DNA from: Chitinophaga pinensis
Lineage (GTDB): Bacteria > Bacteroidota > Bacteroidia > UKL13-3
NCBI GenBank assembly: GCA_945870425.1
Contig: CAMBSD010000004.1
Coordinates: forward strand, 62,001-126,000
Direction: 5' to 3'
Length of the DNA: 64,000 nt
How positions within the stretch are numbered: position 1 is the stretch's first letter; each line of letters begins with the position of its first letter. The position numbers and the translations under genes were made by a program. The notes below the pieces were generated by a model. It was not told where the DNA came from and searched no databases. It worked only from the letters and a program-made list of their open reading frames with translations. Positions 1-64,000 of this stretch are shown here, piece by piece.

Positions 1-1
1 G

Positions 2-394
2 ATAGCAGAAGCCATGGATATTCCAGTACTTGAGGTTGAAAATGCTATGAGAAGTACTGGAAGACATTTAAGTATTGACGCCCCATTAACAGAAGGTGAA
101 GACAACACCCTCTTAGGTGTGTTGGATAGTAATGATGAGCCTAGACCAGATGTTCAATTGATTAACGAATCACTTCAAAAAGAAATCAATCGTGTGATTT
201 CAACTTTAAGCGAAAAAGAAAAAGACGTATTGAAGTTTTACTACGGTCTTGATGGCGGTCCTGCGCATACCTTGGAGGACATTAGCGAGAAGATTGGTTT
301 AACCAGAGAGCGTGTTCGTCAGATTAAAGAAAAAGCATTACGCAGATTGCGCAAATCAAGCAAGAGCAAAATATTAAAAGCCTATTTAGGATAA
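2..394 (+). CDS. rpoD: Primary RNA polymerase sigma factor, C-terminal part (5' end outside window)
   Basis: The reading frame is open from the window edge, so the gene is truncated at its 5' end and the ATG at 14 is internal. What is visible is the end of region 3 (IDAPL) and all of region 4: the 4.1 segment rich in SEKEKDVL and the 4.2 helix-turn-helix LEDISEKIGLTRERVRQI, which contacts the -35-equivalent element. The protein directs core RNA polymerase to housekeeping promoters. In Bacteroidota this factor recognises TTTG/TAnnTTTG promoters, and several such boxes occur in this window. The gene ends in a strong intrinsic terminator and faces the E1 dehydrogenase gene convergently. Assignment to the primary rather than an alternative sigma factor rests on the strongly conserved region 4. 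Confidence 0.95.
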   Translation: MAEAMDIPVLEVENAMRSTGRHLSIDAPLTEGEDNTLLGVLDSNDEPRPDVQLINESLQKEINRVISTLSEKEKDVLKFYYGLDGGPAHTLEDISEKIGLTRERVRQIKEKALRRLRKSSKSKILKAYLG

Positions 395-402
395 ATAACT
401 TA

Positions 403-432
403 AAAGCCGTTTCAAATGAAACGGCTTTTTTT
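403..432 (+). terminator. Intrinsic terminator after rpoD
   Basis: Perfect 11-bp stem AAAGCCGTTTC / GAAACGGCTTT with an AAAT loop followed by a T run, starting 9 bases after the rpoD stop. The A run on the left also lets it work partly on the other strand. Confidence 0.93.
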
Positions 433-619
433 ATGCATTCGAAACAGCATGAACTTTTCCAATACCTTCGAAATTATAGGTGATAAAAGCAAAGTGGTAT
501 TTGTTAACTCAAACAGTCAGAATGATTTCGCACAGTGCATAGGAAACCTTTCCAATTCAGCGAATCAGCCAAACCCTTTACAATCTGGGTGTAAAAGCCA
601 TATTAGAATCAGCGATTAA

Positions 620-2638
620 CTAGTAATTCAATAATTCGTCAATAGCGGCTTTCAACCTTTCTTTAGGCAAGAAATTTTGCTCCAAATCTGTATTAAAAGG
701 CACTGGGGTGTCGAGCGATGCGACTCTAACCACAGGTGCATCTAAGAACTTGAAGCAATGCTGTGCAATGTGAGCAGCAATCTCTGCACCTATTCCACCT
801 GTTAGGGTATCTTCATGCAACACAATTACTTTACCAGTTTTCTTAACACTTTGCTCCACTGCATTTTTATCCCAAGGCATAAGTGTTCTTAAGTCAAGAA
901 TATCTGCATCAATGTTTTGTTCTTTGGCATATTTACTTGCCCAGTGGACTCCCGCGCCATAAGTTATGATGGATATTTCCTCCCCTTCTTGCACCTTGCG
1001 AGCAGGACCAATTTCTAATTCATAATAATCATCAAAAACAGCCTCTTCAATTTCTGTATTTCTATATAAATTTTTATGTTCAAAAAATAAAACTGGGTTA
1101 GGATCTGAAATACTTGCAGATAATAGACCTTTGGCATCGCCTGGTGTTGAAGGGTAAACTATTTTCAAACCTGGCACATGGAAAAACCAAGCCTCGTTGC
1201 TTTGCGAATGGAAAGGACCTGCGCCCATGCCTGCCCCTGTTGGCATTCTAACCACCACATCGGCATTTTGTCCCCAACGGTAGTAACTCTTCGCTAGGTT
1301 ATTTACAATTTGATTAAAACCAACACTCACAAAGTCTGCAAACTGCATTTCTACCATGGCTTTCATGCCTTTTATAGACAAGCCGTATCCGGCACCCAGA
1401 ATCGCACTTTCACAAAGTGGTGTATTTCTTACCCTTGCTTTACCAAACTCTTCCACAAAACCTTGCGTTATTTTAAACACACCACCATATTCAGCAATGT
1501 CTTGCCCCATCAAGACCAAATTATCATGCTTGCGCATCGACAATTTCAGGCCATCACTAATGGCATCAACTAAGCGCTTATCCGTTTTTTGAGTAGTCTC
1601 AGGTTTTACTGTAACATGTTGCAAATTTTCAAAATGACTAGAGGGAACTGAAGGTATGACTTTGAAAACATCATTTATTTCTTCATCTGTCACAGGTGTG
1701 ATTTCAGGCTCATTTTCAACTGAAATTACCCCAGCATCTATTTCTGCCTTAATTTCAGATTTGATGCTTGTAATTTGTTCCTGAGTGATGATGTTATTTT
1801 CTAACAGGTATTTTTCGTAATTGACAACAGGGTCTTTTTTGCCCCAAATTTCAAATAATTCTTGCGGTACATATTTAACTCCTGATGCCTCCTCATGGCC
1901 GCGCATACGGAAAGTCATACATTCCAATAATACAGGTCTAGGGTTGTTACGCATCGACTCTGCCAAGTTTTTTATCACATCATAGGTTTCTAAAATATTA
2001 TTACCATCAATGCGATAAGCTTCTATACCATATCCAACTCCTTTATCTATAAAACTTTTGAAACGAAACTGCTCATTGGTTGGTGTAGATAATCCATAGC
2101 CATTATTTTCTATTAGAAAGATTACTGGCAATTGCCATACAGCAGCTGTATTGATGGCTTCGTGGAAATCACCTTCACTTGCACCACCATCACCACTAAA
2201 GACCACACTGATTTTTTTCTCTTTTTTGATTTTATGCGCCAGTGCAATGCCATCAGCCACACCCAACATAGCACCCAAATGCGATATCATTCCTACAATG
2301 TGGTACTCGTTAGTTCCGAAATGGAACGAGCGCTCACGGCCTTTTGAAAAACCATTTTTCTTGCCTTGCCATTGGCTAAAAAGCTTGGCAAATGGAATGT
2401 TTCTTCCAGTAAAAACGCCCAAATTACGGTGTAATGGAAGCACGTATTCATCATCGTGCAGCGCCTTCACACAACCTACGCTAATTGCTTCTTGGCCAAT
2501 ACCACTAAACCATTTGCTCACTTTTCCTTGACGTAGTAAAATAAGCATTTTTTCTTCGATAAGGCGCGGTTTAATAATGGCTTTATAAAGATCTACAAGG
2601 GTATCATCACTATAGTTTTTACGATTATAATTAAGCAT
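620..2638 (-). CDS. Fused alpha/beta 2-oxoacid dehydrogenase E1 component (TPP-dependent)
   Basis: The 672-residue protein joins the two E1 subunits of a branched-chain 2-oxoacid (or pyruvate) dehydrogenase complex, which decarboxylates the 2-oxoacid and passes the acyl group to lipoyl-E2. The alpha half (about 1-325) has the thiamine diphosphate motif starting GDGGASEG and closing with ENN, and the substrate loop MRGHEEASG. The beta half (about 350-672) has GQDIAEYGGVF, NTPLCESAILGAGYG and MEMQFADF. Such single-chain fusions are common in Bacteroidota. The ATG start at 2638 gives a normal N-terminus. No E2 or E3 gene is adjacent, so the substrate cannot be read from context. The incomplete gene at the right edge of the window encodes a homologous beta region, so the genome has at least two of these enzymes. 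Confidence 0.92.
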   Translation of the reverse strand: MLNYNRKNYSDDTLVDLYKAIIKPRLIEEKMLILLRQGKVSKWFSGIGQEAISVGCVKALHDDEYVLPLHRNLGVFTGRNIPFAKLFSQWQGKKNGFSKGRERSFHFGTNEYHIVGMISHLGAMLGVADGIALAHKIKKEKKISVVFSGDGGASEGDFHEAINTAAVWQLPVIFLIENNGYGLSTPTNEQFRFKSFIDKGVGYGIEAYRIDGNNILETYDVIKNLAESMRNNPRPVLLECMTFRMRGHEEASGVKYVPQELFEIWGKKDPVVNYEKYLLENNIITQEQITSIKSEIKAEIDAGVISVENEPEITPVTDEEINDVFKVIPSVPSSHFENLQHVTVKPETTQKTDKRLVDAISDGLKLSMRKHDNLVLMGQDIAEYGGVFKITQGFVEEFGKARVRNTPLCESAILGAGYGLSIKGMKAMVEMQFADFVSVGFNQIVNNLAKSYYRWGQNADVVVRMPTGAGMGAGPFHSQSNEAWFFHVPGLKIVYPSTPGDAKGLLSASISDPNPVLFFEHKNLYRNTEIEEAVFDDYYELEIGPARKVQEGEEISIITYGAGVHWASKYAKEQNIDADILDLRTLMPWDKNAVEQSVKKTGKVIVLHEDTLTGGIGAEIAAHIAQHCFKFLDAPVVRVASLDTPVPFNTDLEQNFLPKERLKAAIDELLNY

Positions 2639-2725
2639 AATTTGAATAAATAAGGCGGAGCGAAAATACGTCTAAAGTTTTTAATTACTTATAAATAAAG
2701 CATGATTTTGCAAGCAAAAAAAGCA

Positions 2726-3613
2726 CTAAAACCTGCGTTGAATAAGTTTTTCTAACTCTACCACAAGCTCGTTTGTTGCTTGCCAATTATACTGGGTTTT
2801 TAACTCGGCAAAATATCCCATAGCCTCATTGATGTCTGATGCATTGTTTATTCTATCAATGTTTTTAGCATAATCCACGACATTTTCTTTGAAAAGCTCA
2901 TTCACAAAAGCAATTTTCTTATTCAATGATATGGCCGTTTTTAGGTTATCAATTTTAGGTTCAACGGGTTTATCTGAAATCTTATACCTCTCCATGTTTT
3001 TGGCTATGCGCTCATTAAAGCTTAGTTCATCCTCCATTTTTTCAACACTTAAAACAGGTTCGGGTTTTGGATTTTCTTTTGGTATTTCAGGCATCACCGT
3101 TCTACCAATCTTCAGTTCAGGCTTCCAATCAGTAGGCTTATGTGTTTCAATCTTATTTTCAATTATTGGGGTTTGAATGACAGCTATAGGCTCTTCAACT
3201 ACCTTAATGATTTCAAATTCTTCAATCTCTTCTTCTTCTACAATAATTTCAGCAATGCTGTTCAATGTAACTTCCTGTCCAGCTGTTTCAATCATGTTGT
3301 TAAAAGAGGGCAATTCTTCAATCAAAATATCTTCCAATTTAGGTATTTCATTTACCACTTCTGGGGCAGGAATATTTATGATGATAGGCTCTTCTGCTTT
3401 TATTGTCTCTCCTTTCGATGCAACATTTTCAATTATTTGCTCTTCATTGGTTTTTAGCCTTAGTAGTAGATCGTACAATTCTGCACAATTTTTCTTTAAT
3501 ACTTCCTTTTCAATGGCTAGCAGATTCTTGTTATGAGATAATATATCATCACTCAATTCTGTCATCTCTGCTAAGCGGCTCTTAATTTTAGTTATCAGTT
3601 GCAATGAATTCAT
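2726..3613 (-). CDS. Uncharacterised acidic protein with conserved helical C-terminus
   Basis: A 295-residue protein counted from the ATG at 3613; an upstream in-frame extension to 3664 looks non-coding. The N-terminal 60 residues are charged and helical. The middle (about 65-200) is low in complexity and rich in Glu, Ile, Pro and Val, so it is probably disordered. The last 85 residues form a helical block beginning with LKTAISLNKKIAFVNELF, which resembles the C-terminal region of conserved Bacteroidota hypothetical proteins. There is no signal peptide or membrane segment, so it is likely cytoplasmic. It is divergent from tdk. I do not recognise a function; a scaffold or adaptor role would only be a guess. 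Confidence 0.7.
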   Translation of the reverse strand: MNSLQLITKIKSRLAEMTELSDDILSHNKNLLAIEKEVLKKNCAELYDLLLRLKTNEEQIIENVASKGETIKAEEPIIINIPAPEVVNEIPKLEDILIEELPSFNNMIETAGQEVTLNSIAEIIVEEEEIEEFEIIKVVEEPIAVIQTPIIENKIETHKPTDWKPELKIGRTVMPEIPKENPKPEPVLSVEKMEDELSFNERIAKNMERYKISDKPVEPKIDNLKTAISLNKKIAFVNELFKENVVDYAKNIDRINNASDINEAMGYFAELKTQYNWQATNELVVELEKLIQRRF

Positions 3614-3813
3614 AGGGCAAAAATTGCTTTTTATATGGTAATTGGTAATAATAAAAATAAACATGTGTTATTAAGTATGCTACTAACACTAAGCTTAGGG
3701 ATATATTGGCTTTTTTGAATTAATAATCGCATGCATATTTTGCCAAAACCCTCTCCCTCATTCAATACATACAACAAATGCCTTCCAACATTTTTACATG
3801 TGAGGCAAAAAGT

Positions 3814-3821
3814 TATTTTTG
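3814..3821 (+). promoter_or_regulatory. TAnnTTTG -7 box for tdk
   Basis: TATTTTTG fits the Bacteroidota -7 consensus and ends 6 bases before the tdk ATG at 3828, so transcription would begin within a few bases of the start codon. No convincing -33 TTG is seen at the usual spacing. Confidence 0.55.
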
Positions 3822-3827
3822 CCAAAC

Positions 3828-4406
3828 ATGTTTTTAGAACCGCACAGAAATACCTCATACAAGAAAGGCTGGATAGAAGTTGTGTGTGGATCTATGTTTT
3901 CGGGTAAAACCGAAGAGTTGATTCGTAGGCTAAATAGGGCAAAAATTGCCAACCAAAATATAGAGATTTTTAAGCCTGCTGTGGATACGCGCTATGACGA
4001 AAACGATGTAGTTTCGCATAATTCGAACTCCATTTCTTCGACACCTGTAGCTTCATCTCTTAATATTCTTCTAATGGCCAATGAGGCAGATGTGATTGGT
4101 ATTGACGAAGCACAATTTTTTGATGATGAGTTGGTATATGTTTGCGAGAAACTAGCTGAACAAGGCATACGTGTAGTGGTTGCAGGCCTAGATATGGATT
4201 ATTTAGGCAAACCTTTTGGACCTATGCCCAAACTGATGGCTATTGCTGAATATGTTACCAAAGTGCACGCCATTTGTATGGTTTGTGGTGATTTGGCCAC
4301 CCATTCGTTTCGTAAAACCAGCAATGATGCCTTGGTTATGCTTGGCGAAAAAGATACTTACGAAGCCCGCTGCCGACATTGCTTTGGCGAGGGAATGAAA
4401 GGTTGA
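3828..4406 (+). CDS. tdk: Thymidine kinase (type II)
   Basis: Phosphorylates thymidine to dTMP with ATP in pyrimidine salvage, in the cytoplasm. The 192-residue protein has the P-loop [11 protein letters not shown], the Walker B-like IDEAQFF with the catalytic Glu, the lasso-region [17 protein letters not shown], and zinc-binding Cys pairs CMVCGD and CRHC typical of type II (TK1-like) enzymes. The start at the ATG at 3828 is preferred over an upstream TTG at 3819 because a TAnnTTTG box lies just before it and the length is normal. It is a single gene, divergent from the acidic protein gene. Confidence 0.95.
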
Positions 4407-4427
4407 TTTTTGTTTCGTTTTTTCAAG

Positions 4428-4849
4428 AAAAATGAAAGCTACCGAATTTGCTTTTCAAACGAACATCTATCTTAAGTTTTTCATTTTCCTTTTGAAGCAT
4501 CAAAATCCCGATGAGTCGGGACAAAATGCTTCTTCCGATTAATCGGAATCAAGGTGCCAGCATATGCAATTCCCAAACTCAAAAAGATTTCCCCTTGCCG
4601 CTGTATACGTTTTGCCGCTTGAACGCTGGTCATTGCGAACGAAATCCCGATGCATTGGGATGAAGTGTGGCAATCTGTTTTAAGAGATAGCTTCATCCCG
4701 ATAATCGGGATTCGAAATGACGATTGCACGCACTACGAAAATCGTGCTTCGCATTCGGAAGGCTATTTCGTCCGACCCTTATAAAATCTGCAAGAAAATG
4801 ACTTTGGCCTATTTAGATGTTCGTTTTGTATAATGAAAAAAGAAAGCTA
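4428..4849. repeat. Gene-free patch with nested inverted repeats, MITE-like
   Basis: The 506 bases between tdk and the next gene hold no credible ORF. A perfect 13-bp inverted pair, AAACGAACATCTA (4457-4469) and TAGATGTTCGTTT (4814-4826), encloses about 345 bases. Just outside it lie near-identical 14-base direct repeats (4428-4441 and 4836-4849, 13/14 identical, ending GAAAGCTA). Inside are several small palindromes of the type TCCCGATnATCGGGA (4505-4521, 4642-4662, 4695-4711) and a perfect 16-bp palindrome TTCCGATTAATCGGAA at 4533-4548. The architecture resembles a non-autonomous mobile or repeat element, with no transposase present. Identity is inferred from structure only. Confidence 0.5.
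4629..4722. repeat. Imperfect long hairpin repeat (GTCATTGCGA...AAATGACG)
   Basis: The left arm begins GTCATTGCGAACGAA and the right arm ends TTCGAAATGACG. The centre pairs GAAGTGTGGCAATCT with AGAGATAGCTTC, and each arm carries its own TCCCGAT palindrome. The layout recalls the dispersed GTCATTGCGAG-type hairpin repeats seen in many bacterial genomes. This copy is degenerate in both arms. Confidence 0.55.
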
Positions 4850-4912
4850 TAAGCAATATGCATTTATTTATTATATCTTATTTAAGTGTTATTGAATCCA
4901 CTTATCCATACT

Positions 4913-7900
4913 CTAAAAATCCTGAGTTAAACTTACATAGTAAACAGGCTTTTTGTTTATCTCCGCATCTTGTATGCCCCAAGCCACATCAAACCTCACA
5001 AAATAACCCAATAATTTAGTTCTTAAACCTCCGCCAAAACCGGCAACGATTGGGTCGCGCACATTAATCACTTTGGCTCTAATAGGCTTGATATCTATTA
5101 TTTTTTGGTTGAAGGTATTGTCTTCGCTATATGGATTATCTCCCACCCAAGCTGAGCCAATATCAAAGAAGGGTACCACTTGAAAATTGTGCAAAAATTC
5201 ACTTCTCAAAGGGCGGTTGAAGGCATATTGAAACACTGGGAAACGTATCTCTGTATTGATAACGGCAAATGTGTTTCCATTGCGAATGTTTTGATCAAAA
5301 CCCCTAAGATTACAAGCCAATGCCTGAAAAATATAATTTTGATCTCCTGAGGTTGAAATATCATTATTAAAACGAGGAATAATCCAATTCTCTACCCCAC
5401 CTAGGTAATATACAACCTTGGCTGGTCCAAAAGAAGTATTGGCACTCACCCTTGTTGCCCAAATAATCTGACGATGTATTTTTTCAAAGTGCCTTAGATC
5501 AAAACCTAGCACATTCATTTGCACATCGCTGTTGTCAACACTGATATACTTTTCATAAAAAACTTTAAACTTAGTGCCATTCAAAAGGTTCAACCCTTTA
5601 GGAACTGAATTGTCAAAAACATACTCCAATTTAAAACCTGCCCAATTGGTAATTCTATCTGGCGCTTCAAGCGAAGCTTGGCCATTGGCCCTGTAAACAT
5701 CACGGTCTTGGCGACCAAAAATGTTTAATCTAAAACTACTTGTTTGACTAATTGGGTATTTGGTGATGTACCTTAACTCATGTGATAAACTTCTTGCACT
5801 AAATCCTTCAGGACTATTTCCAGCCCTCGATTGGCGGTAAAATTGAAATTTATGGTCCATTCGTTTTTTCAAAGTTTCGAACGAAACAAAATAATCCAAT
5901 CCACTCAAATCATAGCTTATGCGAAGTCCGCCCACAAATCGATAGTCTTCAAACAAATCAACCATGCCTAATTTGAATAAGCCATTCAATCCCGGATTAA
6001 ATAATTGTGCGCCTGCAGCAGAAATAGGCTGATAATAAGTATTGATGATGGAATTATCAGCCAACTGGGTTACTAATTCATCTGCGAAAAAAGTAACATC
6101 ATAAAAACGAGGTGAAGTTAGTTTCACATTGTTTTTGTTAGCCCCATTTTTAAGTGAAGAACCAAACTTTGGCAAAACCATATAGGCAGGCTTTTTATAA
6201 TCAGGTTTGGTAAACTCGCTTACAAAAAAATATCCTGTGGAATCAAGTGGAATGCGGGTTTCGGTTTCTTCTTTTACTTCCTGAACAAGTTGTGTAAAGC
6301 CTGGTAATCGCCTATATTCTTTCCGTCCTGATTCGAACTGAGTGGTTGCATATCCGCTCTTCAATCTAAACATGTTTGGATAGGTTTCTACTGCTTTGCT
6401 ATCTTCTTCAACAGACTTGCTTAGTGGGGTCATTTTGATATAGTACCTATTGTTGACAAGCATTAAATCATATACCATTTTGGCTTGTACTGAAACATCA
6501 TGGGCAAGGATATTACGTGTAAAGTTTGTAAGTGGATAGGTGTACACAATGTCTTTGGTATGAACAATGGTATCAATCTTTTCCACAGTTGTATCTAAAA
6601 CAATATGCTTTCCATTGTAGTCAAATTCTTTACCTTTTTGCGGAATGCTCTCCTCAAAATAATATAGGGTATCGGTGTTTTTATAAGTTGAATCGAAATA
6701 TTTTATTTGAATTTCATTGTAATCAAACTCCTCTTCAATCCTTGCAGCATAGCGGTTTTTTATGCCATTATAATCACATAGGTATGCCATGTAATTTCTA
6801 TTGAAATCAATTGGCTGCGTTTCGTTAATATTTGGGGTGCGTGTGATGCGTTTTAGCATACCATTTTTACTTTCCAAATTATATTGATATATGTCGAAAT
6901 TATTGGTCTCGTATATTTTAGGAATAACGGGTTGAGCCAAAGAATCGGTATTTCTATTTGAACTAAAAACCACCTTGCTTGAATACTCAACAAAACGCGG
7001 ATTAATGTCATCATAAAAATCATTAGTGAGCTGTCTTTCTCGTCTGCTTGGAATATCAAAAGTATACAAATCGCTTTGTCCTTTTCGAATGGCTGAGAGC
7101 ACAATGGTTCTGCCATTGTCACTAAAATCTATGCCGGTTATTTTCTCAAATTTTTGGAACTGAATAACTGTTTTTTCTTTGGTAACAAGGTCGGTGAGTT
7201 TCAAATACACATAGCCTCTTTTTTCATAAACAATTCCCAACTTGTCACCACCTTGTTGCCAAGTAATAAGCGGAAAAGAATGATCCACCTCTAATTGGTT
7301 ATATTTTATTCCACCTTTAAATATTTTTTTTGATTTACCTGTTTTGGTATCAAACAACCACACTTTGTATTTGCCATTTTTATTGGTGGTAAAGGCTAAG
7401 TAATTTCCTTTGCTGCTCACCTTCATTTCAGGTTGAATGTATTGGGCTTGCTTACGTTTAATTTTCAACTCAGCCAATGGCAAGTTGCGACCCGTTTCTT
7501 CTTTTAAGTAAAGTGTCTTATAGTAATTAAGCCATTCTTTTTGAAGGTCTTTAAATTTCAATCCCGTTACATAGATGAATGCATTTTCATAATTGCGTGT
7601 AATGCGAGTGATGTAAACCATATTAGGTATTACTTCAGTCCCATATTTATCAACCAAAAACTTCCAAATGCTATGACCTGCAAACACACCATCTTTGTTA
7701 TTTAGTCGGTTAAACTTCATTAGTTTTTTTGAAAGCAAACCATCCTTCATACGGTTGTCCATATCAGCATCCCATGGTTTTGAAATATAGCTTGTCAGTC
7801 CACGCAAATACCATTGTGGCAAATTGAGCAAAGTAGCACTTTGGATGCGCTCTTGAAACGAACCACCATACAGCAACTCATTGAGCAAAACCAGGGACAT

Positions 7901-8335
7901 GCCATCTTTCAATTGCCTTACAAAATCGCCATGATCACCATTGAAATATATATACACTTTGTTGTTTACCACTTGGGTAAAACCGCCTGTGTTTTGGGCA
8001 ATCTCTTCTAGACCAAAATTGCTTTGTTTAAAATCTCCTAAGGTGTTGTAGCAAATAATTTCAATTCGTCCGCTCAGGCGATGATCTAAAATCCCTTCTA
8101 AGGCACTCAACTTTTCTTCTGCATACTTGGCTGCAAATGTGGCTAATTCTCTGCCCCCTTTGTAAAAGTATGAATCAAAGTTTTCGCTTCTTACATAGCT
8201 CCATTCAAACTCGCCAAATTGAACACGGTTTTGACCAAAAGTGGTATTGATACCCTGTGCAAAAACTTGCTGCAAGGGAAGCAACAAAAACGCAATGAAA
8301 AAATACTTGCTGATATTTGTGGGCTTAAAACTCAA
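4913..8335 (-). CDS. Secreted peptidase-MA-like / TolB-propeller / outer-membrane barrel protein
   Basis: A 1140-residue exported protein. A signal peptide (residues 1-26, ending QQVFAQ) precedes a peptidase-MA-like domain (about 50-275) with the usual LPQWYLRGLTSYIS helix, but VLLNELLYG stands where an HExxH zinc motif would be, so it is probably not a protease. Residues 305-500 look like PD40/TolB-type propeller blades (YLAFTTNKNGKYKVW, VVFSSNRNT). The last ~400 residues are amphipathic strands ending in VSLTQDF with a terminal Phe, like a BamA/D15-type beta barrel. The start codon is TTG: no in-frame ATG lies upstream and the signal peptide begins exactly here. Its role is unknown; the architecture suggests a cell-envelope surface assembly protein. 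It is transcribed alone. Confidence 0.8.
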   Translation of the reverse strand: MSFKPTNISKYFFIAFLLLPLQQVFAQGINTTFGQNRVQFGEFEWSYVRSENFDSYFYKGGRELATFAAKYAEEKLSALEGILDHRLSGRIEIICYNTLGDFKQSNFGLEEIAQNTGGFTQVVNNKVYIYFNGDHGDFVRQLKDGMSLVLLNELLYGGSFQERIQSATLLNLPQWYLRGLTSYISKPWDADMDNRMKDGLLSKKLMKFNRLNNKDGVFAGHSIWKFLVDKYGTEVIPNMVYITRITRNYENAFIYVTGLKFKDLQKEWLNYYKTLYLKEETGRNLPLAELKIKRKQAQYIQPEMKVSSKGNYLAFTTNKNGKYKVWLFDTKTGKSKKIFKGGIKYNQLEVDHSFPLITWQQGGDKLGIVYEKRGYVYLKLTDLVTKEKTVIQFQKFEKITGIDFSDNGRTIVLSAIRKGQSDLYTFDIPSRRERQLTNDFYDDINPRFVEYSSKVVFSSNRNTDSLAQPVIPKIYETNNFDIYQYNLESKNGMLKRITRTPNINETQPIDFNRNYMAYLCDYNGIKNRYAARIEEEFDYNEIQIKYFDSTYKNTDTLYYFEESIPQKGKEFDYNGKHIVLDTTVEKIDTIVHTKDIVYTYPLTNFTRNILAHDVSVQAKMVYDLMLVNNRYYIKMTPLSKSVEEDSKAVETYPNMFRLKSGYATTQFESGRKEYRRLPGFTQLVQEVKEETETRIPLDSTGYFFVSEFTKPDYKKPAYMVLPKFGSSLKNGANKNNVKLTSPRFYDVTFFADELVTQLADNSIINTYYQPISAAGAQLFNPGLNGLFKLGMVDLFEDYRFVGGLRISYDLSGLDYFVSFETLKKRMDHKFQFYRQSRAGNSPEGFSARSLSHELRYITKYPISQTSSFRLNIFGRQDRDVYRANGQASLEAPDRITNWAGFKLEYVFDNSVPKGLNLLNGTKFKVFYEKYISVDNSDVQMNVLGFDLRHFEKIHRQIIWATRVSANTSFGPAKVVYYLGGVENWIIPRFNNDISTSGDQNYIFQALACNLRGFDQNIRNGNTFAVINTEIRFPVFQYAFNRPLRSEFLHNFQVVPFFDIGSAWVGDNPYSEDNTFNQKIIDIKPIRAKVINVRDPIVAGFGGGLRTKLLGYFVRFDVAWGIQDAEINKKPVYYVSLTQDF

Positions 8336-8462
8336 ATCCCTTCAAATATTGCTTTTAGGATTGATATTGGAAAGCGAAATTTTTAAAATACTGATAATAC
8401 CTGCTGATTGTTATTAGCAATGGGCTATTTTTTACATTTTCCTTACTTGTTGGCAATTAAAA

Positions 8463-8482
8463 GGGCGAATGTTGATTCACCC
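8463..8482. repeat. GGGCGAAT hairpin repeat
   Basis: GGGCGAAT-gttg-ATTCACCC forms a short hairpin with one mismatch, followed by CTACAATAGG. It has the look of the small dispersed GGGGCGAAT/ATTCGCCCC palindromes found between genes in diverse bacteria. The rest of 8336-8580 shows nothing else. Confidence 0.45.
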
Positions 8483-8580
8483 CTACAATAGGTTTCGTGC
8501 TGTTTGGAATAATTTCTTAACAACATTTAAAGCTGTAATGATTCATTACAAAAAATCCAAGATATAAGTAATGATTTAGC

Positions 8581-8588
8581 TAATTTTG
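8581..8588 (+). promoter_or_regulatory. TAnnTTTG -7 box for the MBL hydrolase gene
   Basis: TAATTTTG fits the consensus and lies 8 bases before the ATG at 8597, predicting a leader of only about five bases. Confidence 0.55.
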
Positions 8589-8596
8589 AAGCCTAG

Positions 8597-9238
8597 ATGA
8601 TAAAAGTAGAAGTATTTCAATTTAACGATTTTGCCGAAAACACCTATGTGTTAAGTGATGATACCAAAGAGTGTGTAATAATTGACCCAGGCTGCCACAG
8701 CCAAGCCGAGCGCGATGTATTGATTTCATACATTAGCCAAAACGGGCTTAAGCCCGTTAAACTGCTCAATACACATTGCCACATCGATCATATTTTGGGT
8801 AATGAGTTTGTTTCAACACACTACCAATTGCCTATTCATCTGCACAAAGAGGAATTGTTTACCTACAATGAAACCAAAAGGTGGACCGTGATGTTCAACA
8901 TGCCTGATATTGCTATTCCTGAAAACTTGGTGTATGTGAACGAAGGAGATAAAATCCCTTTTGGGAATACTACTTTGGATATACTTTTTACCCCTGGTCA
9001 CTCCATTGCCAGCATTAGTTTTTATTGCAAAGAAGATGGCTTTGTCATTTCAGGTGATGTGTTGTTTATGCATAGCATTGGTCGCACCGATTTGCCAGGC
9101 GGAAATTTAGAAACCCTTTTAAAAAGCATCAGAACCAAGTTGTTTACCCTCCCGAATTCAACCAAAGTTTTCAGTGGCCATGGACCAAGCACAAGCATTG
9201 TTGCTGAAAAAACAAACAACCCTTATCTAAAAAACTAA
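8597..9238 (+). CDS. MBL-fold metallo-hydrolase (glyoxalase II-like)
   Basis: A 213-residue cytoplasmic metallo-beta-lactamase-fold hydrolase. It has the metal-binding THCHIDHILG motif (HxHxDH), the GH of FTPGHSIAS, the bridging Asp in FVISGDVLF, and the final metal His in FSGHGPST. Length and motifs match the YcbL-like hydroxyacylglutathione-hydrolase-like enzymes that cleave thioesters such as S-lactoylglutathione, but the true substrate cannot be told from sequence. It runs directly into the small FeoB-associated gene with one base between them, so the two are probably one transcript. Confidence 0.9.
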   Translation: MIKVEVFQFNDFAENTYVLSDDTKECVIIDPGCHSQAERDVLISYISQNGLKPVKLLNTHCHIDHILGNEFVSTHYQLPIHLHKEELFTYNETKRWTVMFNMPDIAIPENLVYVNEGDKIPFGNTTLDILFTPGHSIASISFYCKEDGFVISGDVLFMHSIGRTDLPGGNLETLLKSIRTKLFTLPNSTKVFSGHGPSTSIVAEKTNNPYLKN

Positions 9239-9239
9239 A

Positions 9240-9362
9240 ATGGATTACCAAACAATCATAGTCATATTGATAGTTGCCGCTTCTATGGTTTATATAGGAA
9301 AAGTTATTTTCAAAAGCTTTAAGGGAAAAACCTCTGGAGGTTGTGACAATTGTGGGAAGTAA
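9240..9362 (+). CDS. FeoB-associated Cys-rich membrane protein
   Basis: A 40-residue protein: one membrane helix (about residues 6-20, TIIVILIVAASMVYIG), a basic stretch, and a C-terminal GGCDNCGK with a CxxC pair. This is the plan of the FeoB-associated Cys-rich membrane family, which normally sits beside feoB and is thought to assist ferrous iron transport. Here it starts one base after the MBL hydrolase stop, while feoAB lies about 51 kb away. The ATG at 9240 is the only sensible start. It ends 4 bases before the convergent reductase gene. Confidence 0.8.
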   Translation: MDYQTIIVILIVAASMVYIGKVIFKSFKGKTSGGCDNCGK

Positions 9363-9366
9363 TATC

Positions 9367-10611
9367 TTAATCGTTCAATAATAATTTAAAATAAAACAAT
9401 GGATTGCGAAGCTTGGCCCTCAAATCCAAATCTTCAAACATGCAGCTAATGGTTTCTCGCAGTGCCTTATTCTTGTTGGCTTTGTTGACCACCAAATTAA
9501 ATAGCCATGGGTATTTACAAAGCTTTTGCATGGTATGACTTAACTTTAATTCATCCCATTGTCTATCATAAAATGCCTTATCGTATGCCGCATTAAAAGC
9601 ATCATCAAATTTATTCTGTTCCACACAGTTTTTGATATGCGCTGCAGCCAACATGCCGCTATACATGGCATTTCCTATACCCTCACCTGTGAAGGGGTCT
9701 ATCAAAGCAGCCGCATCACCCACCAATAAGAAACCATCTCCTGAAATTTTTCTTTTTTTGCTTCCCAGTGGCAAGCCCCAACCTTGAATTTTGCCTTGCA
9801 ATTCAGCATTCGCAAAACGATCTTTTATGTTTGGGTTATTGGCAATGGCTCGCAGCATATCTTCCTTAAGATTTACCTTTTTCTTGCTAACACTTGAGCT
9901 AAGCATACCTGCTCCCACATTGGCCATTCCATTTGGCAATGAGAATATCCAAAAATAACCTGGCAACAATTCTTCTAAGAAATGCAACTCAATAAAATTT
10001 TGAGGATGCATATCTGTTACACCTTTGTAGTAGGCACGAATACCCGCACAATAGTGGTCATTGTCTTTTACTATATCTGAAAACTTTTTAGCCACTATGC
10101 TTCTATCGCCTTCGGCACCCACCAATAGCTTTATATCACTGATTGTTTGTGTCTGCTTATCTTTTGTATAAGTTATTGTTTTACGTTCTCCGTTTGTTTC
10201 TATATCTTTCAGCTCAGCCGCATCAATAACATGCGCATATTCCTTATCCAATCTATTAAACATAGAAGCATCAAAATCCATTCTTTTGCTGATAAAACCA
10301 GGCGCATGGCTTTCTTTGCTCATGTCTGATTTGAATGGAATGTCAATGGATTTACCATTAGGTGCGGCAAACTTTACACCCCAGCTAGGTAAAAATTGTT
10401 TCGGATTGGCATCGTAATCATAAATCATTTTGGAATCGAGCTGATTCATCACATACACAACCTTACCACTCAATGCATCGCCACAAACCTTATCGCGTGG
10501 AAAAACCGCTTTATCTATAATGGTATGTGCAATTTTATGTTTGGCTAAAAACAATGATGTGGCACAACCTGCGGGGCCAGCCCCTATGATTACTATATCC
10601 GAATTTTTCAA
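9367..10611 (-). CDS. Geranylgeranyl-reductase-family FAD-dependent oxidoreductase
   Basis: A 414-residue flavoprotein. The N-terminal dinucleotide fold is IVIIGAGPAGCATSLFL, followed by the family motif FPRDKVCGDALSG and, near residue 290, the FAD-binding GFLLVGDAAALIDPFTGEG. Relatives reduce isoprenoid double bonds or act as related monooxygenases on lipid-like substrates such as quinone or carotenoid precursors. The exact substrate is not visible. The start codon is TTG, with no in-frame ATG nearby upstream, and it gives a canonical N-terminus. It is convergent with the FeoB-associated gene and separated from sucD by sucD's terminator. Confidence 0.88.
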   Translation of the reverse strand: MKNSDIVIIGAGPAGCATSLFLAKHKIAHTIIDKAVFPRDKVCGDALSGKVVYVMNQLDSKMIYDYDANPKQFLPSWGVKFAAPNGKSIDIPFKSDMSKESHAPGFISKRMDFDASMFNRLDKEYAHVIDAAELKDIETNGERKTITYTKDKQTQTISDIKLLVGAEGDRSIVAKKFSDIVKDNDHYCAGIRAYYKGVTDMHPQNFIELHFLEELLPGYFWIFSLPNGMANVGAGMLSSSVSKKKVNLKEDMLRAIANNPNIKDRFANAELQGKIQGWGLPLGSKKRKISGDGFLLVGDAAALIDPFTGEGIGNAMYSGMLAAAHIKNCVEQNKFDDAFNAAYDKAFYDRQWDELKLSHTMQKLCKYPWLFNLVVNKANKNKALRETISCMFEDLDLRAKLRNPLFYFKLLLND

Positions 10612-10682
10612 ATGTGTATGTTTAATGCAATGATAAAAGGCTAAATCGAATTAATGAAACGATAGACCGAAATATAATAAAA

Positions 10683-10712
10683 ACACCCCAAAATAGTACA
10701 ATTTTGAGGTGT
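10683..10712 (-). terminator. Intrinsic terminator after sucD
   Basis: Stem ACACCCCAAAAT / ATTTTGAGGTGT (one mismatch) with a 6-base loop. On the minus strand it is followed by TTTTTATTAT. It lies about 24 bases after the sucD stop. Confidence 0.85.
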
Positions 10713-10735
10713 CTTGAAAATTTTATATAAGAGAA

Positions 10736-11620
10736 TTAATTGGCTTTTGAACCAAGTACTTCAAGCATTTTAGATCCAATATCAGCAGGAGATTCAACTA
10801 CATGTAGACCACATTCAGCCATAATTTTCATTTTAGCTGAAGCTGTGTCATCATGTCCACCTACGATAGCACCTGCATGGCCCATTCTACGACCTGCTGG
10901 AGCTGTTTGACCAGCAATGAAACCAACTACAGGTTTTTTGTTTCCATTAGCCTTAATCCATCTAGCCGCATCTGCTTCGTAGCTTCCACCAATTTCACCA
11001 ATCATAACGATGGCGTCTGTTTCAGGGTCGTTCATCAACATTTCTACCGCATCTTTAGTAGGCGTTCCAATAATTGGGTCTCCACCAATACCAATTGCAG
11101 TAGATACACCTAAACCTGCTTTCACTATTTGATCAGCAGCTTCGTAGGTTAATGTACCAGATTTAGAAATAATACCTATTCTGCCTTGCTTGAAAACAAA
11201 ACCTGGCATAATACCCACTTTAGCTTGACCGGGAGTAATAACACCTGGACAGTTTGGACCTATTAATACACAGTTACGAGATTTAACATATTCTTTAACA
11301 GGTATCATGTCCTTTACTGGAATACCTTCAGTAATACAGATGATTACTTTAATACCAGCATCGGCAGACTCCATAATAGCATCAGCAGCAAAGGGAGGTG
11401 GAACGAAAATGATAGAGACATTAGCACCTGCTTTTTCAACTGCATCTTTTACAGTGTTGAATACCGGACGATCTAAGTGGCTTTGTCCACCTTTTCCAGG
11501 CGTAACTCCACCAACTACATTGGTTCCGTATTCTATCATTTGTTGTGCATGGAAAGAGCCTTCGCTACCTGTAAATCCTTGCACTATTACTTTTGAGTTT
11601 TTATCTACTAATACAGACAT
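10736..11620 (-). CDS. sucD: Succinyl-CoA ligase, alpha subunit
   Basis: The 294-residue alpha subunit of succinyl-CoA synthetase, which makes ATP or GTP from succinyl-CoA in the TCA cycle. It has the CoA-binding fold ([16 protein letters not shown]), the alpha-subunit signatures [15 protein letters not shown] and [10 protein letters not shown], and the phosphohistidine loop [10 protein letters not shown]. The length matches the family. The beta subunit gene sucC is not adjacent. A near-match -7 box (CATATTTG, 11641-11648 on the minus strand) lies about 20 bases before the ATG, and an intrinsic terminator follows, so it is probably transcribed alone. Confidence 0.96.
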
Positions 11621-11662
11621 AATATTTTATTAAACGGGGGCAAATATGTGCTTTTTTTACCA

Positions 11663-14167
11663 TTAAGCAAGGACGTGCGCTTTAGTATTATTTTTTTGTT
11701 TTTGTAATTCTTCAATTTTGGCAATCAACACCTCTTTCTTAATAGGTTTCACCAAAAAATCATTAATGCCTGCTTCGAAGCATTTTTGGATGTCCTCTTC
11801 ATCAGCATCCGCTGATATGGCTATGATTGGGATATTTCTATCTAATTCGAATTCATCATCCTTACGGATATGATAAGCTGCCTTTAAACCATCCATGATG
11901 GGCATCTTAATATCCATCAACAAGATGTCGAAACTTTTCTCAGTCAATTTATTAAGGGCCCCCTCGCCATTTGAAACAACAGTGCAGATGTGGCCTTTGC
12001 TCTCTAGCATTTTAACCAAAACCTTCTGGTTAGTAGGGTTATTCTGTGCAATTAATATTTGTATAGGACCCGTTTTAAATGAATCATTTAGATGATGTTC
12101 ACTTAATAACTCTACTGGGACTGCTTCTACATTAAGATAAACAGTAAATTCTGTCCCTTGTCCTTCAACACTTTGCACTTCGACTTTGCCCTGCATTTTT
12201 TTTGCAAAGTATTGGGTTAAGAATAAACCTACCCCAAAACCTGATTTTTTGTTATTTAAGGTATCTAAATCAGCCGTAGGTTTGAAAACGTTTTTAAGTT
12301 TATGGCTATCTATCCCACTCCCTTCATCGCTTACTTTTATTTGAATGGTAATTTTGTTTTGTTCGTTCTTTGATTCGCTTTGAGCAGCCTTCATTTCAAA
12401 CTTAATAACACCAGATTCAGAGTATTTAAGTGCATTGCTTAACAAGTTATCTATGATACTTAAAAACTTAAATTTATCTGCAATTAAATATTGTGGCACA
12501 TCTGGATATACCATCTGACTAAATAACAAACCCTTTGAATGACACTGATGTTGGTATGATTTTAACAAGGGTTGTAGGTTGTCAATCAAATTGAATTTAA
12601 TAGGAAAAAGCTTTGAGTTACCTGAATCCACCTGCAAATAATGAATGATATTGTTCATAACAAATAATAACTCATCACTTGAAGATTTGATACCTGATAG
12701 ATTCTCTTTTAACTCAGTCAAATTTCTACTTTCACCCGCCAAACCAGAGAGACCAATGATTGAATTCAATGGATTTCTTAATTCACTATTTACTTTGTTA
12801 AGTATATTGCTTTTGGTTTCACTGCTGATTTCTAGTACTTTCCTTTTTCGATTTGAAGTTATGAGGTAAAACAGCATAAAACTAATCAATATTAAAAAGA
12901 AAATACCTAATCCAAATCCAAGTAGCAGAACATTTTTACGCTGCAAACTCAATTCCTTATCTTGTAGTTCAAGTTTTTTTGTCTCGTTATCCTTAGCTAA
13001 TTTGTTTATTTGACTTTGTTTTTGTTTACCTGCATAATCCATTTGAAGATCGGCCATTTCATTGGCTTTATGGGGGCCAACCACTTCTTTTTTTGCCTTT
13101 TCCGCTTCATTTTTATAATACAAAGCCTTTACTGTTTCTCCAAAATTTTCATACATGCTACTCATTAATTCTAATGAAAGGGCATAATCTTTTTTGAAAT
13201 TGAGTTGCTTGGCCATATTAGTTACCTTTTCAGCATAGAACAATGCAGAATCTCTGTTATTCAACTTTACATGCGCAGCAGCCAAATTCTGATATGTTGA
13301 AATCACATCATGTTTGTCATTCAGTCTATCATCGAATGTCAATGCCTCATATAAATTCACTAATGCTTTTTTTACTTGACCTTTGTTTGTATAAATGCTG
13401 CCAATATTATTTAACACCGTGCTGATATCGTTAATACTACCCAACTTCTTAAATACTTCAAGGCAGTTGTTGTAATAGTAAAGTGCTTTAATTTCACTTC
13501 CTCTCAGATTATAAATATTAGCAAGGTTATTTGCCAATTCAGCTAATGAAAGTTCATCACCAACTAACTTCTCAAGTTCATAAGCTCTTAAATAAAACTG
13601 CTCAGCTTTATCATAGTTTTCCATTTCAAGGTATATACCACCAATATTATTCAAGGTTTTAGATACCCTTTTATTGTCATGTAAATCTTCAGAAATCTTT
13701 AGTGAACCCAAATAATATCTTAGCGCTTTAGGGTAATCTCCCTTGATATTGGCCAGATTACCTAAACTATGATAAGCAAGTGATATAGCACCTAAATCCT
13801 TACATTTTAAAGCTTGACTTAATCCTAGTAAAAATTCGGTATGTGCTTTTTCATAATCGCTTTTTCGTTTCTCATGTATACCAAATACTATGTGTGCTAA
13901 AGCCCTGCCTTTATCGTAATTTAATTTATTAGAAAGATTAAATGCTTGCTTAGCAAAGTCGATTGATTGAGTGGGATTGGTATTTTTTACAACAAGGGCG
14001 ATGGCATTTAGAATATCTACTCTTTGCACATCATTGGCATAAGGTAGCAGTGTTTCCAAACTGTCTAACTCATTTTCGGCTTTTACTTTGCTAATATCAG
14101 CGAAAAGCCCAATTAAGCATAGCGCTGTCAGGATGAGTAATTTTCTTAATTTATTGTGAGGCAACAT
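11663..14167 (-). CDS. TPR hybrid sensor histidine kinase with degenerate phosphotransfer sites
   Basis: 834 residues from the ATG at 14167, chosen because it opens a signal peptide (LLILTALCLIGLFA) and a TAnnTTTG box lies just upstream. About eight TPR repeats (to ~residue 390) face the periplasm, followed by a coiled coil, one membrane helix (~420-440), HisKA, HATPase_c and a receiver domain. The ATPase boxes look intact (LLSNALKYS, DEGSGI, GFGVGL). In the H box, NSELRNPLN has Ser461 where the phospho-accepting His should be. In the receiver, AQNNPTNQKV has Gln708-Asn709 in place of the Mg-binding acidic pair, although Asp752 (LLMDIKMP) and the Lys of FLVKPI remain. It probably cannot run a normal phosphorelay. 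There is no neighbouring regulator gene. Confidence 0.88.
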   Translation of the reverse strand: MLPHNKLRKLLILTALCLIGLFADISKVKAENELDSLETLLPYANDVQRVDILNAIALVVKNTNPTQSIDFAKQAFNLSNKLNYDKGRALAHIVFGIHEKRKSDYEKAHTEFLLGLSQALKCKDLGAISLAYHSLGNLANIKGDYPKALRYYLGSLKISEDLHDNKRVSKTLNNIGGIYLEMENYDKAEQFYLRAYELEKLVGDELSLAELANNLANIYNLRGSEIKALYYYNNCLEVFKKLGSINDISTVLNNIGSIYTNKGQVKKALVNLYEALTFDDRLNDKHDVISTYQNLAAAHVKLNNRDSALFYAEKVTNMAKQLNFKKDYALSLELMSSMYENFGETVKALYYKNEAEKAKKEVVGPHKANEMADLQMDYAGKQKQSQINKLAKDNETKKLELQDKELSLQRKNVLLLGFGLGIFFLILISFMLFYLITSNRKRKVLEISSETKSNILNKVNSELRNPLNSIIGLSGLAGESRNLTELKENLSGIKSSSDELLFVMNNIIHYLQVDSGNSKLFPIKFNLIDNLQPLLKSYQHQCHSKGLLFSQMVYPDVPQYLIADKFKFLSIIDNLLSNALKYSESGVIKFEMKAAQSESKNEQNKITIQIKVSDEGSGIDSHKLKNVFKPTADLDTLNNKKSGFGVGLFLTQYFAKKMQGKVEVQSVEGQGTEFTVYLNVEAVPVELLSEHHLNDSFKTGPIQILIAQNNPTNQKVLVKMLESKGHICTVVSNGEGALNKLTEKSFDILLMDIKMPIMDGLKAAYHIRKDDEFELDRNIPIIAISADADEEDIQKCFEAGINDFLVKPIKKEVLIAKIEELQKQKNNTKAHVLA

Positions 14168-14174
14168 AAGAAAA

Positions 14175-14182
14175 CAAATATA
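14175..14182 (-). promoter_or_regulatory. TAnnTTTG -7 box for the hybrid kinase gene
   Basis: TATATTTG on the minus strand, 7 bases before the ATG at 14167. It supports that start over the longer in-frame extension to 14230 and predicts an almost leaderless mRNA. Confidence 0.55.
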
Positions 14183-14297
14183 GGTGTTTTTTGTAGTTAA
14201 AAATCTACCCTTAATAGATAATTTTATCATTTCAAGAATAAAGTCAAAACGAAATAAATAAGCACCATTGCAAAATCAAAGATACTTTAACTCAAAA

Positions 14298-17201
14298 CTA
14301 TTTCCCTCCCAACTGTTGGTACCTTTGCATAGCCCCTTGCGCTTCTTGTGTTCTCCCAAGTTTGTTATATGCATTAGCCAAATCGGCCCAAGCCTGCACA
14401 AAGTTTTGATTCAATCCTAAACAATATTCGAAAGATTCTGCTGCCTTTGAAGTATTGTTGGTTGTTTCATATGCCTTACCCAAATAATAATAAATTTCAG
14501 GAATCTGCCCACCATTTTTAATTGATTTTTCAAGTGTAGCAATAGCCCCATAAGTATCGTTTAAATTCAATTTTGCTAATGCAACATAGTAATAAGCCTC
14601 TGTCAAATTTTCTTTCAATTTAATGGCTTGCTCTCCAATCTTTATACAATTTTGAAAGTCCTTTTTGTTAAACGCTAACAAGGCTTTGTTTGAATAAGCT
14701 GAATAATTTTCAGGGTATAAGGCAATAGATTTATCAAACTCCATATTTGCTGAATCAAGGCTATTGGCTCCCATCAAAGCAAAGCCATACATACGATGCG
14801 CCTCCTCACTCTTGTCATCCCATTTTACAGCTTCTCTGAAATAATAAACAGCTGAATCGATTTTTTGTGAGTCAATAGCTCTATAACCCAAAGGCATCCA
14901 CCAAACTTGACGTTTGACAACTATTGCCAGTGGCACATCATCTGCCTTTACTTCAAACACAGTTCCTTTAGGAGGAAAGCCACCATTTAGAAGTTGGGTT
15001 TTAGAATATGTTCTTGTAGTTAATATTTCATAATCCCAAAACTGTTTTTCTTCCTCGTAGTCACGTGTCCAATATACATTGATGCTATCGCTTAATCGTT
15101 TTGTGAAATAAGAAGCCGTTAAAGGCTCATTGTTAACTACAACAGTTAACTTTTTATTTTTAGGTTCGTTATTAGCTATCCATTCAGCTGCTGCTCTAAC
15201 AGAGTTTGAATAATAATCTGTTTCATAATTGCCATAAGCACCATTTATACCACCTACAAATTCATTGAAATATACGTACTCGTTCGGGTGGTTTTTTATC
15301 ATCCATAAGGTTGACTTACTCGCCAATCCAAACATCACAGCCAATAGTAAATATTTCAACCAACTGGGTTTCGCAAGTTTGTACAACGAATCCCAACCCA
15401 AAGCTGCCAATGCTGCAAGCGATGGATAGATAAACAAATAATGTCTCCAACCATTATAGTAGGTGATGTTCTTCATTTCGGCATACACAATTGGGAAAAT
15501 AACGGTAAACAAAACAAGTGCAATGGCCAGTTTATTTTTATTGTTTTTGAATACAAAATAAGCACCAAGGAAAGCCGATGCAATGCCTGTCAAAACAAAT
15601 AAAGGAAGGGTAATTCCTAAGAATTTTAGTAGATAATACCAAGGCGTATAAATCATGTAAGTTTTTTGACCTTCCCACAATTCAAGGTTATAAGCATAGA
15701 AAGCATTACCACTCGACTTTGTTAAGGCTTGCAAAGGATTTTCAATCGGCCTGAATTGGCCATAAGGCCATAAACTCAAACCAAACATATAACCCAAAAC
15801 AGCGGCACATGATAATACAAGGGCATAAGGCCAAATGAGTTTAAGAGCTTTGCCGAAGCTTTCTTTTTTAGCATATAGTAACCATAGGATGCCCATAAAT
15901 AAACCCAAATAGGCAACCAATAAAACCCCAACAATACGGGAACCAATGGCTACCCCCAAACCCATAGCAAATACAAAGACAGCACTGGCATTGAATTTAG
16001 GAAGGTTTTTGAGGATTCTGATAATGCCATATACTCCTATGGCGAAGCCTGTGGCAAGCGGAATATCCGTTGGATTGTTCATAGAATGCCCAAAGAAAGA
16101 AGGCGTTAAGAAGATAATCCATAGAGCCATCAATCCAGCTCTCCATCCTGCCAATTCAAATGCTATTAAACCACAAAAGATTACTGCAATTAAACCATAT
16201 ATAGAATTAAGTAAATGCCTTGTACCAAACTCTCCCCAACTTGGTCCATAGTTTTTATTGATGTAGGATGCTATTACATTGATATGCTCTCCATAAAATG
16301 GATAATCGCGATGTGAAGTAAAGCAGGTTGTATCTTTTCCATCTGACTCAAAATATTTAAGCATGTTATAACCATACTCATTGTGCAATTTCGAATCCCA
16401 TGTAATACCATAATCAAAACTTTTTGATGGCATAAAATAAATCATGAACAAGCATGAAACTGCGAACAACAACCTATATAAACCAGCATTTCTACTTGAT
16501 AAATTCATTCCCGTCTTAAAGGATTTAATCGGACTTAATATAAACCAATTAAGTATATATGTAAACCAACTTATTGGTGTTGCTATGATATTTACAAATG
16601 ATGGAATTGCTGATTTTTCAGCAGCACTAATAGCAAATTCTTGAATGTTAATTTCAGATAACTGCAATTGCAATAAATTATTCTGATAGCTGTTATCAGT
16701 TAGGCAAGCATTTTGAACTAACGTCTCAAAATAGTCTGTTTTAACAAGCATAATTCCAAACTCGTTATCACTAACTAAAGAAGGAGTAAAAAACCTATAA
16801 AAATGATTGTATATTTTCAATTGCCATGGTGCCTTAACCTTAGTATCAGCAAGCCTAGAGGCCATGTAAACTGTATCATTCGCAATGCTTTTTTTATTTG
16901 AATTATACCAACCCAAAATAGCATTTAGGTTCAGTTTCAGGATATCATCCACCCAAACAAGTATACTACCTTGGCAGAGGTTTGTTAGATTTGATAAGTC
17001 ATCTACAAAAAACAAACGGGCTTTTTGTAACAATTCAGATTGCGATTTTTCGATAGCTGATTTTGTATTGTCATCACATACAATTAGAGCATCAATATCA
17101 CTTTTTGATTTATTAATACTTTGTAAAAATTGTGAGGTTTCTTTATCCGAATTTGCCTTGTAATTGATTACAAAAGTTAACCTTGACTCAATGCGTTGCA
17201 T
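14298..17201 (-). CDS. Membrane glycosyltransferase-like (GT39 type) protein with C-terminal TPR
   Basis: A 967-residue, three-part protein. Residues 1-200 have the outline of a degenerate GT2 nucleotide-sugar fold (ILVWVDDIL) but no clear catalytic signature. Residues ~240-690 are polytopic membrane helices with a large loop containing DYGITWDSKLHNEYG and MNNPTDIPLATG, resembling lipid-phosphate-sugar (dolichyl-phosphate mannosyltransferase-like, GT39) enzymes that glycosylate on the outer face of the inner membrane. The last ~230 residues form about six TPR repeats ending GGK. It is the last gene of an operon after a GT2 enzyme and a methyltransferase (gaps of 2 and 4 bases), so the GT2 could make the polyprenyl-phosphate sugar this protein uses. 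The acceptor is unknown. Confidence 0.75.
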   Translation of the reverse strand: MQRIESRLTFVINYKANSDKETSQFLQSINKSKSDIDALIVCDDNTKSAIEKSQSELLQKARLFFVDDLSNLTNLCQGSILVWVDDILKLNLNAILGWYNSNKKSIANDTVYMASRLADTKVKAPWQLKIYNHFYRFFTPSLVSDNEFGIMLVKTDYFETLVQNACLTDNSYQNNLLQLQLSEINIQEFAISAAEKSAIPSFVNIIATPISWFTYILNWFILSPIKSFKTGMNLSSRNAGLYRLLFAVSCLFMIYFMPSKSFDYGITWDSKLHNEYGYNMLKYFESDGKDTTCFTSHRDYPFYGEHINVIASYINKNYGPSWGEFGTRHLLNSIYGLIAVIFCGLIAFELAGWRAGLMALWIIFLTPSFFGHSMNNPTDIPLATGFAIGVYGIIRILKNLPKFNASAVFVFAMGLGVAIGSRIVGVLLVAYLGLFMGILWLLYAKKESFGKALKLIWPYALVLSCAAVLGYMFGLSLWPYGQFRPIENPLQALTKSSGNAFYAYNLELWEGQKTYMIYTPWYYLLKFLGITLPLFVLTGIASAFLGAYFVFKNNKNKLAIALVLFTVIFPIVYAEMKNITYYNGWRHYLFIYPSLAALAALGWDSLYKLAKPSWLKYLLLAVMFGLASKSTLWMIKNHPNEYVYFNEFVGGINGAYGNYETDYYSNSVRAAAEWIANNEPKNKKLTVVVNNEPLTASYFTKRLSDSINVYWTRDYEEEKQFWDYEILTTRTYSKTQLLNGGFPPKGTVFEVKADDVPLAIVVKRQVWWMPLGYRAIDSQKIDSAVYYFREAVKWDDKSEEAHRMYGFALMGANSLDSANMEFDKSIALYPENYSAYSNKALLAFNKKDFQNCIKIGEQAIKLKENLTEAYYYVALAKLNLNDTYGAIATLEKSIKNGGQIPEIYYYLGKAYETTNNTSKAAESFEYCLGLNQNFVQAWADLANAYNKLGRTQEAQGAMQRYQQLGGK

Positions 17202-17205
17202 AAAA

Positions 17206-17805
17206 TTATTTCTTTTTTAGTAATGCTACAAAATGAAGTTCGCGACCAAAAACCATGCTGAATGGAAATGCATAGAGTGGAATGGATTTGTTCATGCTTA
17301 CTAATTCCAATCCCAACTCATCAAAAATTTCTCTCCATTTTTTTTCAGGCAGATAATTGTATTCCAAAACAACGCCATGTGGCTTGTTGCCAATATTATC
17401 CATAAACTCTAGTATTTTATAATCAAGTTTATTTTTCCATAAATGATCTTTGATAATAATGTACTTGTTAGAAACACGTTTGGCTTCAGCCAATAATTCC
17501 TTCACATGATGTAAATGGTGCAATACATCAACAAACATGCACGCATCTACACTGTTGTCTTCATAAGGTATCTGATGCCCATCGTATTCATTAAAAGGTA
17601 TAGCGCATGTGGGTCTTGCCATGATATCGATACCTGAAAACTCGCGACCTTCTTTCTTAGAAGCTATTAAAGAGCTTATAGTTCCATCACCACAACCCAC
17701 ATCAACAACCTTCTTTATTGAATCATCCATTACAGATGAAATTTCATTCGACAATACATTTATCCTTCTTAAAAAAACCAACTGGTGGTGTATAGACTTT
17801 AACAT
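17206..17805 (-). CDS. Class I SAM-dependent methyltransferase
   Basis: A 199-residue protein. The SAM-binding motif I is VVDVGCGDGTISSLI, the acidic end of strand 2 is FSGIDIM, and strand 4 is SVDACMFVDVLHHLHHV, as in Methyltransf_11 family enzymes. It is the middle gene of the operon, so the substrate may be a lipid-linked sugar or other glycan intermediate, but nothing in the sequence fixes it. It is the usual length for the family and has no membrane segments. Confidence 0.85.
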   Translation of the reverse strand: MLKSIHHQLVFLRRINVLSNEISSVMDDSIKKVVDVGCGDGTISSLIASKKEGREFSGIDIMARPTCAIPFNEYDGHQIPYEDNSVDACMFVDVLHHLHHVKELLAEAKRVSNKYIIIKDHLWKNKLDYKILEFMDNIGNKPHGVVLEYNYLPEKKWREIFDELGLELVSMNKSIPLYAFPFSMVFGRELHFVALLKKK

Positions 17806-17807
17806 AA

Positions 17808-18971
17808 TTATTTTTTATTTACTCCCAAAACACTTAAAAAGAAACTAGCAAGCACTGTTTGCATACCAATAATTAAAGATACTACAGATGGAATTACCAA
17901 TCTTAAAATGAATGAATATTCTAAATTTCCGAAATTGGTCTTATTCCAAAGGCTAATAGAATAAAATGTTCCAAACAATCCTGCTAGGGTAATAATGATC
18001 CCAACTACTAAACCTAATTCAAGGGTGATATAATCAAACCACTTGAGTATATAATCTTTCTTGGGAAGGAAACCCACCTGCAATGCATATACTCTGGTAA
18101 AAATTGCAAAACACACAGCTTGATAGCCTGTAATGATGAATGCTCCTGAGTAAAGTAAAGTATTTGTATCAAAAGTAATACGATGAAACATATCCATTGG
18201 ACCTTGGATAATAAATCCACCTAAAATGAGACCAATAATCATTAAAAACAAACCTGGATATAAAAATAGCCAACGTGGGCTATAAATCATTAAGAAACGT
18301 AAATGTCTCCATCCATCTCGCCATGTCCGCAAATGAGGTGGTCTGCTTCGTCCATCCTTAGATAAAATAGTTGGTACTTCGGCTAATTTCAAATCGAAAA
18401 TAGTTGCTTTCACAACCATTTCACTGGCAAACTCCATTCCTGTTGTTTGCAAATCTAAAACCTTTACTATATCCTGTCTGAATCCCCTCAAGCCACAATG
18501 AAAATCACTAACCGGACATTTAAAAAACAACTGCCCAATGAATGACAATACTGGGTTTCCCAAATACCTATGCAGAAAAGGCATGGCGCCTTCTTTTATA
18601 CCTCCTTTAAAACGATTTCCCATTACTAGGTCATATCCTTCTCTCAGCTTTTCAACATATAAAGTCAAATTGGAAAAATCATAACTGTCATCACTATCAC
18701 CCATTATCACATATTTGCCTTTTGAAGCCTCAATAGCTCCCATCAGCGCGCTGCCATAGCCTTTGCGAGGAATAGCAACCACCCTAGCACCTTCTTTAAT
18801 AGCAATTTCCTGAGAACCATCTGTACTTCCATTATCACCAATTACCACTTCGCCTGCCACATTATTATCCTTCATCCAAGTAAGGGCCTTACGTATACAA
18901 ATAGCAAGGGTTTCAGCTTCATTTAAGCATGGCATCACCACACTTAATTCTATGTTATTTTCGTTATTCAC
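17808..18971 (-). CDS. GT2 family glycosyltransferase with C-terminal membrane segments (DPM1-like)
   Basis: 387 residues. The GT-A domain begins LSVVMPCLNEAETL, followed by GDNGSTDGSQEI and the acidic metal site YVIMGDSDDSYDF. Two to four membrane helices occupy residues ~235-385. The pattern matches polyprenyl-phosphate mannose or glucose synthases, which load a sugar from a nucleotide donor onto a lipid phosphate at the inner membrane. The start is GTG with no ATG upstream; the N-terminus is canonical from there. It is the first gene of the three-gene operon that ends with the GT39-like protein, its likely consumer. Confidence 0.88.
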   Translation of the reverse strand: MNNENNIELSVVMPCLNEAETLAICIRKALTWMKDNNVAGEVVIGDNGSTDGSQEIAIKEGARVVAIPRKGYGSALMGAIEASKGKYVIMGDSDDSYDFSNLTLYVEKLREGYDLVMGNRFKGGIKEGAMPFLHRYLGNPVLSFIGQLFFKCPVSDFHCGLRGFRQDIVKVLDLQTTGMEFASEMVVKATIFDLKLAEVPTILSKDGRSRPPHLRTWRDGWRHLRFLMIYSPRWLFLYPGLFLMIIGLILGGFIIQGPMDMFHRITFDTNTLLYSGAFIITGYQAVCFAIFTRVYALQVGFLPKKDYILKWFDYITLELGLVVGIIITLAGLFGTFYSISLWNKTNFGNLEYSFILRLVIPSVVSLIIGMQTVLASFFLSVLGVNKK

Positions 18972-19052
18972 CTTTTTTTGAGATTTGCGAAAATAAGAAA
19001 AATGAAGACTTATGGTAGAATATGCAGCAATTTGTTACAAAAAGGGCAATAA

Positions 19053-19083
19053 AAAAGCGGATTAGATAAACCAATCCGCTTTT
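19053..19083 (-). terminator. Intrinsic terminator after the lipoprotein gene
   Basis: Stem AAAAGCGGATT / AATCCGCTTTT with a 9-base loop. On the minus strand it runs into a T tract about 20 bases after the lipoprotein stop. A/T runs on both sides suggest it may also serve the opposite strand. Confidence 0.85.
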
Positions 19084-19100
19084 AAAAAACTTTCTAAAAA

Positions 19101-19676
19101 TTATTTCTTAGCGTCATCCAATTTTTTCATCTCTTCATTATAAATCTGTTCAAACTTCATTTTATCATAGTCGATATTAAGTTTAGCACTAGAACTTATT
19201 TTGTTTTCTAATGCTTTTTTCAAAGCATCTTTATTCATCTCCACAGCTACATAAGTGCTAAAATTTCCATCACTTTCTTTCACAGTTTTTTCGCAAAGGA
19301 TAGTAACATCATTCAATTGTTGACTGATAATCTCACGGGTTAGGTTATTGTATTTACCTTTCATTTCCAAAGAATTGGCAGTTTGGTATTCATCTGCATA
19401 ACGGTCAGTTACCGAAGTGATTTTAGTTTCAACCAAACCTGCTAAACGTTGTTTAGCCACAACCAAAGCCTTTTCGCGTGATAAAGACAAATCAGAACTT
19501 TTTTGAGATTGGGTAGCTCTAAAAGCAGTAGCAGTTGAAGATCTGAATTCATCACAAGGTAAAGTAATTACTTCCATTCCAGATGCTTTATCAGTTACAG
19601 TTTTAGCGCCTTTTTTCGATTTACATGATACTGCAATGCTCAGCACGGCAATCATAATAATGCTTATTTTTTTCAT
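19101..19676 (-). CDS. Putative lipoprotein of unknown function
   Basis: 191 residues with a lipoprotein signal peptide (IIMIAVLSIAVSC, lipobox AVSC) and a basic stretch just after the Cys. The mature part is mostly helical with a block around SREKALVVAKQRLAGLVE, which resembles LPP20-like domains where a conserved AxxxA-rich helix packs on a small sheet. It probably sits in the outer membrane facing the periplasm. It is a single gene with its own terminator. No specific function can be assigned. Confidence 0.75.
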   Translation of the reverse strand: MKKISIIMIAVLSIAVSCKSKKGAKTVTDKASGMEVITLPCDEFRSSTATAFRATQSQKSSDLSLSREKALVVAKQRLAGLVETKITSVTDRYADEYQTANSLEMKGKYNNLTREIISQQLNDVTILCEKTVKESDGNFSTYVAVEMNKDALKKALENKISSSAKLNIDYDKMKFEQIYNEEMKKLDDAKK

Positions 19677-19763
19677 GGTGTTTGTGTTATTAATTTTAAC
19701 AAATAAAAACTTATATTTTCAATTAGAAAATTTTATGCCAAAATACATAATGGAAGGAAATAA

Positions 19764-21080
19764 TCAAAAAAACTTTACTCCGAATTTTTCTAATTCTTTC
19801 AATATGGGCTTATAAAACTCCTCATGGACAGGCATTTGCACACCTCTGCTTTTTATTTTACCTTGTAAAATAAGTTTAGTAGCAATAGCCAATGGTAAAC
19901 CCACTGTTTTGGCCATTGCGGTGTAAAGTGCATCCTCCCCTTTAACAACCAAAGTGCTATCAGCCTTTTGTATTTTACTTCCTAGTTTATAGGTAATCTC
20001 ATGCTTCATCACAATCATGTCTAAGTCGGTTTTTTCTAACTTCCATTTTTGTTGAAGCAGGTTCTGCAAAATCTGAGCTGGGCTTGCATTTTTTAAACCA
20101 ATCAAATCATTGGAAAGTAATCCCAACCATGTTAATCTTTTATATTCCTTAGAGCTTTTACTAATATTTAAAAACTCCGATAACTTATCTTCTATATTAG
20201 CATCATTTGCACTTGGTATAAATGCACATAATAAATTACGATAGCTCATTTCATGGCTATGTTGTATCTGAAAAGTATCATCGGTTAAACCTAATTTTAC
20301 TAGATTGTTCCAATTAAGGCTATACCCTTTTTTTCTGAGTGTACCACGTAAAACTGTTCTTGCACTCGTTATGCCATAAGGTTCAATATATCCCAACGAA
20401 TCTCGGTTGGCATAGCTTTCAAACTTGCCATACCCTTTCACACTCACATCTTCAGTTTGGATAAAAATTCGGTTAGCTGGTATAAATTTAACCTGTGCAT
20501 CTTCCAAATATTTGGCTGTTGCTTGTCCTGCTAATATTACGTTTCTCGGGTTCCAAGTAAATTTATAGTTCCAAGGATTGTTATCAAATTCTGGAGCAAC
20601 CAATCCACCACAATACGATTTAAAGGATACAATCTCCCCACCTTTGGTTTGAATACCATGAATCATTTCCATGGCTGATAGGTGGTCGATTCCTGGATCT
20701 AAACCTATCTCGTTCAAAAACAAAACATCGGCCTTTAAAGCTTGATTATGCAATGATTTCATTTCATCACTGATATAAGAAGCCGTTACCAAATGTTTCT
20801 TACATTTGATGCACTCCTTAGCAGCAAGTATATGAAGGGTTGGGGGTAAAAGAGAAACCACTATATCGGCCTTCTTAATCTCTGCTTCGCGTTTTTCTTT
20901 ATTTGAAACATCCAAGGCAATGGCTTTTGCCAAAGGGTGTTTCTTAATTTTACTTTCTGCTAAGGCTAAAGATTGGTCGGCTACTGTAATATGCCAGTTC
21001 TCTTTTTTGGCGTTTGCTAACAAATATTTTATTAAATATGATGATGAAAGCCCCGCCCCAAGTACTAAAATATGTTGCAT
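19764..21080 (-). CDS. Saccharopine dehydrogenase-family oxidoreductase
   Basis: 438 residues. The N-terminal Rossmann domain is ILVLGAGLSSSYLIKYL, with an NADP-type strand (ITVADQSLAL). The catalytic and substrate part carries NEIGLDPGIDHLSAMEMI and SYCGGLVAPEFDNNPWNYKFTW, the saccharopine reductase (glutamate-forming, LYS9-like) signatures. The enzyme interconverts saccharopine with aminoadipate semialdehyde and glutamate in lysine metabolism. No partner lysine gene is adjacent, so breakdown rather than synthesis is my inference. It is divergent from cdd. Confidence 0.9.
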   Translation of the reverse strand: MQHILVLGAGLSSSYLIKYLLANAKKENWHITVADQSLALAESKIKKHPLAKAIALDVSNKEKREAEIKKADIVVSLLPPTLHILAAKECIKCKKHLVTASYISDEMKSLHNQALKADVLFLNEIGLDPGIDHLSAMEMIHGIQTKGGEIVSFKSYCGGLVAPEFDNNPWNYKFTWNPRNVILAGQATAKYLEDAQVKFIPANRIFIQTEDVSVKGYGKFESYANRDSLGYIEPYGITSARTVLRGTLRKKGYSLNWNNLVKLGLTDDTFQIQHSHEMSYRNLLCAFIPSANDANIEDKLSEFLNISKSSKEYKRLTWLGLLSNDLIGLKNASPAQILQNLLQQKWKLEKTDLDMIVMKHEITYKLGSKIQKADSTLVVKGEDALYTAMAKTVGLPLAIATKLILQGKIKSRGVQMPVHEEFYKPILKELEKFGVKFF

Positions 21081-21152
21081 GAATTGCTATTTTTGAGTGA
21101 ACGAAACTACATGAAGTATGGAAAACAACAAAATTTAACTAAACTTGAATAG

Positions 21153-21644
21153 ATGGAAATAATAAAAAAGGAAGCTATCGTTAAAAAATATAGCAGCGAA
21201 AACGAGTTATCAGCAATGGAAAAAGAATTGTTGCAAGCTGCCCATGATGCTACGCAGACGGCCTATGCACCTTATTCAAAATTCAAAGTGGGTTGTGCCC
21301 TGTTATTAGAAAATGGTGTGGTTATCAAAGGAAGTAACCAAGAAAATATTGCCTATCCTTCGGGTTTGTGTGCCGAAAGGGTGGCCATTTTCCATGCGGG
21401 TGCTACCTATCCAAATGTGCCTATAAAAATGATGGCTGTTACAGCAAAAGCCATCGACTATAAAGTTAGTGAACCTGTGATGCCATGTGGTGCTTGCCTT
21501 CAAAGCATCAGCGGGTTTGAATTAAAATTTCAGTCGCCCATATGCATTATCTTACAGGGAGAAACAGGTGATATTTATGTTGCTGAGGGAACCAAAACTT
21601 TCTTGCCTTTTCAGTTTTATATTAAAGAATTGGCTGGAGGATAA
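21153..21644 (+). CDS. cdd: Cytidine deaminase
   Basis: 163 residues; converts cytidine or deoxycytidine to uridine forms in pyrimidine salvage. Zinc ligands and the proton-shuttling Glu are in CAERVAIFHAG and PCGACLQSI (C-A-E and PCxxC motifs), and the substrate loop is APYSKFKVGCALL. It belongs to the small tetrameric class. A near -7 box (TAAACTTG, 21140-21147) ends 5 bases before the ATG. The gene is convergent with the helicase gene, with a single base between the two stop codons. Confidence 0.95.
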   Translation: MEIIKKEAIVKKYSSENELSAMEKELLQAAHDATQTAYAPYSKFKVGCALLLENGVVIKGSNQENIAYPSGLCAERVAIFHAGATYPNVPIKMMAVTAKAIDYKVSEPVMPCGACLQSISGFELKFQSPICIILQGETGDIYVAEGTKTFLPFQFYIKELAGG

Positions 21645-21645
21645 T

Positions 21646-22995
21646 TTAACTCATCCCTCCTCTTTTCTTGGCTCTTTTGCGTTCTACAGCCCTATTACGA
21701 GGTTTTATTTTTAATGGATTACGTCTTCTAGGGCCGCCCAATTGTTGTTTTTTATTCTTCGCTTTTTTCTCATGAAATGAACCTTTGGGTGCAGTTTGCT
21801 TGCGCAGCTTTAAGTAATTTTTACTTTTCACCACTGGCAATTCTTCTTCCGCAAAAACTGATGAAATCTCCACCTCATTTGGTAAGGCTTCAATATTGAT
21901 GCTCATTTTCATCATGGCCTCAATGGCTTCAATGTATTCCTCTTCCACTTCGTTTATAAAAGTGATAGCCGTTCCATCTTTGTCAGCCCTAGCCGTTCGA
22001 CCTATTCGGTGAATATAATCACCAGGAATGTCTGGTGTATCAAAGTTTATGACATGGCTTACATCTGCAATGTCCAAGCCGCGTGCAGCTATATCCGTAG
22101 CTATTAAAATGCGCGTCTTACCTTCTTTAAACAAATTCAATGCTTCAAAACGTTTGTTCTGCGATTTGGCAGAATGTATCAAGCCAATATGTTCTGGAAA
22201 TTTAGATGCTATTTGCGCAAACAACCTATCAGCCAATTTTATTTTTGAAACAAACACCAAAACCTTATTCATGCTTTCGTCTGTTCCAAGCAAATGCAAT
22301 AAGAGATTTACTTTGGTGAAATAATTCGGTGGGGTATATCCCAATTGTTTTATTTGGGTCAATGGTGTGCCGTGTGCCGCGACTTCTACTTTCTGAGGGT
22401 TTACAAAAAAAGTAGAAATTAGTTTTTCAACTTCTTCGGTTAATGTAGCTGAAAACAAAATGTTTTGGTGTTTAGGAGGCAGCATATCCAATATGGTGGT
22501 AAGCTGGACTCTGAAGCCTGTTTCAAGCATTTCATCTACTTCATCTATCACCAAACTTTGAATAGATTTAAGTCTTAAAGCACCTATGCTGGCCAAGTCT
22601 ATTAACCTGCCTGGGGTGGCCACTAACACATCCACACCCTTAAATACTTCGGCTTTTTGGGTATTGGTATTTGAACCACCATAAATACCCGTGTATCTTA
22701 CTGTGATGTATTTTGTAAGTTTTTCAATTTCACCCACTACCTGCATCACCAATTCACGAGTAGGAACCAATATGAGCAAGCGAGGGTATTTTTGCTCTGA
22801 ATATTTCAATTGGCGTAACAAGGGCAACAAATAAGCAAAAGTCTTTCCTGTTCCCGTTTGTGCCAATCCTATCATATCGCAACCCGACATAATCACAGGA
22901 AAAGCCTTCTCCTGAATGGGAGTAGGATGAATGTATTCCAAGTCTGAAAGGCCGTTCAGTAAGGCTTTATTAAGATTTAAGTCTTCGAAATTCAA
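21646..22995 (-). CDS. DEAD-box RNA helicase (RhlE-like)
   Basis: 449 residues: an ATP-dependent RNA helicase core plus a basic tail. Motifs in order: Q motif near TPIQEKAF, I AQTGTGKT, Ia PTRELV, Ib TPGR, II DEVD (Val for the usual Ala), III SAT, V ARGLDI, VI HRIGRTAR. The Lys/Arg-rich C-terminus (about 400-449) is typical of RNA-tethering tails in ribosome-assembly or cold-adaptation helicases. The start is TTG: the family N-terminus NFEDLNL begins right there and no ATG precedes it. The DEVD variant occurs in other helicases and need not affect activity. Confidence 0.92.
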   Translation of the reverse strand: MNFEDLNLNKALLNGLSDLEYIHPTPIQEKAFPVIMSGCDMIGLAQTGTGKTFAYLLPLLRQLKYSEQKYPRLLILVPTRELVMQVVGEIEKLTKYITVRYTGIYGGSNTNTQKAEVFKGVDVLVATPGRLIDLASIGALRLKSIQSLVIDEVDEMLETGFRVQLTTILDMLPPKHQNILFSATLTEEVEKLISTFFVNPQKVEVAAHGTPLTQIKQLGYTPPNYFTKVNLLLHLLGTDESMNKVLVFVSKIKLADRLFAQIASKFPEHIGLIHSAKSQNKRFEALNLFKEGKTRILIATDIAARGLDIADVSHVINFDTPDIPGDYIHRIGRTARADKDGTAITFINEVEEEYIEAIEAMMKMSINIEALPNEVEISSVFAEEELPVVKSKNYLKLRKQTAPKGSFHEKKAKNKKQQLGGPRRRNPLKIKPRNRAVERKRAKKRGGMS

Positions 22996-23154
22996 AATAT
23001 TGGTGCGTAAAAATTTGACTTCAAAACTAAGCTAATTATCTCAAACGGCTAAACATAGATTCTTTGGATTCAAATACGTGAATTTTGTAAAAAAGTAAAA
23101 TCAATATTGAAAAACAATTTGCAGTACTTTGCATTGTTATTTAAAAAGAAAATT

Positions 23155-24315
23155 ATGTTAAACTTTGAATTTAAAAACCCAACCAAAATCCATTTTGGTA
23201 AAGGATTGATAGCAAAAATAGCAGATGAAATTTCTGCTGGTGCAAAAGTGATGATGCTATATGGAGGTGGGAGCATTAAAACCAATGGCATATATGAGCA
23301 AGTGAAATCTGCTCTAAAAAACTTTGAAGTGATTGAATTTGGCGGTATTCCGGCCAATCCAGAATATGATGTTTTGATGAAGGCCTTGGATATTATCAAA
23401 AGCGAAAATATCAATTATCTCTTAGCAGTAGGTGGCGGTTCGGTTATTGATGGAACCAAGTTCTTATCATCAGCTGCTTTATACCAAGGTCAAAACCCTT
23501 GGGACATTTTACAAAAAGGCATTCGCACCGAAGTAGGCATGCCATTTGGTGTGGTTTTGACATTGCCGGCAACTGGCTCTGAAATGAATTCGGGTGCAGT
23601 GATTTCGAGAGCTGAAACCAAACAAAAACTAGGAATGGGTGGACCGGGTTTATTTCCACAATTCTCCATTCTTGATCCACAAGTGATAGCATCTATTCCG
23701 CCAAAGCAAATCGCCAATGGTATTGTAGATGCCTATACACATGTGCTGGAGCAATACATGACATACCCCATTGGAGCATTGTTGCAAGACCGCATTTCAG
23801 AAAGCATCATGCAAACGCTTATGGAAATAGCGCCAAGCATTATGAAAAATCCTGCCGATTATGATACCGCATGTGAGTTTATGTGGAGTTGCACCATGGC
23901 ATTAAACGGACTTATTCAAAAGGGTGTACCTACGGATTGGACTGTTCATGCCATAGGTCATGAGTTAACCGTTTTATATGGCATTGACCATGCAAGAACT
24001 TTGGCCATCATTGCGCCAAGTCATTATCGTTACAATTTCGAAAGTAAAAAAGAAAAATTGGCTCAATATGCCGAAAGGGTTTGGAAAATAAATGAAGGCA
24101 AAACAGAAGAAAAAGCGCATGCTGCCATCAACAAAATGGAGGCTTTCTTTCAATCATTAGGAATGGAAACAAAGTTATCTAAATACAGCGAAAACTATAA
24201 AGTTGCCGCTCCATTTATCTTTAAAACCTTTACAGAAAGAGGAATGACGGGAATTGGTGAGCATAAAAACATAAGCCCTGATGATGTGGTGAAGATTGTT
24301 GAAATGAGTTATTAA
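23155..24315 (+). CDS. Iron-containing alcohol dehydrogenase (butanol dehydrogenase-like)
   Basis: 386 residues from the ATG at 23155; an upstream TTG extension is not conserved-looking. It begins with the family's NFEFKNPTKIHFGKG. The NAD(P) site is VGGGSVIDGTKF with the upstream YGGGSIK. Metal ligands are visible in VDAYTHVLEQY, HAIGHELT and GIDHARTLAI (Asp and three His). Relatives such as YqhD/BdhA reduce aldehydes with NADPH. The likely role is aldehyde detoxification or fermentation to alcohol in the cytoplasm. It is a single gene followed by a strong terminator. Confidence 0.92.
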   Translation: MLNFEFKNPTKIHFGKGLIAKIADEISAGAKVMMLYGGGSIKTNGIYEQVKSALKNFEVIEFGGIPANPEYDVLMKALDIIKSENINYLLAVGGGSVIDGTKFLSSAALYQGQNPWDILQKGIRTEVGMPFGVVLTLPATGSEMNSGAVISRAETKQKLGMGGPGLFPQFSILDPQVIASIPPKQIANGIVDAYTHVLEQYMTYPIGALLQDRISESIMQTLMEIAPSIMKNPADYDTACEFMWSCTMALNGLIQKGVPTDWTVHAIGHELTVLYGIDHARTLAIIAPSHYRYNFESKKEKLAQYAERVWKINEGKTEEKAHAAINKMEAFFQSLGMETKLSKYSENYKVAAPFIFKTFTERGMTGIGEHKNISPDDVVKIVEMSY

Positions 24316-24332
24316 TTCAAATTCTTTCTAAC

Positions 24333-24365
24333 AAAAAACGCGCAGCCTAAGGCTGCGCGTTTTTT
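24333..24365 (+). terminator. Intrinsic terminator after the alcohol dehydrogenase
   Basis: Very strong 15-bp arms (A run, CGCGCAGCC / GGCTGCGCG, T run) with a TAA loop, 17 bases after the stop. Its right arm is the left copy of the 18-bp direct repeat described separately. Confidence 0.93.
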
Positions 24366-24478
24366 GTTCCATTTTATATCCTCCGTCTAAAGCTAAACTT
24401 CTGACTACGGATAGTTCGGAGGCAGATTGATTCGACCCGAACAACAAGTAAATGGATTCAAATCCTTCTTATCTCATA

Positions 24479-24507
24479 CTCGACATGCGCTGTGCTAACA
24501 TGTCGAG
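24479..24507. repeat. Perfect 9-bp inverted repeat CTCGACATG
   Basis: CTCGACATG and CATGTCGAG flank an 11-base loop, about 30 bases from the point where the duplicated lipoprotein fragment loses similarity. No T tract follows, so it is not an obvious terminator. The surrounding 24369-24536 contains no ORF I can support. Confidence 0.5.
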
Positions 24508-24536
24508 GAGCTAGGGAACATCTCGAAGAGCAAAGG

Positions 24537-24602
24537 TAATTGTGAAATACAATATTGTAAACACAATAGATTAATAAATAGTGCCAAGTTTCTTATGTTA
24601 TT
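24537..24602 (-). pseudogene. 5' fragment of a duplicated lipoprotein gene
   Basis: This stretch aligns with the first ~65 bases of the lipoprotein gene that starts at 25240, including an exact 18-base match (24537-24554 with 25177-25194). The start codon has become ATA, and a 5-base deletion breaks the signal-peptide frame. Similarity then stops abruptly. It lies just downstream of the longer copy, so it is a leftover of a tandem duplication. Confidence 0.7.
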
Positions 24603-24613
24603 TAATATTAATC

Positions 24614-25240
24614 TTACCACCATGGCCACAACTGTATCCAAGGGAAGAATGCATACCTGTTTTTAGTGCCATATTTGTTTAAGTATTTATTAATGAAGTT
24701 ATATGATGAAGGCTTGTAATTGGTGTTTTCCATAAAATGATAATTCTCATCTAATGGCGTTCGTTTGCCATCTTTTAAAATATCTATACCCTGCAAGGTT
24801 TTGCTGTTAATAACCTTGTATCGTTTTTCTTCCACTTTCCACATAAATACAAATGGTACTCCCGTATGGTAAAACGATTGCTCCACCAAAGTATCATTTT
24901 GGATACAATATCGACCCCATGTATAGCCTATGTTAAATTCATCACTACTATCGTTACGGTGATTTTGAATATATGTAAAAGGCTCTACAAGTGAAATAGT
25001 GGTGTCCTGATATCCACCAAGATATTATAGAGTACCATCATAATAAAAAGTTTTACATTGGTAATATGTATCTACACGAGTGATAGTAAAATGACTTGCT
25101 ACTTTTGCAACAAAATAGCCATCTAATTTCATTTTAGAAGCATTAACAGCTTGGTTGTATGTTGTTATTTTATGATAATTGTGAAATACAATACATGATT
25201 GTGAACAAAGTAGAATAATAAATAGTGCTAAGTTTCTCAT
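24614..25240 (-). pseudogene. Putative lipoprotein gene interrupted by an in-frame TAA
   Basis: From the ATG at 25240 the frame encodes a lipoprotein signal (LALFIILLCSQSC) and a mature domain, stops at TAA (25025-25027) after 71 codons, then stays open in the same frame for another 136 codons to the stop at 24614. The second half reads as normal protein (YLGGYQDTTISLVEPF, NIGYTWGRYCIQND, ending PWW), so one nonsense change, not a frameshift, splits a roughly 208-residue gene. No known family is recognised. It starts 8 bases after the preceding fragment's stop and has a truncated duplicate downstream, as in decaying cassette arrays. Confidence 0.7.
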
Positions 25241-25248
25241 GTTGTTTT

Positions 25249-25524
25249 TTACCAATTTGTGTATGCGTTTGGTGATTTGTTCATATAAAATACACCTTTG
25301 TTAGCCCTGCCATCCCATGTCCATCGTGGTATGCCAAAGGTATCGTGTGCCACTCTGTTTTGAAAAAAGTTTCCATATATTGCTCCCTGTACTCCAAAAT
25401 AATCATTTCCATTTCTTGCATAAAAAATTCCTTCTTTGCCACGGTATTCTGGATAATAATATCTCTTCCCATGCTGGCGCCAGCGTTGTGCGTTGGTATA
25501 GCGTTGTTCGCTTGTGCCTTCTAA
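25249..25524 (-). pseudogene. C-terminal gene fragment without start codon, Tyr/Trp/Gly-rich
   Basis: An open frame of 91 codons follows a TGA at 25525-25527 and has no ATG near its beginning. The translation (RYTNAQRWRQHGKRYYYP, GIFYARNGNDYFGVQGA, IPRWTWDGRANKGVFY, ending AYTNW) is compositionally protein-like and rich in Tyr, Gly, Asn and Arg, unlike the two other frames here. It ends 8 bases before the lipoprotein ATG. It looks like the tail of a larger secreted protein left by a rearrangement. A displaced toxin or effector tail followed by its lipoprotein partner is possible but unproven. Confidence 0.45.
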
Positions 25525-25670
25525 TCATTTTTATAGACAAATTTATTAAAATATATCTTTGTAAAACAGAAATAAAATTATAGCCCCCTGCTGTTTGAAC
25601 ACGCCACAGGCGTGCACAAGCCTTGGGCAGTCCTTGGCTGCGCGTTTTTTGTTTATCTCGAAGCAACAAA

Positions 25671-27002
25671 TTACAAAATTGCAATTTGGTATTGTATCAC
25701 AAACATGCCTTTTCTATCTTGGCTAATCAAATCACCATTGCTATTTGGATTAAACACAGGGCGGTTTTGATAATGGAAACTCATTTTTGAATTGTGTCCT
25801 TTAATCAACCAATTCACTCCCACATCAAGCAATGTGCAAGGATCTTTTAACCTATCGAAATTTGAATAGGTAAAACCAGCATAGGGTTGCAAAGTGCCTT
25901 GTGTACCTAGTAGTTCTTTCTTCATCAAATACCCTGCTTCGGCCATGATGGTTGTGCCTGTACCGTTTATAGGAAATGCATTACCAAAATTACCTTTTTG
26001 GAAAGCAGTTGAGCTTAATCCATTGGCGGTATTCATTACACCTAAATAGCGAACATAATTGGGTCCGTAATTAAAATTAAACACACCACCATATAGTGTT
26101 AAGGCAGTACCTTTTTCTTTGTCCAATGGGGTATCATAAAACACATCCAATCCTGCCATTACCATATCATGGTTTTTTATACTATTGTCAGCCGCGAGAC
26201 TTCTAGTAGCATTGCTTTGGTAAACAAAGCCAGTACCAATATTAAATACTTTTTTCTTGCCTAAATAGCTACCTGTTGTGTAGGGTGTAAGATTGCTTTC
26301 CTCATCCAAAAATTGATACATAAAATACCCTTGGTATTGGTTCTTAGGTGCACTAGTACTAAAAGTGGCATATTGAGTGCTTAATGTGGTATCAACAGCT
26401 GAAACAACAGTAGTACCATAAGAAGATTGAACGGGCAATGGATTTGAAATTGCCATTCTGTAGTCCAACTTGCCAATTTTGCCTTTTGCAAATACACTTA
26501 GTTTACGCAAAAATTGGTCGGTAATATCATTGGTTGCTTGCTCAAACAAAGGTGCATCCATCATCAGAATACTTCCAACGGATGGAGAAGCAAAACGTCC
26601 TAAGCCACTCCAACCTGTGAGACCCGCTCCCATGCTCAAATGCTTTGGCACAAAAGCATATTCCACAGTGGCATCATGAAAAAACGAACCCACTTTTCGC
26701 GCAGATAGATAGTTTAAATTGTTTTGTCCGAATTGAGCATAGACAAAAACCCTATCCGTTACTTGCCATAATAGCTGAAAGCGCAGACGTCTAATACCAA
26801 TATCAAAACTTTCAGATTGAGGGTCGTTGTAAACCTTACTGCCAGGGTTATTTTCATTATACCTCACCCAAACTTGACTTAAAGCAGTAAGCTTAAGATA
26901 GTTTTTTCCATCATCGTTAAAATTGTATTTTAACTCTTTTATTTGACTGAAGGATAAGAAGCCTGATAGTATATAGGCAACAAAAAGTGATATTTTTTTC
27001 AT
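25671..27002 (-). CDS. Outer-membrane porin (porin O/P-like)
   Basis: 443 residues. A signal peptide (residues 1-19, ending SFLSFSQ) precedes alternating amphipathic strands throughout, with the family-like opening LKLTALSQVWVRYNENNPG and IRRLRFQLLWQVTDRVFVYAQFGQNN, and a barrel-closing strand ending FVIQYQIAIL. Porins of this class (OprO/OprP-like in other phyla) let anions or small solutes cross the outer membrane, but the solute here is unknown. It is a single gene on the minus strand, downstream of the SRP RNA gene. Confidence 0.8.
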   Translation of the reverse strand: MKKISLFVAYILSGFLSFSQIKELKYNFNDDGKNYLKLTALSQVWVRYNENNPGSKVYNDPQSESFDIGIRRLRFQLLWQVTDRVFVYAQFGQNNLNYLSARKVGSFFHDATVEYAFVPKHLSMGAGLTGWSGLGRFASPSVGSILMMDAPLFEQATNDITDQFLRKLSVFAKGKIGKLDYRMAISNPLPVQSSYGTTVVSAVDTTLSTQYATFSTSAPKNQYQGYFMYQFLDEESNLTPYTTGSYLGKKKVFNIGTGFVYQSNATRSLAADNSIKNHDMVMAGLDVFYDTPLDKEKGTALTLYGGVFNFNYGPNYVRYLGVMNTANGLSSTAFQKGNFGNAFPINGTGTTIMAEAGYLMKKELLGTQGTLQPYAGFTYSNFDRLKDPCTLLDVGVNWLIKGHNSKMSFHYQNRPVFNPNSNGDLISQDRKGMFVIQYQIAIL

Positions 27003-27086
27003 GTAGGTTTCGGTTTATGCAGGGCAAAAAGAGAAAGCTTCGATGAAATTGGAATTAATGGTAGGCTAAAAAGCTATTAAACAAAA

Positions 27087-27177
27087 AAGGCAAGCTGTAT
27101 CTCAGTGCTACAACTTTACGCCCTTGCTTCGATCAAGACCTGGGGGATTAAAAGGAGCTACTAGTACCGCTTGCCGC
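27087..27177 (-). ncRNA. ffs: Signal recognition particle RNA, small bacterial type
   Basis: On the minus strand GGCAAGC at the 5' end pairs with GCTTGCC at the 3' end. Inside is TACTAGTAGCTCC and the domain IV core CCCCCAGGTC...GAAGCAAGGG, whose AGG and AGCA sides form the Ffh-binding internal loop. A complete Bacteroidota promoter ends 3 bases upstream and a T run follows the terminal stem. The RNA pairs with Ffh to target membrane proteins to the Sec translocon. The apical loop reads TTGATC where bacterial SRP RNAs usually have a CGGAAG-type tip. Confidence 0.82.
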
Positions 27178-27179
27178 TG

Positions 27180-27210
27180 CAAAAGTAGTTTTTTTTATGG
27201 CATAGGCAAA
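27180..27210 (-). promoter_or_regulatory. Full Bacteroidota promoter for SRP RNA
   Basis: On the minus strand TTTG (27207-27210), 19-base spacer, TACTTTTG (27180-27187). Both boxes and the spacing match the TTTG-N19-TAnnTTTG consensus, placing the transcription start at the SRP RNA 5' end. This is the best promoter match in the window. Confidence 0.8.
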
Positions 27211-27342
27211 CTATAATAAATCCGAGTTTGAATAAATTTAAAATCGTGGATAGTTCAAGATGGGTTAAACACTAGTTTATCAGGTAGTTAAAATAATGGT
27301 AAAAATCCTCTGAAAGTCTTAAACTTGCAGTCTTTTTTTACT

Positions 27343-28410
27343 ATGTCAAAACAAATACTAATAACGGGTGGTGCGGGCTTTGTTGGCTCTACATTGTGTA
27401 TCAATTTTAAAAAATTATACCCAAGCTATACCGTGTATGCTTTTGACAACCTTAGACGCAGAGGTTCTGAATTAAATCTTCCCCGATTAAAAGAGGCTGG
27501 AGTGGTGTTTATTCATGGTGATATTCGCAACCAAGAAGATTTAAACCAGTTTGAACATTTGGATGTCATTATTGATGCTTCTGCAGATCCTTCAGTATTA
27601 TCTGGAATTAATTCTCCGATTTATCCGCTTATCAATGCTAATTTATTTGGAACTGTAAATTGTTTGGAATTAGCTGACAAACACAAAGCAGCTTTTATTT
27701 TTCTATCGACAAGTAGAATATACCCAATCAAGAACCTTGAATCAGCAGCCTTTGAAGAATTGGAAACCCGATTTGTTTGGAAGGACGAACAATTATTAAG
27801 AGGTATCAGCTCGAAAGGTGTAACAGAAGATTTCCCTCTAGAAGGGAGCCGCAGCTTCTATGGTGCCACCAAACTAGCATCAGAGTTAATGATTACTGAA
27901 TACAACGAATTGCGTGGCATGCAAACCATTATCAATCGTTGTGGGGTAATTAGTGGGCCATGGCAAATGGGTAAAGTAGACCAAGGGGTATTGGTTCTGT
28001 GGCTTGCTAGACATTATTTTAAACAAAATTTAAGCTATATAGGCTATGGCGGAACAGGCAAGCAAATGCGTGATATCATGCATGCTGATGATTTATTTGA
28101 TTTGATTAACCACCAAGTACACAATTTTGATTTATATAGTGGCAAAACCTTAAATGCGGGAGGTGGACTTGATGTTAGCTTTAGCTTGCAAGAGCTAACT
28201 GTATTATGCCAAGAAGTTACTGGAAATAGTATTGAAATAAATTCAGTAAAAGAAAATAGAACCGCAGATATCAGAATATATGTAGGTGATTCAAGACAAT
28301 TAAATGCATTATGTGGATGGAAACCCAAAAGAGATATTAAAAAATTGGTAGCCGAAACATTTGATTGGCTAAAACAAAACGAACATAATTTAAAAAATAT
28401 TTTAGGATAG
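27343..28410 (+). CDS. NAD-dependent epimerase/dehydratase (extended SDR)
   Basis: 355 residues from the ATG at 27343; a TTG 18 bases upstream is less likely. The NAD fold is ILITGGAGFVGSTLC. The catalytic pair is present as FYGATK (YxxxK), and the substrate part has VISGPWQMGKVDQGV and QMRDIMHADDLFDL. Closest in outline to CDP-paratose/tyvelose epimerases and related nucleotide-sugar epimerases. First gene of an operon with a second epimerase, a GT2 and a GT4 enzyme, so it likely makes an unusual nucleotide sugar for a surface glycan. A near -7 box (TAAACTTG, 27320-27327) precedes it. Confidence 0.85.
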   Translation: MSKQILITGGAGFVGSTLCINFKKLYPSYTVYAFDNLRRRGSELNLPRLKEAGVVFIHGDIRNQEDLNQFEHLDVIIDASADPSVLSGINSPIYPLINANLFGTVNCLELADKHKAAFIFLSTSRIYPIKNLESAAFEELETRFVWKDEQLLRGISSKGVTEDFPLEGSRSFYGATKLASELMITEYNELRGMQTIINRCGVISGPWQMGKVDQGVLVLWLARHYFKQNLSYIGYGGTGKQMRDIMHADDLFDLINHQVHNFDLYSGKTLNAGGGLDVSFSLQELTVLCQEVTGNSIEINSVKENRTADIRIYVGDSRQLNALCGWKPKRDIKKLVAETFDWLKQNEHNLKNILG

Positions 28411-28450
28411 AGACGTTTAATTAAACTTCTCCACATATTTAAAAACAAAG

Positions 28451-29521
28451 ATGAACATAGCATTAGTAACAGGAAGCAGCGGATTGATTGGGGGAGAATC
28501 GGTAGAGTTTTTTTCGCAAAAATTTGATTTGGTAATTGGTATTGATAACAATTTGCGTTCCTATTTTTTCGGAGCAGATGGATCCACCATTTGGAACAAA
28601 GACAGGTTGAGTTCAAAATACCAAAATTTTAAACCTTATGAAATTGACATACGTGATTATGCCTCATTAGAGAAGGTTTTTGCTGAATATGGAAAAGATA
28701 TAAAACTGATAGTACATGCGGCTGCACAACCCAGTCACGATTGGGCTGCCAAAGAACCTTTGACCGATTTTGGCGTGAATGCAACTGGCACATTAAACAT
28801 GTTGGAACTAACTCGATTACATTGTGCTGATGCCGTTTTTATTTTTACATCTACCAATAAAGTATACGGAGATACACCTAATTTCTTACCATTGGTTGAA
28901 TTAGAAAAAAGATGGGAGATAGATGAATCGCACTCATATTTTAAAGATGGTATTGACGAGTCGATGAGCATTGACCAAACCAAACATTCGGTTTTTGGTG
29001 CTAGCAAAGTAGCCGCTGATGTTATGGTTCAAGAATATGGTAAATATTTTGGCATGAAAACAGGAGTTTTCAGAGGTGGCTGCCTAACGGGACCCAACCA
29101 CAGCGGTGCTCAATTGCATGGGTTTTTAGCCTATTTAATGAAATGTGCCATAACCAAAAATCATTATACCATATTTGGATATAAAGGCAAACAAGTGCGT
29201 GACAATATTCACAGCCATGATTTAGTAAATATGTTTTGGCATTATTACCAAAACCCTCGTCAAGGAGAGGTATACAATGCAGGTGGTGGTAGACATGCCA
29301 ATTGCAGTATGCTTGAAGCCATAGATTGGTGCGAGAAAATAGCTGGAAATAAAATGAGTTTTAGTTATAGTGAAACAAATCGCATAGGTGATCATATTTG
29401 GTATGTGAGTGATGTAAATAAATTTAAATCGCATTACCCAACTTGGGATTGGACATTCAACCTTGAACAAACCTTGGTTGAAATGCATGATAAGATGCTT
29501 GTTAGAATTCAAACATCATAA
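28451..29521 (+). CDS. CDP-paratose 2-epimerase-like SDR with Phe in place of catalytic Tyr
   Basis: 356 residues. NAD motif [17 protein letters not shown]; the [15 protein letters not shown] segment and [17 protein letters not shown] are like CDP-paratose (tyvelose) 2-epimerases, which invert C2 of a CDP-dideoxyhexose. The expected YxxxK reads FGASK, so residue 182 is Phe while Lys186 stays. C2 epimerisation by this family proceeds by oxidation and reduction of the sugar ring, so loss of the Tyr hydroxyl would be surprising unless this subfamily uses another base. It follows the first epimerase by 40 bases, suggesting that two consecutive sugar modifications feed the glycosyltransferases downstream. 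Confidence 0.85.
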
Positions 29522-29530
29522 AAACAAAAC

Positions 29531-30268
29531 GTGAAGCTAAGCATTGTCATACCTGCCTACAACGAAGCCGAATCCATTGGCGAAACCCTCCATGCCATTT
29601 ATGATAAACTTAAAACTACGGATATCAATCACCAGATATTAGTGGTAAATGATAATTCTAAAGATAATACACTTGAAGTTTTAAGTGATTTACAGAAGCT
29701 AATTCCTACACTTGATATTATTACCAATAACGGCCCAAATGGATTTGGTTATGCCGTTCGTAAAGGTTTAGAGAACTTTAGTGGCGATTGCGTGGCAGTA
29801 GTTATGGCAGATTTGAGCGACTCACCTGAAGACATTGTTAAATTCTATAACAAAATGCAAGAAGGATATGATTGTGTTTTTGGAACACGCTGGAGCAAGG
29901 GTGGTAAAGTATATGATTACCCAACACACAAACTCTATCTCAATCGATTTTTTAATAATATTGTTCGAATATTATTTGGGATAAAATATAATGATGTTAC
30001 GAATGCTTTTAAAATGTATAAAAGAGAGACAATACAAGGCATTCAACCTTTTCTATCCCCACACTTCAACCTTACTGTTGAGCTACCATTAAAAGCCATT
30101 ATAAGAGGCTACACATATACTGTTTTACCCAACTCTTGGACAAATAGAAAACACGGAGTTAGTAAACTAAAAATTAGAGAAATGGGCAGCAGGTATTTTT
30201 TTATTTTACTCTATTGTTTAATCGAAAAATTCTTCGCCCAAGGAGATTTTAAGAAAAAGTGGGATTAA
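29531..30268 (+). CDS. GT2 family glycosyltransferase (dolichyl-phosphate mannosyltransferase-like)
   Basis: 245 residues. GT-A motifs: LSIVIPAYNEAESIGETL, VVNDNSKDNTLEVL and the metal site VVMADLSDSPED, with the later FGTRWSKGG. The length and lack of membrane helices fit soluble polyprenyl-phosphate sugar synthases. The start is GTG, 9 bases after the epimerase stop; there is no nearby ATG and the N-terminus is canonical. Co-transcribed with the two epimerases, it probably transfers their product to a lipid carrier or growing glycan. Confidence 0.9.
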   Translation: MKLSIVIPAYNEAESIGETLHAIYDKLKTTDINHQILVVNDNSKDNTLEVLSDLQKLIPTLDIITNNGPNGFGYAVRKGLENFSGDCVAVVMADLSDSPEDIVKFYNKMQEGYDCVFGTRWSKGGKVYDYPTHKLYLNRFFNNIVRILFGIKYNDVTNAFKMYKRETIQGIQPFLSPHFNLTVELPLKAIIRGYTYTVLPNSWTNRKHGVSKLKIREMGSRYFFILLYCLIEKFFAQGDFKKKWD

Positions 30269-30330
30269 TTTTAATTGAATTGTAATTAAATTTTATTGTT
30301 ATTATTTATTTATAATTGTAATAAAAAAAC

Positions 30331-31446
30331 TTGAAGGTATTAATTGACGATGAGATTTTTTATAGACAAAGATTTGGAGGTATATCCAAAGTCTTTTATG
30401 AAATAATTAGACGTCTTAAAAAAGAAATTTCCATAGAATTGGATTTCCAAAACCTGTACTCAGAGAATGACCTTTTACTTAGTTTACAAGCTCCACAAAT
30501 TAAACCCTTCCTCTTGAATCAAAATTTCCCCTTAAAAGGAAAAATGATAAGAGGAGTGAATCACTTGATATCTCATAAAAGAATAAATAATGTTTTAAGA
30601 AATATTAAGCCTGATATATTCCATCCAACGTTTTATAGCAATTACTATTTCGATGCTTTGGAAGCAAGTCCAAATACCAAATTAATATTTACTGTACATG
30701 ATCTTATACATGAAAAATTTGGAGAAACTCAACATTACCAAAATTTAGCAAATAAGAAGAAAGAAAATATAGAAAAGGCTGATGCTATAATTGTTATATC
30801 AGAAAATACAAAAAAAGATATACTCCAAATTTATCCCACAATTCGACACGAAAAAATTCATGTAAATTACTTAGCTCAATCAATTACCGACTATAATTCT
30901 ACTAAAATCAGTTTACCCGATAAGTATATTTTATTTGTTGGTTCTCGCTCATTTTACAAAGGTTTCGATATTATGCTCGAAGCATTTGCGCAAATAGGTC
31001 AACAAAACACAAACCTATTTTTGCTATGCACAGGAAGCGAAACCTTTAATACAAATGAAGAAAAAAAAATATCAAAACTTGGTTTAAAAGATGTGATTAT
31101 TCATAAATCATTGGGCATATCAGAACTCCGATATGCCTATGAAAATTCAGAAATGTTTGTTTTTCCTTCAAACTATGAAGGATTTGGTATACCTATTTTA
31201 GAGGCATTTGCCTGTAAAACTCCTGTCATAATAAGCAATAGTAGCAGTTTACCTGAAATTGCTGGAAATGCAGCCTTGGTTTTTGAGAAAAATAACAAGG
31301 AGGATTTGGCAATTAAAATGAACTTGTTATTATCGAATACAAGTCTAAAAAACGAAATGATTGAGAAAGGTATTGCAAGAGAAAAAGAGTTTTCTTGGGA
31401 AAAGCATTATCAAAATACTTTAGCGATTTACAAATCTCTTTGTTAA
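30331..31446 (+). CDS. GT4 family glycosyltransferase
   Basis: 371 residues of GT-B fold. The N-terminal domain opens with the RFGGISKVFYEI loop typical of mannosyltransferase-like GT4 enzymes and contains FTVHDLIHEKF. The C-terminal nucleotide-sugar domain has ILFVGSRSFYKGFDIML and the EX7E region FPSNYEGFGIPILEAFACKTPVI. The start is TTG; there is no ATG nearby and the family N-terminus KVLIDDEIF starts there. Fourth gene of the operon. It probably adds a sugar to a cell-surface polysaccharide or O-antigen-like chain. Confidence 0.9.
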   Translation: MKVLIDDEIFYRQRFGGISKVFYEIIRRLKKEISIELDFQNLYSENDLLLSLQAPQIKPFLLNQNFPLKGKMIRGVNHLISHKRINNVLRNIKPDIFHPTFYSNYYFDALEASPNTKLIFTVHDLIHEKFGETQHYQNLANKKKENIEKADAIIVISENTKKDILQIYPTIRHEKIHVNYLAQSITDYNSTKISLPDKYILFVGSRSFYKGFDIMLEAFAQIGQQNTNLFLLCTGSETFNTNEEKKISKLGLKDVIIHKSLGISELRYAYENSEMFVFPSNYEGFGIPILEAFACKTPVIISNSSSLPEIAGNAALVFEKNNKEDLAIKMNLLLSNTSLKNEMIEKGIAREKEFSWEKHYQNTLAIYKSLC

Positions 31447-31447
31447 A

Positions 31448-32026
31448 ATGACCATCCTACTTATAGACAATTTTGATAGTTTCACTTACATGCTCAAAGA
31501 TTATATTGAGCAATGTGGGGTTAATTGTGTTGTTTATAGAAACGATGAAATAACTATAGATGAACTAGCTAAAAAACATTTTGATGCCATTGTTATATCT
31601 CCTGGACCTTTATCACCAAATTTTGCAGGTATAAGCTTAGAATTAATACATCATTACCATACCACAAAGCCCATTCTTGGCGTATGTTTGGGACATCAAG
31701 CAATTGCACAATATTTTGGAGCTAAAATTAATAAAGCCAAACTACCTAGACATGGTAAGGTTGATAAAATGCATCACAACCAAGTACCCCTTTTTGAAAA
31801 TATACCAACAGAATTTTTCGCTACTCGCTATCATTCATTGATTGCTGAAGAGATACCAGATTGCCTTGTCGTAAATTGTAGTTGCGCCACTGAAATAATG
31901 GGGATTCAACATAAAGAGTTACCCATATATGGAATTCAATTTCATCCTGAAAGTTGTCAAACTGAATATGGAATTGATATTATTAAAAACTTTATGAAGA
32001 TAGCTTCGGACCTTTCAATAAATTAG
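31448..32026 (+). CDS. pabA: Glutamine amidotransferase, PabA/TrpG type
   Basis: 192 residues. Class I amidotransferase supplying ammonia from glutamine to aminodeoxychorismate or anthranilate synthase. Motifs: LLIDNFDSFTYML, SPGPLSP, catalytic Cys in GVCLGHQAIAQYFG, and the His-Glu pair in QFHPESCQTEYG. Many bacteria use one copy for both folate and tryptophan pathways, and the sequence does not decide which. It begins one base after the GT4 stop, so it is transcribed with the glycan genes, while no pabB or trpE is nearby. The stop overlaps the convergent asparaginase gene by 4 bases. Confidence 0.9.
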   Translation: MTILLIDNFDSFTYMLKDYIEQCGVNCVVYRNDEITIDELAKKHFDAIVISPGPLSPNFAGISLELIHHYHTTKPILGVCLGHQAIAQYFGAKINKAKLPRHGKVDKMHHNQVPLFENIPTEFFATRYHSLIAEEIPDCLVVNCSCATEIMGIQHKELPIYGIQFHPESCQTEYGIDIIKNFMKIASDLSIN

Positions 32027-32967
32027 TCTTCATATATCTTAACATGAGAAGTTTCACCTTCAACACTCCAAGCACGATACATACCTTGTGAGTTAAATGG
32101 TAGTTCAATATTACCCATTGCATCAATAGCAATAAGTCCACCTTCACCACCAAATTTCACCAACTTATCTTTTACTACATAATCACATGCTTGTTTAAGT
32201 GAATAGCCTTTGTATTCCATTAAACAACTAATATCATGAGCAACTACAGCTCTTATGAAAAACTCACCATGACCCGTACAACTTATAGCACAGGTTTTAT
32301 TATTCGCATAAGTCCCCGCTCCAATGATGGGAGAATCTCCAATACGTCCAAACCTCTTGTTTGTCATGCCACCTGTAGAAGTAGCAGCAGCAATATTTCC
32401 ATACATATCAATTGCTACTGCACCAACTGTTCCAAATTTTCGTTCACCTTTTTCCGTTTTATCACTGTGGTCTAATTGATAAGTATCGCTATCTTTTACG
32501 TCTTGCCATTGTTTGTATCGCTCTTCTGTATAAAAATAAGATTCATCTTGAAATGATATGCCTACAGTTTTACCAAACGCTTCAGCTTCTTTGCCACATA
32601 AAAACACATGCCCTGATTTTTCCTTCACAGCACGAGCTAAACTAACAGGATTTTTTGCTAAACTAATTCCACTTACAGCACCTGCTTCAAGTGTATTTCC
32701 ATCCATAATGGAAGCATCCATTTCGTGTGTTCCATTGTTTGTAAAAACAGCACCACGACCAGCATTAAACAATGGAAAATCTTCCATAGATTTAACTGCA
32801 GCTTCAACGGCATCTATACTTGACCCACCACTATTTAAAATAGAATTTCCAGCATCAATGGCATCTGATAACCCCTGGGAATAGGCTATTTCTTTTTGGA
32901 CAGTCATTAAACTACGAAGAATGGTTCCAGCTCCTCCGTGAATGGCAATGGCAAATTTTTTTCTCAT
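32023..32967 (-). CDS. Isoaspartyl peptidase / plant-type L-asparaginase
   Basis: 314 residues of the Ntn-hydrolase family, which self-cleaves before a Thr that becomes the nucleophile. The cleavage motif is GTVGAVAID (Gly-Thr, near residue 171), followed by TSTGGMTNKRFGRIGDSP and GAGTYANN, and the later TGHGEFFIRAVVA. N-terminal IHGGAGTI is also typical. It removes isoaspartyl residues from peptides or hydrolyses asparagine in the cytoplasm; there is no signal peptide. It shares a transcript with the downstream LolE-like gene only if that gene is read first; the two abut head to tail (32967 and 32968). Confidence 0.92.
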   Translation of the reverse strand: MRKKFAIAIHGGAGTILRSLMTVQKEIAYSQGLSDAIDAGNSILNSGGSSIDAVEAAVKSMEDFPLFNAGRGAVFTNNGTHEMDASIMDGNTLEAGAVSGISLAKNPVSLARAVKEKSGHVFLCGKEAEAFGKTVGISFQDESYFYTEERYKQWQDVKDSDTYQLDHSDKTEKGERKFGTVGAVAIDMYGNIAAATSTGGMTNKRFGRIGDSPIIGAGTYANNKTCAISCTGHGEFFIRAVVAHDISCLMEYKGYSLKQACDYVVKDKLVKFGGEGGLIAIDAMGNIELPFNSQGMYRAWSVEGETSHVKIYED

Positions 32968-34191
32968 TTATTGAATCATTTGTTTGGCTTTGTATGCCGG
33001 ATATAAAGAAGTGATAAACCCAATACCAACAATGGTTAAAAACACATACAAAAAGTCTGTTGCATTTATTCTTACTGGATATGAATCTATAATAAAACCT
33101 TGGCTTGAGGAGAAATTGATAAGGTTATATTCTTGTTGAAGCCAACAAATAGATCCTCCAAGTATAATGCCTACCAGGCCTCCAAAAATGGCTAGGATTA
33201 TTCCTTCAAACATAAATATTTTTCTAGCCTGATTAGCCGTCAAACCCATACTAGCAAATATTTTCAAGTCTTTTTTCTTTTCAATGACCAACATATATAA
33301 TGAGCCAACTGTATTAAATGCTGCCACCATCATAATAAATAGAAGAATCATAAAACTTATGAACTTTTCAGACTTCATTACCTTATAGAATGAATCTCGT
33401 TGTTGAAATCGATTTTTAACCAAAAATGAATCTCCTGCATTTTCTTCAATTTGCGACCTAATCTTATCCATAGATGCATCATTTCTCAATCTAATTTCAA
33501 TAGCTGAAACCTGATTTTTCTTTTCAAGAAGTGGCTCAATAAAACGAAGAGGAACAAGGATGTATTTATTATCTACTTCTTCTTGGATACCCAAAACACC
33601 AATTGGAAAAATGGGATTTCTTTTAAATGCATTTTCTGCATTTAGCAAATCAATTTCTCCTTTTGATGGAACATAAATGGTAAGAAAATTAAATTGATCA
33701 TCGGGTTGAACGCCCAGTTGGTAGGCCAAACCTTGACCAATTAATGCAAAATTCGTATCTCCTTCTTGCAATAATAATGCCCCTGAAATAAGGTTGGTAT
33801 CCAATTGCACCGCATTAAGGTAAGTCTCATCAACACCTTTGACAGTTGCTAGCACTTGCTTGCCATTATACCTTGCTAGCACATTCTCTTCAATCACATA
33901 ATTTACATGTAGAACACCATCTATATTTTTTATTTGAGCAATATTTAATTGAGATGTAGGAAAACTCTTTCCTACAGTTGATGTAATTTGAATATCCGCA
34001 TCGAATTGACTGTAGAGGGTTGAAAATAGGTTTTCAAAACCATTAAAAACAGACAATACAATAATCAATGCGGCTGCACCAACCACATAACCCAAAAGGG
34101 ATATTCCAGAAATAATTGTAATGATATTGAAAGATCCTTCTCGCCTACGCGAAAAAAAATAACGAAAAGCTATTTTAAGAGGGAGGTTCAT
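32968..34191 (-). CDS. FtsX-like ABC transporter permease (LolC/E type)
   Basis: 407 residues: an N-terminal membrane helix (NIITIISGISLLGYVVGAAAL), a large periplasmic domain (about 60-260), then three helices from ~270 to the end with the permease loop (VIEKKKDLKIFASMGLTANQARKIFMFEG). This is the arrangement of LolC/LolE, which with LolD moves lipoproteins out of the inner membrane. No ATPase gene is adjacent. It is the first of a pair with the asparaginase gene, read head to tail without a gap, and lies 13 bases downstream of the HepT gene. Confidence 0.88.
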   Translation of the reverse strand: MNLPLKIAFRYFFSRRREGSFNIITIISGISLLGYVVGAAALIIVLSVFNGFENLFSTLYSQFDADIQITSTVGKSFPTSQLNIAQIKNIDGVLHVNYVIEENVLARYNGKQVLATVKGVDETYLNAVQLDTNLISGALLLQEGDTNFALIGQGLAYQLGVQPDDQFNFLTIYVPSKGEIDLLNAENAFKRNPIFPIGVLGIQEEVDNKYILVPLRFIEPLLEKKNQVSAIEIRLRNDASMDKIRSQIEENAGDSFLVKNRFQQRDSFYKVMKSEKFISFMILLFIMMVAAFNTVGSLYMLVIEKKKDLKIFASMGLTANQARKIFMFEGIILAIFGGLVGIILGGSICWLQQEYNLINFSSSQGFIIDSYPVRINATDFLYVFLTIVGIGFITSLYPAYKAKQMIQ

Positions 34192-34204
34192 AGGCTGTAT
34201 ATAG

Positions 34205-34558
34205 TTATTTTGATTCTAAGGAACTAACAACCACAGAAATTTTTTCTTTTAAATAAGGAATATCATTCTTATTTATTTCCCAGACCAAATTAGTGTCAAC
34301 ACCAAAATATTCATGAACAATAACATTTCTCATTCCTACAATCTGAGCCCATTCTATATCAGTAAATTTGCTTTTAATTTCTTCTGAAATGTGATTACTT
34401 ACCTCTCCAATTATCTCCATTTGTTTTATGCAAGCAAACCTCATCATTGAGTTGCTAATAAACTCAGTAAAATCTGATGATACCAAATAGGTTTCTATTT
34501 CATGTATGGCTTCCGAGATATGCTGTAAACGGATACTATCTCCTAACTTACCTCGCAT
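34205..34558 (-). CDS. hepT: HepT-like HEPN ribonuclease toxin (DUF86)
   Basis: 117 residues, all helical. The RX4HXY ribonuclease motif is seen as RNVIVHEY near residue 77, in the typical context IVGMRNVIVHEYFGVD. HepT proteins cleave RNA and are silenced by the neighbouring MntA, which AMPylates a Tyr in or near this motif. It overlaps mntA by 11 bases, the usual order for this operon (antitoxin first). A small chromosomal toxin-antitoxin or phage-defence pair is the likely role. Confidence 0.9.
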   Translation of the reverse strand: MRGKLGDSIRLQHISEAIHEIETYLVSSDFTEFISNSMMRFACIKQMEIIGEVSNHISEEIKSKFTDIEWAQIVGMRNVIVHEYFGVDTNLVWEINKNDIPYLKEKISVVVSSLESK

Positions 34559-34841
34559 ATATCAATTGTTTTTCACGATCAACTATGGGTTTAATATATT
34601 TGGATAGGCCATTTGAAGATACCAAATCTACTTTGGTGTTCAATAGTTTTTCGAGGTCTAACTGCATTTGAACAAAGCCCAATCCTATTTTCTGAGAATA
34701 ATCTAAATCAACTAAAATATCACTATCGCTTTGACTGTGTTCTTCATCTCCTACATAAGAACCAAATAGATATGCCTTTAAAACTGGCCGTGTCTTAAAG
34801 TATGTCTTTATTAATTCTAATTTGTGCTTATCGAAACTCAT
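34548..34841 (-). CDS. mntA: MntA-like nucleotidyltransferase antitoxin
   Basis: 97 residues of the minimal nucleotidyltransferase fold. The motif GSX10DXD is intact: FGSYVGDEEHSQSDSDILVD. A third carboxylate is likely in KVDLVS. It transfers AMP to HepT to neutralise it. A TAnnTTTG box sits just upstream of the ATG, so this pair has its own promoter even though the lolE-like and asparaginase genes follow closely in the same direction. Confidence 0.9.
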   Translation of the reverse strand: MSFDKHKLELIKTYFKTRPVLKAYLFGSYVGDEEHSQSDSDILVDLDYSQKIGLGFVQMQLDLEKLLNTKVDLVSSNGLSKYIKPIVDREKQLIYAR

Positions 34842-34845
34842 AAAA

Positions 34846-34853
34846 CAAAGATA
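34846..34853 (-). promoter_or_regulatory. TAnnTTTG -7 box for mntA-hepT
   Basis: TATCTTTG on the minus strand, 4 bases before the mntA ATG at 34841. Transcription from it would give an essentially leaderless mRNA for the pair. Confidence 0.55.
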
Positions 34854-34879
34854 AAATTAAATTGAAATTTAGTTACAAA

Positions 34880-35683
34880 TTATTTCCAAGCCTTCACAAT
34901 CAAGCCTGTGCCTGTGCTGTGTTTGGTGTATGTATCAAGCCAGTTTAATAAATAGCTAAATGGGTAAGTAATTATATAGTAAAAAGGAAGAATAATGAAA
35001 AACGCTTTGCTTGCATTAAGCATTGTCATTGGGTACTTCATGCTTAGTTTCCATGCAATTTTGCCTGGTGCTCCATAGCTATAAAGTATTTCCATTTTGT
35101 CAAAACCAGCTTGTCTAAGTTTTTCAGCCATCTCCTCTTTTGGATATCCATCACGAACGTGCTCACCAATAAAACTTTCACCTGTTTCTTCATGCACATC
35201 ACTTCCACCTTGGTCGCTTGGTGTTGAAATTAATAGCATGGCTCCTGGTTTCATAGCTTGATGAAAATTTTTAAACACTTGAACATCTTCTAAAATATGT
35301 TCCATTACATCAACACACAAAACAAAATCGTATTTATTTACTGCAATCGATTGTGTTAAATCACCTACGGCAAACTTTGCATTGCTCAAATTACATTTAG
35401 CAAAAAATTGGTTGCAATCTGCAATTTGGTCGTCTTTCACATCTATGGCATCAATAGAATAGTTTCTGTTTTTGCTAGCCATATAAAAACTATATTGACC
35501 AAAACCCGAACCTGCATCCAATATCATGGCTGCTGGTTTTTCTCTCATCCATGCTTTCATTTCGCGGTGCACATGCCATGTGCGAAGCAATAGCAAGTCA
35601 AGCAATTTGTAAAACAATTTGCGCATGGCTGTCGAAGAATTGAAAACATTACCTAAGTCTTTTTTTATTGGGTCGTAATTCAT
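34880..35683 (-). CDS. Class I SAM-dependent methyltransferase
   Basis: 267 residues. Motif I is ILDAGSGFGQYSFYMA, the acidic strand-2 end is IDAIDVKDDQI, and motif IV is YDFVLCVDVMEHI. The C-terminus (about 215-245) has a hydrophobic stretch with FFIILPFYYIITYPF, possibly a membrane anchor. That could suit a lipid or glycolipid substrate, but nothing identifies it. It lies between the toxin pair and rbfA, on the same strand. Confidence 0.85.
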   Translation of the reverse strand: MNYDPIKKDLGNVFNSSTAMRKLFYKLLDLLLLRTWHVHREMKAWMREKPAAMILDAGSGFGQYSFYMASKNRNYSIDAIDVKDDQIADCNQFFAKCNLSNAKFAVGDLTQSIAVNKYDFVLCVDVMEHILEDVQVFKNFHQAMKPGAMLLISTPSDQGGSDVHEETGESFIGEHVRDGYPKEEMAEKLRQAGFDKMEILYSYGAPGKIAWKLSMKYPMTMLNASKAFFIILPFYYIITYPFSYLLNWLDTYTKHSTGTGLIVKAWK

Positions 35684-35721
35684 AATTTAATCGATGTGAA
35701 TGTATTTTTTGAGTATAATAC

Positions 35722-36087
35722 TTAATTGTTTTTCTTTTTTTCGTCCTGCTCTTTTACCTGCTTCATTACCTCTTCCATGTGAAAAACATAATCAAGACTA
35801 TCGTCAAGTAAAAACTGAAGCTCGGGCACAATGCGTGCCTGATTCCTTATTTTATTAGCCAATTCCTTTCTAATAACCGCTGATTGCAGTTTAATTAAGC
35901 TTAGAAGTTGCTCTTTATTTTTTTCGGCCAAGAAACTCAAAAACACCTTTGCATAACCTAAGTCTGGAGACACCTCTACCCTACTAATGGTTATAAATGC
36001 ATTATTAAAATCTCCTTTATGTTTCAAAAACACGTCAGAGAGATATTGTTGAATGATGCCTGCAAATTTTTCTTGGCGAATACTCAT
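35722..36087 (-). CDS. rbfA: Ribosome-binding factor A
   Basis: 121 residues with a KH-like fold. It begins SIRQEKFAGIIQQYLSDVF, continues with ISRVEVSPDLGYAKVFLSF, and has the ARIVPELQFLLDDSLDYV segment typical of RbfA, which binds the 30S subunit during 16S 5'-end maturation and cold growth. The Lys-rich C-terminal tail is common. It is followed by the methyltransferase gene on the same strand. Confidence 0.93.
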   Translation of the reverse strand: MSIRQEKFAGIIQQYLSDVFLKHKGDFNNAFITISRVEVSPDLGYAKVFLSFLAEKNKEQLLSLIKLQSAVIRKELANKIRNQARIVPELQFLLDDSLDYVFHMEEVMKQVKEQDEKKKNN

Positions 36088-36131
36088 AGCTGCAAATATG
36101 CTTATTTTTTAGCAGAGTATATAGCCAAAAA

Positions 36132-36518
36132 TCAAAGAGTTTTCTTGAATTTAAGAAAAAGCACAAAAGAGGCCAAAGTACAACCTAATGTATTGGCTGC
36201 CATGTCCATATAATCGTAACTGCGGTTGATGAATACAGTGGCTTGTAAAACTTCAATGATTAAACCATACAAGGCACTTATCACAAAGGCAGGTAGAATA
36301 AGTCTTAAGGATAGCCCATTTGAAGGTGATTTGCGTTTTCTATCAGTAGCAATAAACCACGTTTGAAGGCCAAAAAGGGTAATATGTGCCAAAGAATCTG
36401 GTTGAATGATGTCAGTAAAATGAATTTGTGGGATATAACTACCGTTCATTCCGCATACGCAAAGAATAAAAAGAGCCCATAATAAACTGTAAGTATAGGC
36501 ATAAAAGAATCTGTTCAT
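36132..36518 (-). CDS. VanZ-family membrane protein
   Basis: 128 residues from the ATG at 36518; the longer frame uses a TTG and lacks a natural N-terminus. Four membrane helices are seen, with the VanZ-like pairs DSLAHITLFG after helix 1 and IIEVLQATVFINRSYDYMDMAANTLG (read in two parts) around helix 3-4. The family includes the teicoplanin-resistance accessory protein VanZ, but most members have unknown roles. It lies on the minus strand upstream of rbfA. Confidence 0.82.
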   Translation of the reverse strand: MNRFFYAYTYSLLWALFILCVCGMNGSYIPQIHFTDIIQPDSLAHITLFGLQTWFIATDRKRKSPSNGLSLRLILPAFVISALYGLIIEVLQATVFINRSYDYMDMAANTLGCTLASFVLFLKFKKTL

Positions 36519-36558
36519 GATAAATTGGTTACTATTTATTAGTAAAAGTGTCAAAAAA

Positions 36559-36586
36559 AAAGAGACGTTAAGTATAACGTCTCTTT
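36559..36586 (-). terminator. Intrinsic terminator after pgk
   Basis: Perfect 12-bp stem AAAGAGACGTTA / TAACGTCTCTTT, loop AGTA, then a long T run on the minus strand, 7 bases after the pgk stop. Confidence 0.92.
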
Positions 36587-36593
36587 CAAAATC

Positions 36594-37808
36594 TTAATCG
36601 TTTATGGCTGCAATACCTGGCAAGGTTTTACCCTCAAAATATTCTAACAAGGCGCCACCACCTGTGCTCACATAACTTACTTTGTCTTCGAAACCAAATT
36701 TAGCAACAGCTGCTGCGCTATCTCCACCACCAATTAAGCTAAATGCACCATTGACAGTAGCATCGGCAACTGCTTGAGCCACTGATTTGGTACCAATTTC
36801 AAAACTAGTCATTTCAAAAACGCCCATCGGTCCATTCCACAAAATGGTTTTTGAAGTACGAATTACTTTGCAATATTCATCACTTGCCAAAGGTCCTATA
36901 TCTAAACCCATCCAACCTGTTTCTATTTGCTTGTTATCACATACTTTGGTATTGGCTGCATTATCAAATTTATCAGCCACCACTGAGTCGATAGGTAGTA
37001 TTAAATTCACACCTTTTGAATCAGCTTTTTCCATCAAATGCTTGCAAAGGTCTAATCTATCATCTTCGCAAAGTGATGATCCAATTTCGTATCCCATGGC
37101 TTTAAGAAACGTATAAGCCATACCACCACCAATAAGTAGATTGTTTACGCTGTTCAACAAATTTTCTAAAATCAATAATTTATCTGAAACTTTTGCCCCA
37201 CCCACAATAGCAGTGAAAGGTTGTTCAGCTCTCTTCATCACCTTCTCAGCATTCGCAATTTCATTCGCCATCACATAACCAAAACATTTAGCGTTTGGAA
37301 AAAACTTAGCTATTACCGCTGTACTCGCATGCGCACGATGACAAGTACCAAAAGCATCATTCGCATATACATCTCCATATTTGGATAATTTTTCAGCAAA
37401 AGCCTCATCGCCCTTTTCTTCTTCTTTATAAAAACGAAGATTTTCAAGCAACAACACCTCACCTGATTTTAGATTTGTTGCCATTTCAGCTGCTTCGGCC
37501 CCTATACAATCAGGGGCGAATTTTACACTTACACCCAATAATTCAGATGTTTTTTGAAGGGTGTGTTTCAATGAGTGTTTTTCATAGTCAACACTTCCAT
37601 CCTCTTTTAATTTTTTTAATGGGCGACCTAAATGACTCATCAACACACAAGAACCACCATCAGCCAAAATCTTTTTAATGGTTGGCACTGTTGCCCTAAT
37701 ACGAGCATCATCTGTAATAGCAAGAGTAGCCTTGTCAAGAGGCACGTTAAAATCAACACGAACTAATGCGCGTTTACCTGCAAAATCTATATTGTCAATT
37801 GTTTTCAT
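36594..37808 (-). CDS. pgk: Phosphoglycerate kinase
   Basis: 404 residues. Transfers phosphate from 1,3-bisphosphoglycerate to ADP in glycolysis. Motifs: [13 protein letters not shown] near the N-terminus, VLMSHLGRP, the domain linker with [13 protein letters not shown], the nucleotide site GGAKVSDKL, and [16 protein letters not shown] near the end. Full length for the family. It is transcribed alone and ends in a strong terminator. Confidence 0.97.
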
Positions 37809-37871
37809 AGTATCTATTTATTAAAAATTCATCAAGTTCAATTTCTGATGTCAGCGATATTTGATGTTATC

Positions 37872-38252
37872 TTATTTAACAGCAATCACACTTATTTCTA
37901 CATTAACATTCAAAGGAAGTTTTGAAACTTGAACCGTTTCGCGAGCTGGAAAATTATCTGTAAAAAAACTACCATATACCTCATTAATTGAGGCAAAGTC
38001 ACCCAAATTCACACAGAAAATAGTGGTTTTAACAACATTGGTAAAGTCCATTCCAGCTTCTTTTAAAATAGCTTCAAGATTTTGCATCACTTTGCGGGTT
38101 TCAGATTTAATATCTCCAACAACCATCTCACCCGTTTGGGCATCTTTTGCCACTTGACCACTTACATAAAGTGTGTTTCCAATTAAATTTGCATGGCTAT
38201 ATGGACCAATTGGGGCAGGTGCATTGGCACTAGTAATAATTTTCTTTTCCAT
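37872..38252 (-). CDS. ridA: RidA-family imine/enamine deaminase
   Basis: 126 residues from the ATG at 38252. It hydrolyses reactive 2-aminoacrylate-type imines released by PLP enzymes. Signature features: IGPYSHANLIGNTLYVSGQ, the FPARETVQVSKLP segment with the carboxylate-binding Arg, and VNVEISVIAVK at the end. A longer in-frame start at 38354 would add a signal-peptide-like leader, but that region overlaps the start of the divergent gene and the shorter form has the normal family length. Confidence 0.93.
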   Translation of the reverse strand: MEKKIITSANAPAPIGPYSHANLIGNTLYVSGQVAKDAQTGEMVVGDIKSETRKVMQNLEAILKEAGMDFTNVVKTTIFCVNLGDFASINEVYGSFFTDNFPARETVQVSKLPLNVNVEISVIAVK

Positions 38253-38266
38253 AATTATTTTGTTTT

Positions 38267-38274
38267 TAGTTTTG
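38267..38274 (+). promoter_or_regulatory. TAnnTTTG -7 box for the HADH-like gene
   Basis: TAGTTTTG fits the consensus, 19 bases before the ATG at 38294, giving a leader of roughly 15 bases. Confidence 0.45.
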
Positions 38275-38293
38275 AGTGAAATATGTTGCGAAT

Positions 38294-38974
38294 ATGAAAA
38301 TTTTGGCGCGAGGTACAAAATCACAGGTAGAAGAATTAGAAATAAAGCTTTCATCTATTGATTATTCTTTAGTTAGGTTTGATGATAATAATTTTCCATC
38401 AGCCAATGTAGATGATTTTGACATCATTTTTGACTTTAATTTTGATGAATTTCCTCATCAATTGAAAAATTATACGGGACTCAACAGTAAACCCGTTTTT
38501 GTTTCTGCAGTAAAACAACAACTATCTAAAGCCCAAAATGACTATGGCAAACAAATTGACTGCTATTTATTTGGAATGAATGGCTTACCTAGCTTTATCA
38601 ATCGAAATCTTTTTGAAGTATCAGTTTTAAATGATACTAACAAAGGTATTCTAAATGAATGTATGGAAAAGTTAAATTGGAAATACACCCTAGTTGAAGA
38701 TCGTGTTGGTATGGTTACACCAAGAGTGATTTTCATGATCATTAATGAGGCGTGTTATACATTGCAAGAAGGAACAGCAAACATGCAGGACATTGACACT
38801 AGTATGAAACTAGGAACCAATTACCCTTTCGGACCATTTGAATGGTCAGATAAAGTGGGCATTAAACATGTATATGAAACCTTGGAAGCCTTGTATAAGG
38901 ATACAAAAGAAGAAAGATATAAAATCTGTCCTCTGCTTAAAACCAAATACCTGAAAGGTGAAAGTTTTTATTAG
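38294..38974 (+). CDS. 3-hydroxyacyl-CoA dehydrogenase C-terminal-domain protein with degenerate N-terminus
   Basis: 226 residues from the ATG at 38294. The last ~100 residues match the 3HCDH C-terminal domain (DRVGMVTPRVIFMIINEA, DTSMKLGTNYPFGPFEWSDKVG), which in full enzymes forms the dimer and active-site cleft. The N-terminal ~120 residues retain a Rossmann-like strand order but have no GxGxxG, so NAD binding is doubtful. It may be a regulatory or inactive member of the family, or act with another subunit. It is divergent from ridA and convergent with the next gene, overlapping it by 4 bases. Confidence 0.75.
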   Translation: MKILARGTKSQVEELEIKLSSIDYSLVRFDDNNFPSANVDDFDIIFDFNFDEFPHQLKNYTGLNSKPVFVSAVKQQLSKAQNDYGKQIDCYLFGMNGLPSFINRNLFEVSVLNDTNKGILNECMEKLNWKYTLVEDRVGMVTPRVIFMIINEACYTLQEGTANMQDIDTSMKLGTNYPFGPFEWSDKVGIKHVYETLEALYKDTKEERYKICPLLKTKYLKGESFY

Positions 38975-39537
38975 GATAACCTTCTAGAAATAATATTATC
39001 AACGTTTCTGTAAACTTGATTTGGCAATAATTTCCTCCAATTTAGATTATCCAATTCGCCACCAAAATTTAGGTAATAGTCGATATTGTTTTGTCTAAAT
39101 TCTTGCAATACATGGTCCTGAAAATTGATAGCTACAATCCAACCATCTTCCACATCTTGAAACCAATCCTCGTAATAGCTATCATCGCTCGCATGAAAAT
39201 TTAGAACGTTTTCACCTATTAAAATAAACTTATTGATTCCATTTGCTTCAAACTCTTCTACCACATCTCGCTTAAGAAACATAATATCATTGTTAATAGC
39301 ATCATTCCACTCCCCTATCATCTCAATGATGACAAAGCCTTCTCTATAATCAACATAAAGAATTTTTAGGTATAAAGTACTTGAGCCAAACTCGTCCCAC
39401 TGAGGATGAAGCAAGTAATTATAAACTTTGTTGGTGTATTCAAATTCACTATACTCTCTTTCATAAAAAGGCGAGCGTTCATCATCCTCGCTTTTATAAA
39501 AATCTCTCCATAAATAATGTGGCTCTATATCTTGCAT
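38971..39537 (-). CDS. Conserved hypothetical protein
   Basis: 188 residues, acidic, soluble, with no signal peptide. It opens MQDIEPHYLWRDFY and has a central alternating strand/helix block (YLKILYVDYREGFVIIEMIG, FILIGENVLNFH) and a DVEDGWIVAINF segment, suggesting a compact alpha/beta fold. I do not recognise the family. A TAnnTTTG box lies just before the ATG. Its stop overlaps the convergent dehydrogenase-like gene by 4 bases. Confidence 0.7.
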   Translation of the reverse strand: MQDIEPHYLWRDFYKSEDDERSPFYEREYSEFEYTNKVYNYLLHPQWDEFGSSTLYLKILYVDYREGFVIIEMIGEWNDAINNDIMFLKRDVVEEFEANGINKFILIGENVLNFHASDDSYYEDWFQDVEDGWIVAINFQDHVLQEFRQNNIDYYLNFGGELDNLNWRKLLPNQVYRNVDNIISRRLS

Positions 39538-39544
39538 CTAACTA

Positions 39545-39552
39545 CAAAACTA
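39545..39552 (-). promoter_or_regulatory. TAnnTTTG -7 box for the hypothetical gene at 38971-39537
   Basis: TAGTTTTG on the minus strand, 7 bases before the ATG at 39537. Confidence 0.5.
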
Positions 39553-39612
39553 AAGGCAAATCCTAAAAGAAAAGACTTGATATTATTGTATTTTTTTAAT
39601 AAGGATTGAAAT

Positions 39613-39756
39613 TTAGTTATCCTCTTCAGAATCTATGCTAATTTCAGAAGTTGAATCTTTCCTCTCTGGCAGAGTTTGACACCAATAACATGGGTTTCCA
39701 TCATCCATAAATCCTTTTCCTTCGCAAGAAGGACATACATAACCGCAAGTATACAT
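39613..39756 (-). CDS. 47-residue zinc-ribbon-like small protein
   Basis: The minus-strand frame from the ATG at 39756 encodes CGYVCPSCEGKGF and NPCYWCQ: two CxxC knuckles (Cys8/Cys11 and Cys23/Cys26) 11 residues apart, with Gly-rich CxxCxGxG-like spacing as in DnaJ-type zinc ribbons. A short acidic Ser-rich tail (SEISIDSEEDN) follows. The TAnnTTTG box at 39764-39771 supports that it is expressed. It is too short to appear in ordinary ORF calls. Its function is unknown; small zinc ribbons of this kind often act as protein or RNA adaptors. Confidence 0.72.
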   Translation of the reverse strand: MYTCGYVCPSCEGKGFMDDGNPCYWCQTLPERKDSTSEISIDSEEDN

Positions 39757-39763
39757 TGAACTA

Positions 39764-39771
39764 CAAATATA
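39764..39771 (-). promoter_or_regulatory. TAnnTTTG -7 box for the 47-residue gene
   Basis: TATATTTG on the minus strand, 7 bases before the ATG at 39756. Confidence 0.55.
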
Positions 39772-39777
39772 ATGAAA

Positions 39778-39806
39778 AAACGGGGTCGCTTGCGCGAACC
39801 CCGTTT
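39778..39806 (-). terminator. Intrinsic terminator, probably of the efflux operon
   Basis: Perfect 9-bp stem AAACGGGGT / ACCCCGTTT with an 11-base loop, then a T run on the minus strand. It lies about 145 bases after the RND gene stop and immediately upstream of the small zinc-ribbon gene's promoter, separating the two units. The 39807-39952 stretch shows nothing else. Confidence 0.8.
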
Positions 39807-39952
39807 AGCCTATGAAACAAATTGCACATCTACCCCTAAGTGCAATATAATATAAACGTTACAAATGTCGTTTTAGTTTTTGTAAAACAAACAATTTTGT
39901 AGTCATTATTCTACTTTTTACAATTCGTTTACAAATGTCAAATAATGAGCAA

Positions 39953-42900
39953 TTAGTTATTTGTTAAAATTGTTTCATCATCTTCCTTTTTATGACCTTG
40001 TGGCTTTGTTTTAAAAATTTTCGTTTTTAAACTTTCACTTAATAACAGCATAACTGGAACTAGGATCAACGTTAGAATTGTGGCAAACAATAATCCAAAA
40101 ATCATAGTCCATGATAATGGTCCCCAAAAGGCAACACTATCTCCGCCAAAATAAATGTGAGGATTTCCATGAGTAAACAAGGTTACAAAGTCGATATTCA
40201 AGCCCACAGCCAAAGGGACTAAACCTAAAATGGTAGCAGAGGCAGTTAATATAACAGGTGTCATACGTGTTCGACCTGCTTCAATAATGGCTTCTTTCAA
40301 TTCCATTCCATTATCTATTAAAATATCTGTAAACTCAACTAATAAAATTCCGTTCCTAACTACAATACCTGCCAAAGCAACAATACCTATTCCTGTCATT
40401 AAGATAGACATATCCATTTTGAAAATTGAAAAGCCTAATAACACGCCAATGATACTGAATATAATTTCACTCAAAATAATCACTGGTTTAGACAACGAGT
40501 TAAACTGAGTTACTAAAATTAAAAATATAAGTCCTAGTGAAATTAGCATCGCTCTTCCTAAGAATGCACCTGTTTCTGCTTGCTGCTCTTGCTCTCCAGT
40601 CATGTCAACCGTAACTGTTTTTGGGAGGTCAAACTTAGCCACTGCTTTTATAACTTGAGCCACCACTTCATTTGCATTATATCCCACTAAAACGTTTGAA
40701 CCTAGGGTCACCATACGCTTTTGATTTTTACGTTTAATTCCACCATATGTTTGACTATACTTAAGTTTAGCTACAGATGACAATGGAACTGAACGTAATT
40801 GCCCGCCCATATTCATATCTCTGTATGTTATTTTCAAATTCATCAATGCATCAATATTGTTACGTTGATTCACATTGTATCTAACTTGAATAGGATAATC
40901 ATCATTTGCATCTTTGAATTTTGAAACTTCTATACCAAAAATAGCACCACGTAAAGCTTGACCAATCTGCGAAGATGTAATACCTTCTCTATTCGCTCTT
41001 TCTCTATCTACTTCAATTAATATCTCAGGTTTATTTGTTACAAGATCAGATTTCAATTCTTCGATTCCGGGTATTTGAAGTGAATCAAGATAACGTTTCA
41101 AATCTTTTGAAACAGTTGTCAATTCGTCAAACTCATCACCAATAATTTCAATATTTACTGGCTTACCTGTTGGAGGTCCACCCTTTTCCTGCTCAACAGT
41201 GATTTGTGCGCCCGGAATATCTTTAACTACATTTCTAATTCTATCTAAATACAACAAAGTTTCTTCTCCATGTCGTTTTCCAAACTCTACAAAGGCAACA
41301 GTAACTTTACCTAAGTGAGACTGCGCACCAGCTTCGAATTGACTTGGGTCTCCGGCACCAATTGCCACATTTGATATTACAGACTCGACTATTTTATTGC
41401 TATCTCCAATTTCTTTGTATATTCTTTCCTCAACCAATTTTGTAATTGAATCAGTTTTTACTTGGTCAGTGCCTATCGGCATTTGAATATAGGTGTAAAC
41501 AAAGTTTGGTGAAGCCTGAGGGAAGAAAACTATTTTCGGTGAGCGAACTATTACTAAAAAAAAGCTGAAGAAAAGCAAACCAATCGTGCTTAACAAAATA
41601 AATATTGGTCTTTTACCAACTAGGCACCAAGTAATTATTTTCTTATATATGTCTTGTATAGATGGCCAAAGATTATTTTGGAAGTTACCGATAGCTTTAT
41701 ACAAAACAAATCTATTCAAACAATACAATAAATATATGACAATTGCGAAATTTCCCATACCTATTCCGCCACCTAGGTATGATAAAACAGCTATCACTGC
41801 GAATACAACTGAAGTTATTTTAAAACCTTTTGTATTCTTGCGCTCAGCTTCTTCCTCTTCATGTGTTTTCATAAATCCAACTGCAAATACAGGATTGATA
41901 ATATAGGCTACAACCAATGAAGCTAGCAATGTAATGATTAAGGTTACTGGTAAAAAGAACATAAATTTACCAATTACACCTTGCCAGAAAGCTAAAGGTA
42001 TAAATGGTGCCAAGGTTGTTAATGTACCCGAAAGAACAGGAAGAAATACCTCGCCCGCGGCCAATTTAGCTGCTCGTTTAATTGGCACTTTACCATTTTC
42101 AAAGATTCGATGTGTGTTCTCGATTACCACAATGGCATCATCCACAACAATACCCAATGCAAGTAAAAAGGCAAACAATACAATCATGTTTAAGGTAAAA
42201 CCAATGGCAGGTAAAAACAAAAATGCAACCGCCATTGATAGTGGTACAGACATAGCCACAAATAAGGCATTGGTAGCTCCCATAAAAAACATCAATATGA
42301 AAGTTACTAAAATAAATCCGATAACTATCGTATTAATTAAATCATGGAGTGTTACCCGCGTTTTATCAGATTGATCGCCCGTCACAGTAATTTTTAATCC
42401 ATCAGGAAATCTAGTTTCCTTCATTTCATCACATAACTTACGAATCTTATCACTAGCATCAATTAAATTTTGACCGCTCTTTTTTACAATATTCAAAGTA
42501 ATAACATTCTTATGTTCTAGTCGAGCAAAACTCTCTTGCTCTTTGAAGCCATCTTTTACTTCAGCAATGTCTCTTAAACATACTATAGCACCACTTGCAG
42601 AGCGAATAGCTAAATCACCTATTTTCTTTGCATCTGCATATTGACTAACAACATTAATCTCTCGCAAAAGTCCATCCATTTTCACAGATCCTCCACTGAT
42701 GGTAACATTTTCATTCCCTATAGCTTGCATTACATCATACATGGCCACATCAGCAATTTGCAACTTGTACATATCAAGATTAATTTGGACCTCCCTGTCA
42801 AGCGCACCAACAATATCAGCCCTTGTTATTTCATTTAATCCTTCAATTTTATCTTGTAAATCTTCTGCATATGTTTTCAATTTATCTAAAGGATAATTAC

Positions 42901-43357
42901 CAGATAAATGCACATACATAATAGGCATTTGTGATACATCTATTTCAATAACCGAAGGTTCACTTGTTAAAACTTGAGGTAAATCTTTTCGTACTTTATC
43001 AACTTGATCTTTTACCCTTTGTTTGGCTACAGGAATTTCAACATCCGTGTTAAATTCTACTGTTACCAAACTTACATTTTGTATGGTATTGCTAGTTACC
43101 TTCTTTACACCTGAAATGGATTTAACACTTTTTTCAATGTGCTTGGTTACAATATTCTCCATATCTTTTGGAGAAGTACCCGCCTGAACTGTACTCACAA
43201 TAATTTGTGGAAATACTACCTCGGGGAATTGTTCCTTTGGTAACCCATTATAACTAACCAACCCCGCTAGGGTAATAATGATAGTCATAATATAGATACT
43301 TGTTTTGTTATTTATAGCCCAAGATGATGGCTTAAATTCTTTTATTTTATCTAACAT
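39953..43357 (-). CDS. RND efflux pump inner-membrane subunit (HAE1/AcrB-like)
   Basis: 1134 residues. Uses the proton gradient to expel drugs or other compounds through a TolC-like duct. It has an N-terminal helix, two large porter domains and two helix bundles. TM4 keeps the proton-relay Asp pair (GIVVDDAIVVIENTHRIF). Between TM6 and TM7 (about 500-590) is an extra hydrophobic stretch with two predicted helices, making it longer than AcrB; similar insertions occur in other Bacteroidota pumps. It is the last gene of a TetR-TolC-adaptor-RND operon. The substrate cannot be told from sequence. Confidence 0.92.
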   Translation of the reverse strand: MLDKIKEFKPSSWAINNKTSIYIMTIIITLAGLVSYNGLPKEQFPEVVFPQIIVSTVQAGTSPKDMENIVTKHIEKSVKSISGVKKVTSNTIQNVSLVTVEFNTDVEIPVAKQRVKDQVDKVRKDLPQVLTSEPSVIEIDVSQMPIMYVHLSGNYPLDKLKTYAEDLQDKIEGLNEITRADIVGALDREVQINLDMYKLQIADVAMYDVMQAIGNENVTISGGSVKMDGLLREINVVSQYADAKKIGDLAIRSASGAIVCLRDIAEVKDGFKEQESFARLEHKNVITLNIVKKSGQNLIDASDKIRKLCDEMKETRFPDGLKITVTGDQSDKTRVTLHDLINTIVIGFILVTFILMFFMGATNALFVAMSVPLSMAVAFLFLPAIGFTLNMIVLFAFLLALGIVVDDAIVVIENTHRIFENGKVPIKRAAKLAAGEVFLPVLSGTLTTLAPFIPLAFWQGVIGKFMFFLPVTLIITLLASLVVAYIINPVFAVGFMKTHEEEEAERKNTKGFKITSVVFAVIAVLSYLGGGIGMGNFAIVIYLLYCLNRFVLYKAIGNFQNNLWPSIQDIYKKIITWCLVGKRPIFILLSTIGLLFFSFFLVIVRSPKIVFFPQASPNFVYTYIQMPIGTDQVKTDSITKLVEERIYKEIGDSNKIVESVISNVAIGAGDPSQFEAGAQSHLGKVTVAFVEFGKRHGEETLLYLDRIRNVVKDIPGAQITVEQEKGGPPTGKPVNIEIIGDEFDELTTVSKDLKRYLDSLQIPGIEELKSDLVTNKPEILIEVDRERANREGITSSQIGQALRGAIFGIEVSKFKDANDDYPIQVRYNVNQRNNIDALMNLKITYRDMNMGGQLRSVPLSSVAKLKYSQTYGGIKRKNQKRMVTLGSNVLVGYNANEVVAQVIKAVAKFDLPKTVTVDMTGEQEQQAETGAFLGRAMLISLGLIFLILVTQFNSLSKPVIILSEIIFSIIGVLLGFSIFKMDMSILMTGIGIVALAGIVVRNGILLVEFTDILIDNGMELKEAIIEAGRTRMTPVILTASATILGLVPLAVGLNIDFVTLFTHGNPHIYFGGDSVAFWGPLSWTMIFGLLFATILTLILVPVMLLLSESLKTKIFKTKPQGHKKEDDETILTNN

Positions 43358-43437
43358 ATTTTCGGTTTTGGCTTAAAATTATTGGCCTTCAGCTGTATTA
43401 TATAAGTGATTTAATTTATAGATAAACTAACTAGCCA

Positions 43438-44574
43438 TTAAAATTTAATTAGCTCTCCGTCATTCAAGTCCGAATAGCCTTCAGTAATTAACTTATCACC
43501 TTTTGCTAAACCAGAATTAATCTCAGCTTTATCATTGTAAGTATTGCCTATTACAACCAATCGTTTTTTTGCAATTGTTTTTCCATTTTCTGTCATAGCT
43601 ACAAAAACACTTGATCCATCTTCGTTTGACTGAATGCAGTTAATTGGTATCACTATCACATTATCTGCCGAATAATCAACAATCTTTACAACTGCAATCA
43701 TATTTGGTAAGTAGCTATTATCGCTCGGCAAAGCCATTTCAACACCAAAGGTTCTATTTAAGGTGCTAATTCCTTTACCACTATAAGTAACTTTTGCTTG
43801 AATAGATTTATTAATATCAGGGAATTGAATCAAGGCCTCGTTTCCTTCTCTAATTTTACTCGCATAAGTTTCAGCAACATCTGCTTTCACTTTCAATTTA
43901 TTGAAGTTTACGATTGAAAAATAAGGCATTCCAGGTGCTGCAGTTTGACCAATTTTTAAGTTTACCACATCAATGGTTCCATTAACAGGGGATGTAATTT
44001 TATACATACCCAATTGCTCGCGCATAGCTGAAACTTGTTGCTCTAAAGATTCTTTATTGGCTTTAGCTTGCTTGTATTGTATTTCAGATCCAATTTGCTT
44101 GTCCCATAAAGCTTTTTGCTTATTGTATAAATCTGTCAACAATGTTAAGTTTGTTTCCATTGATTGAATTTGTTTTCTCACTGCACTGCCATCTAATTCA
44201 GCCAAAACTTGACCTGCCTTTACAGATGTACCCGGTTTTGCAATAACATTCAAAACCAATCCTGGAACCTTTGCACTTATGGTAGTATTTTCATCTCCAT
44301 CCACTCGACCTTGCACATCAATGTAATGCTTAAAATTACTAGTTTCAATGCTTGTAACTGCTACGTTTACCATCTTTTCAGATGTTTCAATTTTGGCTCC
44401 GCTTGATTTTATTTCATCTTCTAGAGTTTTGATTTCTGAATTTATAGCCGCTTGTTCAGATTTGAGTTTTTCTAACTTGGCTAGTTTTGCTTCAACGCTA
44501 TTTGCGCTTCCACCGCATGATGCGATAATTCCCAGCGCAGCAACGCTTAAAATGATTGTTTTTATTGTTTTCAT
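43438..44574 (-). CDS. RND efflux periplasmic adaptor (membrane fusion protein)
   Basis: 378 residues. A lipoprotein signal (LSVAALGIIASC) anchors it, followed by a coiled coil (about 28-65), then the split lipoyl domain (GRVDGDENTTISAKVPG, KAGQVLAELDG), a helical hairpin (about 125-175), and beta-barrel domains (ITSPVNGTIDVVNLKIGQ). It bridges the RND pump to the outer-membrane channel. It lies 80 bases upstream of the pump gene and 15 bases after the TolC gene in the same direction. Confidence 0.92.
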   Translation of the reverse strand: MKTIKTIILSVAALGIIASCGGSANSVEAKLAKLEKLKSEQAAINSEIKTLEDEIKSSGAKIETSEKMVNVAVTSIETSNFKHYIDVQGRVDGDENTTISAKVPGLVLNVIAKPGTSVKAGQVLAELDGSAVRKQIQSMETNLTLLTDLYNKQKALWDKQIGSEIQYKQAKANKESLEQQVSAMREQLGMYKITSPVNGTIDVVNLKIGQTAAPGMPYFSIVNFNKLKVKADVAETYASKIREGNEALIQFPDINKSIQAKVTYSGKGISTLNRTFGVEMALPSDNSYLPNMIAVVKIVDYSADNVIVIPINCIQSNEDGSSVFVAMTENGKTIAKKRLVVIGNTYNDKAEINSGLAKGDKLITEGYSDLNDGELIKF

Positions 44575-44589
44575 TATTTATTATTTTAA

Positions 44590-45975
44590 TTAGTATCCAA
44601 TTGATTTTTTAACGTTTACCTGTGCGACCATTAAATCGTATAATGTAGTCAAATAATTAGTTTGTGCGTTTTTCAATTCAGTTTCAGCCATTAATAATTC
44701 TGTACTTGACCCAACACCTTCCTTTAATTTTAATTGTGCTCTTTTAAATATTTGTTCAGCTAAATCCATGTTTTGCTTTTGGGTGAGAACTTGCTCGTTT
44801 GTTCTTAGATAACTTGTCTTGGCATTGAATCGTTCTATATCAATTGCATTTTCCAAGTTCTTTTTCAGATTCTCAGTTCTTTTAATTGAAATACTTGCCT
44901 TTTGAGTTTGAGCATGTTTTCTGAATCCATCAAATATTGGAACGCTGATTTTACCACCCACAATGGTCGATGGAAACCATGTATTTGCTAAATCACTAAA
45001 GTCATTGCTAAAAGTGTTTCTACCCAATGATGCAAATGCGGTTATTGTTGGCATATAACCAGTTAAATATCTCTTTCTATCAAGCTTGTTTAATATCAAA
45101 CCTTGTTCTGCCATTTGGTATTCAATTCTTTTGCTGTAATCATTTGAAGCAATCTCCAAATTTATTGAACCCTGTCCAGATAAGTCATTCAATTTGTCAG
45201 TTAAAAGAATGCTATCAGCCATTGGCAATCCAATATTCATTTTTAATAACTGATAAGTCATGATTGTCATATCTTTAATTTGATCACGTGATATTTTAGC
45301 ATTTGAATAACTCAATTCAAGTCTATCAAGGTCTATTTTTTCTGTCAATCCAGCTTTGTATATTTCACGTAAGTCGGCTAAACTTTTTTCCATTAAAACG
45401 AGGTTCTTATTAATCTGTATCAAACGCTCCTCGTTTAATAAAACAAGGTAATATGATTTTGTGACATCAGCTTCAACATCAATTTCAGTTTTGCGTTTGG
45501 TCAAAGTAGATAACTTAACATACTCTTTTGCCGCCTTCACACCCAAAAAGAAAGTACCATCAAATAAAAGCTGTCCTATTGTTAAGCTGGCAGTTGCCGA
45601 ATTTTTTTGACCGAAAGCAACGGGCACTGGCTGGCCTTGAACATATTTTTCAGTTGGACTAAGACCAAAATATTTTTGATTGGCGAAAATTACACTTGGG
45701 GTTATAAAATCTGGCAATGGTGTAACCGGAATATCTATATTTCTATTATAAGATAATTCTCCATTCGCCTGAGGTAGTCCATTTGCCAATAACTCATTCA
45801 CTGACTTTTGCGCAGTTAATTCATCTAATTTTGCATTTTGATAAGTCAAATTGTTTTGTTTAGCGAAGGTAATTGCTTCGTTCAGTGTGAATTTTTTCAA
45901 TTCTTGGTTTTGCGCTTTCATTATCCCAATGCCCGCAATAATTAGCATTAGAAATAGTTTTATTCTTGATTTCAT
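44590..45975 (-). CDS. TolC-family outer-membrane efflux channel
   Basis: 461 residues with a signal peptide (LFLMLIIAGIGIMKAQ). Two repeats of long coiled helices joined by short strands match OEP domains: FTLNEAITFAKQNNLTYQNA near the N-terminus and ERFNAKTSYLRTNEQVLTQ later. It forms a trimeric channel for the adjacent RND pump. Second gene of the operon, 7 bases after the TetR gene. Confidence 0.9.
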   Translation of the reverse strand: MKSRIKLFLMLIIAGIGIMKAQNQELKKFTLNEAITFAKQNNLTYQNAKLDELTAQKSVNELLANGLPQANGELSYNRNIDIPVTPLPDFITPSVIFANQKYFGLSPTEKYVQGQPVPVAFGQKNSATASLTIGQLLFDGTFFLGVKAAKEYVKLSTLTKRKTEIDVEADVTKSYYLVLLNEERLIQINKNLVLMEKSLADLREIYKAGLTEKIDLDRLELSYSNAKISRDQIKDMTIMTYQLLKMNIGLPMADSILLTDKLNDLSGQGSINLEIASNDYSKRIEYQMAEQGLILNKLDRKRYLTGYMPTITAFASLGRNTFSNDFSDLANTWFPSTIVGGKISVPIFDGFRKHAQTQKASISIKRTENLKKNLENAIDIERFNAKTSYLRTNEQVLTQKQNMDLAEQIFKRAQLKLKEGVGSSTELLMAETELKNAQTNYLTTLYDLMVAQVNVKKSIGY

Positions 45976-45982
45976 AGTTGGT

Positions 45983-46594
45983 TTATGCTTTTAAATTTTG
46001 TAATTTTTGGTTTAATATCTTTATGCCTTTATCTGTACAAATGGCCCTTAAATGAAACTCGATAATCTGAAAATGCACGTGCTTCAAGTCATATCCCTCT
46101 TTTTCTAACCATTCCGGATCAACTAAAAAGTCAACCAAATGAACATACATTCGACTAATTAATTTAGCATTTAAATCTTGGCGGTACAATCCCTGGCCAA
46201 TGCCTAAGTTTATATTTTGTAGAACATTTTCAGAAATGTAAGAAATTCTATGGTTGTTCATCTTGTCCCATGCTTCTCTAAAATATTTCTTTAGATCAAA
46301 AAGTATTTTGTAATTAACTTGTTTTATTGTACCACTTACAAACTCAGTAATATTAATCATAGTGCTTACTGCATCTTGATTTCCGTCTGTTATTCTTGAA
46401 CAATTTGACTCCATATATAGCAAATGCTCATCTATGGTTTGATTAACCAAATCGTTCTTGTCAGTAAAGTATTGATAAAGCGTTTTCTTACTCACCCCCA
46501 ATTCACGGGCTATATCGTCCATGGTGATGCTTTTAAAACCAAACTTCATAAACAATGAAGCTGCCTCATGTAAAATTTTTTGTTTTGGTTCCAT
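45983..46594 (-). CDS. TetR-family transcriptional regulator of the efflux operon
   Basis: 203 residues from the ATG at 46594; the longer frame begins at a TTG inside the promoter region. The N-terminal helix-turn-helix is ITMDDIARELGVSKKTLYQYF, followed by a helical ligand/dimer domain. As first gene of the operon it most likely represses its own promoter until an inducer binds. Inverted GAAACTTT repeats next to the -7 box are the probable operator. Confidence 0.92.
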   Translation of the reverse strand: MEPKQKILHEAASLFMKFGFKSITMDDIARELGVSKKTLYQYFTDKNDLVNQTIDEHLLYMESNCSRITDGNQDAVSTMINITEFVSGTIKQVNYKILFDLKKYFREAWDKMNNHRISYISENVLQNINLGIGQGLYRQDLNAKLISRMYVHLVDFLVDPEWLEKEGYDLKHVHFQIIEFHLRAICTDKGIKILNQKLQNLKA

Positions 46595-46621
46595 TTCTAT
46601 CCTCCTTCCAATTTTCGGGTG

Positions 46622-46675
46622 CAAATATAGAAACTTTTTGACAGTTGGAAACTTTTTTTATCTTTAAAGTTTCTA
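46622..46675 (-). promoter_or_regulatory. Promoter and candidate TetR operator of the efflux operon
   Basis: On the minus strand a -7 box TATATTTG (46622-46629) lies 27 bases before the TetR ATG. A perfect 10-bp inverted pair, TAGAAACTTT (46628-46637) and AAAGTTTCTA (46666-46675), brackets the promoter, and a third GAAACTTT lies between them at 46648-46655. Binding there would block RNA polymerase. Operator identity is inferred. Confidence 0.6.
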
Positions 46676-46895
46676 CAGTTTTTAAATTTTGATTTTTAAA
46701 GGTGAGAGCGAGTGAATTATTGTAAACATTTCACTAATCAAGTAATGAGTAAAAATGTTTTTCTGTTTGCAATAATAAAAATTGTAAATACACGCTACCA
46801 CATAAAATTAATAAATCCTTATGGTAAACTGAAGTCCTTTTCTAACAAATCATTAGAACAAAATCAAATAATGATAAAAAAGCAATCAAAAGATT

Positions 46896-46903
46896 TACAT
46901 TTG
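46896..46903 (+). promoter_or_regulatory. TAnnTTTG -7 box for the FNR-like regulator
   Basis: TACATTTG, 28 bases before the ATG at 46932, giving a leader of about 24 bases. The rest of the 46676-46895 interval is AT-rich with no supported gene. Confidence 0.45.
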
Positions 46904-46931
46904 AAATGAAGTTAGGAAATTAGAAATAATT

Positions 46932-47645
46932 ATGGGTAAGATTCTTGAAAACAAGCCAGCGTGTCTTTATTGCAATGCGCGAATTCACTCCGTTTTTAAC
47001 GTGCTTGACAATGAACAATTGGAAGACCTTAATAAACACAAGACATGTTCTAGCTATAAAAAAGGGCAATATGTATTTAATGAATTAGGAATGCCTAATG
47101 GTTTGTTTTGTATCAATACGGGTAAAATAAAATTATCAACTACTGGATTTGATGGTAAAGAGCAAATACTAAGTTTAGCCAAAGAAGGTGAAATTCTTGG
47201 TTACAGGGCTCTTATTTCTGATGAAAGATATCATTGCTCTGCCGTTGCCTTGGAGGATTCATCAATATGTATCATTGATAAATCTTATTTTAATAGCACT
47301 ATTCTAAAAAATAATAAGCTATTAATTGAAATTGTTAAAAAAGTAAGTGGTGACTTAAAACTTGCAGAAAATCATCTTGTTTCTTTATCACAGAAAAATG
47401 TGAGAGAACGATTAGCTGAAGCTTTATTATTTATTAAAGCTACCTATGGTTATTTAGAAGATGGTGCCACCTTAAATGTTACTTTAAGCCGCGAAGAAAT
47501 TGCAGACTATGTTGGAACTTCTACCGAGAGTGCTATAAGATTGTTGTCTGAATTCAATCAGGATAAGATTATAGAACTTATCGGCAAAAAAATAAAAATA
47601 CTAAATCTTCAACTATTGATTAAAACGGCAAATCTTAATGATTAA
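46932..47645 (+). CDS. Crp/Fnr-family regulator, FNR-like cysteines
   Basis: 237 residues. A cyclic-nucleotide-binding-type beta roll (about 30-145) precedes a winged helix whose recognition region is LSREEIADYVGTSTESAIRLL. Cysteines at 11 and 14 (ACLYC), 39, and 113 (DSSICIID, placed like the central cluster Cys of FNR) suggest an oxygen-labile iron-sulfur cluster, though the spacing differs from E. coli FNR. It likely controls anaerobic or redox genes. A hemerythrin-like protein and a UspA gene follow in the same direction, a set that fits low-oxygen or stress response. Confidence 0.85.
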   Translation: MGKILENKPACLYCNARIHSVFNVLDNEQLEDLNKHKTCSSYKKGQYVFNELGMPNGLFCINTGKIKLSTTGFDGKEQILSLAKEGEILGYRALISDERYHCSAVALEDSSICIIDKSYFNSTILKNNKLLIEIVKKVSGDLKLAENHLVSLSQKNVRERLAEALLFIKATYGYLEDGATLNVTLSREEIADYVGTSTESAIRLLSEFNQDKIIELIGKKIKILNLQLLIKTANLND

Positions 47646-47733
47646 ACATGCCCAATATCATGTTTTAAAACAAACACTATCATATATTAGAAGTGATCTT
47701 TAAGCCAAATTTGTGTGCATAAATTATACTAAA

Positions 47734-48249
47734 ATGTGCTCGCATTCATTGAAAATTAAGGAATCAATTGACCAATTGATGTTGCTACTTTATCCAAAGA
47801 TAAATGAGCAATTCAAATTGATTGATTCTTGCTATGTCTTGGGCATCACAAACAGAGATAAAGAACACTATACATTCATTAGTTTGTTAAATGATATGCA
47901 AACTGAATTTAGCTCATTGTATACCTATGAATCAAGATTAGTATTTCCATCTATTCTTAACATAATTGATAATTGTATTATTGAATTGCAAAATTATCAT
48001 CCAAATATCACCGACTTGTTATACTTAACCAAAAAGAAGGAGCAAAAACTATATCAACTTGCAATAGAACTGGCTTCAGAATTAAACAAATATCATTTCG
48101 AGGAAATTAATCAGCAAATTAAGATCTTAATTAGTATATTCCAAAATGAGTTTGTGGAATCAAAACAACATTGGAATGTATTGATGCAAAACTGCCTTGA
48201 CAATTGCAGTAATTTTAATTTTAATAAATTATCAGAAATAAAAACTTAA
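47734..48249 (+). CDS. Helical protein of unknown function, possibly hemerythrin-like
   Basis: 171 residues from the ATG at 47734; a GTG 21 bases upstream is the alternative. It is entirely helical. TYESRLVFPSILNII resembles the E(x)nLFP segment of hemerythrin-like repair proteins, and further helices carry HFEEINQQIKIL and KQHWNVLM. The full iron-binding HxxxE set is not clear, so a diiron function is uncertain. It sits 4 bases before the UspA gene and just after the FNR-like regulator. Confidence 0.6.
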   Translation: MCSHSLKIKESIDQLMLLLYPKINEQFKLIDSCYVLGITNRDKEHYTFISLLNDMQTEFSSLYTYESRLVFPSILNIIDNCIIELQNYHPNITDLLYLTKKKEQKLYQLAIELASELNKYHFEEINQQIKILISIFQNEFVESKQHWNVLMQNCLDNCSNFNFNKLSEIKT

Positions 48250-48253
48250 AGAC

Positions 48254-48718
48254 ATGAACACTTTCAAAAAAATTTTATGCCCAATTGATTTCACAGAACA
48301 TGCAGATGAAGCTCTAAAATTTGCGGTTTTACTTGCTGAGAAAAACCAATCATCAATTCATTTATTTCATGTAATACCAGAGATAAACTATTATGACTGG
48401 AACATGAATGGCGTATACCCATTAATTTCAGAAGAAATATTGAATAATGAAAGAAATGAAGCCAAAAACAAACTGATTGAATTAGTCAAAAGATTTACAT
48501 CAGAAAATCCAAAAATTGAAATATCGTACGAAATGATAGATACCTATTTAATTGCAGACACCATTGTAAACATTGCGAAAAAAACAAATATTGACCTGAT
48601 AATAATAGGTTCTCATGGCAGAAAAGGTTTAGATCGCATTTTGATGGGTAGTGTTGCTGAAGAGGTATTACGTCATGCACATTGCAATGTAATGGTATAC
48701 AAAAAGAGAGCCGTTTAG
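48254..48718 (+). CDS. Universal stress protein (UspA family)
   Basis: 154 residues. It begins KKILCPIDFTEHADEALKFA, with the Asp that contacts adenine, and ends with the ATP-binding GSHGRKGLDRILMGSVAEEV (GxxGxRx-type loop followed by GS). ATP-binding Usp proteins help survival in starvation or low oxygen. It is preceded at 4 bases by the helical protein and is probably in the same operon as that gene, possibly under the FNR-like regulator. Confidence 0.93.
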   Translation: MNTFKKILCPIDFTEHADEALKFAVLLAEKNQSSIHLFHVIPEINYYDWNMNGVYPLISEEILNNERNEAKNKLIELVKRFTSENPKIEISYEMIDTYLIADTIVNIAKKTNIDLIIIGSHGRKGLDRILMGSVAEEVLRHAHCNVMVYKKRAV

Positions 48719-48837
48719 CTGTTTTTTACACCCCAAATACAACTTCATACTTTATTTCTTCTTTTTCATGCCAAATTGCAAGTCAGATGCTCACTATATC
48801 AGGCAAAATTGTAACTTGCGCATCAATTAGTTCAATT

Positions 48838-49326
48838 ATGATTCAAAGGTTACAAAGTGTTTATTTTTTAGCTATTATAATTATTGGAGCTGTATTATGT
48901 GGCGGTTCTATAGTTAATGTTCATCAAGATATCAATGGTATTTCTACTGATTATGTATTAAACATTATCTATTTTAATGTTTATGAAAATCAAACTATAG
49001 TAGCTGAAAAAAGCGGTATTCAATATGCTTTAATCGCTTTAATTACGCTAGTTATCGTATGGACAATTAAAGTAATATTTTCATACAAAAACAGAATGGA
49101 ACAAATCAAATTTGCTAAATTCAACTATGTTTTCATGCTCTTATTATTGGCTGCAACCTTTTCTACTGCAGCTTTAAAAATACCTGGATTTAATATGTCA
49201 TCGCTTTCTTTTGCCTCCACCTTTGGCATAGCTTTGATGATTTTTATGTTTTACCTAAACTGGAGAGCAATTATGCTAATTAAACGCGATGAAGAACTGG
49301 TGAAAAGTGCAGACAGAATTAGGTAA
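48838..49326 (+). CDS. DUF4293-type four-helix membrane protein
   Basis: 162 residues from the ATG at 48838; the upstream extension is not protein-like. It opens MIQRLQSVYFLAIIIIG, the usual beginning of the Bacteroidota DUF4293 family, and has four hydrophobic helices. Function unknown. It overlaps the region before the rluD-like gene, whose ATG lies 19 bases after this stop. Confidence 0.85.
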   Translation: MIQRLQSVYFLAIIIIGAVLCGGSIVNVHQDINGISTDYVLNIIYFNVYENQTIVAEKSGIQYALIALITLVIVWTIKVIFSYKNRMEQIKFAKFNYVFMLLLLAATFSTAALKIPGFNMSSLSFASTFGIALMIFMFYLNWRAIMLIKRDEELVKSADRIR

Positions 49327-49345
49327 CAAATCCACAAAACAGAAA

Positions 49346-50407
49346 ATGCTACAAGAAGAAGATGATTATTTAGATAGTGAACAAGGTGATGAGCAGGAGC
49401 TCTTCGAACACTATAGATTTGAAATAGAAAAAGGTCAGCACCAAACGCGTATTGATAAATATCTGATGGACAGAATAAAAAATGCCAGCAGAACTAAAAT
49501 TCAATATGCTGCTGAATCAGGTTCTATACTCGTAAATAACAAACCCACCAAATCGAGCTATAAAATTAAACCGCTCGATGTTATTTCAATAGTTTTACCC
49601 ACCCCACCAAAAGACAATACCATTGTAGCTGAAAATATTCCGCTCAATGTTTTATTTGAGGATGATGAGGTTCTAATAGTGAATAAAACTGCAGGAATGG
49701 TGGTTCATCCCGGATATAACAACGTATCAGGAACACTAGTAAATGCACTAGCTTGGCACTTTAAAGATTTGCCATTTGCGAAAGATGGCAATGTGAGGCC
49801 CGGTTTGGTGCATAGGATTGACAAAAATACATCAGGAATTTTAGTGATCGCTAAAACTGAGTTCGCCATGAATTTTCTTGCCAAACAATTTTACGACCAC
49901 AGCATCAAGAGAAGATATGTGGCTTTGGCTTGGGGCGATATTTTAGAAGATGAAGGAACTATTACTGGCTATATCGGGCGAAGTACCCGAGATCGAAAAA
50001 TATTTCAAATGCAAGACGATGAGAGCAAAGGGAAATGGAGTGTTACACACTATAAAGTACTTGAGCGAATGTATTATGTAACACTTATTGAATGTAGATT
50101 AGAGACGGGTAGAACACACCAAATAAGGGTACATATGAAAAGCATTGGTCACTCACTTTTTGCTGATAGTACGTATGATGGTGATAGAATTCGTAAAGGA
50201 ACCCAATTTGCTAAATACAAACAGTTTGTAGAGAATACCATGGCAATTATGCCAAGACAAGCATTGCACGCACAATCACTTGGATTCATTCACCCAACTA
50301 CACATAAGGAAATGTTTTTTGAAACAGAATTACCAGTTGAGTTTAAAGCAGTAATTGATAGATGGAAAAACTACACCATTCATAAACCATTTGAAGAGGA
50401 AGAATAG
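49346..50407 (+). CDS. rluD: RluD-family 23S rRNA pseudouridine synthase
   Basis: 353 residues from the ATG at 49346; a GTG at 49307 would overlap the previous gene. An acidic N-terminus is followed by an S4 RNA-binding domain (QTRIDKYLMDRIKNASRTKIQ) and the catalytic domain with the active Asp in LVHRIDKNTSGILVIAK. Also seen: VVHPGYNNVSGTLVNAL and LETGRTHQIRVHM. Such enzymes modify helix 69 of 23S rRNA (or other sites), and members are hard to tell apart without comparison. Confidence 0.92.
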   Translation: MLQEEDDYLDSEQGDEQELFEHYRFEIEKGQHQTRIDKYLMDRIKNASRTKIQYAAESGSILVNNKPTKSSYKIKPLDVISIVLPTPPKDNTIVAENIPLNVLFEDDEVLIVNKTAGMVVHPGYNNVSGTLVNALAWHFKDLPFAKDGNVRPGLVHRIDKNTSGILVIAKTEFAMNFLAKQFYDHSIKRRYVALAWGDILEDEGTITGYIGRSTRDRKIFQMQDDESKGKWSVTHYKVLERMYYVTLIECRLETGRTHQIRVHMKSIGHSLFADSTYDGDRIRKGTQFAKYKQFVENTMAIMPRQALHAQSLGFIHPTTHKEMFFETELPVEFKAVIDRWKNYTIHKPFEEEE

Positions 50408-50412
50408 TAGTC

Positions 50413-50725
50413 TTAAATAAAATCTACACTTCTTAATGCAGACATAGGTAATTTAATATTACCTTCCAACCAAACACTAGCGTTATCAAAGCCAATAACC
50501 ACTGCCTCTGTTCTTACTTGGCCATTATTTAGTATCAAGAACCAAACTGGATTTGCCTTTTTGACTGCTTGTTCCAAAAGTTAAAGCTTTGCTTAGGTTG
50601 GTAATCCTTACCCTTTTATCTTCAATTTGATTTAATATATCTGTATCAGGAAAAGTATAATTCATCAAATCATTTGCAGGTGTTAGCTTGATAGATTTGA
50701 TATTGGTTAATTCGTAATGACTCAT
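50413..50725 (-). pseudogene. Frameshifted small gene (A5 homopolymer)
   Basis: From the ATG at 50725 the frame codes normally for about 55 residues (HYELTNIKSIKLTPAND, NLSKALTFGTSSQK), then reaches a stop after a five-A run (T5 on the plus strand at 50558-50562). Removing one A joins it to a second frame reading ANPVWFLILNNGQ, TEAVVIGFDNASVWLEGN and ending SALRSVDFI with TAA at 50413. The restored product would be about 103 residues. It is likely a single-base indel: a decayed gene, a sequencing error, or a slippage switch. The family is unknown. Confidence 0.65.
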
Positions 50726-50741
50726 GGTTTATTATTAAAGG

Positions 50742-50766
50742 AGCGCCTAGCTTTTGGCCAGACGCT
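50742..50766. terminator. Hairpin terminator between the frameshifted gene and sod
   Basis: Stem AGCGCCTAGC / GCCAGACGCT (one mismatch and one wobble) with a TTTTG loop, starting 15 bases after the sod stop. The plus strand has a better T run after it than the minus strand, so direction is uncertain. Confidence 0.5.
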
Positions 50767-50780
50767 TTTTGATTCTTAAA

Positions 50781-51389
50781 TTAAATAGCTGCTTGGTACC
50801 TACGACTAACTTCATCCCAATTAATTACGTTCCAAAAAGATGAAATATAATCAGGTCTACGATTTTGATAATTTAGGTAATATGCATGCTCCCAAACATC
50901 TAATGCTAAAATGGGAGTTCCATTACACTCATTAACCACATCCATCAAAGGATTATCTTGGTTTGGTGTAGAGCAAATTTTTAATTTTCCGTTTTCAACA
51001 CATAACCAAGCCCAACCTGAGCCAAATCGGGTGGTTGCAGCTTTGTTAAAATCTTCTTTTAGCTTGTCCATACCACCTAGGTCTGCATTGATAGCATCCA
51101 TCAATTTCCCAGTTGGATTAGCGCCATTATTTATTCCCAAAATGCTCCAAAACAAACTGTGGTTGTAATGACCACCACCATTGTTTCTTACAGGCATAGA
51201 ATATTTGCTAATTTGCTTGCAAATTTCTTCAATGCTTAGATTTTCTGCATCAGTGCCAACAATGGCAGCATTTAGATTTGTAACATAAGCATTATGGTGT
51301 TTGCTGTGATGAATTTCCATGGTACGTGCATCAATATGAGGCTCCAAGGCATTGTAATCGTATGGTAATTTTGGTAATTCGAATGACAT
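50781..51389 (-). CDS. sodB: Superoxide dismutase (Fe/Mn)
   Basis: 202 residues. Converts superoxide to H2O2 and oxygen. It begins [18 protein letters not shown] and has the metal ligands in [10 protein letters not shown] (His), [10 protein letters not shown] (His) and the DVWEHAYYL signature (Asp and His). Whether it uses Fe or Mn cannot be settled from these motifs. It has its own TAnnTTTG box with a short leader and no signal peptide, so it is cytoplasmic. Confidence 0.95.
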
Positions 51390-51410
51390 AATTTTTAGTT
51401 TTTAATTTGA

Positions 51411-51418
51411 CAAATATA
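51411..51418 (-). promoter_or_regulatory. TAnnTTTG -7 box for sod
   Basis: TATATTTG on the minus strand, 21 bases before the ATG at 51389. A leader of about 15-18 bases is predicted. Confidence 0.55.
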
Positions 51419-51508
51419 AGTTTCATTTATTTAAACCTTTTACTTTTTAATAAGTTTTTGCAACATAATTTCCATAAATTTTGATTATTTACTTAATAAT
51501 ATTAAACC

Positions 51509-51516
51509 TATTTTTG
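51509..51516 (+). promoter_or_regulatory. TAnnTTTG -7 box for purM
   Basis: TATTTTTG, ending 5 bases before the purM ATG at 51522. An essentially leaderless mRNA is predicted. Confidence 0.55.
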
Positions 51517-51521
51517 TCAAC

Positions 51522-52685
51522 ATGATTTCCGATAAATACATGAAACGAGGTGTGTCTTCGCAAAAGGAAGACGTGCATGCCGCCATTAAAAATATAGACA
51601 AAGGAATTTTTCCTAAAGCATTTTGTAAAATAGTACCTGATTATCTGACCAATGATGAAGAATATTGCAACATCATGCATGCTGACGGAGCAGGAACTAA
51701 ATCAAGTTTAGCCTATCTATATTGGAAAGAAACAGGGGATCTAAGTGTTTGGAAGGGAATCGCTCAAGACGCAATTGTCATGAATCTAAATGACTTGCTG
51801 TGTGCAGGTGTTTACGACAATATTGTATTATCATCAACCATTGGCAGAAACAAAAACCTGATTCCAGGTGAGGTAATCTCAACTATTATAGAAGGGACTG
51901 AAGAGTTTTTGGAGATGCTTAGGCTACACGGCATTAACATACATAGTACAGGGGGTGAAACAGCTGATGTAGGGGACTTGGTTAGAACGATAATAGTTGA
52001 TAGCACCGTCACAGCGAGAGCTAAGAGAAATCAGATAATTTCAAATCATAAAATTAAAGCGGGTGATGTAATTGTAGGTTTTGCTTCATTTGGCCAAGCA
52101 ACTTACGAGAAAGAATACAATGCAGGTATGGGAAGTAATGGCCTAACAATGGCAAGACATGATGTACTTTCTTCGAGTTATAAAGATTATGCAGAAAGCT
52201 TTGATCCGCTAGTTCCACAAGATTTGGTCTATACAGGGTCTTTAAAATTAAGTGAAAAACTAAACGGGCATGAACTATCAGTTGGTAAAATGATACTATC
52301 GCCCACAAGAACATTTAGCCCCATTATTCATGAAATTCTTGACAATCATTTCAATCAAATCCATGGTATGGTGCATTGCACAGGTGGTGGACAAACCAAA
52401 ATACTTCATTTTATTGATAATTTAAAAGTGGTTAAAGACAAGCTATTCAACACCCCGCCACTTTTCGAAATGATTCAAAACCAAAGTAATAGCAGTTGGC
52501 TTGAAATGTATAAGGTTTTCAATATGGGTAATTTATTGGAATTTTATACAGATGAAAACACTGCTTCAGATTTAATAAGAATAGCAAATCAATACAGTAT
52601 TCAAGCACAGATTATTGGTAGAGTTGAAGCGTCTAATAAAAAAGAGTTGCATCTTAAAACGAATCATGGAGAGTTCAATTATTAA
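51522..52685 (+). CDS. purM: Phosphoribosylformylglycinamidine cyclo-ligase
   Basis: 387 residues. Closes FGAM to AIR with ATP in purine synthesis. Motifs: KYMKRGVSSQKEDVH at the start, the ATP site HADGAGTKSSLAYLYW, DLLCAG, and STGGETADVGDLVRT, then GDVIVGFASFGQATYE. It is longer than the E. coli enzyme (~345) but the usual length for Bacteroidota. It is a single gene. Confidence 0.93.
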   Translation: MISDKYMKRGVSSQKEDVHAAIKNIDKGIFPKAFCKIVPDYLTNDEEYCNIMHADGAGTKSSLAYLYWKETGDLSVWKGIAQDAIVMNLNDLLCAGVYDNIVLSSTIGRNKNLIPGEVISTIIEGTEEFLEMLRLHGINIHSTGGETADVGDLVRTIIVDSTVTARAKRNQIISNHKIKAGDVIVGFASFGQATYEKEYNAGMGSNGLTMARHDVLSSSYKDYAESFDPLVPQDLVYTGSLKLSEKLNGHELSVGKMILSPTRTFSPIIHEILDNHFNQIHGMVHCTGGGQTKILHFIDNLKVVKDKLFNTPPLFEMIQNQSNSSWLEMYKVFNMGNLLEFYTDENTASDLIRIANQYSIQAQIIGRVEASNKKELHLKTNHGEFNY

Positions 52686-52777
52686 GATAAAATTCACGCA
52701 TATTTTTAGCATCAATAACTTAAATTGCCAAAAATTTGTTGTTCATCACACCAAATTCGTTAAACAAAAAAGCCACT

Positions 52778-53800
52778 ATGAAAATATTAGTCACAGGAGG
52801 AACAGGTTATATTGGTTCGCACACAGTAGTTGAATTGCAAAACGCAGGTTATGAAGTTGTTGTTATTGATAACTTCGACAATTCGCATCCCTCTGTTTTA
52901 CAAAACATTGAAAAGATTACCGGCAAAAAAGTGATATTTGAAAAAATAGATATTCGAGATAAAAAATCAATTAAAGAGTATGTTTCAAGAAACAAGGATA
53001 TTAACGCAGTCATACACTTCGCAGCAAGTAAAGCGGTAGGCGAAAGTGTTGAAAAGCCAATAAAATATTATGAAAACAATGTAGGCGGAACCTTAAATCT
53101 ATTGGAAGCCATGCAAGAAAATGGAATTGAAAATATTGTGTTTTCATCATCATGCACTGTTTATGGCGAAGCGACACCACCAGTTAATGAAGATGCACCT
53201 ATTATGATTGCCCAGTCACCATATGGGAACACAAAACAAATTTGTGAAGAGGTATTATTAGATCAAACCAATGCAAGCAATTTAAAGACGGTTTCATTAA
53301 GGTATTTCAACCCGGTTGGCGCCCATGATTCTGCTTTGATTGGAGAGTTGCCTTTGGGTATTCCGAATAATTTAGTACCCTATATCACTCAAACAGCTAT
53401 AGGAAAAAGGGAGATTTTAACAGTGTTCGGCAATGATTATAATACACCTGATGGAACGTGTATAAGAGATTTTATACATGTGGTAGATTTAGCCAAAGCG
53501 CACATTAAAGCAGTAGAATACCTGAGTAATAAAAAATATAAATCCTCATATAGTGTTTTTAATTTAGGAACGGGCAAGGGAAGTTCAGTTTTGGAAGTAA
53601 TACAGACTTTTGAAAAGGTTACACAAGTTAAACTTAATTATAAAATTGGGCCGCGCAGAGGAGGAGATATTACCCAAATTTATGCTGGTTGCGAAAAAGC
53701 AGAAAAAGAGCTTGGTTGGAAAACTGAAAGAGACCTAGAAAATTGTATGAAAACTGCTTGGGATTGGGAAAAAAAATTAGAATCTCTATTAATTTCATAG
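52778..53800 (+). CDS. galE: UDP-glucose 4-epimerase
   Basis: 340 residues from the ATG at 52778. Interconverts UDP-glucose and UDP-galactose, giving galactosyl units for surface glycans. NAD fold ILVTGGTGYIGSHTVVEL, catalytic SSSCTVYGEA (Ser) and SPYGNTKQI (Tyr, Lys), plus GTCIRDFIHVVDLAKAH. It opens the nucleotide-sugar cluster followed by rfbB, rfbA, an SIS isomerase and a CpsB-like phosphatase, all on the same strand with short gaps. Confidence 0.95.
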   Translation: MKILVTGGTGYIGSHTVVELQNAGYEVVVIDNFDNSHPSVLQNIEKITGKKVIFEKIDIRDKKSIKEYVSRNKDINAVIHFAASKAVGESVEKPIKYYENNVGGTLNLLEAMQENGIENIVFSSSCTVYGEATPPVNEDAPIMIAQSPYGNTKQICEEVLLDQTNASNLKTVSLRYFNPVGAHDSALIGELPLGIPNNLVPYITQTAIGKREILTVFGNDYNTPDGTCIRDFIHVVDLAKAHIKAVEYLSNKKYKSSYSVFNLGTGKGSSVLEVIQTFEKVTQVKLNYKIGPRRGGDITQIYAGCEKAEKELGWKTERDLENCMKTAWDWEKKLESLLIS

Positions 53801-53823
53801 TTTAAAATAAAGAAACAAGATAC

Positions 53824-54882
53824 ATGCAAAAGAGAAATATACTAATAACTGGAGGTGCTGGATTTATCGGTTCCCACGTTGTTAGGTTATTTGTAAATAA
53901 ATATCCAAACTATAATATCTATAATCTCGATAAACTTACCTATGCGGGTAATTTGAAAAATATTACAGATATTGAAAACGCTCCAAATTATACATTCCTA
54001 AAAGCCGACATTGTTGATGCTAATCAAATAAATAATTTGTTTGAAAAACACCAATTCACTGACGTTATTCACTTGGCAGCTGAAAGTCATGTCGATAGAA
54101 GTATTACAAATCCAATTGATTTTGTGATGACAAATGTTGTTGGAACTGTAAATTTGTTAAATGCGGCTAAGAATTTATGGAAGAATAATTTGAGCGAAAA
54201 TATATTTTATCACGTTTCTACAGACGAGGTATATGGAAGTTTGCACGATGGGGGCTTTTTTTTAGAAACCACGGCATACGATCCACAAAGTCCATATAGT
54301 GCAAGCAAGGCCAGCAGCGACCATTTTGTGAGAGCCTACCATAATACTTATAAACTACGGGTTGTTTTATCTAATTGCTCAAATAATTATGGACCAAATC
54401 AATTTCCTGAAAAGCTTGTTCCTCTTTTTATAAACAACATACGAAACAATAAACCACTCCCAGTATATGGAAAAGGTGAAAACGTTAGAGATTGGTTGTA
54501 TGTTGTTGATCACGCTAGAGCCATTGATGATGTTTTCCATAAAGGAAAAATTGGTGAAACATACAATATTGGTGGATTTAACGAGTGGACCAATATTGAT
54601 TTGATTAAAGTAATTTGTAAGGCTATGGACAAGAAGCTTGGCAGAATTGATGGTGAATCTGAAAAGCTAATTACTTATGTTACAGATAGAGCAGGGCATG
54701 ACTTAAGGTATGCAATTGATGCCCATAAAATCATGAAAGAATTGGGATGGGAACCATCACTTCAATTTGAAGAGGGTATTGAGAAAACCATAAATTGGTA
54801 TATTTCAAATGAGGCATGGATGAATGAGGTTACAAGTGGTAGTTATCAAAACTACTATGATGCATTGTACGCCAAACGTTAA
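53824..54882 (+). CDS. rfbB: dTDP-glucose 4,6-dehydratase
   Basis: 352 residues. Converts dTDP-glucose to dTDP-4-keto-6-deoxyglucose, the branch point for 6-deoxy sugars. NAD fold ILITGGAGFIGSHVVRLF, LAAESHVDRSI, the STDEVYGS segment with the active Asp and Glu, and SPYSASKASSDHFVRA with Tyr and Lys. Separated from galE by 23 bases and from rfbA by 12. Confidence 0.96.
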   Translation: MQKRNILITGGAGFIGSHVVRLFVNKYPNYNIYNLDKLTYAGNLKNITDIENAPNYTFLKADIVDANQINNLFEKHQFTDVIHLAAESHVDRSITNPIDFVMTNVVGTVNLLNAAKNLWKNNLSENIFYHVSTDEVYGSLHDGGFFLETTAYDPQSPYSASKASSDHFVRAYHNTYKLRVVLSNCSNNYGPNQFPEKLVPLFINNIRNNKPLPVYGKGENVRDWLYVVDHARAIDDVFHKGKIGETYNIGGFNEWTNIDLIKVICKAMDKKLGRIDGESEKLITYVTDRAGHDLRYAIDAHKIMKELGWEPSLQFEEGIEKTINWYISNEAWMNEVTSGSYQNYYDALYAKR

Positions 54883-54894
54883 TTATAAAACGAA

Positions 54895-55755
54895 ATGAAA
54901 GGAATCATATTAGCAGGAGGAAGTGGCACACGCCTACACCCACTTACACTAGCTGTAAGCAAACAATTAATGCCTGTTTATGACAAGCCGATGATTTATT
55001 ATCCGCTGTCAGTTCTTATGTTGGCTGGAATAAATGAAATTTTGATAATTTCTACACCTCATGATTTACCCGGGTTCAAAAAACTTTTGGGAGATGGTAC
55101 TCAAATTGGATGCAGATTTGAATATGCCGAACAGCCTAGTCCTGATGGATTAGCTCAAGCCTTTATTATTGGCGAAAAATTTATTGGAACTGATAAGGTT
55201 GCCCTTGTATTAGGGGATAACATCTTCTTTAGTTCTGGTCTAAGTATGTTGCTACAATCAAACAATAATCCAGACGGAGGAGTGGTTTTTGCATACCATG
55301 TAAGTGACCCTGAAAGATATGGTGTTGTTGAGTTTGACAAAAATATGAAAGCCTTGAGTATTGAAGAAAAACCTGAAAAACCAAAATCGAACTACGCTGT
55401 TCCAGGTTTGTATTTTTATGACAATGAAGTGGTAGAAATTGCTAAGAATATAAAACCATCTCCAAGAGGAGAATTAGAAATTACAGATATTAATCGTGTA
55501 TATTTGGAGCGTGGAAAGCTAAAGGTAGGTGTTTTACAAAGAGGTACTGCTTGGCTTGACACTGGTACATTCAATTCACTCATGCAAGCTGGACAATTTG
55601 TTCAGGTAGTTGAAGAACGACAAGGTCTAAAAATAGGCTGCATTGAAGAAGTGGCCTACCGAATGGGCTTTATTGGAAAAGTGGAACTAACTAGAGAGGC
55701 TCAAAAATTAATGAAAAGTGGCTATGGAAACTACTTAATGAATATTATTAAATAA
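54895..55755 (+). CDS. rfbA: Glucose-1-phosphate thymidylyltransferase
   Basis: 286 residues. Makes dTDP-glucose from dTTP and glucose-1-phosphate. Signature [18 protein letters not shown], the [18 protein letters not shown] segment, and the metal Asp in LVLGDNIFF. It supplies RfbB, the upstream gene. The rhamnose-specific rfbC and rfbD are not in this cluster, so dTDP-rhamnose synthesis would need genes elsewhere, or the product may be another 6-deoxy sugar. Confidence 0.96.
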
Positions 55756-55774
55756 CCATAAAAAATAATTAAAG

Positions 55775-56752
55775 ATGAACCCACAACACGAAGCACTTAA
55801 AAAATTTAGTTATCAAATCAGTTATGCATTGACAAATTATACTGCTCATGGTATGGATATTAGTAAATATACCAGCGTGATGATTGGTGGTTTAGGTGGA
55901 AGTGGTATTGGAGGTAGATTGGTAAAGAACATTTTTACAGACTCTTTTCCTGTGCCTATTGAGTGTATTGCTGATTATACCTTACCCGGCTATGTAAATA
56001 AAAACACATTGGTAATTTTAGGCTCATATAGCGGAAACACTGAAGAAACCTTAACCATGTTTGGTCATGTGAAAGAACGTGGTTGTGATATGATTATCCT
56101 CACAGGAGGTGGTAAACTAGGTTCATTAGCTGCCGAAAATAATATTAAAACTTATCATTTAGAAGGTGGATTTCAGCCCAGAATGGCACTAGGTTTTTCA
56201 TTAACCTACATGAATTTGATTTTAGCGGAATTCATCAAAAAGGACATTGGAGGAGAACTTAAAGATATTATTGCAAACCTATCCGACACTGCGCCATTTG
56301 AGAATGATGCTACTAAAATGTTTGAAAGTGTGAAGTCCAAAATAAACAATAAATTTATTGTAATTACTGACGGTTACTTCGAAGCAGTTGGAATTCGATT
56401 TGCACAACAAATTCAAGAAAATGCAAAGCATGAATGTTTTACACATGTGTTGCCTGAAGCAAATCATAATGTAATTGAAAGTTATTATGGCGTTCTACCA
56501 TCTATTTATTTTTGCCTTGATTCAGGAAAGAATGAAAGAACAAGTGCACGTTTTGAGTTTTTATCAAACTTGTTGCAAGTTGAAAACCATAAGGTAATTA
56601 ACATGTCAATAAGTGAATTTGACTTAACTAGTGTTTATGAGGTAATTCATCGTCTTGATTGGTTAAGCATTTATGTTGCGGATTACCGAAAAGTTGATTC
56701 ATTAAACGTTCCGAATATTATGGAACTTAAAGGTTATTTGGAGCAAATTTAG
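55775..56752 (+). CDS. SIS-domain phosphoglucose/phosphomannose isomerase
   Basis: 325 residues. Two SIS domains: MIGGLGGSGIGGRLV and ILGSYSGNTEET are the sugar-phosphate loops, and the C-terminal part resembles the bifunctional PGI/PMI family (HECFTHVLPEANHNV). Such enzymes interconvert fructose-6-phosphate with glucose-6- or mannose-6-phosphate, supplying hexose phosphates to the neighbouring rfbA. It starts 19 bases after rfbA and ends 1 base before the CpsB-like gene. Confidence 0.88.
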   Translation: MNPQHEALKKFSYQISYALTNYTAHGMDISKYTSVMIGGLGGSGIGGRLVKNIFTDSFPVPIECIADYTLPGYVNKNTLVILGSYSGNTEETLTMFGHVKERGCDMIILTGGGKLGSLAAENNIKTYHLEGGFQPRMALGFSLTYMNLILAEFIKKDIGGELKDIIANLSDTAPFENDATKMFESVKSKINNKFIVITDGYFEAVGIRFAQQIQENAKHECFTHVLPEANHNVIESYYGVLPSIYFCLDSGKNERTSARFEFLSNLLQVENHKVINMSISEFDLTSVYEVIHRLDWLSIYVADYRKVDSLNVPNIMELKGYLEQI

Positions 56753-56753
56753 A

Positions 56754-57521
56754 TTGAGCTTTTTTTCAAACATATTTAATAAAAAAGATGGGTCAGACGT
56801 AAGAACGTCTGACGCATTTATCAACCCCATCAAGGTTGAATTTCATTCGCACCTTATACATGGAGTAGATGATGGCTCACAAAGTCTTGAGCATACTTTA
56901 GATGTGCTAAAAATATACGCTGAAATGGGCTATGAAAAGGTCATCACCACGCCTCACGTTATGAGTGATTATTATAAAAATGGGCCTGAAAATGTTTTAC
57001 CAAAAGTAGATGAAATTCGTAAAGGTTTAAAAGATAGAAATATTCAAATTCAATTTGAAGCCGCTGCGGAATATATGGTAGATGAAGGCTTAGAAGACAA
57101 AATAAAAAACAACGAGGCGTTAATGAGTTTTGGAGGATCAAATAAGTATATACTTATAGAACTGCCATTTTTAACCGAACCTAGAAATTTCAAAAAAGTA
57201 ACATTTGATTTGTTCATGGCCGGCTATAAGCCAGTGCTAGCGCACCCCGAAAGATATCTTTACTATAGCATAAAGAAAAAGGATTTTGAAGAAATAGCAG
57301 ATAGGGGCATATTGCTTCAGGCAAATATTTTATCTATGGTAGGATATTATTCTAAACAGGTTGAAAAAGCTGTTGAATACCTGATTGAAAACAAATTAAT
57401 CAATTTTATAGGCAGTGATTTGCATCATATAAAGCATGCAGATATTATTAAAAATGATGCGTTTAACACCAAACTATACCACAAAGCTGTTTCCTTGGAT
57501 TTGCTAAACAATACACTTTAA
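56754..57521 (+). CDS. CpsB/CapC-type tyrosine-protein phosphatase (PHP domain)
   Basis: 255 residues. A PHP-fold manganese-dependent phosphatase that removes phosphate from the tyrosine kinase controlling capsule export. Metal ligands in VEFHSHLIHGVDDGS (HxH), TTPHVMSDYY, LAHPERYLYY and GSDLHH. The start is TTG, directly after the previous stop, with no ATG alternative. Its presence points to a polymerised surface polysaccharide made from the sugars supplied upstream, although no polymerase or kinase gene lies in the window. Confidence 0.9.
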   Translation: MSFFSNIFNKKDGSDVRTSDAFINPIKVEFHSHLIHGVDDGSQSLEHTLDVLKIYAEMGYEKVITTPHVMSDYYKNGPENVLPKVDEIRKGLKDRNIQIQFEAAAEYMVDEGLEDKIKNNEALMSFGGSNKYILIELPFLTEPRNFKKVTFDLFMAGYKPVLAHPERYLYYSIKKKDFEEIADRGILLQANILSMVGYYSKQVEKAVEYLIENKLINFIGSDLHHIKHADIIKNDAFNTKLYHKAVSLDLLNNTL

Positions 57522-57566
57522 GATTTTATTAAGCATTTAATTTCGCAGGTACCTTATCTTTACTGC

Positions 57567-58901
57567 ATGAATATTATTAAAGCTAAATTACTTTTCATAT
57601 CCCTATTTTTTAGTTTATCGCTGTCATCTCAAAATTTTGATTTCGTTGATGGGGTTATAAAAAACTTGAAAGACAGTAGCTTTGAAAAAGTATTTGACAA
57701 ATGTCATCCTGACTATAAATTATATATAAAAGATATTTCCTCTATCATTCATGTTTGGACGGAGGTAACAGGTAAATATGGACAATATGTTTCACATAGA
57801 TACATTGCATATGAAATAGACTCGAGTAATTATGGAGTTTACCAATATTATCAAATTGAGCTAAAACTTCAATACCTGCCTTATATTTTAAATATATATA
57901 CCGATATGCGTAATAAAATTACCAATATTGGTTTTCTATCTAGCGCCAAATTATATACACCACCCTTACATTTTGATCTTAATAAAATTAAAGAAATAAA
58001 ATTAAAAGTAGGATTTGATAGCCTTGCCCTAAATGCATGTTTAACTATCCCAAAAACCTCTACAAAATCATCATTGGTAATCATTATTGGCGAAAGTGGT
58101 CCAACCGATAAAGACTTTGATTATGAACCTAACAAACCTTATAAAGATTTGGCATATATGTTATCACAACAAGGATTTTCAGTTTTAAGATACGACAAAA
58201 GATCGGTAGAATATAATTTAAGTCTAATGAGTTTTTATAACCTCAAAAGACGTTTCACGCCAGAAGAAGAATATATTTTCGATATCAATAAAATAATTAC
58301 ACAAATGAAAGCAAGATCAGATATTGATACTAGTAAAATATATTTGTTAGGCCATGGTCAAGGTGGACTAATTGCATCATATATGGCAAAAAATTCTAAT
58401 GACATTAAAGGGGTTATAATGATTGGTTCGCATTCTATGAATACCCTTGCCAATATGGTTGAACAGTATAACTATTTAAAAGTTATGACACCAGAAAAGG
58501 CACCTATGTATAACGATCAAACTCGACATGCAAAATTTGCATTGAATGGGAAGTTTGATGAGAATACTCCAAGAGACTCAATGCCATTTATGGTAAGCCC
58601 TGAATATTGGATCTGGATGAATAATTTCGATCATGTTGCAACAACAAAACAATTAAACAAACCTGTTTTAATTATAAATTTTGGTAGGGATTATCAAACG
58701 GGAATAAAAAATTATGAGATTTGGCAAAAGAAATTAAAACGAACAAAAGACGTTTCTTTTCTATTCTATCCAAAACTAAATCACATTATGATGGAAGGAG
58801 AAAACCCTTCAGAATATTATGAATATTATAAAAAGGGCAATATACCTGACTACATAAGTAAAGATATTGCTGATTGGCTTTATAAAAATAAACAAAAATA
58901 A
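57567..58901 (+). CDS. Exported alpha/beta hydrolase with Gly at the nucleophile position
   Basis: 444 residues. A signal peptide (LLFISLFFSLSLSSQ) precedes an N-terminal domain of unknown type (about 25-150) and an alpha/beta hydrolase domain resembling serine aminopeptidase-like exported esterases: IIGESGPTDKDFDYEPNKPY and FSVLRYDKRS. The nucleophile elbow, normally GHSxGG, reads GHGQGG, so Gly264 replaces Ser. The later Asp (NFGRDYQTG) and His (PKLNHIMM) still look in place. It probably does not hydrolyse substrate and may be a binding protein. It stands 46 bases after the phosphatase gene. Confidence 0.82.
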   Translation: MNIIKAKLLFISLFFSLSLSSQNFDFVDGVIKNLKDSSFEKVFDKCHPDYKLYIKDISSIIHVWTEVTGKYGQYVSHRYIAYEIDSSNYGVYQYYQIELKLQYLPYILNIYTDMRNKITNIGFLSSAKLYTPPLHFDLNKIKEIKLKVGFDSLALNACLTIPKTSTKSSLVIIIGESGPTDKDFDYEPNKPYKDLAYMLSQQGFSVLRYDKRSVEYNLSLMSFYNLKRRFTPEEEYIFDINKIITQMKARSDIDTSKIYLLGHGQGGLIASYMAKNSNDIKGVIMIGSHSMNTLANMVEQYNYLKVMTPEKAPMYNDQTRHAKFALNGKFDENTPRDSMPFMVSPEYWIWMNNFDHVATTKQLNKPVLIINFGRDYQTGIKNYEIWQKKLKRTKDVSFLFYPKLNHIMMEGENPSEYYEYYKKGNIPDYISKDIADWLYKNKQK

Positions 58902-58930
58902 AACACAACACTTTTTAAATAATAAAAACA

Positions 58931-59827
58931 ATGCGCTTTTGTTTATTTCTTATGATGATATCAATGATAGGATGCAAAAATCATGAAAAAGCAAACCAAT
59001 ATGCGCTTAAATCATTGAGAGGCGATAGCATTTGTTATTTCATTAATATAGAATCCCGAAAAGTATATTACCCCTATTATTTACAAAAATATATTTATGA
59101 CTCTTTGGGTTATATTGTAAAGGCATATTACCTAAAATATAATCCTGGGAATAAGAAATGGGAAGATGAAGAAAGGATTGATTACAATTATGATAAAAAA
59201 GGAAATAATAATATTTTGATTCATTGTGTATGGAATAAAATTAAGAGGGAATGGCTTAATACGTCAAAAGAAATTTTTGAGTTTAATCAAAATAATATTC
59301 TAGTTAAGAAAACACAATCTAACTGGAATATCAATATTGAGGATTGGGAAAACACTTACAAAGAGGATTATTTTTATGATTCAAATAGTCTTGAAGTAAT
59401 ATGCAACCAGTATAAATGGAATACGTTTGACGTTGAATGGAAATTAACTGGAATGAATATTTCAATAAACAAAAAAAATAAAAGTGTAATTAGCTTAATC
59501 AAAAACAATAAAAAAGGAATTTGGATTACTCGTTCAAAAATTCAATTTAATCTGAGTTTTAAAGGCGATACTTGTGAAGAAATAAAATTTGATTTCATAG
59601 ATAACCATTGGAATGCAATTGAAAAAAAAATGCACTTTTTTGATACAAATATCTCAACTTCTCAAATTTGCGGATTTGACAAAAAGACAAAATTTAAAAA
59701 CAAATTAATCAATACAATTGCCTTTTCAAGAGAAAATAATATTTGGATTAAAAAACTAGAATCAAAATATTATTATTCAAAAGCAGAAAATACATATAAT
59801 AATCTATTTGAAAACCGAATCAAGTAA
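58931..59827 (+). CDS. Putative lipoprotein with seven Trp-centred repeats
   Basis: 298 residues with a lipoprotein signal (LFLMMISMIGC). The mature part contains about seven repeats of roughly 35-42 residues built on a W-x4-5-K-x2-(Y/F)x(Y/F) core (KKWEDEERIDYNY, REWLNTSKEIFEF, EDWENTYKEDYFY, EWKLTGMNISI, IWITRSKIQFNL, HWNAIEKKMHFF, IWIKKLESKYYY). This resembles beta-strand repeats of Bacteroidota surface proteins. Function unknown. It is unusually AT-rich and Asn/Lys-rich, and is tightly followed by the DUF1456 gene. Confidence 0.75.
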   Translation: MRFCLFLMMISMIGCKNHEKANQYALKSLRGDSICYFINIESRKVYYPYYLQKYIYDSLGYIVKAYYLKYNPGNKKWEDEERIDYNYDKKGNNNILIHCVWNKIKREWLNTSKEIFEFNQNNILVKKTQSNWNINIEDWENTYKEDYFYDSNSLEVICNQYKWNTFDVEWKLTGMNISINKKNKSVISLIKNNKKGIWITRSKIQFNLSFKGDTCEEIKFDFIDNHWNAIEKKMHFFDTNISTSQICGFDKKTKFKNKLINTIAFSRENNIWIKKLESKYYYSKAENTYNNLFENRIK

Positions 59828-60067
59828 ATGAGCAATAACGATATAATAAAAAAGTTGAGAGTAGCACTTCAACTGAAAAATACAGACATCATTGAGATAT
59901 TAAAATTAGTAGATTTTAAAATTACAGAAAGTGAATTAGGTGCATTCTTTAGGAAAGAAGACCACCCTAATTACAAACCATGTGGAGATCAAATTTTGAG
60001 AAATTTTCTAAACGGATTGGTAATACATCTCAGAGGACCAAAGGAGAATTCTATAAAACAAGAGTGA
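59828..60067 (+). CDS. DUF1456-family protein
   Basis: 79 residues starting directly after the previous stop. The sequence matches the single repeat of DUF1456 (YehS): DIIKKLRVALQLKNTDII, ELGAFFRKEDHPNYKPCGD and LRNFLNGLVIHLRGP. Longer members have two copies; this has one. Function is unknown. The zero-base gap suggests it is transcribed with the repeat lipoprotein gene. Confidence 0.85.
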   Translation: MSNNDIIKKLRVALQLKNTDIIEILKLVDFKITESELGAFFRKEDHPNYKPCGDQILRNFLNGLVIHLRGPKENSIKQE

Positions 60068-60382
60068 TTGAATCAATAAACTAAATCAAAATTGCCAATG
60101 AAGTATTAAGCTAAAAGTAATAGATAAGACGATGTATAGAATTTTAAAATTTCTAATGAATATATTTGTTCGTATTTGTGTTATATCCACATAAAAAAAT
60201 ACAATTTAAGGAATAAAATATTTCCTTTATTTTAAGTGAGTACTTAGCACTAGAATAATTTTAAACCCAGTATTCATTCAACTCAATTTAAAATCTTGAA
60301 TTATTTTGTTTAATCCTTGTACTACCCAATTTATATCAATTCGTGTAAATACCTTATAATTATTCTAAATTGCGGGCGTCTT
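60068..60382. other. Intergenic region upstream of feoAB
   Basis: 315 bases without a supported gene. TATATTTG at 60161-60168 matches the -7 consensus but lies 215 bases before feoA. No closer box, Fur-like palindrome or riboswitch fold is evident to me. Confidence 0.5.
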
Positions 60383-60607
60383 ATGAATCTAACTGAATTG
60401 AAGTTTGGACAAAAAGCAATTATTGAAAGGGTTACCGATGATGACCTTTCATTAAAATTGTTCGAAATGGGCTTGTTACCCGGGGAAACCATTATGTTAG
60501 AAAATGTAGCTCCATTTGGAGACCCCATAGCGGTTTTGCTCAGTGAAAGCAAGATTTGTATTCGATTACAAGATGCGGCTAGTGTTCAGATTAAACCTAT
60601 TGATTAA
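60383..60607 (+). CDS. feoA: Ferrous iron transport protein A
   Basis: 74 residues from the ATG at 60383; an upstream in-frame start gives a poor N-terminus. An SH3-like fold that supports FeoB: begins NLTELKFGQKAIIERV, with LFEMGLLPGETIMLEN and IAVLLSESKICIRLQ. Its stop overlaps the feoB ATG by one base (TAATG), a coupled arrangement. Confidence 0.92.
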   Translation: MNLTELKFGQKAIIERVTDDDLSLKLFEMGLLPGETIMLENVAPFGDPIAVLLSESKICIRLQDAASVQIKPID

Positions 60608-62724
60608 TGCAGAAAGAGATAACAGTAGCCTTAGTAGGAAATCCCAATTGTGGTAAAACAAGTTTATTTAATGCCCTTACAGGCCTAAATCATAAAGTAA
60701 GTAATTTTGCTGGCACAACCGTTGAGAAAAAAACTGGTGAAACCAAATTAAGTGCAGGTGTAAAAGCACAAATTATTGACTTACCTGGTACATATAGCCT
60801 TTATCCTAAAAGTGCTGACGAGCTTGTTACTTATGAAATATTAAGAAACAAAGCCGAAAGTAATTACCCTGACTTAGTTATATTCATTGCTGATGCAAGT
60901 AATCTAAAAAGGAATTTGCTTTTATTTAGTCAAGTTGCCGATTTAGGGGTTCCGATTATCCTGTGTTTAAACATGATGGATGTCGCTGAACGAAAAGGAA
61001 TACAATATGACCTAAAACTACTCGAAAAAGAACTTGGTGTCCCCATTTTCGCAATCAATGCAAGAAAGCAAGAAGGTATAGATAATATTAAATCTGCTTT
61101 ACTCAACGACAAGTTGCGCATCACTGCTCAATATTACAATTTGGATCATGTGAATGCCCAGATGCTTGATGAAGTATGCAAGGCCACTGATAAACGCAAT
61201 AAGTATGCAGCCTTGCAATTTGCCATTAATGCTTCAAGTTTATTAAGTGAAAAAGCTCAGCGTATTATTAAGATTTTTGAAAAATACAGCTTTGATACCC
61301 GCAAATTTCAAGAGGATGAAATTTTATCAAGGTATCATATAATTGAAACTACTGTTAGCAATGCAAGATTAAAAAACACTAGCCAACTAAAAAATTCACT
61401 TACACATAAAGTGGATGAAATTTTAACCCATCGCTATTGGGGCATCGGAATTTTTCTAGTTCTTCTATTACTAGTTTTTCAAGCCATGTATAGCTGGAGT
61501 AGTTATCCAATGGAATTTGTTGAATACATTTTTGGATTGATATCAAACTACATCGAAACCCAAATGCCAAAAGGAATTTTGAATGACCTAATGGTGCATG
61601 GAATTTTAGCGGGCCTTAGTGGTGTGATGATTTTCCTACCACAAATAATTATACTCTTCTTATTCATTGCCATTCTAGAAGATGTGGGATATATGGCCCG
61701 GGTAGGATTTATGATGGACCGGATTATGAGACCCTTTGGTATGAATGGCAAATCGATAGTGCCACTTATTAGTGGAATGGCTTGTGCAGTGCCTAGTATC
61801 ATGGCCTCTCGAAATATAGAGAATAAAAAGGAAAGGCTTATAACCATATTGGTTACTCCACTTATGAGTTGCAGTGCACGGCTGCCTGTTTACACTTTAT
61901 TGATAGGTATGTTAATACCTGACACCGCGAAATGGGGACCATTTAATGTGCATGGATTGGTTTTGATGGTAATGTACCTTATAGGGTTTGTTGCTGCCAT
62001 TTTTAGTGCTTGGATTTTTAAGTTTTTCATCAAACAAAAACAGAAAAATTATTTCATAATGGAATTGCCAAGTTACAAAATGCCTGTATTTAGCAATTTA
62101 ATGATTACACTTTACGAAAAATCCGGTGCTTTTGTGTGGGGTGCTGGAAAAATTATTGTTGCAGTATCGGTTGTTTTATGGGTATTAGCCTCAACTGGCC
62201 CTCAAGGTAATATTGCCAAAGTGGAACAAAAATTTGCAAGCACAATAAATAACGATACTTTACCAGAAACAGTGCGAGAAGAAGCCAAACTACAAATGAA
62301 TTCGCAGAAACTTGAAGCGAGTTATGCAGGTGAATTTGGCAAAATGATCGAGCCTGCAATTCGTCCCCTTGGGTTTGATTGGAAAATTGGTATTGCATTG
62401 CTAACATCCCTTGCAGCAAGAGAAGTTTTTGTTGGAACAATGAGCACCATCTATAGCGTAAATGATGATGGTGGTGAAGAAACCTTTAGCAATATTAAAA
62501 CGAAAATGCAAGCAGAGATAAATAGCCAAACAGGTAAACCAAGCTATAGTCTGGCTACTATACTTTCATTGATGATTTTTTATGCATTTGCCTTGCAATG
62601 TATGAGTACCATTGCTGTAGTAAAAAAAGAAACCCATAGTAATAAGTGGCCAATTATTCAGTTTGTGTATATGACAGTCTTAGCCTACGCAAGCAGCTTT
62701 TTAGTTTTTACGATATTTAGCTAG
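60607..62724 (+). CDS. feoB: Ferrous iron transporter B
   Basis: 705 residues. The cytoplasmic G domain has GNPNCGKTSLFNAL (G1), DLPGTYSLYP (G3) and LNMMD (G4). The membrane part has two Gate motifs, with SGMACAVPSIMASR near residue 395 and LAAREVFVGTMSTIYSV later. GTP-dependent Fe(II) uptake at the inner membrane. It forms an operon with feoA. The Cys-rich partner that often follows feoB is not here but at 9240-9362. Confidence 0.96.
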   Translation: MQKEITVALVGNPNCGKTSLFNALTGLNHKVSNFAGTTVEKKTGETKLSAGVKAQIIDLPGTYSLYPKSADELVTYEILRNKAESNYPDLVIFIADASNLKRNLLLFSQVADLGVPIILCLNMMDVAERKGIQYDLKLLEKELGVPIFAINARKQEGIDNIKSALLNDKLRITAQYYNLDHVNAQMLDEVCKATDKRNKYAALQFAINASSLLSEKAQRIIKIFEKYSFDTRKFQEDEILSRYHIIETTVSNARLKNTSQLKNSLTHKVDEILTHRYWGIGIFLVLLLLVFQAMYSWSSYPMEFVEYIFGLISNYIETQMPKGILNDLMVHGILAGLSGVMIFLPQIIILFLFIAILEDVGYMARVGFMMDRIMRPFGMNGKSIVPLISGMACAVPSIMASRNIENKKERLITILVTPLMSCSARLPVYTLLIGMLIPDTAKWGPFNVHGLVLMVMYLIGFVAAIFSAWIFKFFIKQKQKNYFIMELPSYKMPVFSNLMITLYEKSGAFVWGAGKIIVAVSVVLWVLASTGPQGNIAKVEQKFASTINNDTLPETVREEAKLQMNSQKLEASYAGEFGKMIEPAIRPLGFDWKIGIALLTSLAAREVFVGTMSTIYSVNDDGGEETFSNIKTKMQAEINSQTGKPSYSLATILSLMIFYAFALQCMSTIAVVKKETHSNKWPIIQFVYMTVLAYASSFLVFTIFS

Positions 62725-62755
62725 ACACAAATCAGGTTATAAGTAATTAGTCTTT

Positions 62756-63367
62756 CTAAGTTCTTTTTACTTCCCAAGAAATGATGTCTGATTTTCTCTT
62801 TAGGCCCCACATATAACCACCTAAACTTCCATTGGATTGTACTACTCTATGACAGGGAATTAAGTATGCTATTGGATTGCTACCAATGGCTGTTCCCACA
62901 GCTCTTGCTGCTTTTGGTTTGTTGATAGACTTAGCCAATTGACTATAGCTAATTAGTTTTCCAAAGGGAATTTCTAGTAACTTACGCCAAATCTGAACTT
63001 GAAATTCAGTTCCTTTTAAATGCAGAATTAAAGGTTTGGGTATTGAATTACCATTAATAGTTTGCAAAACTAAATTTTGTATAAGCGAATTGGCTTGCTC
63101 AAATATCGCTTTAGGATAATAGTTTTTCAAATCTTGAATAGCTTTTGTTTTATCATCAGCAAAAGACAAAAAACAAATTCCTTTAATTGTGGAGGCAATT
63201 AATATTTCTCCAAATTGTGTTTCCTTAAAACTATATTGAATACTTAATAACGAATTGTTTAGTTCCTCCGCAGTCATTTTTTCAATAATAACATATTGAG
63301 ATGCCGATGCTATTCCATAGTATTCACTAATGTTTTCATTCCCAAATAATGTGGTTTGTGCAACCAT
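62756..63367 (-). CDS. ogt: Methylated-DNA-protein-cysteine methyltransferase
   Basis: 203 residues. Repairs O6-alkylguanine by transferring the alkyl group to its own Cys in IPCHRVVQSNGSLGGY. The DNA-binding and catalytic domain includes GTEFQVQIWRKLLEIPFG and the Arg finger in KAARAVGTAIGSNP. The N-terminal ~45 residues resemble the linker region of Ada-type fused enzymes, but the metal-binding Ada domain is absent. It is convergent with feoB and lies downstream of the second E1 gene. Confidence 0.92.
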   Translation of the reverse strand: MVAQTTLFGNENISEYYGIASASQYVIIEKMTAEELNNSLLSIQYSFKETQFGEILIASTIKGICFLSFADDKTKAIQDLKNYYPKAIFEQANSLIQNLVLQTINGNSIPKPLILHLKGTEFQVQIWRKLLEIPFGKLISYSQLAKSINKPKAARAVGTAIGSNPIAYLIPCHRVVQSNGSLGGYMWGLKRKSDIISWEVKRT

Positions 63368-63379
63368 TATTACTATGAA

Positions 63380-64000
63380 TTAGTAAGCTAATAACTGTCT
63401 GAGCTTTTCAGCCACTTTCTCTGCATTAGGCAATATCTCTGCTTCTAAACCCATGTTTAAAGGAATGGCAGGAACATTTTTAGCACCAATTGTCATAACA
63501 GGAGCATCTAACTTTGTAAAACAATCTTGCATGATACGTGCCGCAAGACTTTCAGCAAAAGAGTTTAACAATGGCTCCTCAGTAACTATCAAACATTTTC
63601 CATGTTTCATCACTGAGTTCATAATGGTTTCTTCATCCAAAGGCTGAAGGCTTCTTAAATCTACAATTTCAATTTGGGATGTGAAGGATTTACTGGCAGC
63701 TAAGCTCCAATAAACACCCATACCCCAAGTAATAATACAGCAACTTTCACCATTCTCAATTGCATCATCAGAGGCAAATTGAACAATATTTGCTTTGCCA
63801 AATGGTAGAATATAATTCTCATCTGGTTCTATACATCTAGCCAATTCAGTTCCTGGATTCTTGCTCCAATAAAGGCCTTTGTGTTCAAGCATGATACATG
63901 GATTACCATCATAATAAGCCGCTTTCATTAAACCTTTCATATCGGCTGCGTTACTAGGGTAGGCTATTTTGATTCCCTTTAAGGTTAATAATGTGGACTC
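63380..64000 (-). CDS. 2-oxoacid dehydrogenase E1, beta part (5' end outside window)
   Basis: The frame is open to the right edge, so this gene is cut at its 5' end and the ATG at 63940 is internal. About 206 residues are visible: the beta C-terminal half with YPSNAADMKGLMKAA, PCIMLEHKGLYW, IVDLRSLQPLDEETIM and VTEEPLLNSFAESLAARI. It is homologous to the beta half of the gene at 620-2638 but clearly diverged. It could be a fused enzyme too or a separate beta subunit. Confidence 0.88.
   Translation of the reverse strand, partial: ESTLLTLKGIKIAYPSNAADMKGLMKAAYYDGNPCIMLEHKGLYWSKNPGTELARCIEPDENYILPFGKANIVQFASDDAIENGESCCIITWGMGVYWSLAASKSFTSQIEIVDLRSLQPLDEETIMNSVMKHGKCLIVTEEPLLNSFAESLAARIMQDCFTKLDAPVMTIGAKNVPAIPLNMGLEAEILPNAEKVAEKLRQLLAY

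Follow-up and report, generated by a model that had tools for sequence, protein, structure and literature searches.

The stretch of DNA analysed here, hereafter the window, is 64 kb long with a GC content of 34.7%, and is part of a contig (G000:C4) from the 2.96 Mb genome of an uncultured Bacteroidia bacterium (G000). A gene of the window, named P0001, codes for a protein of 834 amino acids when the ATG at 14167 is taken as the start and of 855 amino acids with the alternative in-frame ATG at 14230. The HisKA, HATPase_c and Response_reg domains of P0001 follow one another in the order of a hybrid histidine kinase (Pfam), and no PAS match was obtained with Pfam, TPR repeats being present instead. 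The TPR region, located behind a signal-like N-terminus, is presumed from the inferred topology to be periplasmic, and the predicted transmembrane helix which follows it aligns with the C-terminal helix of the TPR-only orthologs described below. The coordinates are collected in Table 1. Upstream of P0001, on the minus strand (14298-17201), lies a gene for a 967-aa protein that, judged by eye, spans the membrane several times and carries TPR-like repeats in its C-terminal part; outside the genus this gene is not conserved next to the kinase.

Table 1 Features of the P0001 locus, with positions in the window.
Feature	Position	Strand	Evidence or remark
sucD (succinyl-CoA ligase alpha subunit), directly downstream of P0001	10736..11620	minus	same strand
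Pseudo-hybrid histidine kinase gene (P0001), TPR-TM-DHp-CA-REC, 834 aa	11663..14167	minus	Pfam; dN/dS 0.054 versus sister species
TPR region, N-terminal, residues ~25-400	12968..14095	minus	Pfam TPR_12 E 1.1e-30 and other TPRs
Predicted single transmembrane helix, residues ~411-439	12851..12937	minus	hydrophobic stretch LLLGFGLGIFFLILISFMLFYLIT
DHp/HisKA domain, residues ~440-516	12620..12850	minus	PF00512 28.7 bits at 454-515 (Pfam cut-off 26.9 bits)
Ser461 codon AGT at the phospho-acceptor His position	12785-12787	minus	same residue in sister species G001
CA/HATPase_c domain, residues ~541-690	12098..12547	minus	PF02518 68.5 bits
Pseudo-receiver domain, residues 704-819	11711..12058	minus	PF00072 92.1 bits; dN/dS 0.02
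Gln708-Asn709 codons replacing the receiver acidic pair	12041..12046	minus	orthologs mostly E-D or D-D

The H box of P0001 reads NKVNSELRNPLNSIIGL, with a serine at the position of the acceptor histidine. In the receiver, of sequence ILIAQNNPTNQK, the acidic pair is replaced by Q708 (codon CAG, 12044-12046) and N709 (codon AAT, 12041-12043). This pseudo-receiver has the REC fold (PF00072) with Q-N at the acidic pair and, as the aspartate D752 (codon GAT) is retained together with the switch lysine K807, is not an Asp-less one. The residues N578, D614, G616, G618, G645 and G647 of the ATP site (N, G1 and G2) are all retained in P0001, and across the 35 orthologs D614 was found in 35/35 and N578 in 34/35. 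The codons and the six ATP-site residues thus bear out the preliminary description of this gene, which had read Ser461 in place of His, a loss of the acidic pair at Gln708-Asn709, a retained Asp752 and switch Lys, and sound ATP-binding motifs; the Ser and Gln-Asn changes were found again in a second species. Another histidine of the DHp domain was considered as the acceptor and rejected, the sole nearby one (NNIIHYL, helix 2) being unconserved among orthologs. The AlphaFold model (pLDDT 82) predicted an ordinary DHp-CA-REC fold, in which the DHp domain has two long helices with Ser461 in the first, and the Foldseek matches of this model include ShkA, HK853 and DivL (4q20).

The acceptor position was then scored in other kinases. 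Histidine was present in 23/23 of the other HisKA matches of the host genome (L210 included), in 20/20 scorable non-orthologous kinases of the host and related genomes, and in 79/79 wider homologs, and the published frequencies of loss are 0.9% for His in HisKA and 2.0% for Asp in receivers (PMC12632262). The sister species G001 (CANHJJ010000018.1, Bacteroidetes bacterium isolate RE-23may17-51), a separate MAG of the same genus, has the same Ser and Gln-Asn, with 98% protein identity between the two P0001 proteins. Since these changes are shared by G001 while the other HisKA of the genome keep their His, they are due neither to chance nor to error. The overall NG86 dN/dS between the two species was 0.054 (14 nonsynonymous and 60 synonymous changes), with 0.053 for the TPR, 0.036 for the DHp, 0.10 for the CA and 0.02 for the REC, from counts that are small (nonsynonymous to synonymous, 1:7 for the DHp and 1:11 for the REC). 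Two close pairs of relay-intact orthologs gave 0.066 each. The pseudo form is therefore under selection, dead domains included, as dN/dS is low across the domains and near that of the relay-intact pairs; such a pairwise value is blind to the difference between a pseudo-kinase in use and a fold kept for the stability of the TPR part. No faster erosion of the DHp or REC than of the TPR was seen in this genus. The domain identities between the pseudo form and a canonical ortholog (G000-G033: TPR 44, DHp 51, CA 40 and REC 49%) are similar to those between two canonical orthologs (G033-G006: TPR 42, DHp 52, CA 36 and REC 43%), so that little besides the relay residues has changed disproportionately in P0001, whose divergence from canonical orthologs does not exceed theirs from one another across genera. 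A decaying pseudogene or an assembly error, to which relay residues broken here and retained in relatives might point, is thus hardly credible: the frame is open, and this reading was rejected on the conservation of the residues in a second MAG and on a dN/dS of 0.05 after the loss. The preliminary description had raised the case of homologs with His together with a sequencing error in this gene; many orthologs do have His, but the error does not hold, as the second species shares the changes and selection persists.

Orthologs of P0001 were found in 35/64 genomes of the host's family (5/14 genera), and a sample of 395 genomes of the class yielded none outside the family, the next best match there being at about 240 bits. 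In all of the 34 orthologs with enough contig to be scored, the gene that follows on the same strand is sucD, and this constant neighbour makes the orthology positional as well as based on sequence. A second sucD copy (G059:C22:3537-4403, L197) was observed in a different context, in a bin that possibly holds a second organism. A search of the literature for a TPR kinase adjoining succinyl-CoA synthetase returned nothing relevant, and matches in a scan for Bacteroidetes-type promoters were no more frequent than expected by chance.

The relay is fully canonical in 17/35 orthologs. The acceptor position is His in 23 of them and Ser, Gln, Lys or Arg in the other 12: Ser in three (both g1 genomes and G007 of g7), Gln in five and Lys in one ortholog of genus g6, and Arg in three orthologs of g8. 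The receiver is damaged or missing in 14/35 orthologs, being absent from four; six orthologs, all from g3, have Asn in place of the acceptor Asp, G007 has Glu there, and several show an altered acidic pair. The three g8 orthologs with Arg (G008, G019 and G075; L064-L066) have the H box FYRELNSAIH and a strongly eroded DHp, 35% identical to that of G029 versus 74% for the G033-G029 pair; their receiver, by contrast, is of canonical type and under constraint (dN/dS about 0.03-0.04). In G026 (L060) the His is kept, but N578H (N box), D752N and K807E inactivate the protein from the other end. Four orthologs (G028, G077, G080 and G081; L063, L054, L061 and L062) combine a deleted receiver with Gln at the His position, and their pairwise dN/dS of 0.20-0.32 could reflect a relaxed constraint in this g6 Gln lineage. 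Parsimony on a species tree built from rpoB and sucD required at least four changes of the His state and at least seven of the relay state. As the relay is canonical in g3, in part of g6 and in G029 of g8, a canonical ancestor of the kinase-bearing clade is the most likely. The Ser of g1 and that of g7 are best read as two separate losses; one loss followed by a regain of His in g6 takes an equal number of steps but requires a two-base reversal.

The TPR region is kept in all orthologs and stands alone in a sister clade. There (g2, g9, g10 and g11), a TPR-TM protein of about 430-450 aa, without kinase, is encoded 83-167 bp upstream of sucD and ends just past the TM helix. It was found in 12 genomes (L171-L176, L178-L181, L183 and L190), the G020 copy being a contig-end fragment; for the labels of the tree, G032 and G085, in neither of which sucD was found, were scored as TPR-only from their genus. 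In a profile-profile comparison the TPR-TM-only proteins matched the N-terminal half of the orthologs with a probability of 100 (E 3.5e-65), and the best match of the G010 protein in the host genome is P0001 (181.7 bits, the next one at 133). In G021 (L177) the TPR-TM gene is lost and its neighbours are still present. Unrelated genes occupy the position upstream of sucD in the outgroup genera. Whether one of the two clades lost the kinase or the other gained it, TPR-TM was linked to sucD before they split, and TPR-TM can occur with no kinase attached.

A DHp domain that lacks the histidine is unable to take up phosphate for transfer, and Mg2+ binding should be poor in a receiver that lacks the acidic pair. 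The ATP-site residues are retained and the constraint is strong, which points to a role exerted through conformation or through the binding of a partner. We consider it probable that P0001 is a periplasmic TPR-TM sensor whose pseudo-hybrid kinase, under selection but dead for phosphotransfer, works through its conformation, through nucleotide binding or through a partner to which it binds. The pseudo-kinase with a TPR sensor put forward in the preliminary description is in this respect supported as real and selectively maintained, with relay residues gone at both ends, and the mode of signalling suggested there is plausible. In such a protein, the periplasmic TPR sensor would be joined via one TM helix to a cytoplasmic DHp-CA-REC module, whose DHp, with Ser461, would no longer be able to autophosphorylate on His and whose receiver, deprived of the acidic pair, would be expected to bind Mg2+ poorly. 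The module would still dimerise and probably bind nucleotide, because it is retained under purifying selection. The TPR input would then be relayed through conformation and contacts between proteins, whether inside the homodimer or with a partner, itself a kinase or a response regulator. As D752 and K807 remain, small donors or another kinase may still phosphorylate the receiver to some extent.

Two other explanations of the retained module were weighed. The TPR-TM part might be the whole function and the kinase a passenger, kept solely because it helps the protein to fold, to dimerise or to be stable in the membrane, and eroding stepwise (His, Asp, receiver, then kinase) as two-component repertoires shrink. 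The TPR-TM-only orthologs upstream of sucD in the 12 sister-clade genomes speak for such a passenger, as do the four orthologs without receiver, the replaced acceptor Asp of others, and the occurrence of non-canonical relays in kinase-poor genomes. The median number of kinase-like matches, a crude proxy taken from the first-look candidates of the search, was 32.5 in genomes with a non-canonical ortholog versus 78 in those with a canonical one, and independent pairs gave 5:0 (p 0.0625, with a threshold chosen after the data were seen). The estimated genome sizes are 2.85 Mb and 3.7 Mb, respectively, and on independent pairs this association was in the right direction and not significant (median p 0.25). 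That relays erode as two-component repertoires shrink is a lead. In the genus of P0001, however, the DHp (dN/dS 0.036) and the REC (0.02) are as constrained as the TPR (0.053), and the ATP-site residues, which a passenger would not need, are retained; we therefore regard the passenger explanation as unlikely.

The retention of every ATP-site residue checked would also suit a CA domain that still works as a kinase and whose substrate, in a heterodimer, is the His of a second kinase, only the acceptor role having been abandoned. A heterodimer between a pseudo-kinase and its paralog is documented for ChrS/HrrS (PMC9491836), and the host genome contains several hybrid kinases with 30-33% identity to P0001. 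Against this stands the search for a partner: the neighbourhood of P0001 consists of sucD and unrelated genes, with no dedicated partner gene, and no co-occurring partner was found. Hpt (PF01627), sought as a partner, was present by manual count in 15/16 of the searched genomes with a canonical relay and in 9/17 of the others; genome size and completeness confound this difference, and no single Hpt is conspicuous. A kinase acting in trans seems to us more doubtful still than a passenger, and the selected, phosphotransfer-dead sensor is the reading we prefer.

Pseudo-histidine kinases are already known. In DivL from Caulobacter crescentus, a Tyr occupies the His position (PMC4211667), and this protein, which has PAS sensors and binds ATP poorly, senses DivK~P in a conformational or partner-binding role (PMC4211667). 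P0001 resembles DivL (4q20 among its Foldseek matches) by a HisKA-HATPase core with a non-His acceptor and a retained fold, and differs from it by a TPR sensor in place of PAS sensors, a pseudo-receiver and intact ATP motifs. Pseudo-receivers make up about 6% of bacterial receivers (PMC12632262); P0001 has, like them, a REC fold without residues needed for phosphotransfer, but retains the Asp, loses the acidic pair, and has lost the kinase His in the same protein. The dead kinase ChrS of Corynebacterium glutamicum, which matters via a heterodimer with its paralog, carries a laboratory frameshift in the CA domain (PMC9491836), whereas in P0001 the acceptor His was lost naturally and the CA domain is retained. 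The canonical TPR hybrid kinases of g3, part of g6 and g8 (G029) are direct orthologs of P0001, with the same architecture and the same sucD neighbour, and differ in retaining the His, acidic pair, Asp and Lys. In plants, some members of the subfamily II ethylene receptors lost kinase-motif residues and the receptor is still functional; these are gene duplicates within one genome, whereas the P0001 group consists of one-to-one syntenic orthologs across species. What is new here is the repeated loss of the relay at one syntenic locus, and also the TPR hybrid form, the losses at both ends and the kinase-free sister form.

The loss of the acceptor His is rare and the origins of pseudo-kinases are poorly known. 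At the present locus, at least seven changes of the relay state, in varied ways, affected the syntenic ortholog of one family, with strong selection where it is best measurable. Active and dead orthologs that share the sensor and the neighbour are thereby matched, and the role of a histidine kinase without phosphotransfer becomes testable by swaps. We propose, tentatively and as somewhat less probable than not holding, that this is a syntenic sensor locus where the phosphorelay was repeatedly discarded and an ATP-binding DHp-CA-REC scaffold stayed under selection, giving a natural series that starts with a working hybrid kinase and runs through forms without His, forms without Asp and receiver deletions, with the kinase-free TPR-TM protein in the sister clade. 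If this is true, the ancestral kinase would already have had an important output independent of phosphotransfer.
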